A model generated the notes under the pieces. It had not been told where the DNA came from, did not search any database, and was given only the letters and a program-made list of their open reading frames with translations. 35,348 bases of DNA, taken from a virus. A program made the position numbers and the translations under genes. Below are positions 1-35,348 of the stretch, one piece after another (position 1 is the stretch's first letter; every line of letters starts with the position of its first letter). The stretch is from positions 1 through 35,348 of the IMG/VR virus record IMGVR_UViG_3300037325_000526, one strand, 5' to 3'.

Positions 1-675
1 TCATCGCTGACCCCGCTTCCAGTCATCAATCCGGGCGTGGATGGCAATTGCGATCCCAATCAACGCCACAACGATGAACACCCAACGCAGGGTGTCGAGG
101 TAGGGCACCAAGGGCAGAATGGCGGTTTGGGTTTCCGCCAGGACGTCTTGGGCGACTTCAACACCGGCCGCGCCGACCGTGGCAATGCCAGCTGCACCGC
201 CGCCTTTCAATGTGCGGCTGTCGGCCAAAACTTCGCGGGCAGGGGCTACCTCTGGCACGAAGGGCGTGGCGCGAACGGGGAAGGGTTCGCCCCAAGACCG
301 CGCGGGCCCAAGGTCGATGTGCATGAAGCCCGAGCGGGGATAGGTGCCAAACCCGAGAAAGCCCACCGCACGGGCGGCTGCGGCAAAAGCGGCCGGATCA
401 TGGTTCGACATGGCTATGTCGAACGCCGTGCCCAGCATGTGCTTTGACGCTGGGGCCCCGCCGACAGCCCGGTTGTGGCTGGGGCTGCGATAGCCGGAGC
501 GGACGATCAGGGGCTTACCGAGGCGGTTGCGCAGGGACTGCAGCTTGTCCATCGCCTCGGTGTTGATCTTAATCTCGCCGGTGCCGCGGCAGGCGATCTC
601 GGCCGGGGAAAAGCTGGGCCAGCGCCAGGCGCTTTCGGGCACATCGCGGAAATGGGCGTAGGTCGTGGTCGGCAT
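1..675 (-). CDS. Phage endolysin, M15-family D-Ala-D-Ala carboxypeptidase with C-terminal membrane anchor
   Basis: This 224-residue protein probably cleaves peptide cross-links of the cell wall at the end of the lytic cycle. The zinc-site pattern of peptidase family M15_3 is visible: SGYRSPSHN at about 60-68, H79 and D86 in a KHxxGxAxD context, and H119 in FMHIDLG. A single hydrophobic segment lies at about 197-213, followed by a basic tail, which suggests anchoring or release through the inner membrane rather than a free soluble lysin. The reading frame is open far upstream, but the ATG at 675 is chosen because GGAG precedes it by 7 bases and the extension has the composition of a shadow of the preceding gene. 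It is the last gene of the late operon in view and follows a holin-like gene and a terminator-like hairpin. Family assignment is firm; the role is inferred from context. Confidence 0.85.
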   Translation of the reverse strand: MPTTTYAHFRDVPESAWRWPSFSPAEIACRGTGEIKINTEAMDKLQSLRNRLGKPLIVRSGYRSPSHNRAVGGAPASKHMLGTAFDIAMSNHDPAAFAAAARAVGFLGFGTYPRSGFMHIDLGPARSWGEPFPVRATPFVPEVAPAREVLADSRTLKGGGAAGIATVGAAGVEVAQDVLAETQTAILPLVPYLDTLRWVFIVVALIGIAIAIHARIDDWKRGQR

Positions 676-693
676 GATCAGTCTCCAGAAATG

Positions 694-716
694 CAAAACC
701 CGCCTCTGGGGCGGGT
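694..716 (-). terminator. Rho-independent terminator-like hairpin between holin-like and endolysin genes
   Basis: Read on the minus strand, ACCCGCC pairs with GGCGGGT (7 bp, 5-base loop), followed directly by TTTT and then TTTCT. It lies just past the holin-like stop codon and about 19 bases before the endolysin start. It may attenuate rather than fully stop transcription, because the endolysin has no separate promoter that I can see. Confidence 0.55.
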
Positions 717-746
717 GGGTTGGCAGAGTAGGTGGTTCGGTGAACG

Positions 747-1055
747 TCAGTCGGTGCGGCCGCGCTGGAAGGCCTCGAACATCAGATCGCGCATGGCGCG
801 GATGTCGGTCTCGATGCGTTCCAGCCGGTCGGCGTCGCCCTTGCGATCTTCGGCGCGCTGGCGATCCACTCGGTTGCGCTCGGCCAGCAGCTCGCGGTCG
901 AGCCGCACCAGCATGGCGTCGTTGGTGAAGGCTTTCCGCGTCACCGAGGCCAGCAATGCGATGGTGCCGCCGATCAAGGCGGTGATGGCCGCTGTAAGGC
1001 CATGGTCGCGGAAGGCTTGGCCGACCTCCTGCAAAATGGTGGTGCGTTCGGTCAT
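747..1055 (-). CDS. Holin-like small membrane protein with coiled coil
   Basis: The product has 102 residues. One hydrophobic segment (about residues 20-37, rich in Ala, Leu, Ile and Gly) is followed by a long charged helix of Arg, Glu and Asp (about 50-95) that looks like a coiled coil. That architecture, together with its place directly before the endolysin, suggests a holin or a lysis-associated membrane protein, but no family motif is decisive. The ATG at 1055 has AAGGA 10 bases upstream. A TTG at 1073 would add six residues and overlap the fibre stop codon, and is less likely. The gene follows the fibre gene after a 14-base gap and is probably in the same transcript. Confidence 0.6.
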   Translation of the reverse strand: MTERTTILQEVGQAFRDHGLTAAITALIGGTIALLASVTRKAFTNDAMLVRLDRELLAERNRVDRQRAEDRKGDADRLERIETDIRAMRDLMFEAFQRGRTD

Positions 1056-1069
1056 GGGGTGTCTGTCCT

Positions 1070-3028
1070 TCAATAATCGGTTTCAAGGTAAAGACCGGCG
1101 CAGTCGTAGGCGACGGCGGCGGCTGTTGCGCCGGTGTTCAAGTAGAGGCGCGGCGAGAGGAACTGCGTGCTGGCGGGAAGGTCGGTCGTGATCTCCCGCT
1201 CGTATACCGCGCCGGTAACTTCATTGACCGCCCGCACCCAGACGGACGCAGCGTTGGGGGCGGCAGCGATAAAAAGGGTCAGCACGCCGCCAACCGCGAC
1301 GGCGAAGGGCGCCCCCATATCCGTCAGGGTCGGCGCGCCGGTCCCATCGTTGGCCACCACTTGCCAGTTAGTATGGGTGCCGCGCTGGAATCCGATGCCA
1401 ACGGCATTGATCACGGTCGCCAAGGCCAAGTTGGTAGCCAGCGCCGAAGTCGAACCATTCAGACCGAAGAAACCCATGCCAGTCGTCTGCAAAGTGGTCA
1501 GCGAAACTCGCGTCACGAATGTCCAGCCACCAAGTCCCGCCGCGTTGCCACGCCAGCAGGCCCAGCCAGCAGAACGCTGTTCCGCAGCAGAATCCACCAG
1601 TGCGGCCGAGGTCAACCGCCAGCGCCGCATCGACGCGGCAAGATTGGTCGCTGCGAGAGTAGGCGTGGCGACCGTGCCCACCGAGGTGATTGGCAGGCCC
1701 TCTGTGGTGATCGTCGTGCTGACTGAGGGTGACCAGTTCGCGATCCGGTTGACCCCGAAATGCGGCTGTAGCGGGAAGTCTCGCCCCGAGGGGCGCATGA
1801 CATCGACCCACGGTGCGCCAGCGCGATTGCGGGCATAAACCGCGATCTTATCGGCGGGGGGCGGTGACGGGGCGTTGTTCATTCCCGGCAGGATCGTCGG
1901 CTGTGGCAGTTCCACCTGGCCATTGGTACGGTCCACGACGATGGCATCAAAGAAGCTGGAGCCGTTCGGGCTGACCTTGAAGCTGAAGTTGTCGTTGCCC
2001 AAGAGGCCGATCAGCGCCCGAACCGAAAACCCAGTCTTGAAGGCAAACGCCGCATCGTTCCCAGCCGCCGCTTTGTTGACGGTCGCCTCTATCCCGGCAC
2101 CTGCATTGTTCAAAAGGACAGCCGGTGTGTTCATCGACAGGCGGTTGAAGCTGTCTGCTGTGGCCCCGCCGAGGCCGAGTAGCTGCGCCGTCAGATTGGC
2201 CTGTGGCATTGCCACTTGCGTCACTGCATTGGCGAAGGTCACTGTCGGCGTGTTCACGACCGTGGTGCCGCCCGCGCCTGCGGTTGCCGAACCGATGTTG
2301 ACGACCGTCGTGGATCCAGACGCGCCGCCGGTGCCGAGGTTCAGCGTCTTGGTCACGCCAGTCGGATTGACCCCCGTGCCCATTCCATAGGTCGCAGCGG
2401 TGATGGCCGTGCCGATCGATGCGGCCGCCGCTGAAACCGTGACCGTGCCCGAGGCTGTTAGGGTGCCAGTGATGGAGACTGCCCCTGACGCTGTCAGCGT
2501 GCCCGAAAACGTCTTGTTGCCGCTGAAGGTTTGGGTCCCGGCGAGGATCGCCAGTTCCGATGATGTGTTGGGCAGGGTGAAACTGCGTGTCGTGCCAGTG
2601 CTGATGCCAGATAGAGCAAATACCGCCCGCTTGGTCGGATCGACAGCGTTCACCAGACTGAAGATAGCATCCGATACATCCTGCGGCACGCCGACTGGAT
2701 CCCATGCGCTGCCATCCCAGACGACAAAGGCCGCCTCATCCGCAATCCACGCCAGCCAGCCCGGGCGTGGTACCAGCCGCATCCAGACGCCATCAACCCA
2801 GAAGGCCACGTTCAGATCCCAGCCTGCCCAAAGTCCGGTGGCACCCGAAGCCACTATGTGCCGGTCGCCATCCGCGGGAGATGCAGGCGGCGTGGTGCGC
2901 ATGCGGTCCAGCACTGACAGCTGCACCATGGCATCGAGCAGCCGCAGGGCTTCATTATGGGTGACGTGCTTCTGCGCCTGCGATGCTAGGATGTAGGGTA
3001 GCAGGAGATGGGTGGTAATGTCTGACAT
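1070..3028 (-). CDS. DUF2793-containing tail fibre protein
   Basis: The 652-residue product begins with a typical DUF2793 domain (about residues 1-120: LLPYILASQAQKHVTHNEAL, then WDGSAW-type repeats), a domain found on phage tail fibres and GTA-associated proteins of alphaproteobacteria. Residues about 160-300 are low in charge and rich in Thr, Ser, Gly and Ala, with a repeated T-x-S-G-T-L-T-A-S-G pattern that suggests a beta-helical or triple-stranded shaft. The C-terminal 200 residues look like a globular jelly-roll receptor-binding head (inferred). The start at 3028 is chosen because a longer frame begins inside the preceding gene and the domain starts here. It follows the TIM-barrel tail protein by 8 bases. 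It is likely the host-range determinant. Confidence 0.8.
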   Translation of the reverse strand: MSDITTHLLLPYILASQAQKHVTHNEALRLLDAMVQLSVLDRMRTTPPASPADGDRHIVASGATGLWAGWDLNVAFWVDGVWMRLVPRPGWLAWIADEAAFVVWDGSAWDPVGVPQDVSDAIFSLVNAVDPTKRAVFALSGISTGTTRSFTLPNTSSELAILAGTQTFSGNKTFSGTLTASGAVSITGTLTASGTVTVSAAAASIGTAITAATYGMGTGVNPTGVTKTLNLGTGGASGSTTVVNIGSATAGAGGTTVVNTPTVTFANAVTQVAMPQANLTAQLLGLGGATADSFNRLSMNTPAVLLNNAGAGIEATVNKAAAGNDAAFAFKTGFSVRALIGLLGNDNFSFKVSPNGSSFFDAIVVDRTNGQVELPQPTILPGMNNAPSPPPADKIAVYARNRAGAPWVDVMRPSGRDFPLQPHFGVNRIANWSPSVSTTITTEGLPITSVGTVATPTLAATNLAASMRRWRLTSAALVDSAAEQRSAGWACWRGNAAGLGGWTFVTRVSLTTLQTTGMGFFGLNGSTSALATNLALATVINAVGIGFQRGTHTNWQVVANDGTGAPTLTDMGAPFAVAVGGVLTLFIAAAPNAASVWVRAVNEVTGAVYEREITTDLPASTQFLSPRLYLNTGATAAAVAYDCAGLYLETDY

Positions 3029-3036
3029 GATGGCCT

Positions 3037-6000
3037 TCAGAATGTGAGGGTGACGGATTTTGCCGCGCCCCGGCCGGTCAGGGCCGAGAGCTGGAAGACG
3101 CGAATGGAGACGGTTTGGCCGGGGCCGAGGGGCGCGCCCCAATCGGCGGTCTGCTGGGCAGCGGTGTAAAAGGCGCTCGTCGTAGCAGTCGTCAAGGATC
3201 GCTTGACAACTGACCCGTCCATAACGTCGACCTCATATGCCTCTACTTCCTCTGCCAAAGGAGCATCGCCCAAACCCCAGCTATCGGCTGCAAGGGAGCG
3301 CGACCGACGCGTCCAGCGGATCGTCAGGTCGCCCGCGCTGCGCGCTGTCCGCCACGGCTGTTCGACATGCGCGACCGAAAACGGCCGCAGCCCGGCGCCT
3401 TCGGGCGTGAAGTTGGTCGCGACAAAGGTGTCATCGCTGACCGGGCGCGACGCAGGGCCAATGCGCCAGCTCCAAGGCAAGCCGAGGTCGGCCTCGTTGA
3501 TTGGCAGCGACGCAAGCGCCGTGTCGAGCACAACGATCCGCGCGCCGGTTGGCACCATGCTGAAGACAGCATTTTCGGTCCCGCGCTGGCCACGCAGCAA
3601 TCGGGTAAGACGATAGCGCCCCGGCGCAATCAGCTCCGCGTTCCCCGCTTGGACGATCTCCCACCGCCCAGCGCCGGTTTCCACGGCCAGCGCATTTGCA
3701 CCGCCCAGCAACGTGATGTCCGTGACACTTTCCAGCGTGCCAGAGAAGAGATCGATGACCAGCGCATTGCCAAGATCGAAGCGCGACACTGGCCCAGCAT
3801 AAAAGCTTTCCGCCAGTACGCCCATCCGTGCCCGGGTGCCAAAAGTGGTCAGCAGCCCAAACCCATCCTTGGCGGCGCTGCGATACACCGCCATTTCGCC
3901 GGGCCATGGCTTGCCATGGGCGGCGGCAAAAGGACGATGCGCAGGCTGACCCTCGCGCAGTTGTGGCAGATCAAGCAAGATTATATCGGGTGTGCCAAAT
4001 ACCATGGGCGTCGAGAGCGAGGCTGGGCGTGGATCACCGGGTGGCAGATCGTAGACGGCGCGGTCCTGACGCACAGCGTCGATGCTGCGCAGGTCCGAGT
4101 CCGCGATGGACACCAGCCGCATTTCTGTCAGACGTCCATCATGGTCGAGCAAGATCACGTCGCACGGGTCCAGCGCCAAGCGTGACGGCGGCAGGCGGAA
4201 CACCGCGCTTTCGCGCCCGACCCAAGCCTCCATAAGCGCACGGCGGCAACGGCGCTCCGCCTCTTCGGGGGGCACTGCCATCGGGAAAGCCTCGGACGCG
4301 ATGCGCGTGGTGTCGACGGTGATGCGCCGGGCCTCGACTTGGGCCGCGTCATAATCCTCATCAGCACGCGCGACCTGCCATTTGAGCGCCTGCGGCAGCT
4401 CGGTTTCCTGCGCTCGGGTCAGCTCCATCACGTCACCCTGTGCCGAGGCCGGGGCAACCATGCTGTCGGATGTAATGGTCAGACCAGCAATGCGGCCCCG
4501 CATCAGGAACTTGATGCGGCCTTCGCTCTCAATGGCATCGAACCCGAAATGCCTAGCCAGTGTGGAAATCGAGGCGCGCGGGGCTTCCAACGCGGTAATC
4601 ACATAACCTTCGACAGCGCCCCACAGTCCGGAAACGTCGATCTGAGCCTCCGGCATTCCGGCACGCAGGCATAGGTGGCGCACAAGGGCGGCCAAGGACA
4701 CCGCGCCCAACCGCCCCGTCAACCAGTGGCCGCGTCGCCAGTTTGGGCCGTCGGTCCAGACCGTGGTGAGTTCGGGAAAGAACGGATAGGGCCGCGCATC
4801 CCAAGTCCAGGCAGCGCATTCCGGAACGTTGACCATTCGGGCGCCGGTCACGCCCGACAGTGGATTGTTGGCCGGTGCTGACCAAAAAAGGTACGTCGCC
4901 TCAAGATAGGCGCGCTGGATCGCATCATCTCGCCACCCGCGTGAGAAATATGGCGTGAAGCTTTCGGACGACTTCGGGTCAAAGAATACGTTCGGCTGAT
5001 TGGTGCCACGGTCGATGGCCGGGCAGCCCAATTCGGTGAACCAGATCGGTTTTGACTGCGGCACCCATGCGGTTTGCGTCCCACTCTCCACCCCGCCTGG
5101 CCGGTTGAAATGCGGGTTTTGCCACCAGGCGCGCAAATCCTTGAAGCGGAAGACCCAAGGCTTTGCAGCTGCGCCATCGGTGATCGGCGTGCGATTTTGC
5201 GCCAGCCTATCGGCGGAGTTTGCATAGAACCAGTCGAACCCCTCGCCGCCGGTGATGTTTGATTGCAGATAGGATCGATCATAGATTGCCGGGGCCAGTG
5301 TCGCATCAGCGTGGTCAAACCCGTCACGCCAATCCGACAGCGGCATGTAGTTATCAATTCCTATGAAGTTGATGTTGGCATCCGACCAGAGCGGATCGAG
5401 GTGAAAATACACATCGCCAGACCCGTCGCCGGGGTGATGCCCAAAATATTCCGACCAGTCAGAGGCGTAACCGATCTTGGGCCCAGCGCCGAGGATTGAC
5501 CTGACAGAGGTCGCGAGGCTTTTGAACGCTGTGACTGCTGGATAGGTGCTCGCCCCGCTGCGGATGGTAGTGAGGCCGGGCATTTCCGACCCAATCAGGA
5601 AGGCATCGACGCCCCCGGCCGCTTTGCACAAATGCGCATAGTGCAGGATCATCCGGCGCAGGCCCCATTCGCCGACGGGGCCAGTCCAGCTTACATTTTC
5701 GCCGGACACGCTGAAACTGGCGGGTGTGGCGGTGCCGAACATGGCCGTGACCTGCGTGGCGGCGGTGGCAGTTTTGTCCACGGTCCCGGCAAAGCCCGCC
5801 GCCGGGGAACAGGTGATGCGCCCGCGCCAAGGGAAGGTCGGTTGACCGATCCCGGAAGCGTTGGCGCTGTAAGGATTGGCTTTGGTGTTGCCGGGCGGAA
5901 CGTCCATCAGGATGAAAGGATAGAAGGTGACGCGCAGGCCGCGCGCCTTCATTTCCTTGATCGCTTGCACCACGGCAAAGTCTGCAGGCGTGCCGCCATA

Positions 6001-7008
6001 GACGGGGCGATCCTCGGCATCGCGGCTGACCAGAAAGGCATCCGCGCGACTGACGCCGTTCACCGACCATGCCGAGGGTGTCGTGGTCTTTACTGAGACC
6101 TCGACACCAGGCCGCACCTTGCAATTGCCTGCCCGCAGATCGTCGCCAAACCACGCCACGACCAGAGAGACGCTTTCCACCGCAGGGGCCATAGATTGCA
6201 GCCGGTCGAGCGCCACGACGATGTCGGCCGTGTCGGAAATTGCATTCAGGTTTTCCGCGACGGTTGTGCCGCCAGCGCCGCTAGATTTCTTGACCGGCGC
6301 TGTGGCATAGCTGAACTCGCCCGAGGCCGGGATCAGGGTGACGGCCTTGACCAGTCCCTCTGCGGTGTCGGGATTAGCCAGCGGCCGGAACACTTCAAAG
6401 CTGATCTGTGGCAGGCGGTTGCCAAACCCGCTGAGGTCCAATTCTTCAAAGACCACATAGGCGGTGCCGCGATAGGCGGGCGTGTTGGCAGCGCCCATCT
6501 TCGCCGAAATGAACGGATCGGGGCTTTGCGCCTCGTCGCCGGGATACCAGCGCCAAGTGACACCCGTCATGTCCATCGCTTTGCCGTCGGCCCAGATACG
6601 GCCGATGCCCGTGATCTCGCCCTCGCAAAGCGCCACGGCAAAGCTGGCGTAGTAAAGATATTCCGTGGTTTTGACCTTCGGGCCACCACCTTTTCCGCCA
6701 CCTTGACTGGTGGTTTTGGTCTCTTCGCGGAAGTCCGTCGCCCAGATGATGTTGCCGCCGATGCGCATGCGACCGAAAAGGCGCGGGATCACGGCCCCTT
6801 CGGTCGAGGAGGTAATCCGCAAACTGTCGAGCCGTGCGCCCTCGATGCGTTGGGCTGGGGCGAGGGACGACACGATCCAGCTGTCAACCACCGAGCCAAT
6901 CGTGGACCCGATGAAACCTCCGATAGCTGCACCTGAAAAACCAAGGATGGCACCGCCAAAGCCAGCACCGATTGCGGAGCCAACGGCACCGAGGACGAGT
7001 GTTGCCAT
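3037..7008 (-). CDS. GTA gp15-like baseplate megatron protein with TIM-barrel-like domain
   Basis: This 1323-residue protein matches the large baseplate or host-specificity protein of the R. capsulatus gene transfer agent (gp15 family). Visible parts in order are a Gly/Ala-rich hydrophobic N-terminus (residues 1-50, alternating GAxxGxxxG, probably membrane-interacting), a phage tail domain (about 60-300), a glycoside-hydrolase-type TIM-barrel-like domain (about 350-760, including the IGIDNYMPLSDWRDG and WFTELGCPAIDRGTNQPN stretches), and beta-rich C-terminal domains. In the GTA structure the equivalent forms the tail tip that contacts the cell envelope. It follows the NlpC/P60 gene with a 10-base gap, as in GTA clusters. 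Family assignment is secure; whether the barrel is catalytic is unknown. Confidence 0.92.
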   Translation of the reverse strand: MATLVLGAVGSAIGAGFGGAILGFSGAAIGGFIGSTIGSVVDSWIVSSLAPAQRIEGARLDSLRITSSTEGAVIPRLFGRMRIGGNIIWATDFREETKTTSQGGGKGGGPKVKTTEYLYYASFAVALCEGEITGIGRIWADGKAMDMTGVTWRWYPGDEAQSPDPFISAKMGAANTPAYRGTAYVVFEELDLSGFGNRLPQISFEVFRPLANPDTAEGLVKAVTLIPASGEFSYATAPVKKSSGAGGTTVAENLNAISDTADIVVALDRLQSMAPAVESVSLVVAWFGDDLRAGNCKVRPGVEVSVKTTTPSAWSVNGVSRADAFLVSRDAEDRPVYGGTPADFAVVQAIKEMKARGLRVTFYPFILMDVPPGNTKANPYSANASGIGQPTFPWRGRITCSPAAGFAGTVDKTATAATQVTAMFGTATPASFSVSGENVSWTGPVGEWGLRRMILHYAHLCKAAGGVDAFLIGSEMPGLTTIRSGASTYPAVTAFKSLATSVRSILGAGPKIGYASDWSEYFGHHPGDGSGDVYFHLDPLWSDANINFIGIDNYMPLSDWRDGFDHADATLAPAIYDRSYLQSNITGGEGFDWFYANSADRLAQNRTPITDGAAAKPWVFRFKDLRAWWQNPHFNRPGGVESGTQTAWVPQSKPIWFTELGCPAIDRGTNQPNVFFDPKSSESFTPYFSRGWRDDAIQRAYLEATYLFWSAPANNPLSGVTGARMVNVPECAAWTWDARPYPFFPELTTVWTDGPNWRRGHWLTGRLGAVSLAALVRHLCLRAGMPEAQIDVSGLWGAVEGYVITALEAPRASISTLARHFGFDAIESEGRIKFLMRGRIAGLTITSDSMVAPASAQGDVMELTRAQETELPQALKWQVARADEDYDAAQVEARRITVDTTRIASEAFPMAVPPEEAERRCRRALMEAWVGRESAVFRLPPSRLALDPCDVILLDHDGRLTEMRLVSIADSDLRSIDAVRQDRAVYDLPPGDPRPASLSTPMVFGTPDIILLDLPQLREGQPAHRPFAAAHGKPWPGEMAVYRSAAKDGFGLLTTFGTRARMGVLAESFYAGPVSRFDLGNALVIDLFSGTLESVTDITLLGGANALAVETGAGRWEIVQAGNAELIAPGRYRLTRLLRGQRGTENAVFSMVPTGARIVVLDTALASLPINEADLGLPWSWRIGPASRPVSDDTFVATNFTPEGAGLRPFSVAHVEQPWRTARSAGDLTIRWTRRSRSLAADSWGLGDAPLAEEVEAYEVDVMDGSVVKRSLTTATTSAFYTAAQQTADWGAPLGPGQTVSIRVFQLSALTGRGAAKSVTLTF

Positions 7009-7018
7009 GAAAGGTCTT

Positions 7019-7462
7019 TCAGATGTTGCTAGAGCGCGGGAACAGGAAAGCGAAAGCGATGCGCCGCCGCCAAGTGGGGGTCAGGACTTCCTCGACCACG
7101 CCCAGCCGTTCATAGGCATGGATGAAACTGTCTGGCGCGGTCAGAATCCCGACGTGTTTGGCGATGGCGCGCGGAGCCATACGGAACAGAACCAACGCAC
7201 CGGGACAGGCGTCAGAGGGGGTGATTTCTTGCATCATCTTGCGCGCGCCTTCTGCCAGAACTTCTCGTGGCCCGGTCTCGCCCCAATCCCGGCTGTAGGG
7301 CGGGATCGGGAATGGTTCATCCCCGACCACCTCGCGCCAAACGCCGCGCGCGAGGCCAAGGCAATCGCAGCCAACGCCGCGTAAACTGGCCTGATCGTGG
7401 TAGGGTGTGCCAAGCCAAGACCGCGCGACGCTGATGACCAAGACGGGATCGGCAGTCGTCAC
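7019..7462 (-). CDS. NlpC/P60 tail peptidase (GTA gp14-like)
   Basis: The 147-residue product is a cysteine peptidase of the NlpC/P60 fold found in GTA and phage baseplates, where it is thought to open peptidoglycan during entry. The catalytic Cys is C34 in GCDCLGL, the His is H103 in KHVGIL and a third polar residue may be H115. The start is GTG, and its GTGA overlaps the stop of the DUF2163 gene by 4 bases, indicating translational coupling. Its position between the DUF2163 and gp15-like genes is the same as in the GTA cluster. Confidence in the family is high. Confidence 0.9.
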   Translation of the reverse strand: MTTADPVLVISVARSWLGTPYHDQASLRGVGCDCLGLARGVWREVVGDEPFPIPPYSRDWGETGPREVLAEGARKMMQEITPSDACPGALVLFRMAPRAIAKHVGILTAPDSFIHAYERLGVVEEVLTPTWRRRIAFAFLFPRSSNI

Positions 7463-8343
7463 AGCACGTTCCCCTCATGGCCGCCGTCCTGGCTGGCGTA
7501 ACGCAGCACCGCGTCCTGCCCCGGAATGTTCGGGAAGCCCCGGAAGTTGACGGTGTTGGCGAACTTGGCCCCGCAGGTCGCGATGCGCTTGTCGCAGCCC
7601 GCCCGCGCGATGAAGCTATCGCCTTCAGCGATGGCGCGCACCGGGGCTTCCAGCAGGGTCAGGGTCGCGATGGTATCGGCCAAACCATGGGACAAAACTT
7701 CGGTGATCCGCCCGGCATTGGCACCGCTGGTCCATGTCAGCGTGCCGGAAGTGAACCACCCAGCGTCAAAACCGGACAGCCCTGAAGCCATGAACGCCCG
7801 GTCGCGTAAAAGGTCAGTGACTACGCCCGTGCCCTTGTAGACAGCGTTTTCAAGGTTGATCCCGCAGCGGGCATCGCCCAGTGCCGCGTCGCAGCCCGCC
7901 TGAAACGTCCGCCCGACGGTCTGGCCAAGAACATGCGCAAGGCTGCGCACCTCGGCCACAAAAGCCATGCGGCCGCGCCGGATTTGACCCACCGCGCCCC
8001 GGCGCAGCAAAACGCGCTGGCTGGTGTCGGCCCAATTCACCCGCCACAACTCCACCGCCGCATTGTCCCAGCGCCCGTCGAGGATGTCGGTTTCCGTGAT
8101 GCGGTCCGAGGTCAGCACGCCGGTGGCATCCTGTGCATCCACAGCCAGGTCGGAGCCAGAGCGGATTTCTGACGCCGCAAATCCACTCTCCGGTTCAAAC
8201 GCGGTGCCATCGAAGCTGAGGACTCGATCATGATCTGTGAAGCCTAGCGCCACGCCATCTGCCCGCGAAATCCGCCAGCACCAAGACAAAGTGGTGGTGC
8301 CATCGTCGAGATGGGCCTGCAGCGCCGGGGAGAGGGTTTTCAT
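7459..8343 (-). CDS. DUF2163 baseplate hub protein (GTA gp13-like)
   Basis: This 294-residue protein has the DUF2163 N-terminal domain (HLDDGTTTLSWCWRI, GFTDHDR) and a C-terminal region with four cysteines in two pairs, C151/C160 and C250/C257. The arrangement recalls the cysteine ligands of the iron-sulfur cluster in the lambda tail-tip protein gpL, so a metal or Fe-S site is plausible (inference). In the GTA particle this family forms the hub of the baseplate. It overlaps the preceding gene by ATGA (4 bases) and the following NlpC/P60 gene by 4 bases, so the three are translationally coupled. Confidence 0.9.
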   Translation of the reverse strand: MKTLSPALQAHLDDGTTTLSWCWRISRADGVALGFTDHDRVLSFDGTAFEPESGFAASEIRSGSDLAVDAQDATGVLTSDRITETDILDGRWDNAAVELWRVNWADTSQRVLLRRGAVGQIRRGRMAFVAEVRSLAHVLGQTVGRTFQAGCDAALGDARCGINLENAVYKGTGVVTDLLRDRAFMASGLSGFDAGWFTSGTLTWTSGANAGRITEVLSHGLADTIATLTLLEAPVRAIAEGDSFIARAGCDKRIATCGAKFANTVNFRGFPNIPGQDAVLRYASQDGGHEGNVL

Positions 8344-8966
8344 CTGCGGATCTCCAAGAGCGGGATGGATGTGATCGATCCCAGCCGCTCAATATCGAGC
8401 GTGACGTCCAGAACATCCGTGTCAAAACGCACCGGCACATCGAATTCAAACCCGGCGCGGATGATCACGCCATTGGCGGGGGCTGTGGTGAAGGTGACGA
8501 CACCAGTCGTCGTGTCCACGGTCCAACCCGACATCTGCTCAACCATGCCCAGCGCCACGCGAACCGTGCCTGCCACCGGTTTGGCAATCGTGCGCGTCCA
8601 GCTTTGCGCGCCGGAGATATAGCGTTTGGTCAGCTGGAAGGTTTTCAGGCTGCCGGTGCCGGTCCCGATCTGCTGATCCGTGGAGGTGGTCGCCTGCGAT
8701 GGCAGACCCGACTTGTAATCTGCCCAATCCTTATAACGAAACCCGTGCAGGCGACCGTTGCGGGCCTCGAAGAACGCAACCACCGCCGCCAGATCATCAG
8801 CGCGACGGATGCCATAGGCGACGTCATAGCGACGACGGCTGTTGGCCCAGCTGGCATTGCGTTCCTCATCGCCGCTCGCCAATTCGACAATTTGGGTGCG
8901 CCGTTCTGGCCCGCCTCGCGCGCCGCGGCTAATATTGTCGGGAAACCGAACCTCGTGAAACGCCAT
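8340..8966 (-). CDS. DUF2460 distal tail protein (GTA gp12-like)
   Basis: The 208-residue product carries the DUF2460 (TIGR02217) signature: MAFHEVRFP at the start, then WANSRRRYDVAYGIR, FFEARNGRLHGFRYKDWADYKSG and IERLGSI near the end. In the GTA it forms the distal tail ring that joins tube to baseplate. Start choice: a GTG at 8969 and an ATG at 8966 both follow GGAGG at usable spacing; ATG is preferred. The stop of the tape-measure gene overlaps this start, as expected for a coupled tail operon. Confidence 0.9.
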   Translation of the reverse strand: MAFHEVRFPDNISRGARGGPERRTQIVELASGDEERNASWANSRRRYDVAYGIRRADDLAAVVAFFEARNGRLHGFRYKDWADYKSGLPSQATTSTDQQIGTGTGSLKTFQLTKRYISGAQSWTRTIAKPVAGTVRVALGMVEQMSGWTVDTTTGVVTFTTAPANGVIIRAGFEFDVPVRFDTDVLDVTLDIERLGSITSIPLLEIRR

Positions 8967-11392
8967 CACATCCCCCTCCGACCAAGCGATACGGCGCGGG
9001 CGATGTCTGCTGCGACTTGGGTGCGCGATTGCCGGAAGCTTTCAGCGTCACGCGACATAATGGTCACCGAGATACTTGGCGCAGCACTCTGCCCTTGCCC
9101 GTAGCCAGCCGCCTCGCGTCGTGACAAAACCCGCTCGCCACGCTGGAGGATTGCCGGAACCTCATCTGGCTTGATCCCTGCCCAACCGCCCGCATGCATG
9201 CGCGAGGCATTGGCAAAGGCCATGGCGGGCACCATGCGTCCGGGGCCCGGTGATCCGACCACACCACCGGCGTGCAGGATATTCGCAAACAATCCACCCG
9301 CACCGCTCAGCGCACCAGAAAGTGCGTTGGCAATCGGCCCGAGGATGAAGCGCCGCGCCGCCAGTTTGGCAAGATCTGCTATCATCGAGGTGACGAGGTC
9401 GCGGAAATCCAGCTTGCCGGTTTTCACAAACTCACCGACGGCGTTTTCCGCCGAGGTGAAAGCACTGACCAGCGCGTTGCCGATGTCACCTCCAATGTCG
9501 CGTGCCTTGGCGGCGTAATCGGCGAGGGTCGCAACCGCCGCCTCCCATCCGGTCTTGGCCACTTCGGCCCCGGCAGCTGCTGCTGCCCCAGCGCCACCGG
9601 CGGCCCGCCCAGCCTCTGTCACGGACTCGTCCAGCCGGTCGGCAGCATCCGTCGCCCCGTTCAGCGCCGCTTCACCCTCTGTACCTGCGCCCGCAACAGC
9701 GTCTTTCAGCGCTTGCCAGCTTTGCATTGGCCTTGCGGCTGCATCGGCTAGCATGCCCGAGGCCTCGCGATACGCCTCGGCCCGGAATGTTGCGTCCTCC
9801 GCCATCCCAGTCAGACCGAGGTCCGGCGTGCTGACATAGGTCTGCGCCATTGCGGCTGAGAACGCTTCGGCGGCAGCGGTGCCGGCAGCGGCGGCGGATC
9901 CTGCAAACGGATTGTCGATCCGGCCCAGCGCGACTGGATCCAGCGTGCCGATCTTGACGCCACCTTCGCCCACGGCCCAATCGGGCAGCAGGTCCAGCGC
10001 GCCATTCAGCGCGTTGATGAAGTTGTTGATCCGGGTGACAACGCCGTTCAGCATGGCCTCGACGCCACCGATCAGCCCGTTTGCGGCCTGAAACGCGAAA
10101 TCCCCAATCGCACCGGGCAACTGGCCCCAGATCGCCTTCACTGCCTCATAGGCACCCTTGAAGATGCCCGCCGCCGAGTTACCAAAGCTGGTCACCGCCT
10201 CCACTGATGACTGCATCGCGCCATAGATGGTGGCTTGCAACCCTGCCCAACTGGCCTCGATTTTCGACCAAGCCGAATCTGCACCCAGACCAATTCGGTC
10301 CCAGACCTCAAGGGCCAGATCCTTAAGCAGGCCAATCGCTGCGCCAAATCCACCCGCGCCCGCGACGAGCCGGGTGAACTGAAACACCAACTCGCCCGCG
10401 CCGACGATCAGCGCGCCAATCCCCGTGCGGATCAAGGCGCCGCGCAGGAACACGAGGCCGGTGGCCAGCCCGCGCACTGACAAGGCTGCAGCCGCCAGAC
10501 CCGTCACCCAGCGCCCCGCCATGAGGGCAGCAAACGTCGCGGCATAGGTGGTCAGACGGCCAATGTTGTCGAACAGGGCTGTGATCGCGATCCCAATAGG
10601 GCCAGTGCTGCGCGCCATGTCCGCCAGCGCATTGGCCACAGCCTCCAGCGCCGGGGCTGCGGCGACCGTCAGACGGTTGGTCAAGCCGATCCAAATCAGG
10701 CTGAGCCGCGCGATGGCATCGCCGGTGCGTTCAATCTGGGATGCATCGCTGGCACTTACGGCCACACCGAAATCGCGGACGTCTTGCGCCGCTTCCCGTA
10801 GCGTGGCAGAATCGATCCGCAGAAACGCGAGCGCGGCTTTGTCACCAAAGAGATCAGAAGCCACTGCCGCGCGCTCGGCTTCGGGGACAAACTGGTTCAG
10901 CGCCTCCTGAATTGCGATGATGCGCTGGTCGAGTGGCATCGCCTGCAATTGTGCCGCCGTGAGGTTCAACCGCTGCAACGCCCCCACAGCGGATCCTGAT
11001 CCGGTCGCGGCCTCGGACAGCCGAGTGGTCAGTTTCTTGGTTGCCTGTTCGATCTCGCCCATGGAGACACCGGCCAGTTCCCCGGCCCATGTCAGTGTCT
11101 GGACGCTTTCCACCGTGGTCCGCATCGACTGCGCCAGCTTCGCCTGCGCATCGACGTTGGAAAGGCCCGAGCGGATCATCGCCACGCCAGCCGCCGCCGC
11201 AGCGACGGTCACCGCCGCCAGCGCGATCCCCGCCTTGCGGGCAAAGCTGCCAAGCCGAGCATTGGCCAGTTCCATCTCTGACGACAGACGGCCAAAGCCG
11301 CGCGCGCCAGCGTCCCCGATGCCTTCCAACTCGGCACGCACCTGGCGGCCGCCCTCGGCCACTAGGCGGACGGAGACGCGTTTTTCAGCCAT
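8966..11392 (-). CDS. Phage tail tape measure protein
   Basis: The 808-residue protein sets tail length and is expelled during DNA entry. It is rich in Ala and Gly and largely helical. It begins with a short beta-rich segment (VSVRLVAEGG), then a hydrophobic helix at about 55-75, a tape-measure core with several hydrophobic segments at about 245-350, and a C-terminal region with HAGGVVGSPGPGR and ILQRGERVLSRRE, typical of phage tape measure C-termini. It is several times longer than the short tape measure of R. capsulatus GTA, so a conventional long siphovirus tail is expected (about 0.12 micrometre at the usual 0.15 nm per residue, an estimate). AAGGA lies about 10 bases before the ATG. It is head-to-head with the AbrB/PIN cassette. 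Confidence 0.92.
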   Translation of the reverse strand: MAEKRVSVRLVAEGGRQVRAELEGIGDAGARGFGRLSSEMELANARLGSFARKAGIALAAVTVAAAAAGVAMIRSGLSNVDAQAKLAQSMRTTVESVQTLTWAGELAGVSMGEIEQATKKLTTRLSEAATGSGSAVGALQRLNLTAAQLQAMPLDQRIIAIQEALNQFVPEAERAAVASDLFGDKAALAFLRIDSATLREAAQDVRDFGVAVSASDASQIERTGDAIARLSLIWIGLTNRLTVAAAPALEAVANALADMARSTGPIGIAITALFDNIGRLTTYAATFAALMAGRWVTGLAAAALSVRGLATGLVFLRGALIRTGIGALIVGAGELVFQFTRLVAGAGGFGAAIGLLKDLALEVWDRIGLGADSAWSKIEASWAGLQATIYGAMQSSVEAVTSFGNSAAGIFKGAYEAVKAIWGQLPGAIGDFAFQAANGLIGGVEAMLNGVVTRINNFINALNGALDLLPDWAVGEGGVKIGTLDPVALGRIDNPFAGSAAAAGTAAAEAFSAAMAQTYVSTPDLGLTGMAEDATFRAEAYREASGMLADAAARPMQSWQALKDAVAGAGTEGEAALNGATDAADRLDESVTEAGRAAGGAGAAAAAGAEVAKTGWEAAVATLADYAAKARDIGGDIGNALVSAFTSAENAVGEFVKTGKLDFRDLVTSMIADLAKLAARRFILGPIANALSGALSGAGGLFANILHAGGVVGSPGPGRMVPAMAFANASRMHAGGWAGIKPDEVPAILQRGERVLSRREAAGYGQGQSAAPSISVTIMSRDAESFRQSRTQVAADIARAVSLGRRGM

Positions 11393-11462
11393 GGAACAGG
11401 ATCCTTGAAATTTGGAGCAGGGTGTCTTACGTTTATCTTATCGATCTAGAGAGGGTATGATC

Positions 11463-11675
11463 ATGTCAGAGACAGCCACCCTGTCCACAAAGTTTCAAAT
11501 CTCTATTCCCAAGGCGATCCGCTCAGCCCAAGCTTGGGAGGCAGGGTTAACCTTTGCCTTCATCCCCAAGGGAACAGGTGTTTTGCTTGTGCCCATCCCG
11601 AAGCGGGATGCGCTGAAGGGTCTCGCCCAAGGGGCAAACGGGACAGACTATCGTGATCGACAGGACCGCTTTTGA
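11463..11675 (+). CDS. vapB: AbrB/MazE-type antitoxin of a VapBC-like module (cassette 1)
   Basis: This is a 70-residue DNA-binding antitoxin. The N-terminal STKFQISIPKAIR pattern is the swapped-hairpin AbrB fold; the C-terminal tail (LAQGANGTDYRDRQDRF) is the expected toxin-blocking arm. The ATG at 11463 is preferred over upstream in-frame ATGs because the AbrB fold starts here and AGAGAGG precedes it. It overlaps the toxin by one base (TGATG). The gene lies on the plus strand inside the minus-strand phage tail operon, between tape measure and tail chaperone genes. It probably represses its own promoter in the 70-base gap to the tape-measure gene. Confidence 0.85.
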   Translation: MSETATLSTKFQISIPKAIRSAQAWEAGLTFAFIPKGTGVLLVPIPKRDALKGLAQGANGTDYRDRQDRF

Positions 11676-12055
11676 TGGTCCTCGTCGACACATCGGCTTG
11701 GATTGAGTGGCTGATAGGGTCCCCAACCGGGGACAAACTGACAAAGCATCTTCCGGAGCAAGCGGATTGGCTTGTGCCGACGATGGTGCAGTTGGAACTT
11801 GCAAAGTGGCTCACGCGTGAGGTCGGGGAGGACAAGGCCGATCAGGTGATCGCTTTTACGCAGGTCTGTCAGATCGTCCCGCTCGATACCGAGATCGCGC
11901 TTGGCGCGGCCGACGCCTGCCGCATCCACAAGTTGGCAACGGCAGATGCCATCATGTTTGCCACGGCGCGGGCGCGTGGGGCGACGCTGCTGACCTGCGA
12001 CGCGCATTTCGAAGGACTGCCTGGGGTCACCCTGATCGAGAAGATCAAGAGCTGA
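11675..12055 (+). CDS. vapC: PIN-domain ribonuclease toxin, VapC-like (cassette 1)
   Basis: This 126-residue PIN nuclease probably cleaves a cellular RNA when freed from its antitoxin; the target cannot be read from sequence. The acidic residues of the family are present: D5 in VDTSAW, E41 in QLELAKW, D91 in ATADAIM and D109 in LTCDAHF, so the active site looks intact. The ATG overlaps the antitoxin stop by one base, so translation is coupled. Its last 11 bases overlap, antisense, the end of the frameshifted tail chaperone gene, which means the cassette and the phage gene share their 3' ends. Confidence 0.88.
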   Translation: MVLVDTSAWIEWLIGSPTGDKLTKHLPEQADWLVPTMVQLELAKWLTREVGEDKADQVIAFTQVCQIVPLDTEIALGAADACRIHKLATADAIMFATARARGATLLTCDAHFEGLPGVTLIEKIKS

Positions 12056-12724
12056 CGCCAGAGGTGCCGTTATCCACAATCTGCTCGTTCAGCTTTCGCA
12101 CCATCACGGCCTCGATTTCGGGCAGCAGTTCGGCGGCGATCAGGGTGTCGATGCCCAGCGCGGTCGCGAGCGCCAAGGCGGCCCCCATATCCCAGCCCAA
12201 AACTGCGCCGGGGATCACCCGCAATTGTCCACCGAGGCGGCCGACCAGATCCCAGATCTGCCAGCCCTCTGGTGTCTGCGGCCTATTCAGTTTTGCGGGG
12301 CAGTCCGGGCACGGCCCCGCGCAGGCGGCGCAGTAGCGATCGCCCCCGCCGAAGGACCACTCGGCGAGGGCGCGGAGCCGTTTTTTTCTGCGTCCAGGAT
12401 GAGGCCGCGTGCGACATATTGGGTCTGGAAGGCCTCAAAGACCGGCCAGAATTCCAAAAGGGCGTTGATGCCTTCGGGCGTGACGGGCACAATTGTGCCC
12501 GTGTCATCCCCCACACCTTCCCAATCCAAGACAGCCCGGCGGGCGACAGCTTTCGCCATGGTGAGGGCAAGTTCCTCTTGGGTGGAGGTGTCTGACATTG
12601 CCTCAATGGCCGGATCCGCGCGGGCCGAGACCATCAATGTAGTGGTCAGAGGTGCCACCAGCAAGCGCAGGCCCGGGGCAAGCTCAAGCCATTGCGGCGC
12701 GGCAGTCAAGTTCAGACGGATCAT
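12045..12724 (-). CDS. Tail assembly chaperone, long -1 frameshift product (gpGT-like, DUF7697-like C-domain)
   Basis: The minus strand carries an A AAA AAC heptamer at 12386-12380, in register with the short chaperone frame. Slipping back one base there opens a second frame that runs 111 further codons to a TGA at 12047-12045, giving 226 residues in total. The extension reads RLRALAEWSFGGGD, then a C-x2-C-x3-C-x2-C cluster (CAAC, CPDC), then TPEGWQIWDL and LGWDMGAALALATALGID. This resembles the DUF7697-type proteins that follow tail chaperones in Rhodobacterales phages. The extension lacks a good start of its own near its beginning, which supports frameshifting. A 6-bp hairpin (CGCCGA/TCGGCG, 12366-12347) lies 13 bases downstream of the heptamer. 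This is the lambda G/GT arrangement; the long form would recruit the tape measure. Frameshifting itself is inferred. Confidence 0.8.
12287..12724 (-). CDS. Tail assembly chaperone, short product (gpG-like)
   Basis: This is the frame-0 product, 145 residues. Residues 1-115 form the conserved part (LDWEGVGDDTGT, VTPEGINALLEFWPVFEAFQTQYVARGLILDAEKN), similar to phage tail chaperones of Rhodobacterales. Residues 116-145 are a low-complexity Ser/Pro/Ala/Arg tail translated past the slippery site and probably carry no fold. The ATG at 12724 has GAAAGG 7 bases upstream. In siphophages this protein coats the tape measure before the tube assembles and is absent from the virion. Its leader contains the T-run of the terminator of the DUF1186 gene, so its expression needs read-through or antitermination. 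Confidence 0.85.
   Translation of the reverse strand: MIRLNLTAAPQWLELAPGLRLLVAPLTTTLMVSARADPAIEAMSDTSTQEELALTMAKAVARRAVLDWEGVGDDTGTIVPVTPEGINALLEFWPVFEAFQTQYVARGLILDAEKNGSAPSPSGPSAGAIATAPPARGRARTAPQN
12380..12386 (-). promoter_or_regulatory. Programmed -1 ribosomal frameshift heptamer A AAA AAC
   Basis: On the minus strand, codons GAA AAA AAC (residues 113-115 of the chaperone) form the canonical X XXY YYZ slippery heptamer. A -1 shift joins the short chaperone frame to a 111-codon open frame with strong coding character, including Cys-x2-Cys motifs. It occupies the position expected for the G/GT slip site of long-tailed phages. Confidence 0.8.
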
Positions 12725-12742
12725 GGTTAAGCCTTTCTCAAA

Positions 12743-12772
12743 ACAAAAGCGACGTGCCGGGGCACGTCGCTT
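12743..12772 (-). terminator. Rho-independent terminator of the DUF1186/SEC-C gene
   Basis: On the minus strand, AAGCGACGTGCC pairs with GGCACGTCGCTT in a nearly perfect 10-12 bp stem, followed by TTTTGTTTTG. It lies 36 bases after the DUF1186 stop codon and ends 19 bases before the tail chaperone start. This is one of the clearest terminators in the window. Confidence 0.85.
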
Positions 12773-12807
12773 GGGAGGGTGGTCTGCAGAAAGAACGGCG
12801 GTTCAGG

Positions 12808-13707
12808 TTACTGCAGGCAGCATTTCTTGAACTTCTTGCCGCTGCCACAAGGGCAGGGATCATTTCGCCCAGTTTTCCCGGTGAAGACGCTGTTGAACGG
12901 GTCACCGGCTCGCGGCATCAGGGATGACAGCACGTTCAACCGCCCTGAAGCCTTCTTGGCCAGGTATTCCGGAGTGAAGCAGTACCATGGCTCAAGTTCC
13001 GCGATGGTGTCGGTGATCAGGGTGTTGCTCGAGGAATTGGTAAGCCATTCAGGCCGTCCGGCATCCACCGTTCCCTGAAGCCGCTGTGTAAAGTCCTCGA
13101 TGCGGCTATGATCGGGCGCAATCAGCCCCTTGTCGAACACGGCGCGCACCGAAGGTTCCAGATCCACCAGCCCGAGAGCGGCGATACATTCGGCCCATGC
13201 CCACCAGATCTCTTCGCCGGTCACGTGGCCTGTCAGGTCGAAGAAGTCGACCAAGAACGCCGTGATGCGGGGCCGAAGCTCGGGATCCTCCAAGGCAAGG
13301 ATGGCCAGCGTGTCAAACATCTCGCCGCGTACAAAGCCGTCGGCCTCGTCATCCAGGACGATGTCGAACAGTGGCTGCAAATCACCATCAAAAATCCCCG
13401 CCAAGACACGGGCCGAGGCTTCGGTGATCAAATCCCCCAGCAGGGCATCCAGAAACGCCGGATCGCGCCGAAGCAGTGTTGCGAGGGGCCGATAGGCCTT
13501 GGTCTCGCGCCATTCGGCGAGCAGAAAGAAGATGAACACGGAGGCACCCATGCCCTCGAGGTCGTCGATCTTTGCCGATTGCAGTTGGTCGATGTGGTCC
13601 AGAAAGACAGGCACCATGGCGTCGCGGGATGTCCCTGCTGCCTCCAACGCTTCGCGCGGCAGGGGACCGGTGGCTGCCAATGCCGTCATGATTTCGGCGG
13701 GTGTCAT
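12808..13707 (-). CDS. DUF1186 protein with C-terminal SEC-C zinc motif (cargo gene)
   Basis: This 299-residue protein has helical repeats typical of DUF1186 (for example VRGEMFDTLAILALEDPELRPRI and TGEEIWWAWAECIAALGL) and ends in a SEC-C motif, CPCGSGKKFKKCC, which binds zinc and often mediates binding to ribosome- or SecB-type partners. Its function is unknown. It is not a tail gene: it separates the tail tube from the tail chaperone and is followed by its own strong terminator. This is the layout of a moron, a gene expressed independently from a prophage. AAAGG lies 8 bases before the ATG, and a palindrome lies just upstream. Expression in the lysogen is inferred, not shown. Confidence 0.88.
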   Translation of the reverse strand: MTPAEIMTALAATGPLPREALEAAGTSRDAMVPVFLDHIDQLQSAKIDDLEGMGASVFIFFLLAEWRETKAYRPLATLLRRDPAFLDALLGDLITEASARVLAGIFDGDLQPLFDIVLDDEADGFVRGEMFDTLAILALEDPELRPRITAFLVDFFDLTGHVTGEEIWWAWAECIAALGLVDLEPSVRAVFDKGLIAPDHSRIEDFTQRLQGTVDAGRPEWLTNSSSNTLITDTIAELEPWYCFTPEYLAKKASGRLNVLSSLMPRAGDPFNSVFTGKTGRNDPCPCGSGKKFKKCCLQ

Positions 13708-13725
13708 ATGCGGAACCTTTCATCG

Positions 13726-13755
13726 GGGAATCATCTTTAAAGATACAGCTATTCC
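13726..13755. promoter_or_regulatory. Palindrome upstream of the DUF1186 gene, candidate operator
   Basis: A perfect 12-base palindrome, ATCTTTAAAGAT (13733-13744), is flanked by GGAAT on one side and ATTCC on the other, so the whole 30-base segment is a nested dyad. It sits 26 bases before the DUF1186 start codon, in the 88-base gap after the tail tube gene. I see only a weak -10-like TATCTT overlapping it. It may be an operator. Confidence 0.4.
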
Positions 13756-13795
13756 GGGACAGCCTCCACTGGGCGGATTGGCTTTGGCGTGCGAT

Positions 13796-14734
13796 TCAAT
13801 AGCTCACAATGCTGTTGATAAGGACGGCGGTGCACATGCGTGCGGGGCTGATAGCCTTGGCAGCTTGCCAGTCAAAACTGGCCTGCACGCCTTGGGGCCC
13901 CGCGATCTCAATCCGTGGGCGGGGCAGGTAGACGGCATGGGCGGTGAAGGTGAAGCTGGCATTGGCCCCGAGGCTGTAGTTGAATTCCAATTCGCAAGGG
14001 CTGCCATCGATGGCTTGGGTCACCAGCGTCGTGTCGGAAAACCGGACCTCAATGCGCCCGGTGAGTGCTGCCATGGTCGGGTCGGCCCCATCGATACGAC
14101 CGTCGCCACGGATGGTCTCGATCCGGTCAAGGTTGTTCGAATAGGTGATTTCGGCCGACACCACGTTGCCCAGCGCAGTGCCATTGCGTTTCACCGTGCC
14201 GTTGAAATGGCCGAAGCGCTGAAGGCTCAACGCTGTCGGTGTGCCTGCGGCGGTAACGGCAGCGATGGCCTCACCCTGCGCCACCAAACGCGCTGTCGCG
14301 GTCAACAGGCCGGAGCGTTGCATCTGCCAAGACAATTGGTCGAGCACGCAGCCGGAATACATCGCGAAACGCGGCACCTCGGGCATGGCCGTCTCAATCG
14401 ATAGGCTGGGCAGGGTCCAGTTGCCTGACTGGAAGGCATGAGTCTTGGGCGTGGTGCCGCTGGTGGTCGGTTGGCCGAACGCTGCTTTCAACCAATAGCC
14501 GAACGCCTCGACATCGATGGGGATCACCACTTCTCCGTCGGCGGTCACCGCATCCTTGATCGGGGCCAGGGGATCGCGGCCATAGCCCAGCAGCTCGGAC
14601 TCCAGCAAAGGTTGTTCTGACCCGAGCGTTGTCCGGGCAAAGGGCATCAGCCGGAACCCACTCACCGGCGGGGAGCCGTAAACTGTCTCATACGCAAGCG
14701 CCATCTGCGCCCGCGCGCCTTGCGCACGTGCCAT
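13796..14734 (-). CDS. Phage tail tube (major tail) protein
   Basis: This 312-residue protein probably polymerises into the tail tube. It is beta-rich, with an N-terminal stretch (ALAYETVYGSPPVSGFRLMPF) and internal segments (VVIPIDVEAFGYWLKAAFGQP, NNLDRIETIRGDGRIDGADPTMAALTG) seen in phage tail tube proteins of alphaproteobacteria. The C-terminal part (YLPRPRIEI onward) may be an added immunoglobulin-like or decoration segment. AAGGAG lies 6 bases before the ATG, a strong ribosome site that fits an abundant structural protein. It lies between tail terminator and chaperone genes as expected. Confidence 0.82.
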   Translation of the reverse strand: MARAQGARAQMALAYETVYGSPPVSGFRLMPFARTTLGSEQPLLESELLGYGRDPLAPIKDAVTADGEVVIPIDVEAFGYWLKAAFGQPTTSGTTPKTHAFQSGNWTLPSLSIETAMPEVPRFAMYSGCVLDQLSWQMQRSGLLTATARLVAQGEAIAAVTAAGTPTALSLQRFGHFNGTVKRNGTALGNVVSAEITYSNNLDRIETIRGDGRIDGADPTMAALTGRIEVRFSDTTLVTQAIDGSPCELEFNYSLGANASFTFTAHAVYLPRPRIEIAGPQGVQASFDWQAAKAISPARMCTAVLINSIVSY

Positions 14735-14759
14735 GGGGGTCTCCTTTTATGTTGGGGTG

Positions 14760-15182
14760 TCAGGCCAGCGGGCCGGTGGTGGTATAGTGCAGGGCGATGG
14801 TGATGACCGCGGCTTTCAGCGCCGCCGCGCCCTCGATGGGCAGATCGACCGAGGTCGGGGCTTCGGGTTCGACCCAATCGCAAAGGCCACCCAGCGTGCG
14901 GTCGGATTCCAGCGTGGTGCTGATGGCTAAAATCAGGCTGTCGAAGGCACTGGCGCGGCCAATCGGGGCTTGGACGACGACCTCCAACTCGGCGCGGTGT
15001 TGGTAATGGTAGCGCAGGGGCGACAGCGTCACCTCTGGCTCGCCGGGCTGGCCGTCGCGCAGGATGATCAGCCCGGCTGCCGGGATACGCTCGGGCAGCA
15101 CCTCGTCACGCAAGGTTAGGGCGGCAAGCGGCTGCAGCCGCGCCAGTAGCGCGGCGAGGATGGTTTCGCGGGTGGTGGGCAT
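14760..15182 (-). CDS. Tail terminator-like protein (gpU-type; sometimes annotated acyl-CoA transferase)
   Basis: The 140-residue product has the small-protein layout of a tail terminator: an N-terminal helix (TRETILAALLARLQPLAAL), then strands (GLIILRDGQPGEPEVTLSPL, YHYQHRAELEVVVQA) and a final strand pair ALKAAVITIALHYTTTGPLA. Position supports this: it directly precedes the tail tube gene, with a 25-base gap. Related proteins are often labelled acyl-CoA transferase in databases, for which I see no support. The gene is head-to-head with the ParDE cassette across 89 bases. Confidence 0.7.
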   Translation of the reverse strand: MPTTRETILAALLARLQPLAALTLRDEVLPERIPAAGLIILRDGQPGEPEVTLSPLRYHYQHRAELEVVVQAPIGRASAFDSLILAISTTLESDRTLGGLCDWVEPEAPTSVDLPIEGAAALKAAVITIALHYTTTGPLA

Positions 15183-15271
15183 TTGCGCGCCCCTCTCTGA
15201 ATTGTGGCTTCTGCGATGGTTTCAGATATGCTAAAGGTAATACCCATGAATACTCACTCGGAGCAGCACCC

Positions 15272-15556
15272 ATGAACGCCGTCCGCCCCATCGCCGTGAA
15301 GCTCGATCAGGATACCCGCGACCGCCTCAAGCGGCTGGCGGTTGCCAAGGATCGCTCCACGCACTGGATGCTGCGCGAGGCTGTGACGCAGTTCGTCGAG
15401 CGCGAAGAGAAGCGCGAGGCGTTCAGGCAGGCCGGTTTGCTGGCTTGGGAAGACTATCAGGCCACTGGTAGGCACGTTACGCATGACGAGGCCGATGCCT
15501 GGCTTGCCAAGCTGGAAGCAGGCGAAGAGGCCGAACCCCCTGAATGTCACAACTGA
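15272..15556 (+). CDS. parD: ParD/CopG-type ribbon-helix-helix antitoxin (cassette 2)
   Basis: This is a 94-residue antitoxin. The N-terminal ribbon-helix-helix is clear (RPIAVKLDQDTRDRLKRLAVAKDRSTHWMLREAVTQFV across about residues 4-42), followed by a helical toxin-binding tail (VEREEKREAFRQAGLLAWEDY onward). It overlaps the toxin gene by 13 bases. GGAG precedes the ATG by about 9 bases. The gene is on the plus strand within the minus-strand phage operon and probably autoregulates from the 89-base gap, where GGTAATACC is a small dyad. Confidence 0.88.
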   Translation: MNAVRPIAVKLDQDTRDRLKRLAVAKDRSTHWMLREAVTQFVEREEKREAFRQAGLLAWEDYQATGRHVTHDEADAWLAKLEAGEEAEPPECHN

Positions 15557-15834
15557 TCTGGTCACCCGCCGCGCTGCGGGATGTCGAGCGCCTGCATAAG
15601 TTCCTTGCCGAAAAGAACCCTGAGGCCGCCCGCCGTGCGGCCAAATTCATCCGTGAAGGCATGCAGATCTTGCGCGATCAGCCCGGAGTTGGTCGACCGG
15701 TTGATGACATGGAGCCGGAATTTCGCGAGTGGTTCATCACCTTTGGCGACAGCGGCTATGTGTCCCTTTATCGGTTCGACGGTGCGACGGCGGTGATCCT
15801 CGCCATACGCCACCAGCGTGAGGCAGGCTATTGA
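15544..15834 (+). CDS. parE: ParE/RelE-superfamily toxin (cassette 2)
   Basis: This is a 96-residue toxin of the ParE/RelE fold. The pattern WSPAALRDVERLHKFLAEKNPEAA, then RDQPGVGRPV, EFREWFI and VILAIRHQREAGY is typical of ParE-type toxins, which usually poison DNA gyrase; some relatives cleave mRNA, and sequence alone does not decide. The toxin start lies inside the end of the antitoxin gene, so expression is coupled. Its stop codon is only 16 bases from the stop codon of the convergent DUF6441 gene. Confidence 0.88.
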   Translation: MSQLIWSPAALRDVERLHKFLAEKNPEAARRAAKFIREGMQILRDQPGVGRPVDDMEPEFREWFITFGDSGYVSLYRFDGATAVILAIRHQREAGY

Positions 15835-15850
15835 CGATAAAAGGGAAAGA

Positions 15851-16480
15851 TTAAACCCTCCCCTCCACCCAATTTGCCACGATCAGTCCCGGCACGCCTT
15901 CCACCGCCCGTTCTGCATCCCGCGCCAAGTCCAGCCTCTTGGGCAACTTCACCTGCGGCACCAGCAGGAAGATCGGCACGGTTGCCACGCCGCGCCCGGT
16001 TTTTGACTTGCTCGCCACAGCGCGACCTTTCGTATTCAGCCGCCCCTCGGCCACCAGCAGGCTCGGTCCGCGACGACGGTAGATGAACCGCAGCCGCAAC
16101 CCAGCGCGGCGTTCCCATTCGCCGGGCGTGATGCGGCCACCCTTGCTGCTTTTGCCAGCGGCTGCAGTCGGGATTGCCAGCCAAAAGCCGTTCTTGGACC
16201 GGATCAGCGGGCCGGTGTCATGGGCGCCGACGATCACTGGTGCGTTGGACCAGACCAATGCTGCCGCGCTCAGACTGTCGCCGGACTTTGGGAAGCTGGC
16301 GAGCCGAATAGAATTGCCAAGCCGGGTGCCCAGCCCGGCGCCGGTGATCTGCGTCCGCCAGGCGGATTTCAGGCCCGTTCCGGCCTCGCGCATGGCGGCC
16401 GTGACGGCGCGTTCGCCTGCGGCAACTTCGGCTGCCATCATGGCGACGATGTCCGGCGCGATATCGAGCTTCAGTTTCAT
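15851..16480 (-). CDS. DUF6441 phage protein (neck or tail completion)
   Basis: The product has 209 residues. The stretches AGERAVTAAMREAGTGLKSAWR, SWSN-like NAPVIVGAHDTGPLIRSKNGFWLAIPT and VPIFLLVPQVKLPKRLDL are typical of the DUF6441 family, which recurs between head-tail joining and tail terminator genes of Rhodobacterales phages. The position suggests a neck or tail completion protein (HK97 gp10-like role), but this is inference. The ATG at 16480 overlaps the preceding stop by 4 bases (ATGA). A longer frame upstream is a shadow of the preceding gene. Confidence 0.72.
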   Translation of the reverse strand: MKLKLDIAPDIVAMMAAEVAAGERAVTAAMREAGTGLKSAWRTQITGAGLGTRLGNSIRLASFPKSGDSLSAAALVWSNAPVIVGAHDTGPLIRSKNGFWLAIPTAAAGKSSKGGRITPGEWERRAGLRLRFIYRRRGPSLLVAEGRLNTKGRAVASKSKTGRGVATVPIFLLVPQVKLPKRLDLARDAERAVEGVPGLIVANWVEGRV

Positions 16481-16788
16481 GCGGGGCGCAAATCCAAGGT
16501 CCAGACGAGCCGCTCGCGGTCGCGAACCGGCTCGCCCTGAATGAGGAAGGCCTCGGAAGCGATCTCGATCCGTTCGCCGGGGCGCGGGTTGGGGACCTCG
16601 GCCACGCGAAGATCGACGCGGGTGGTTTCCGACCACAGACGCGTGTCGCCGAACACGGTGATGTCGTCCGCGCGGCGCATGACCACGCGGACGAGGACGG
16701 GCGTTCCACCGTCGGCGACATAGACCGCATCACGGGCGATGTTGGGATCGCAAAAGACGTTGTCGATGGCAGCGATAAAGACGGACAT
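16477..16788 (-). CDS. Head-tail joining protein (gpFII-like)
   Basis: This is a small beta-rich protein of 103 residues (VYVADGGTPVLVRVVMRRADDITVFGDTR, then RVDLRVAEVPNPRPGERIEIASEAFLIQGEPVRDRERLVWTLDLRPA). Size, strand pattern and place just after the major capsid gene fit the gpFII/head-tail joining family. The ATG at 16788 lies 10 bases after the capsid stop codon. The fold assignment is moderate; the family is common in lambda-like phage clusters of this group. Confidence 0.65.
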   Translation of the reverse strand: MSVFIAAIDNVFCDPNIARDAVYVADGGTPVLVRVVMRRADDITVFGDTRLWSETTRVDLRVAEVPNPRPGERIEIASEAFLIQGEPVRDRERLVWTLDLRPA

Positions 16789-16798
16789 GGGCAACCCC

Positions 16799-17821
16799 TC
16801 AGTTGGCGCTAAAGAGCCGGATCGCAAGGCGCGGGCGCTTGTTGACCGGCAGGATCGAGCCTTCCGTCATCAGGTCGATCCAGCGCCCCTTGGCGTCCAT
16901 CATCTGGCGGGCATAGAGCGGCAGGCCGATGGTATTGGCGGTTTCCAGCAGGTTTGCGGGTCCGCCATAGGTGGTGAAGGTATCAAACGTGCCCATGGGA
17001 AAGGCGATGCCCTCGCCTGTCGGGATCAGCCGCTCAGAAGTGCCGTTCGAGAGCGTGACCGAACCGTTATATTCCTCAAAGAGGACGCCCGCGAAGGGGA
17101 AAGCCCGGCGCATGTCCTCGCGCAGGGGCTGGCCACCAGTGGCCGAGAAGAATTTGTAGGCATCTTCCGTCTTGGGGTGACTGATCAGCTTGTCGAAGAA
17201 CTCGGAGCTGACCAGCGCGTGGGCGGTGGTCATGGTCTCGCCCATCAGATTGTCCTCGATGGCGCGCAGGGTGGTGCGGACTTTCCCCTGGATGTTGGTA
17301 CCAGCGGTCCCAAAAACAAAATCAACCGAGATCTGATCAAGGCCGAATTCGGTGAAGTAGTTGTAGAGTGTGGTGCCAGCGCCATCCTTTACGATGCCGC
17401 GCAGCGCATTCATCTCCATGTATTCGCGGGTCTGGGCGTGCTTGCGCCGCATCAGTGTCAGCTTGCGGTTCATCACCTCGACCAGTGGGTCGGTCGCATC
17501 AGAAAGGCCCAGCGCGGGCATCCCTTGGACATCGGCGGGCAAGATCACGTCGTCATGCGGGATCCACGGCAGGGCAAACGAGCGCATCGAGCGCGCCTCG
17601 CGGTTGCCGACGGTGGCGGGCGCGCCGAGAGGGACCGAAGGCAGCAGGCTCAGCACACCCTCGCGTTGTTCGATGACGATAGAGCGTTGGGTGACGCCCT
17701 CGAAGCGGAAAAGGCCAATCTGGCCGAGGCGGGTGTAGAGGTTGGGCAGGATGTTGATGGCCTGCGTCATCTCGGCAAGCGAATAGCCGCCCACTTCAAA
17801 TGGGTTGCGGGTGATGGTCAT
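16799..17821 (-). CDS. Major capsid protein, lambda gpE family
   Basis: The 340-residue protein is a phage E-type coat protein (HK97 fold). The N-terminal region (ITRNPFEVGGYSLAEMTQAINILPNLYTRLGQIGLF) and the C-terminal ending (GLPLYARQMMDAKGRWIDLMTEGSILPVNKRPRLAIRL) are characteristic of this family. The ATG at 17821 has GGAG 7 bases upstream; a longer frame beginning at 17869 lacks support. It follows the gpD-like decoration gene by 83 bases, exactly as gpE follows gpD in lambda. Confidence 0.92.
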   Translation of the reverse strand: MTITRNPFEVGGYSLAEMTQAINILPNLYTRLGQIGLFRFEGVTQRSIVIEQREGVLSLLPSVPLGAPATVGNREARSMRSFALPWIPHDDVILPADVQGMPALGLSDATDPLVEVMNRKLTLMRRKHAQTREYMEMNALRGIVKDGAGTTLYNYFTEFGLDQISVDFVFGTAGTNIQGKVRTTLRAIEDNLMGETMTTAHALVSSEFFDKLISHPKTEDAYKFFSATGGQPLREDMRRAFPFAGVLFEEYNGSVTLSNGTSERLIPTGEGIAFPMGTFDTFTTYGGPANLLETANTIGLPLYARQMMDAKGRWIDLMTEGSILPVNKRPRLAIRLFSAN

Positions 17822-17904
17822 GGGGAACTCCAAGGAAAGAGGGGGGTACAGGTTGGCTGCGCCAGGCAATCCGGCGCGCGTCTGGGAGGATCAGGCTTCG
17901 AAGG

Positions 17905-18285
17905 TCAGGCAGTGTCGCGTGCGATAATCCCGGCTGCAGCCAGTTGGCTGATTTTGGTGATGATCTTGGCACCGTCATCGACGGTAGCGTCGTAAGCGAG
18001 CGCCGCCCGCGAGACGATGGCAGGGCCCCGCGCCACGACGATGCCAGTCGCATCCGCCAGCGTGGCGTCGACGGCGAAGAGCAACACGGCGCTAGCGGTC
18101 TGCGCGCCATCGCTGCCGCCGCTGGTGGCCAGCTTGTATTTGGCGCTGGCGGTGATGCGGCCCAAAACCGAGCCGACCGGATAGGGCATGCCGGCCAAGA
18201 GCGTGATGGTCTCGCGGGTGTAGTTCGGGTTGACCTCGTATTTGAGGACATCGCCCATGGTCAGGGGTTGGTTGAGGACGGTCAT
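17905..18285 (-). CDS. Head decoration protein, lambda gpD family
   Basis: The 126-residue protein probably binds the capsid at three-fold sites and stabilises the DNA-filled head. The N-terminus (QPLTMGDVLKYEVNPNYTRETITLL) and the G-x-V-L-G-x-I-T core match head decoration protein D of lambda-like phages. It has AGGA 8 bases before the ATG and lies between protease/scaffold and major capsid genes. A GC-rich hairpin in its leader may tune expression. Confidence 0.88.
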   Translation of the reverse strand: MTVLNQPLTMGDVLKYEVNPNYTRETITLLAGMPYPVGSVLGRITASAKYKLATSGGSDGAQTASAVLLFAVDATLADATGIVVARGPAIVSRAALAYDATVDDGAKIITKISQLAAAGIIARDTA

Positions 18286-18318
18286 GGTGGCGTTCCTGTA
18301 TGAGGGGGCAAAAGGCAT

Positions 18319-18344
18319 CCCCCGCCGGGGCTGTGCGGCGGGGG
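18319..18344 (-). terminator. GC-rich hairpin between scaffold and decoration genes, possible attenuator
   Basis: CCCCCGCCG (18319-18327) pairs perfectly with CGGCGGGGG (18336-18344) across an 8-base loop. On the minus strand it is followed by ATGCC and then TTTT. The T-run is short and delayed, so it is a weak terminator at best; it could also be an mRNA stability element for the abundant decoration and capsid transcript. Confidence 0.45.
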
Positions 18345-18393
18345 ACAGTCAGGCAAAGAGATGTTGGGTTTCGGTCTTGGTAAGGCCGTGCCT

Positions 18394-18837
18394 TCAGGCC
18401 CGGGCACCTGCTGCTGCAGCGCGTTTTGCAGCTGCGACGATCGGGCTTTCCTTCGCTTGCGGCCGAACCGGCGAGGGCGGAGCGACCACAATGTCGCGCG
18501 CGTCGGCGGCAGCACTTGCGCGCTCAATCACGAGGCGACGCAGGGCCTCGGGGGATGTGCCTTCGCGCAGCGCTTTCGCCGCGTCGATGGTAACACCGAG
18601 CCTGCCTGCCTGCGCCGCGATCTCGGCGATCTCTGCCGCGGCTTCACGAAACTGCGCTGACAATTCCGCCAGATTGCCCGGCTGCGTCATTGCAGGAGCC
18701 GTGGGTGCGGTTGCCGCTTGGGGCGTTACCGGAGCGGCAGGCGGATCATCCGCCGTATCTGTATTGTCGTTCTGCGGTTCGGTCGCCTGATCGAGAACGT
18801 CCTGTGGGCTGTCGCCGGGATCATGTTCGGTGGCCAT
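18394..18837 (-). CDS. Nested capsid scaffold protein, lambda Nu3-like, in frame within the protease gene
   Basis: The last 147 codons of the protease gene can be translated separately from an ATG at 18837. A perfect AGGAGG lies 5 bases upstream, stronger than the site for the full-length gene. The encoded protein is acidic at its start (TEHDPGDSPQDVLDQ), has a Pro/Thr/Ala-rich linker and then long helices (LAELSAQFREAAAEIAEIAAQ), as expected for a scaffold. In lambda the scaffold Nu3 is made in the same way from inside gene C. Separate translation is inferred from the ribosome site and the analogy. Confidence 0.75.
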   Translation of the reverse strand: MATEHDPGDSPQDVLDQATEPQNDNTDTADDPPAAPVTPQAATAPTAPAMTQPGNLAELSAQFREAAAEIAEIAAQAGRLGVTIDAAKALREGTSPEALRRLVIERASAAADARDIVVAPPSPVRPQAKESPIVAAAKRAAAAGARA

Positions 18838-19806
18838 GCGTGCCTCCTGTTTGGGGTGGGAAAGGGATGCGCGCTGAGCGCGCGCGGGTGATAGCGTTGG
18901 GGTGCGGGTCATCAGTTGCCGGAAGGCCGCAAAGCCGCGCGCAAGGTCGGTCACTTCATCAGCGAGGCCCGCAGCGATGGCATCGGCCCCACGATAGGTT
19001 GCCGCTTGGGTCGCCATTGCGGCGTCCTGGCTCAGCCGCCCGGCACGACCGGCCGCGACGGTCTCAGTAAAGAGAAACCGCAGCACGTCGATCTCGCGCT
19101 GGATGTCGTTCCGGACCTCTGCGGGCAGTGGCTCGTAAGGGTTACCGTCAACCTTGTGGTTGCCAGAATGGATCAGTGTTACCCGCATCCCGTCTTGATC
19201 AAGCTGACCGCTGAGATCGGCGTGCATCACCACGACCCCGATACTGCCCAGAGCACCGGTGCGAGGCAGCAGGATACGACTTGCCTGACTTGCCAGCGCA
19301 TAGCCCGCTGAGAAGGCGTGTTCGGCGACAAAAGCCCAGACGGGTTTGGTGGTGCGAATTGCACGAATGCTATCTGCGAGGTCAAAAACACCCGCAACTT
19401 CGCCACCAAAACTGTCAATTTCCAATGCGAGGCCGCGCACAGCAGGGTCATTGGCCGCCGCCTCAATCTGTGCCGCGATCCCCTCATAGCTGGTCTGGCC
19501 CGAGGATTGTCCGATCCAGCCCCCGCGATGGATCAGCACGCCGGAGATTTCGATCACGGCGATACCATCCACCACCGGGTAGGGTGCCTCACCATGGTGG
19601 TGGAAATCGTTCAGTATGCCACCGGCCAAGATGCTGGCGCGCGCGGGTGGGACGACGGTGCTTTCCAAGGCGCCTCTATCGGCACCAATCTCGACCCGGC
19701 GCCCGAGGATGCGCGGCCCAAGGCCGGAGAGAAACGCCATGGCCTTGGAGGGTTCAATCAGCAGCGGCGTATTGAAGGCGCGCGCGGCAATGCGGGCGTG
19801 CAGCAT
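18394..19806 (-). CDS. S49-family prohead protease with C-terminal scaffold domain, lambda gpC-like
   Basis: The 470-residue protein probably matures the prohead. Residues about 80-300 are a ClpP/SppA-type S49 peptidase: LEIDSFGGEVAG (oxyanion region), nucleophile S166 in HAFSAGYALAS and general base K218 in SGNHKVDGNPYEPL. Residues after about 323 are low complexity and then helical and correspond to the nested scaffold. The ATG at 19806 has AAGGA about 9 bases upstream; an in-frame ATG further out is less likely. The gene is head-to-head with the second AbrB/PIN cassette across 80 bases. Confidence 0.9.
   Translation of the reverse strand: MLHARIAARAFNTPLLIEPSKAMAFLSGLGPRILGRRVEIGADRGALESTVVPPARASILAGGILNDFHHHGEAPYPVVDGIAVIEISGVLIHRGGWIGQSSGQTSYEGIAAQIEAAANDPAVRGLALEIDSFGGEVAGVFDLADSIRAIRTTKPVWAFVAEHAFSAGYALASQASRILLPRTGALGSIGVVVMHADLSGQLDQDGMRVTLIHSGNHKVDGNPYEPLPAEVRNDIQREIDVLRFLFTETVAAGRAGRLSQDAAMATQAATYRGADAIAAGLADEVTDLARGFAAFRQLMTRTPTLSPARAQRASLSHPKQEARMATEHDPGDSPQDVLDQATEPQNDNTDTADDPPAAPVTPQAATAPTAPAMTQPGNLAELSAQFREAAAEIAEIAAQAGRLGVTIDAAKALREGTSPEALRRLVIERASAAADARDIVVAPPSPVRPQAKESPIVAAAKRAAAAGARA
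18843..18848 (-). promoter_or_regulatory. Strong internal ribosome binding site for the nested scaffold
   Basis: On the minus strand, AGGAGG lies 5 bases before the internal ATG at 18837 within the protease gene. A consensus site inside a coding frame at this exact place decides in favour of a separate scaffold product. Confidence 0.75.
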
Positions 19807-19886
19807 CAGGACTGGTCCTTTGTTTGGTTTTGCATTTCCAATCTCCATAAAGTAATGTGATGCAGTGATTTGTAAGGAATAAGGTC

Positions 19887-20138
19887 ATGCAGGAATCAAC
19901 CGTGACGATCAAAGGCCAGACGACCTTGCCCCGCGATGTACGGGCAGCACTTGGCCTGACCAGCGGGGACCGGGTGCGTTATGTCATCCTCGACGGCGAG
20001 GTCCGCATCCTGAAGGCCCGCTCGGTCAAGGAACTGCGCGGGGTGCTGGCGCGCCCGGGTCAGACCCCCGTGACGCTGGAGACCATGGACGAGGCCATCG
20101 CCAGCGGTGCCGCCGCAAGCATGATGCCTGATCCGTGA
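19887..20138 (+). CDS. vapB: AbrB-type antitoxin of a VapBC-like module (cassette 3)
   Basis: This is an 83-residue antitoxin. The N-terminal swapped hairpin is clear (STVTIKGQTTLPRDVRAALGLTSGDRVRYVILDGEVRIL). The C-terminal arm (PVTLETMDEAIASGAAASMM) is of the type that wraps PIN toxins. AAGG lies about 10 bases before the ATG. It overlaps the toxin start by GTGA (4 bases). The 80-base gap to the divergent protease gene must hold its promoter; there AGGAC-TG-GTCCT (19808-19819) forms a dyad that could be an operator. It shares little sequence with the antitoxin of cassette 1 beyond the fold. Confidence 0.88.
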   Translation: MQESTVTIKGQTTLPRDVRAALGLTSGDRVRYVILDGEVRILKARSVKELRGVLARPGQTPVTLETMDEAIASGAAASMMPDP

Positions 20139-20533
20139 TCGCCGTTGATACCAATGTGCTGGTGCGCTTCCTTGTGCAGGACGACGCTGATCAGGCCCGG
20201 ATCGCGGGCGATATCTTCGACCAGTTGACGGATACTGAGCCTGGCTTTGTCAGCCGCGAGGTGTTGATCGAACTCGTTTGGGTTCTGGAGCGCGCCTATG
20301 GATACGGGCGCTCGGAGATTGCGGGGGCAATGGATGGGCTGTTGTCGTCGACCGAGGTGCGGATTGAGGCGGGTGATGATGTCGGGTCCGCGCTGGATCT
20401 TTACCGCAATGACGGCTTTGGCTTTGCCGATCTGATGATCGCCGCCGCTGCCCGGCGCGCAGGTGCTGCCGAACTTGTCACATTCGACCGGAAAGCTGCG
20501 AGATTGCCCGGGGTTCGGTTGTTGCTGGGGTAA
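20135..20533 (+). CDS. vapC: PIN-domain ribonuclease toxin, VapC-like (cassette 3)
   Basis: This is a 132-residue PIN-domain nuclease with a full acidic set: D5 in AVDTNVLVRF, E46 in VLIELVWVLE, D99 in GFADLMIAAA and D118 in LVTFDRKAA. It starts with GTG, overlapping the antitoxin stop by 4 bases. Its stop codon (20531-20533) directly abuts the stop codon of the convergent portal gene (20534-20536), with no base between them. It diverges in sequence from the PIN toxin of cassette 1, so the two modules are unlikely to be a recent duplication. Confidence 0.9.
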   Translation: MIAVDTNVLVRFLVQDDADQARIAGDIFDQLTDTEPGFVSREVLIELVWVLERAYGYGRSEIAGAMDGLLSSTEVRIEAGDDVGSALDLYRNDGFGFADLMIAAAARRAGAAELVTFDRKAARLPGVRLLLG

Positions 20534-22054
20534 TCATCCCCTTTCCGGCTGATCCTCTCCTTCGCGCGGACGTTCGTCCGCGTCATCGGTTGCATCTGTC
20601 TGGTCGGTGTCGTCGTCTGTGCCCTCATCCTCCCCCTGGCCCGAAAAAGCCTGCACGCCTTGCGCGGGTGAGCCCGGGCGGCGGAAGTCGAGGCCCAGCG
20701 CGCGTTCGCGGGCGCGTTCCGCCGCGATATCGCGGTCGACTTGTTCTGCGTCATAACCACGCTCGGCGATGGCCTGCGTGCGGGATTTAAGGCCCGCCTC
20801 AATCTGGGCGATTTCTGCGTTGGCGTCTTTCAGCGGATCGACCCAGTCCCATTTTGTCGGCAGCCAATCGGCGGCGAGGAGCTGGCTGCGGTTGGCCTCA
20901 TAGCCCGGCAGCGTGAGGGCCCCTGACAACACGGCGGCGTCCATCCAGCGCGCGTAGACAGGACGGCAAAGCTGCCAGACCATGACAGAATGCTGCCACG
21001 CCGAGACGCGGCGGCGGAACTCGATCAGCGCTAGGCGCGAATTTGAGAAGTTCCCCTTCACCATGTCATTGGCGATGTACGGATAAGGAATGCCTAGAGC
21101 TGCCGAAATTTGCAGAAGGGTTCGGTACTGAAACGGCTCGTAGGTGCCGCCGCTGTCGGCAGGCTGGCCAATCGTGACATCTTCGCCCGGATCCAACCGC
21201 ACGATCTGGCCGGGGCTGATTTCAACCCCGTCTGACCCATCTTCATCGTTCGGCGCGAGGGGGTTCTCTGGTGCGGGGGAGGTCACAAACATCGCATACA
21301 TCGCCGCGACCTTTTTGCGGTCCAGCTCGGCATCGTCATACTGGTCGAGCAGAAAAAGCTTCACGATGGCGGGAGCCAGCTTTGAGACCCCGCGCAACTG
21401 GCCGCCCTCGACCGGATCGATCACATGGATAACCTCGGAGGCGGGCACGCGCACGATCTCGCCCGCGAGCCCCGGATCGGTGCTGTCGCCCGGGTGGCGG
21501 CGAAAGAAATGATAGGCCACACGCCGCCCGATCCGGTCGAACTCGATCCCCTGGCGGATGGGATTGCCAGCAGCGGAAACGCCGGTCTGTTCCAGCGGCA
21601 GCATCTCTGATGGCAGCATCTGCATTTGCACGGGCACGCTCAGGCCGTCGCCCGCGCGCCGTGGGCGAAAGCGAAAGAACACCTCGCCTGCAAGAAAGAC
21701 CTCGCGCGCCGCACGGCGCTGTAACCCGTAGAAATCTGTCAGCCCTTCTGCATCGGCCTCGTCGGTCCAGGCAAGCCAGAGCCGCTGCAATTCCTCTTTG
21801 CGGGTGGCATCCGCGATCTTCGAGATCGGCTTAATGCCATCGCCGACGGTATTGGCGGCCCAGCTTTCGACCGCGTTCACGGCATAACCGTTGTTGCGCA
21901 CCAGCCAGCGCGCGCGGGCGGTGATGTCGGGTCCGCTGGCTGCGATCAGGGCATTTACATGGGCGCGGGTCGCCCGAAACCCGCGCAGACGCCGGTGATG
22001 TTGGCCCGCGTCAAACCCACCGACAAATGCACCGAGACGCTGCCGCCAGTTCAT
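20534..22054 (-). CDS. Phage portal protein, lambda gpB family
   Basis: The 506-residue protein forms the dodecameric portal. The family signature is clear: RATRAHVNALIAASGPDITARARWLVRNNGYA near the N-terminus, WAANTVGDGI, EVFFRFRPR, ISAALGIPYPYIANDM-KGNFSNSRLALIEFRRR and FVTSPAPENP. The acidic C-terminus (DDDTDQTDATDDADE) is low complexity. The ATG at 22054 overlaps the gpW-like stop by one base (TGATG). The gene ends exactly where the convergent PIN toxin ends. Confidence 0.92.
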   Translation of the reverse strand: MNWRQRLGAFVGGFDAGQHHRRLRGFRATRAHVNALIAASGPDITARARWLVRNNGYAVNAVESWAANTVGDGIKPISKIADATRKEELQRLWLAWTDEADAEGLTDFYGLQRRAAREVFLAGEVFFRFRPRRAGDGLSVPVQMQMLPSEMLPLEQTGVSAAGNPIRQGIEFDRIGRRVAYHFFRRHPGDSTDPGLAGEIVRVPASEVIHVIDPVEGGQLRGVSKLAPAIVKLFLLDQYDDAELDRKKVAAMYAMFVTSPAPENPLAPNDEDGSDGVEISPGQIVRLDPGEDVTIGQPADSGGTYEPFQYRTLLQISAALGIPYPYIANDMVKGNFSNSRLALIEFRRRVSAWQHSVMVWQLCRPVYARWMDAAVLSGALTLPGYEANRSQLLAADWLPTKWDWVDPLKDANAEIAQIEAGLKSRTQAIAERGYDAEQVDRDIAAERARERALGLDFRRPGSPAQGVQAFSGQGEDEGTDDDTDQTDATDDADERPREGEDQPERG

Positions 22055-22263
22055 CACAGATCCTTCGCGGCATAAGGGCGCAGGACGCGGCGGCCGGGTT
22101 TTTCCAATGCCGCAATCCGCCGCTCGATGTCTGATGTCGCCGCCGCCAGTTCTGCGTCCGAGCCATAAGTCACGCTCTTGCCGTCATAAGTGACACTGCG
22201 CGTGCCGCTGTAGCGCGCGACCAACAGTGCGCTGTGGCGGGATTTAAGGTCATCGAGGGTCAT
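22054..22263 (-). CDS. Head-tail joining protein, gpW-like
   Basis: The 69-residue protein starts MTLDDLKSRHSALLVARYSGTRSVTYDGKSVTY and ends with a helix (AAATSDIERRIAALE) and a basic tail, matching the small gpW family, which completes the portal vertex so that tails can bind. It lies between large terminase and portal genes as in lambda and is translationally coupled to the portal gene. Confidence 0.85.
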   Translation of the reverse strand: MTLDDLKSRHSALLVARYSGTRSVTYDGKSVTYGSDAELAAATSDIERRIAALEKPGRRVLRPYAAKDL

Positions 22264-22273
22264 TGGGGATCCA

Positions 22274-24316
22274 TCATTCCATGTATTTGGGCGTGCTGAT
22301 TTTCCAGCCGCGTCGCCGGGGCGTGGTCACTTGCCCGGCTTGCGGGGTTGTTGGTTTCTCAGGTGCGGCGGTCGGGGTGATTGCGAGGGTCTCCACCCCG
22401 GCCTGCTTCTCCAGCTGCCGCCACATTCGCTCGTCAAAACGGTCAGCCCCAAGGATCCAGGCGGCAGCGCGGGCATAGATCCGCGTGTCCAGAGCCTCGT
22501 TACGCTCGCGCATCTTTTGCCATTCCTGATGGGAATACCCCCGCTTGTTGCGCACTGTGACGAGCTGTTCAGCTACCAGCTGCTTCAGCCATTCGCTGTC
22601 CGCCCAGTCCGGCAGATGGATCGTGCCAGCAGGGGCGCGCGCATCCGGTTCCGACGGCCGTTCAATGCGCAGATAGCGGTATGTCTCGGCCTTGAATGTC
22701 GCCGTGGCCACCGTCCAGAGCCGCGCGCCGCGCTTGAGCTTGCGCCCGTTAACGGTCGCATCGACGAAGGTTGGCCCCGAGACCGGCGTGGCCCGATTGA
22801 AGCCTTCGACCCCTTTCACAGGTGCCACCTGGGCGATCCCCTGCTTGCGCGACCAAGCATAGACGGCAGCCGACTCGTAGCCGGTGTCGATGGCAAGTTT
22901 GGCCAGCGTCATGTTCGCACCCTTTTCATGCGCCCATGTGTGACCAAGGAGTGCTGTCAGTCGGTCCCAGCAGGCTGGATCGTCCGGTCCGCCTGGGATC
23001 ACGATGTGATCGACAAGCCAGCTCTCAAGGCCTCGGCCCCAAGCCCAGACATCGACCTCGATCCGGTCCTTCTGCACGTCTGCCCCGGCTGTGAGGAACA
23101 GCCCGCGTGCGGGGATCTGCGCCGGGAACGCCCTGCGCCGATCCGCCAGCCGCTGCCATTCTGGCGCCTCGCCGCTCTCGGTCCAGGTCTCGCCCAGAAG
23201 CGTATTACGCGCCGCGCGCAGCATCTCGTCCGAGCCTTGGGCCGCGAGCCAGTCCCGCGCGATCTGTTCCCAAGATTTCCAGCCGATTGGCGAATAGAGC
23301 GCCGAGAGGTGGAAACCGATGGCGTTGGGGTCTCTTGAGACCGCCGTCGCCCGCCATTCGCCACGTGCCAGCATCTCGGTCTTGTGATGCTCGGCGATCG
23401 GGCGTTCGCAGCCCGCGCAAACATAGGCGGCTGTTTCCGGCTGCTCCTTCGCCCAGCGCAGCCGCTCGAACTGCAGCCATTGCCTGTGGTCACAATGCGG
23501 GCAGGGAACGAAATACCGCCGCTGATCGGAGGCTTCGAACTCGCGCTCGATGCGGCTTAGCCCCCGGATCGTCGGGGTCGAAACCATGAACACTTTGCGC
23601 CGATGCGCAAAGGTGGTGGTGCGGGCCTCAGCCAGCGTGACCGGGTCGCCTTCTTCGTCGGCAGACGCAGGATAGGCATCAACCTCGTCGAGAAACACAT
23701 AGCGCGCAGGCATCGAGCGCAGGCCGGTGGCAGAGTTTGCGCCGGTCAAGACGAGGATACCGCCCGGAAACTCCTTGGACAGCATCGAATTGCCTGCATC
23801 GCGCGAGCGGGCGGGGCTCACTTGCTCTTTAAGCGCCGGGCTGTCTTCGATCAGTGGGTCAATCCGGCCGCGCGAGGTGCGTTTTGCCATTTCCAAAGTG
23901 GGCAGCACGGCGAGCATCGGCCCGGGCGCGTGGTGAATGACAAAGCCGATCCAGTTATTGCCAGCCTCGGTCGCGCCGACTTGGGCGGCCTTCATGAACG
24001 TCACACGCTGGGCCGGATGGCTGGGCGACAGGGCATCCATGATCTCGCGCAGATATGGCGTGCGTGCGGTACGGTACTGACCGGGCTCAGCGGAGGCCCG
24101 CGACGACAACTTGCGATGCGCATCGGCCCACTGCGACACAGTCAGGTCCGGATCAGGGCGGATCCCGCGCCGCCAGTGCCGCAAGATATCCTCGGCACCA
24201 TCAAAGGCGAGATCGAGGCCGTCGGTTAGATCACCGTCGTTTAGGCTGTTATCTTGTTGTTCTTCATGCAAGCGAGACCCTGAGGTCTGCCAAGGCGGTG
24301 AGCTGCTCTCGGACAT
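22274..24316 (-). CDS. terL: Terminase large subunit, lambda gpA family
   Basis: The 680-residue packaging motor cuts and translocates DNA. Visible motifs are a gpA-type Walker A variant KAAQVGATEAGN (about 109-120), a Walker B RYVFLDEVDAYP (about 205-216), a zinc-ribbon-like set of CPHC and CAGC (about 270-300) and a nuclease segment beginning TAGADVQKDRIEVDVWAWG (about 400). The family points to cohesive-end (cos) packaging rather than headful. Its first 53 bases overlap the end of the small terminase gene. The cos site itself could not be located by eye. Confidence 0.92.
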   Translation of the reverse strand: MSESSSPPWQTSGSRLHEEQQDNSLNDGDLTDGLDLAFDGAEDILRHWRRGIRPDPDLTVSQWADAHRKLSSRASAEPGQYRTARTPYLREIMDALSPSHPAQRVTFMKAAQVGATEAGNNWIGFVIHHAPGPMLAVLPTLEMAKRTSRGRIDPLIEDSPALKEQVSPARSRDAGNSMLSKEFPGGILVLTGANSATGLRSMPARYVFLDEVDAYPASADEEGDPVTLAEARTTTFAHRRKVFMVSTPTIRGLSRIEREFEASDQRRYFVPCPHCDHRQWLQFERLRWAKEQPETAAYVCAGCERPIAEHHKTEMLARGEWRATAVSRDPNAIGFHLSALYSPIGWKSWEQIARDWLAAQGSDEMLRAARNTLLGETWTESGEAPEWQRLADRRRAFPAQIPARGLFLTAGADVQKDRIEVDVWAWGRGLESWLVDHIVIPGGPDDPACWDRLTALLGHTWAHEKGANMTLAKLAIDTGYESAAVYAWSRKQGIAQVAPVKGVEGFNRATPVSGPTFVDATVNGRKLKRGARLWTVATATFKAETYRYLRIERPSEPDARAPAGTIHLPDWADSEWLKQLVAEQLVTVRNKRGYSHQEWQKMRERNEALDTRIYARAAAWILGADRFDERMWRQLEKQAGVETLAITPTAAPEKPTTPQAGQVTTPRRRGWKISTPKYME

Positions 24317-24830
24317 GGGTTTCCAGCGCCCTCTGCAGGATCGCAGTCTCGATCGTCACGGGCACGCCCGATGCCTTCTCCATCTCTGCGGATATTTGTG
24401 CGGCCATGAGGGCGGCCACCCGGGTGGGCCAGGTGACCCAGACATCGCGCTCCTGACGCGCAAGGCGAAACACCAGCGTCTCAGCCCGAGCGCGGTCGAC
24501 AAGAACGCCCTTTTTCTTCTGGATCGAGAGCTGGCGCTCCTGCGCCTGATAGACCGTCAGCGCGGTGCGGGCCTTGAGATAGGAGGTGCTGTCGCCCGGT
24601 CCTGAGACCGCATTCCCATCGCTGCTGGACCCGCCACTGCCCGCAAAGCCGCCCCGTGACCGCATTTGCTGATCCGGATCTGTCATCGCGACCCTACGCG
24701 CATCCGAGGCGGCCGCGTTGATCGATCCGTCGGCAAAAAGCACCAGACGGCCGGTCTTGCGCGCCTTTTGCAAGGCCCCGCGCGACAGGCCGGAATGGGC
24801 CGCATAGGCGCGCTCAGATATACCTTCCAT
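24264..24830 (-). CDS. terS: Terminase small subunit, Nu1-like
   Basis: The 188-residue protein begins with a helix-turn-helix-like segment (SERAYAAHSGLSRGALQKARKTGRLVLFADGSIN) as in Nu1/terminase small subunits, followed by a Gly/Ser linker and long helices (LKARTALTVYQAQERQLSIQKKKGVLVDRARAETLVF) for assembly. It overlaps the large subunit by 53 bases. It is the first gene of the late operon in view; the 139-base gap upstream contains an inverted repeat that may be its control site. Confidence 0.82.
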   Translation of the reverse strand: MEGISERAYAAHSGLSRGALQKARKTGRLVLFADGSINAAASDARRVAMTDPDQQMRSRGGFAGSGGSSSDGNAVSGPGDSTSYLKARTALTVYQAQERQLSIQKKKGVLVDRARAETLVFRLARQERDVWVTWPTRVAALMAAQISAEMEKASGVPVTIETAILQRALETHVREQLTALADLRVSLA

Positions 24831-24862
24831 GGCGCTTTGAATAGCCTCAACATATTGAAAAT

Positions 24863-24884
24863 AAATAGGAAAAACTGCCTATTT
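24863..24884. promoter_or_regulatory. Inverted repeat AAATAGG-N8-CCTATTT, candidate operator
   Basis: A perfect 7-bp dyad with an 8-base centre lies in the AT-rich gap between the divergent small terminase gene and the early plus-strand operon. TTGAAA (24855-24860) nearby could serve as a -35 box. Binding of a phage repressor or late activator is a guess from position. Confidence 0.5.
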
Positions 24885-24914
24885 GAGTTGATTACACTCC
24901 CGGACAGAGCGATT
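24883..24914 (+). promoter_or_regulatory. Shared leader element, copy 1
   Basis: This 32-base segment matches the segment at 26343-26374 at 23 of 32 positions with no gaps. The best-conserved parts are TTG, ACTCCC and CAGAGCGATT. It lies 55 bases before the first early gene. TACACT within it is a possible -10 box. Role unproven. Confidence 0.45.
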
Positions 24915-24969
24915 CATGGTGTCAGAAAGCGGGTGCATCGCACCTCGCACACAAGGATCGGAGACAGCC

Positions 24970-25188
24970 ATGCGCGCACAAGAGAAGATGGGACACAGCT
25001 CGATGAGCGAAGGGTGGAGAGACCACACCAGCCCTGCGCAGGAGCGGGTGAACTGGGTGATGGACGAAGTGATGTCCGGGCGGATGAGCCAGGCCGACGG
25101 GATGGTCGAGATGGCACGCGCCCAAGAGATGATGCGCGACGAAGCCCGTGCGCAGACGACTCACCCCGAGCATCGCTGGGAGGAGTGA
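24970..25188 (+). CDS. Small early phage protein, unknown function
   Basis: This is a 72-residue, charged, Met-rich protein (SEGWRDHTSPAQERVNWVMDEVMSGRMSQADGMVEMARAQEMMRDEARAQ) that looks helical and soluble. I do not recognise a family. GGAG lies 7 bases before the ATG at 24970; earlier in-frame ATGs are less well placed. It is the first gene of the plus-strand early operon and is followed after 2 bases by the next gene. Confidence 0.6.
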   Translation: MRAQEKMGHSSMSEGWRDHTSPAQERVNWVMDEVMSGRMSQADGMVEMARAQEMMRDEARAQTTHPEHRWEE

Positions 25189-25190
25189 GC

Positions 25191-25625
25191 ATGGCTGGAC
25201 GCAAAGCCAATCCGACCGCCGCCCGCGATGCCCTGATCTTTGAGATCGCCCAGCGCCACCTCTTTCTCGAAACCTTGGAGACCCGCAACCGCGACCGGCT
25301 TGATTTCCACGACACCGCCGTCTGGGCGATCCGTTCCGCGCTGGTCGCCGCCTATGAGGCCGGACGCCGCTCCGCTGAAACCACCACACCCCAATTCTCA
25401 AAGGACACGATCATGGCCATCGCCACTACCGCCGACACGACACGCATCTTTATCGACCGCAGCCGCTTCATTGAGGCCATGAGCGTGACCACGCTGCAGG
25501 GCCACTTCAACGACCTCAACCTGAATTCCGAGGTCTTCGAGATGGCGGGGCGGGTCGGGATCGACTGCCTCACCATTGAGTTGGCCGATGTCGTTCCCGT
25601 CCTGAAACAGCACGGGCTCATCTGA
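25191..25625 (+). CDS. Two-part early protein with DUF6900-like N-terminal half
   Basis: The product has 144 residues. The N-terminal half (IFEIAQRHLFLETLETRNRDRLDFHDTAVWAIRSALVAAYEAGRR) resembles the DUF6900 family of phage proteins. The C-terminal half (TRIFIDRSRFIEAMSVTTLQGHFNDLNLNSEVF onward) is unrelated to it. An in-frame ATG at 25413 between the halves has AAAGGA about 7 bases upstream, so the second half could also be made as a separate 70-residue protein, or two genes may have fused by loss of a stop codon. GGAGG precedes the first ATG. Function unknown. Confidence 0.65.
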   Translation: MAGRKANPTAARDALIFEIAQRHLFLETLETRNRDRLDFHDTAVWAIRSALVAAYEAGRRSAETTTPQFSKDTIMAIATTADTTRIFIDRSRFIEAMSVTTLQGHFNDLNLNSEVFEMAGRVGIDCLTIELADVVPVLKQHGLI

Positions 25626-25657
25626 GCCCGTGCGAAACCCGCAACACGGAGACACTC

Positions 25658-25957
25658 ATGAGCACGCGCGCGCAGATCGCCATCGAAGTTAGGCCCGGGG
25701 AATGGGCCCACATTTATTGCCACTACGATGGCTACCCCGGCCACATGTTGCCCGCACTGGCGCGATGGACACCCGAAGACGTCCTCGCCACCCGCGAGAT
25801 CCGTCAGCTGCGCGCCGGTGAGATCGAGGGGTTTGAGCACCCCCGAGACCCAATCCTCCTGTCGCGCCCGACCTGCCAGTTCTGCCACCTCTACATCTGG
25901 CAGGACGGCGCTTGGGCCGAGATCATCCCCGAGCCCTGTGAAAGGCCCCTGCCATGA
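25658..25957 (+). CDS. Conserved early phage protein, unknown function
   Basis: The product has 99 residues, with a patterned N-terminus (RAQIAIEVRPGEWAHIYCHYDGYPGHMLPAL) that resembles a phage protein with conserved His and Tyr in a YCHYDGYP motif, and a C-terminal CQFCHLYIW that may bind metal together with the other Cys and His. GGAG lies 7 bases before the ATG. It overlaps the next gene by ATGA. The function is unknown; the Cys and His pattern is what can be seen. Confidence 0.65.
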   Translation: MSTRAQIAIEVRPGEWAHIYCHYDGYPGHMLPALARWTPEDVLATREIRQLRAGEIEGFEHPRDPILLSRPTCQFCHLYIWQDGAWAEIIPEPCERPLP

Positions 25958-26316
25958 CGCTGCCTCCCAATTGCCTGCCCGAAGGCGAGACTCTCGTAGA
26001 TCTAGCGCGCCGCGAGTGTGCCATCGGTTTTGAATTGCGCTTTTGCCGCAGCGTCGCTGTCTCGCCCGGCGACCGCGATACCATCACCTGCGATCCGCCC
26101 GAAGCGGAGTTTGCCACGCTTTTCGCCCTGACAGATCTGGGTGAGGCCATCGCCATCCATGACATGGAGCTCTCCAGCGCAGGGGCGGACGAGGTGGCCG
26201 CCGTCGCCCGCGCGCTGTTTGTCGCCATGATCAACGCGCGGCGCGATCCACCCGACGCAGCACAACGACACGAGGCCGAACAGGCGGCGCTGACCGGTTC
26301 CCACCAGATATATTGA
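25954..26316 (+). CDS. Early phage protein, unknown function
   Basis: The product has 120 residues with no motif that I recognise. It is acidic, with a helical C-terminal half (SSAGADEVAAVARALFVAMINARRDPPDAAQRHEAEQAAL). The start overlaps the previous stop by 4 bases, so the two are translationally coupled. The last genes of this first early transcript end here, before an AT-rich gap. Confidence 0.6.
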   Translation: MTLPPNCLPEGETLVDLARRECAIGFELRFCRSVAVSPGDRDTITCDPPEAEFATLFALTDLGEAIAIHDMELSSAGADEVAAVARALFVAMINARRDPPDAAQRHEAEQAALTGSHQIY

Positions 26317-26322
26317 TCATAA

Positions 26323-26337
26323 AGCAATGATATTGCT
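26323..26337. promoter_or_regulatory. Inverted repeat AGCAAT-GAT-ATTGCT, candidate operator
   Basis: A perfect 6-bp dyad around GAT lies in the AT-rich 103-base gap before the second early transcript, five bases upstream of the second copy of the shared leader element. This mirrors the arrangement at 24863-24914, although the dyad sequences differ. Confidence 0.45.
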
Positions 26338-26342
26338 CGCTA

Positions 26343-26374
26343 TTGCCTACACTAAACTCCCCATCAGAGCGATT
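26343..26374 (+). promoter_or_regulatory. Shared leader element, copy 2
   Basis: This is the partner of the segment at 24883-24914 (23 of 32 identical). It lies 45 bases before the gene that starts at 26420. TAAACT is the equivalent of TACACT in copy 1 and could be a -10 box. Confidence 0.45.
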
Positions 26375-26419
26375 GTGATTACACGAAAACGATGCAACTC
26401 ACCGAAGGATGACCAAGCC

Positions 26420-26647
26420 ATGACCACCCGCCGCGCCACAGACAACTCCAAAGCCCTCGACGCCTTTATGACCACCAAGGTCCAGATCGACGCGATGTTG
26501 ACGCGCTTGACGGCCCTGAGCGATGACCATTTCAACACCCATCCCGACGAGATCAACTGGGGCGACGTTGGCACCCTGAACCACTATGCCAGCCTGCTGC
26601 GCCAGATCACCGACAGCGCCTTCAAGGAGGGCGAACATGCCGCGTAA
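26420..26647 (+). CDS. Small early phage protein, unknown function
   Basis: The 75-residue protein is mostly helical (DNSKALDAFMTTKVQIDAMLTRLTALSDDHF then INWGDVGTLNHYASLLRQITDSAF). No family recognised. AAGGA lies 10 bases before the ATG at 26420; the frame is open upstream, but that extension lies in the AT-rich leader and is not conserved in character. It overlaps the next gene by 11 bases, and the next gene's ribosome site is inside its coding end. Confidence 0.6.
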   Translation: MTTRRATDNSKALDAFMTTKVQIDAMLTRLTALSDDHFNTHPDEINWGDVGTLNHYASLLRQITDSAFKEGEHAA

Positions 26648-27239
26648 TCCCGCCCAGCGTCACCAGATCGAACAGGAGCCCGTCATGCCGAAACTTACCG
26701 ACACCCAAACCATCATCCTGAGCGCCGGGGCCCAGCGCCCCGACAACCTCGCCCTGCCGCTGCCCAAGGGGTTGCACGGTGCGGCGGCGAAGATGGCTGT
26801 CACCAAAATGATATCACACGGCTGGCTGCAGGAGGTCGACGCCAATCTGCGGCGCGGCGAGCCGATGTGGCGCGAAACTGGCGATGGTCATGGCACCACG
26901 CTGGTGGTGACCGATGCGGGGCTTGAGGCCATCGGGATTGAGCCGGTGGCGGACCCGCAGCCGACCGCAGCGGAGACGCCGAAACCGGTCACCATCCGCG
27001 CAGGGACCAAGCAGGCCCAGATCATTGCGCTGCTGCAGCGCCCCGAAGGTGCGGCGATCACCGAAATCGTGGCCGAAACTGGCTGGATGGCTCATTCGGT
27101 GCGCGGCATGATTTCTGGGGCGCTGAAAAAGAAGCTGGGCCTTCCCATTGCCGCTGAAAAGGTCGATGGCAGAGGCACCGTGTACAGGTTGGACGCGGCC
27201 TGCCGCCCTGCTTTACGGCACGGATCACCTGCGATGTAA
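26637..27239 (+). CDS. DUF3489 winged-helix protein
   Basis: The 200-residue protein has the DUF3489 layout: KLTDTQTIILSAGAQRPDNLALPLPKG and then a winged-helix DNA-binding domain (RAGTKQAQIIALLQRPEGAAITEIVAETGWMAHSVRGMISGALKKKLGLPI, about 134-184). It may be a regulator of phage or host genes. The ATG at 26637 has a perfect AAGGAGG 6 bases upstream; an ATG at 26685 with AGGAG is a real alternative, closer to the conserved domain start. Its end overlaps the convergent small membrane protein gene by 15 bases. Confidence 0.8.
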   Translation: MPRNPAQRHQIEQEPVMPKLTDTQTIILSAGAQRPDNLALPLPKGLHGAAAKMAVTKMISHGWLQEVDANLRRGEPMWRETGDGHGTTLVVTDAGLEAIGIEPVADPQPTAAETPKPVTIRAGTKQAQIIALLQRPEGAAITEIVAETGWMAHSVRGMISGALKKKLGLPIAAEKVDGRGTVYRLDAACRPALRHGSPAM

Positions 27240-27452
27240 ACGAGAGCGCCTGCGTTCAAACAGGCGGCGAAGCGTGTAGCTGCGCAGCAATGAGATACCC
27301 ATGAAGATCGCGCTGATGGCGAGGTTCTCGCCCAAGCTCGGATGCAGCCCGAACCATGGGAACACCACGATCTGGGTTGCCAGCGCCAGCCCGTAGCCCA
27401 CAGCCACATTGGTAATGGCCTCGATCAGCGACATGCGGCGCGACTGGGTCAT
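27225..27452 (-). CDS. Small membrane protein, DUF7220-like
   Basis: The 75-residue protein starts SQSRRMSL-like (TQSRRMSLIEAITNVAVGYGLALATQIVVFPWFGLHPSLGENLAISAIFMGISLLRSYTLRRLFE) with two hydrophobic segments and a basic end, a pattern often seen in Rhodobacterales prophages (DUF7220-like, from memory). Function unknown. It overlaps the preceding gene by ATGA and ends tail-to-tail with the DUF3489 gene. Confidence 0.75.
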   Translation of the reverse strand: MTQSRRMSLIEAITNVAVGYGLALATQIVVFPWFGLHPSLGENLAISAIFMGISLLRSYTLRRLFERRRSRLHRR

Positions 27453-27958
27453 ATCACCGGTCCCAGAATCTGAAATTCATCACGGATGACCTTGGCGGTC
27501 TCGGTCGCCTGCAATTCATTGAACACGCGCGCGGCAATGCGGCCCACATTCACGATGATGCAGGCGTTCTCGTCTGGCGCGATCAGCAGCTCCTCGTACT
27601 CGGTATGGCGCAGGAACTCACACGGGGCCTCAAAGGTGAGGTGGTCGTCACTCGGACGGATCAGCCAAAGCACGCCGGCGCAATCATCCGGCGCGTCGAT
27701 CCGACCCTGCAGAAACGGTGACAGGTGTTCTTGAACCAGCCCGAATGCGATAGACGGACCAAAGCCGAGCTTGCGCAGATCCTGTGCCGCTGCAACCGCC
27801 ACAACATCTCTCCAGCTATACCAGCGCGCCTTTCCGGGCTTTGGCGTGTCTTCCGGCCGAAAGTCGTTCCGGGATATGGCTTGGTTCAGGTCCGCGCGTG
27901 TGATCGGAATGGTCCGTATGAGGTCGGCGTTGCGCCAGATTGGGACGTCGATAATCAT
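27449..27958 (-). CDS. MerR-like DNA-binding protein, putative
   Basis: The product has 169 residues. The N-terminal part (TRADLNQAISRNDFRPEDTPKPGKARWYSWRDVVAVAAAQDLRKLGFGPSIAFGLVQEHL, about 20-80) looks like a MerR-type winged helix with a helix-turn-helix and a following helical arm. The C-terminal half shows no known ligand domain. Function and partner are inferred only from the fold. It overlaps the methyltransferase gene upstream by 4 bases, so it is coupled to the DNA modification operon. Confidence 0.55.
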   Translation of the reverse strand: MIIDVPIWRNADLIRTIPITRADLNQAISRNDFRPEDTPKPGKARWYSWRDVVAVAAAQDLRKLGFGPSIAFGLVQEHLSPFLQGRIDAPDDCAGVLWLIRPSDDHLTFEAPCEFLRHTEYEELLIAPDENACIIVNVGRIAARVFNELQATETAKVIRDEFQILGPVI

Positions 27959-29319
27959 TTCTGTCGTGTTTCCCTGCCAATGGTGGTCTCGTTACGATTT
28001 TCCAGCTGTCCCTTTCGCCCCGTCGCCATCTCCCACCGCCGCACGGCCACGTCGCAATAAACCGGGTCAAGTTCCAACGCGAAACACCGCCGCCCAGTGC
28101 GTTCGGCGGCGACGATCTGGGTGCCAGAGCCGCAGAACGGCTCGTAGATCAGATCGCCCGGATCCGAGAACGCTGTCAGCACCGCCTCGACCAGCGCCAC
28201 CGGGAACACTGCCGGGTGCGATCCGGCAGCACCCAGCCCACCCTTATGGCGCATGATCCTGAACACGCTGTCGGGAATGCGGTGGCTTTGGATCGCGTTG
28301 CCCGTTCCGGTCTTGGCGTGGACGGTGCCGTCGGCACCGCGCAGACCACCGCCGCCGAGGACCTCGCCCGCGTGCTTGGACGGGACGGTCTTGTGCGGTT
28401 TGCGGGGCGCGCGGTTGAAGTGGAAAATGAACTCGTGTGACGGGGCCAGGCGGCCGTTCCAATCGCCCGGCAGACCCGGGCCCTGATCCCAGACATACCA
28501 GCCAAACCGTCGCCAGCCAGATTTGCGCATCCATTCGACCCATCCTTCCCAATAGGGCTGCCATTCGCTGTCGCGGTGTACGAGGCCCAGATTGACCAGC
28601 AGTTGCGCATCAGCGGTGATCGGGGCTGTGGCAAACACGCCCTGCATCAGCGCATCCCAATCGCCGACCTTTTCCTTGGCCGCGCCGTATTCACGCTGCT
28701 GGGCATAGGGTGGTGAGGTGAACATCAGCGTCGCCGCCTCATTCTGCATCAGCTGGGCCACGGCGGCAGGATCCGTCGCGTCGCCGCAACACAGCCAGTG
28801 CTTGCCCAGCGACCAGATGTCGCCCGGCTTGGTGATGGGGTCGGCGGGTGGCTCCGGAATGGCGTCGGCGGCATCGTCGGAAATCGCGGGACGGTCGTCA
28901 GCGTCTGCCAGCAGGGCGTCCAACTCATCCTCGGGGATTCCGATCAGCCCGAGGTCAAAATCCTGGGCCAGCAGCGCCTGCAACTCCTGCAAGAGCAGCG
29001 CCTCGTCCCAGCCGCCCAACTCGGTCAGTTTGTTGTCAGCGATGCGATAGGCTCGGCGCTGTGCCTCGTTCAGATGGCCCAGCACGATGACAGGGGCCTC
29101 GGTTAGTCCCAGATGGACAGCTGCCAGGATGCGACCATGGCCAGCGATCAACTCGCCATCGGCCGCGACCAGCACCGGGACGGTCCAACCGAATTCCGCC
29201 ATGCTGGCGGCGATCTTCGCGACCTGATCAGCGTCATGTATCTTGGCGTTGCGGGCGTATGGTTTCAGCCGGGCCAAAGGCCAATGTTCGATCCGGCCCG
29301 GCAGGACTGGCGCATTCAT
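27955..29319 (-). CDS. ParB-like domain plus DNA methyltransferase (TSPPY type)
   Basis: The 454-residue protein has an N-terminal ParB/Spo0J-like nuclease-fold domain (about 10-110: ARNAKIHDADQVAKIAASM, GELIAGHGRILAA) and a C-terminal beta-class methyltransferase. Motif IV is TSPPY (201-205) and the AdoMet-binding motif I is FCGSGT (395-400). SPPY-type motif IV is common in N4-cytosine enzymes, so this may methylate cytosine; that is inference. The gene overlaps its paralogue by 4 bases and probably modifies phage DNA, which would protect it from host restriction. Confidence 0.85.
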   Translation of the reverse strand: MNAPVLPGRIEHWPLARLKPYARNAKIHDADQVAKIAASMAEFGWTVPVLVAADGELIAGHGRILAAVHLGLTEAPVIVLGHLNEAQRRAYRIADNKLTELGGWDEALLLQELQALLAQDFDLGLIGIPEDELDALLADADDRPAISDDAADAIPEPPADPITKPGDIWSLGKHWLCCGDATDPAAVAQLMQNEAATLMFTSPPYAQQREYGAAKEKVGDWDALMQGVFATAPITADAQLLVNLGLVHRDSEWQPYWEGWVEWMRKSGWRRFGWYVWDQGPGLPGDWNGRLAPSHEFIFHFNRAPRKPHKTVPSKHAGEVLGGGGLRGADGTVHAKTGTGNAIQSHRIPDSVFRIMRHKGGLGAAGSHPAVFPVALVEAVLTAFSDPGDLIYEPFCGSGTQIVAAERTGRRCFALELDPVYCDVAVRRWEMATGRKGQLENRNETTIGRETRQK

Positions 29320-30575
29320 GCCGCCAGCCTCTTGGCCTTCAGCTCGGCGAAAGTTTCATCGGTTTCGGCTAGGACAGCGTTCGCACCGGTGAACTGCTGC
29401 CAACGCTCGATGGCCACATCGACATAGGCCGGGTTCAACTCGATCCCGAGGCAGACGCGGCCGGTGGTTTCCGCCGCGATCAGCGTGGTGCCCGATCCCA
29501 TGAAGGGTTCAAACACCGCCTGACCCGGGCTGGAATTGTTCAGGATCGGGCGGCGCATGCATTCGACCGGCTTTTGCGTGCCGTGGACCGTGGCGACGTC
29601 CTGGTCCTTGCCGGAGATGTGCCACAGCGTGGTCTGCTTGCGATCCCCCGCCCAATGGCCCTTGCCGGTCTTTTTCACGGCATACCAGCAGGGTTCATGC
29701 TGCCAGTGATAATCGCCGCGGGAAAGGACGAGGCGATCCTTGGCCCAGATGATCTGCGACCGCACGGTGAAACCTGCCGCCACCAGGCTCTCAGCCACGG
29801 TCGAGGAATGCAGCGCCCCATGCCAGACATAGGCGACATCGCCGGGGAACAGCGCCCAAGCCTCGCGCCAATCGGCCCGATCGTCGTTCAGCACTTTCCC
29901 GGTGCGTTTGGTCTTGGCCGCACCCGCCTGGTTGCGCCAGCTTGGGTCATACTCCACGCCATAGGGCGGATCAGTGACCATCAAGAGCGGCTTCACATCG
30001 CCCAGCAGCCGCCCGACCACATCGCCCGATGTGCTGTCGCCGCAGATCAGCCGGTGTGACCCGAGCTGCCAAAGGTCGCCTGCCAGTGACACCGGCGTGA
30101 TGGGCGGTTCGGGAATGTCATCTTCGCCCTCGACCGCGCCGCCTGCCACCTGATCCGGATCGCGCAGCAGGGCGTCCAGATCCTCGTCGGTGATCCCGAG
30201 CAACGACAAGTCGAAATCCTCGGCCAGCAAGCCCGCGATTTCGTCGCGCAGCATGGCCTCGTCCCATTCGCCCAGCTCGGTCAGTTTGTTGTCGGCGATC
30301 CGGTATGCGCGGCGCTCTGCCTCGTCGAGGTGGCTGAGCCGGATCACTGGCACATCCTTCAACCCCAACATCGCCGCCGCCAGCACCCGGCCGTGCCCCG
30401 CGATTAGTTCCCCATCGTCAGCCACCATGCAGGGCACGGTCCAGCCGAACTTGGCCATGCTGGCCGCGATCTTGGCCACCTGGTCCGTGCCGTGGATCTT
30501 GGCATTGCGGGCGTAGGGGCGCAGCCTGTCGAGCGGCCAAGTCTCGATCTGGCTCGGTGCGAAGACTAGGTCCAT
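29316..30575 (-). CDS. ParB-like domain plus DNA methyltransferase (DPPY type)
   Basis: The 419-residue protein has the same layout as its neighbour, with a near-identical N-terminal ParB-like domain (YARNAKIHGTDQVAKIAASM, GELIAGHGRVLAA, YRIADNKLTELG) but a clearly different methyltransferase half: motif IV is DPPYG (202-206) and motif I FMGSGT (358-363), typical of N6-adenine enzymes. The pair thus probably arose by duplication of the ParB domain and replacement or divergence of the catalytic part. It is the first gene of the minus-strand early operon. The ATG at 30575 lacks a strong ribosome site. Confidence 0.88.
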   Translation of the reverse strand: MDLVFAPSQIETWPLDRLRPYARNAKIHGTDQVAKIAASMAKFGWTVPCMVADDGELIAGHGRVLAAAMLGLKDVPVIRLSHLDEAERRAYRIADNKLTELGEWDEAMLRDEIAGLLAEDFDLSLLGITDEDLDALLRDPDQVAGGAVEGEDDIPEPPITPVSLAGDLWQLGSHRLICGDSTSGDVVGRLLGDVKPLLMVTDPPYGVEYDPSWRNQAGAAKTKRTGKVLNDDRADWREAWALFPGDVAYVWHGALHSSTVAESLVAAGFTVRSQIIWAKDRLVLSRGDYHWQHEPCWYAVKKTGKGHWAGDRKQTTLWHISGKDQDVATVHGTQKPVECMRRPILNNSSPGQAVFEPFMGSGTTLIAAETTGRVCLGIELNPAYVDVAIERWQQFTGANAVLAETDETFAELKAKRLAA

Positions 30576-30660
30576 GGGCGGTTCTCATTTGGGGCAGGGC
30601 GGACGTGCCGAAGCGCGCCGGGCAATGCCAGCGACACGATCAGGATCCGCGATGTGGGGG

Positions 30661-30698
30661 AAAAAGAAAGCGCCCGCGAGGGTTATCCTCCGGGCGCT
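30661..30698 (-). terminator. Rho-independent terminator downstream of hsdR
   Basis: On the minus strand AGCGCCCGGAGG pairs with CCTC-G-CGGGCGCT with one bulge around a 5-base loop, followed by TTTCTTTTT. It would end transcription from hsdR before the methyltransferase operon, and marks a transcriptional border between the defence locus and the prophage. Confidence 0.75.
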
Positions 30699-30832
30699 AT
30701 TCTTCGATGATCAATAGGTAGGTCAAGGGGGCTAGAAATGTCAATCCATTTTCTGCCTTGGAATCAACGTGTTCAGAGATGGCCGGAAGCTTCTGGCGTA
30801 GAGATGCGTTCCTATGGTGGCTACTGGCGAAG

Positions 30833-30960
30833 GTGGCTTCCGTCAGGTGGCCGCCTTGGCTTCCGAAAGAAATCCACCTTGCAGCGGCCAGCCGGGTAAG
30901 TCACTGATATTGATTCATATTGCCGAAGCGATCTATGGGGGTGGCTTCCAAGTGGCTTCC
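30833..30960. repeat. Short direct repeats GTGGCTTCC
   Basis: GTGGCTTCC occurs at 30833-30841, 30941-30949 and 30952-30960, with a one-base variant TTGGCTTCC at 30856-30864. Two copies are only 2 bases apart. Such clusters of short direct repeats occur at integrase arm sites and in regulator binding regions; no integrase gene is in view. Confidence 0.45.
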
Positions 30961-31054
30961 CCGGTGAAAAAGCCACGCGCTAGCGAAATGCCGCGCTCAG
31001 CCCCCCCCCGCATACAAAAAGGGCCGGGGAGGAACCATGCCAGGGGGGCAGCGC

Positions 31055-34000
31055 CTAGAGCTGTCCGCCAACTCCTTTAAACTTCTCCACAAACGACGAA
31101 ATCTTTTCAAATACAGTCGCTTTTCTATCGCGAAATTGCGGATGCAAAGGGCTCATTCTGGGCAAAATGCTATTCAAATCAGCCCCATTTTCACTTGCGA
31201 ATTCGCGTTTAATCGAGGCTGAAATATAACGTTTGGCAGCTTCTGAGTTCAGATTCTCTGACTGTATAAGCGCCTCTACCTCTCGGGTTTTCTCTCCTTG
31301 CGCAAAAGCGAAGAACGCATCAATGACACTTGCCTTGTCGCGGAACAGATCAAGGTCCGTCTTGTTGATGAAGTCGATCAACAAACTCTCCTTTGCACGG
31401 CTACCCAGACTCGCGCGAATGACGCGGCGGGCATCTTCAATCAGATCGCCCTTGTCATGCGTTTCTCGAGCTTTCTCGAAGATTAGCCCGAGAATATAAT
31501 CTAGGTTTATTTCCTGAGATTTCAGGAGCTCAACTTCAAAGACCACATCATCCCAATTTACGACGAGCTTGTCTTTCTCTTCAGACGCCTTCTCGCGCCG
31601 CAGCCAGTCCCGAATGTCATTGTAGGTTGACCTGTAGTTTTGCACCTTTCGCTCAGTCGGTAATGGAACCATGCGCAAGGCGTCGACGCCATCATCCGTC
31701 AAGTGGTGGACTTCTTTGAACTTCCTCAGCGCCGTTTCGTCATTGGCGTCTATGTCATTCAAGTTTTGCAGTGCTGTAAATTCATCGTAGTTCCGAAGAA
31801 TGTTCTCAATCTTGAGATACTCACCGAAAACCTTGACGAAGTCCTTCTTGTCGGCTTCTTTAACTATTTCATCTGGGTCGGGAAATCGATCTTCAAGTTC
31901 ACGGACGACTTCAATAAAACCACGGCGTAAGGCTCCAGTTGCATGATCTTGAAAGCCATTCAAGTATTCATCGTAGCTCTTTTCCAGCACCACATTCTTT
32001 GTGTTTTTATCCCCAAAAAGTGTAATCGCATCAATGGTGGCCTGTTCAATATCCCGAAATGCAACGATATTGCCGAACGTCTTTGTCGCGTCAAAAATGC
32101 GGTTTGTTCGTGAAAAGGCCTGAATAAGGCCATGGAAGCGCAGGTTTTTATCGACAAAAAGCGTGTTGAGTGACGGTGCGTCAAATCCTGTAAGGAACAT
32201 ACCCACCACGATTAATAGGTCGATCTCTTTGGCACGAACGCGGTTGGCCAAGTCACGATAGTAGTTTTGAAAACCAAGGCCATCGACGCCAAAGTTTGTT
32301 TTGAAATAGGCGTTGTAATCGGTAATGGCGGCGCTCAGGAACTCCTTAGCGCTACTATTCATGGCCGATACATCGAAGCCTTCGTCTTGAATATCGCCGA
32401 TTGCATCTTGTTCCTCATTGGCTGCAAAGGAGAAGATTGTGGCGATTCTGAGCGGCTTTTCCAACCCAACCTGTAATTTCCTCAAGGCTTCGTAATAGGC
32501 CTTAGCCGCATCAACACTGCTCACCGCGAACATTGCATTGAAGCCGCTGCTGCCCGCGTGCATTCGGTGGGTTTTGTGTTTAAAGTTAGTCAGAATGTAA
32601 TGAGAAACCTCGCGAATTCGCTCTGGATGCAGCAAAGCTTGTCTGATTTCCGCCGAACTTAGCTTTTTCTCGTCTTGTTCTACTTCAGCAGCTTTGAACT
32701 GAGGGCGTACATCGTTGTAGTCGACTTTGAACTTCAGAACCTTTTCGTCGCGAATGGCGTCAGTGATCACATAGGAATGCAGCTCACGCCCAAACACGCT
32801 GGCGGTCGTTTCCGCTCCTAAAGCATTCCCCTTTCGGATCAGTCTACCATCAACGATATCATCTCCAAAAATTGGCGTTCCGGTAAATCCAAATTGACAA
32901 AAGCGTTTGAACTTCTTTTTCAGGTTCTTTTGCGCTTCGCCAAATTGGCTGCGATGGCATTCGTCAAAAATGAACACCACTTGTTGGCCGTAGACGGGAA
33001 GGTCAGCCTCGCCCTTCATCAAGTTGTTCAATTTTTGAATCGTGGTGACGACGATCTTATTGTCGTCCTTTTCCAGATTGCGCTTCAAGCCAGCGGTGCT
33101 GTCGGAACCGTTCACGCTATCAGGCGAAAACTTCTGGTATTCCTTCATGGTTTGATAGTCGAGGTCCTTGCGATCCACGACGAAGAACACCTTGTCGATG
33201 TACGGCAGCTCTGTAGCAAGGCGCGCAGCCTTGAAACTGGTGAGCGTTTTGCCCGATCCAGTAGTGTGCCAGACATAGCCACCGCTTTCGGCTTTGCTCC
33301 AACCCTTCGCCTCGAAGGTAGATTTGATCTTCCACATAATGCGTTCAGTGGCGGCGATTTGATAAGGACGCATCACTAGCAGAGTGTCGCTGGCGTCAAA
33401 CACCGAGTATTGCAGCAAAACGTCCAGCAAGGTGCGCTTTTGCAGAAAGGTCGCAGTGAAATCTTTCAGGTCTTTGATCAAACCATTGTCCGACTTCGCC
33501 CAGTTCATGGTGAAATCAAAGCTGTTTTTGTTCCGCTTGGTCGTATTGGCAAAGTAGCGGGTATCGGTGCCGTTCGAGATCACGAACAACTGCAGGAACC
33601 TGAACAGCGAAGTTTCGCTGTTGAAGCTCTCTTTGCTATAGCGGTGAATCTGGTTGAACGCCTCACGGATGGCCACGCCGCGCCGTTTCAGCTCAACTTG
33701 CACCATCGGCAGGCCGTTCACTAAGATTGTCACATCATAGCGATTGGCATGGCTGCCAGTTTGCTCGAACTGCTTGATTACCTGTAACTTGTTACGCGCC
33801 TTGTTGCGTTTATCCACCAGGTGGATGTTCTGAATGCGCCCATCGTCAAAAACGAAGTCATGGATGTGATCATCTTGAACCTTGCGGGTCTTCTCGATGA
33901 TGCCGTCGCTTGGCTTGTCCAGATAGGCCTCAACAAACCGCTGCCATTCATCTTCGGAAAAGGTCACAGTATTCAGCGTCTGTACCTGCACCCGCACATT

Positions 34001-34198
34001 GGCGAGCATATCCTCCGGCGTTGTGAGAGTGCTCAGAAACTCGTAACCTTGATCCTGCAAGTCACGGATCAGTTCATTTTCCAGATCAGTTTCGCTTTGA
34101 TATCCGGCCGCAGCGCCCCAATTGCTTTCATAGCGGTCAAGGACGATGAAGTTCTTCGATTCCGCGATGGTTTTTGTTTCTTCAACCATTTTGCGCAT
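31055..34198 (-). CDS. hsdR: Type I restriction enzyme R subunit
   Basis: The 1047-residue protein is the translocating and cutting subunit of a type I restriction system. The PD-(D/E)xK nuclease lies near the N-terminus ([23 protein letters not shown]155, E169, K171). The helicase motor follows: Walker A TTGSGKT (about 312-318), Walker B DECHRS (about 412-417), and motif [11 protein letters not shown] (about 436-443), with a second RecA domain including [21 protein letters not shown]. The C-terminal helical region is expected to contact HsdM. It overlaps the preceding gene by 17 bases. Two starts are possible: ATG 34198 (AAGGA only 2 bases upstream) and ATG 34189 (11 bases). Its base composition is visibly lower in GC than the prophage. 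hsdM and hsdS are not in the window. Confidence 0.93.
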
Positions 34199-35348
34199 CT
34201 TCCTTCACGGTCATTCTGTATCGTTCCGAAAACTCGTATTTTTTGTTGGCCATAGTGCCCAAAAGGTATCCCAAGACTCGCTTGTCATCTTTTGAGAGGT
34301 GCGGCTGCTCGTCTCCAGCGTGCTTTGAGTGGCTGGAAATATCGATAATTCGCTTCAGATAGGCGTCGCCAGTGCCGTCTGCGGTTAGAGGCAACAGGTC
34401 TGCCCAGTCATTATACCCCATGAAGGTTGATGTCTTCTCCAAGATATTTCTCAACAGATTGTAGTGGTATTTTTCAAACCCATCAGAATCGTGCGCAGCC
34501 TTCAGTTTCTCGATTAGATGTAAATGGTAAGCGAATGGGCTATCGGTGTTCCATTGCTCCAAAGTGAAACTGCCATCTTCATTCTGAGATAATTGATACT
34601 TCAGGCCATTTTTCAGCGCGTTGAATAAAACGTTAAAGAATAGCGGATTGTGAGTCGCTATGATAAATTTTGGCCCATCTTGTGGTGCAGATTTGATCAG
34701 CGTTGCTAAGTTTTGGGCAAGCTCGATCAAGTGATTATCATCGAGGGAACTGACAGGATCATCAATGAAAACATACTCGAGTTTGTTGAACAGATTGGTG
34801 CTTCGCCCTTCTGCTACTGGAACACTTAGAACAGAGACCACCTCTTCGATCAAAGTGTAGAAGACGCTCCAGATGAAGTTGCTTTCTTCGCCTTTTGAAA
34901 TCTTGATCCCTGTCGTGGCATTGTCATCGCCTGTTGCTATGGTGAATGCGACTGAAGGGTAGGTCTTTAGACCTGCCTTTGTTGCATCTTCTTCCATGAA
35001 GATTGGGGTAAGGGTCTTCTTCGTATAGTGCTGAAAGTTTGCAATGATCTCGTTACCCTTGCCCTGTTCGCCAAGAATCCAATCGGTGAAGCTATTGGGC
35101 TGGATCATCAGCTTTGGCTCAGCATCTCCAATAAGATCATTGTCCCAATAGAAGAGGTCTTCGGTGAAGGCGTTGTAGTAAAGGATTTTCTGGCGCGAGG
35201 GTTCGGCCTCTTCGCCTTCAACCGTGGGCGCAATAAGGTCCTTCATGGCGCGGGATAGGCGAGTCTTGCCTGTGCCGTTGAAGGCATAGATCAGTTGCAC
35301 CTTTTTGTTCACCGCGTGCAGTTGCTCGGCAATTTCTTCAAGCTTCAT
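34182..35348 (-). CDS. ABC-type ATPase with C-terminal RNase-like residues, PrrC-type anticodon nuclease candidate
   Basis: The 388-residue protein begins at the window edge with an ATG that looks like its real start. Residues 1-245 form an ABC/SMC-type ATPase: Walker [10 protein letters not shown] (21-29; first Gly replaced by Ala), signature-like ISKGEES (150-156), Walker [15 protein letters not shown] (191-204) and H-loop IIATHNP (229-235). The C-terminal 140 residues are helical with R300 and E304 in LLRNILE and H340 and H343 in SSHSKH. EcoPrrC, an anticodon nuclease of 396 residues encoded between hsdS and hsdR, uses an Arg-Glu-His triad with the same Arg-Glu spacing. Position directly before hsdR, size and these residues support a PrrC-like RNase that would kill or arrest the cell when restriction is inhibited. 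A generic ATPase without RNase activity remains possible. Confidence 0.7.

Follow-up and report, generated by a model that had tools for sequence, protein, structure and literature searches.

A tail assembly chaperone gene of the lambda G/GT type with a conserved slippery heptamer and a Cys4 motif in its T-domain

We are highly confident that the locus described here is a tail assembly chaperone gene of the lambda G/GT type, in which ribosomes would slip at a heptamer backed by a hairpin, the longer product GT would recruit the tail tube, and the T-domain carries a Cys4 loop that probably holds a metal. The sequences themselves display the heptamer, its register, its conservation, a switch in the frame under selection, the potential to form a hairpin, the invariance of the cysteines, a predicted fold and the order of the genes. 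The window, meaning the whole stretch of DNA that was analysed, is the 35.3-kb (35,348 nt) IMG/VR virus record IMGVR_UViG_3300037325_000526, and its minus strand contains a siphovirus tail operon. These are its relevant features.

12287..12724, minus strand: G, the short tail assembly chaperone, frame 0, 145 aa (115 aa before the slip and a 30-aa tail)
12380..12386, minus strand: slippery heptamer A AAA AAC, at codons 114-115 of G, in register
12341..12372, minus strand: predicted stimulatory hairpin, 13-bp stem and 6-nt loop, 7-nt spacer from the heptamer
12045..12380, minus strand: T-domain in the -1 frame, 111 codons and a stop; GT would be 115 + 111 = 226 aa
12300..12332, minus strand: Cys4 motif C-x2-C-x3-C-x2-C, T residues 17, 20, 24 and 27
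12072..12218, minus strand: match to DUF7697 and PHROG_11212, starting at or beside an internal GTG (12218-12216)
12287..12379, minus strand: frame-0 tail of G past the slip site, pN/pS 1.71, no protein-level selection
13796-14734: tail tube gene (Phage_tube_2, E 3.4e-57)
8966-11392: tape measure gene (Tape_meas_lam_C)

Lambda and many other phages have a G that binds the tape measure protein and, more rarely made, a frameshifted GT by which the tail tube is recruited (PMC5009743, PMC4493119). Slipping, how often it happens, the client proteins and the binding of a metal are what we infer for the window from this precedent and from the features above. Most ribosomes would stay in frame 0 and make G. 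The hairpin beyond A AAA AAC would pause a minority of them, and these would move one base backwards, where tRNA-Lys and tRNA-Asn pair anew with AAA AAA, and go on to make GT. By analogy with lambda, the tape measure protein would be coated by G, and tail tube subunits would reach it by way of the T-domain of the rare GT. As modelled, this domain appears to resemble the tail-chaperone models of other phages, with its first and second helices flanking the Cys4 loop. Of A AAA AAC and A AAA AAG, the latter is the stronger slip site in E. coli (PMC5009743), so GT may be rare.

The gene order is that of the lambda G/GT type: G/GT has the tail tube gene on one side and the tape measure gene on the other. 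The stop of GT overlaps the start of the tape measure gene (offset -8) in 179 of 229 loci, which have no insert; in the window a cassette intervenes. It consists of a small gene (11412-11675) and a PIN-domain gene (11672-12055, E 1.8e-19) on the plus strand, antisense to the operon. The two genes are probably a toxin-antitoxin pair of the VapBC kind, and the last 11 nt of GT overlap the PIN gene. Related cassettes occupy the same site in 37 fetched loci (not deduplicated), and in HK97 the corresponding position is taken by moron gene 15. Between the tail tube gene and G lies a minus-strand gene for a DUF1186 and SEC-C protein (12808-13707), separated from G by a terminator-like stem (12772-12747). 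It looks like a moron and is found at the same place in nine fetched loci. Two more plus-strand pairs lie antisense in the structural genes. One is an RHH and ParE toxin-antitoxin pair (15272-15556 and 15544-15834) in the head-tail operon, also present in relatives; the other is an antitoxin/PIN pair (19887-20138 and 20135-20533) that had no match in the fetched loci, most of which end short of that region. At the end of the window a minus-strand type I restriction enzyme R subunit (31055-34198) is followed by the incomplete reading frame of another protein (34182-35348), and this end is possibly host DNA or a defence cassette.

An earlier note, made from the sequence alone, placed the heptamer at 12386-12380 of the minus strand, in the right register at codons 114-115, and these coordinates are correct. 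The site is read as GAA AAA AAC (E113 K114 N115), in the X XXY YYZ register. AAAAAAC occurs once in the 35-kb window where 2.4 occurrences are expected by chance, so its mere presence is unremarkable; what takes the case beyond chance is the position of the heptamer, its register and its conservation in relatives. Relatives were gathered from IMG/VR, GTDB genomes and phage records, as the best 80 matches per search, a choice which favours close relatives, though most of the distant ones show the same. Among the matches listed there are 191 non-redundant loci, and in 190 of these the equivalent position has a canonical heptamer (A AAA AAC in 184, G GGA AAC in 5, A AAA AAA in 1), but most are closely related, so the independent events are far fewer than 191. 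The lone exception is a contig with a broken heptamer, A AGA AAA C (L073/L175). More distant genomes have A AAA AAC (L263, L268, L270) or G GGA AAC (L264, L265), and one distant homologue (L266) is without a canonical heptamer. Codon choice is also instructive: elsewhere in G lysine is encoded by AAG 228 times versus 79 for AAA, and yet Lys114 is always AAA where the site is A AAA AAC.

The run of A could join the two frames by another route, since there are seven consecutive A in the window and such runs can make the polymerase slip, so that no ribosomal frameshift would be needed. We consider this transcriptional route very unlikely. The relatives with G GGA AAC at the same place have no long run, L107 has just six A and still keeps the heptamer, and a stem 7 nt downstream fits the pausing of ribosomes. 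Still less can be said for a sequencing error or a pseudogene of one long gene. An isolate genome, Roseisalinus antarcticus (L002, 2147-2830; L149), does have both parts in one frame by virtue of an eighth A, and where the G and T fragments were mixed around this natural fusion in L002 they were misaligned. But almost every relative shows the -1 relation, phages and isolates among them, and purifying selection acts on both parts; the breadth of this conservation refutes such a reading, to which we give practically no weight. In TP901-1 a permanent fusion gave particles that look normal but are non-infective (PMC4493119), so the R. antarcticus prophage may be defective; alternatively its extra A may be an assembly or sequence error.

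Selection changes frame at the heptamer. In a set of sequences chosen to contain it, the variable sites fall at frame-0 third positions upstream and at -1-frame third positions downstream. The same is seen in 161 sequences chosen without regard to the heptamer: pN/pS is 0.36 for G upstream of the slip; within the overlap it is 0.29 in the -1 frame versus 1.71 in frame 0; and past the frame-0 stop it is again 0.29 in the -1 frame. This bears out the statement that the -1 frame, which stays open for 111 codons until a stop whose last base is 12045, is coding. The frame-0 tail of G is a low-complexity sequence, as had also been stated. That 30-aa tail is unconstrained, given its pN/pS, and it is almost missing in L249-L251. 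The earlier note had likened the locus to lambda G/GT and proposed to look for synonymous-site conservation and -1 continuity in related prophages; the comparative data do support a programmed -1 frameshift. It had also said what would count against one, a homologue without the heptamer whose C-terminal frame is a gene with its own start. None was found among the relatives, the exceptions to the common pattern being L073/L175, L002/L149 and L266.

A separate gene deserves discussion in its own right, because family databases appear to describe one. The -1 frame has no ATG, GTG or TTG from the preceding stop until the GTG at codon 55, as had been noticed from the sequence, and a start there would give a DUF7697 protein of about 57 aa and make the heptamer incidental. 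Pfam and PHROG indeed contain such a family, with models that begin at residues 55 and 53, and 159 of 200 loci have the GTG. In the remaining 41 that codon is not ATG, GTG or TTG, the same purifying selection acts in the -1 frame on the preceding 54 residues, Cys4 among them, from the slip site onwards, and the heptamer and hairpin would be left unexplained. We judge a separate gene to be highly improbable, and a frameshifted T-domain remains our reading of this frame. The expectation that a gene caller would miss it has to be modified: the family models point to calls from the internal GTG that yield a stub of ~52 aa, and in Rhodobacter phages the system is already annotated.

The hairpin, which the earlier note did not mention and which most relatives retain, lies within 50 nt that fold at -29.2 kcal/mol (z -2.76). 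When the -1-frame peptide was held fixed and its codons were redrawn by local usage, 0.2% of the recodings folded as well as the native sequence (p = 0.002). The folds of RcKemmy, RcDormio, the cyanophage type, L250, L251 and L253 likewise exceed their own nulls (fractions 0 to 0.03). Across 130 sequences 94.0% of the cells in the helix are paired versus at most 57% for slid versions, a count that favours this helix since it was named from the window's own fold. RNAalifold on all 130 sequences gave a weak consensus only, and two stem pairs have changes on both sides. Such double changes are few because the stem also codes, and covariation alone is no proof of the structure. Nor is the hairpin universal: L255, L256 and L257 keep the heptamer with folds no better than their own nulls, and L258, nearly identical to L256 in this region, keeps the heptamer and probably not the stem. 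A search of Rfam gave no match at the locus.

The protein families agree with the assignment of G. It matches PHROG_313, "Tail assembly chaperone" (E 9.7e-26). The AlphaFold2 models of G and T, made separately, have pLDDT values of 87.6 and 88.4. The top second-look match of the G model is the HK97 tail assembly chaperone 2ob9, a modest one (Z 4.8, 92 aligned, rmsd 5.0) that heads only four chains with Z of at least 2. Among the viral models nearest to that of T are those of tape-measure or tail-assembly chaperones from F20, Solomon, Loki and Shivani, all phages (TMq 0.57-0.63, with weak Foldseek E of 0.009-0.2). Foldseek of the T model against the PDB found no convincing match, and profile searches of solved-structure sequences with T and with G found no significant one. 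Chorismate mutase was considered as a fold match for T and set aside, its best VIA-align Z of 3.9 not being meaningful.

Pfam DUF7697 (PF24752) matches T residues 55-103 with E 1.1e-27 and 96.2 bits against a curated cut-off of 27, so the DUF7697-like segment reported from the sequence is real; 45 of 46 T homologues match at E <= 0.1. PHROG_11212 matches residues 53-103. Judging from the sequences, both families are almost certainly the back half of the T-domain. They were apparently built from reading frames started at the internal GTG, and the true domain would begin at the slip site; their models lack the first ~54 residues of T, including Cys4. DUF7697 was not mentioned in the literature searched. 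Pfam DUF1799 (PF08809) matches 18 of the 46 T-domains weakly (best E 8e-5; the window's own match, E 0.13, is not significant) and on that similarity is probably a distant relative; a search for it in Loki and RcKemmy gave no match, and the positive controls gave none either. Two side observations belong here. PHROG_680, a model of 98 positions that bears the name "tail length tape measure protein", weakly matches 29 of the 46 T-domains, best 1.8e-5, and may be a T-domain family under the name of its neighbour. The Rhodobacterales genomes G001 and G007 have four DUF7697 matches each, which suggests several prophages with this type of tail per genome.

The most distinctive part of the T-domain is its Cys4 motif. 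The columns of Cys17, Cys20, Cys24 and Cys27 are invariant in 46 diverse T homologues with identity down to 35%, as are R1, W8, F10, G13, Y16, G39, W43 and G76. Every complete homologue retains four cysteines at this end of T. In the same 161 sequences as above, a set picked by a Cys4 pattern, the codons vary only between TGC and TGT and never to another residue. Unselected evidence comes from the listed loci, where the simple pattern with a loop of 3 or 9 occurs in 185 of 191 and one more has a loop of 2; of the remaining five, three keep four cysteines in another spacing, the fourth is broken by a stop and the fifth has ambiguous bases. Distant forms alter the spacing of the last two cysteines. 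The earlier note was right about the motif at the start of T, and its zinc cluster is one possibility only.

Tail chaperones act in the reducing cytoplasm. Four invariant cysteines with variable loops in a cytoplasmic assembly factor make metal binding likely, and on this sequence evidence Cys4 probably binds either Zn2+ or an Fe-S cluster. Phage tails offer a precedent in the hub of roseophage R4C, where four cysteines coordinate an Fe-S cluster (PMC10276861). The cysteines might instead be structural or form disulfides and bind no metal, and it speaks for this that just 2 of the 46 homologues match a zinc-ribbon model, Zn_ribbon_6, and only weakly (best E 0.043). We think this unlikely, since the invariance of all four residues amid variable loops suits a metal site and the reducing cytoplasm speaks against disulfides. 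If a metal is bound, one possible but doubtful extension is that the T-domain is a metal-dependent chaperone module, in which a Zn2+ or Fe-S site in GT would control the folding of the T-domain or the recruitment of the tail tube and so couple tail assembly to the metal or redox state of the cell. In a bolder, purely speculative form of the idea Cys4 would help deliver an Fe-S cluster to the hub of the same tail. Titles and abstracts on tail assembly chaperones with zinc or cysteine revealed no metal-binding one.

Comparison with known systems separates what is old here from what is new. Eleven Rhodobacter capsulatus phages with homologous T-domains have two overlapping tail-assembly-chaperone annotations under the match, and RcKemmy and RcDormio, the two records opened of the 11, give the longer one as a joined CDS; most of that phage set has the frameshift (PMC8601537). 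RcKemmy (MW677517 genes 15/16) and RcDormio (MW677510 genes 15/16) share with the window a homologous G and T (T ~54% identical), the four cysteines at the same columns, the hairpin and the position before the tape measure gene, but their slip site is G GGA AAC and they have no toxin-antitoxin cassette or SEC-C gene at the locus. Lambda G/GT and HK97 gp13/gp14 also have a frameshifted chaperone between the tail tube and tape measure genes, and HK97 gp13 is the top structural match of the G model. Unlike the window, their T regions are without Cys4, and no sequence similarity to them was detected in the solved-structure search. Acinetobacter phage Loki gp12/gp13 has the AAAAAAC motif, a joined CDS and a T-domain among the nearest structural models, but that region is without any cysteine. 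A search of the T region of F20 did not find the Cys4 motif either.

The frameshift mechanism is thus of a known kind, and the locus is a well-supported and widely conserved further case of the G/GT system. What the present analysis adds is Cys4, the hairpin and the reading of DUF7697; Cys4, and DUF7697 and PHROG_11212 as the back half of the T-domain, appear to be unreported. Two families of unknown function would become the T-domain of frameshifted tail chaperones, for which gene callers should join the frames. The group of tail genes carrying the window's T-domain is large and mostly alphaproteobacterial. If Cys4 does bind a metal, it would be a new and testable element in how the T-domain acts in the phages of Rhodobacterales and their relatives.
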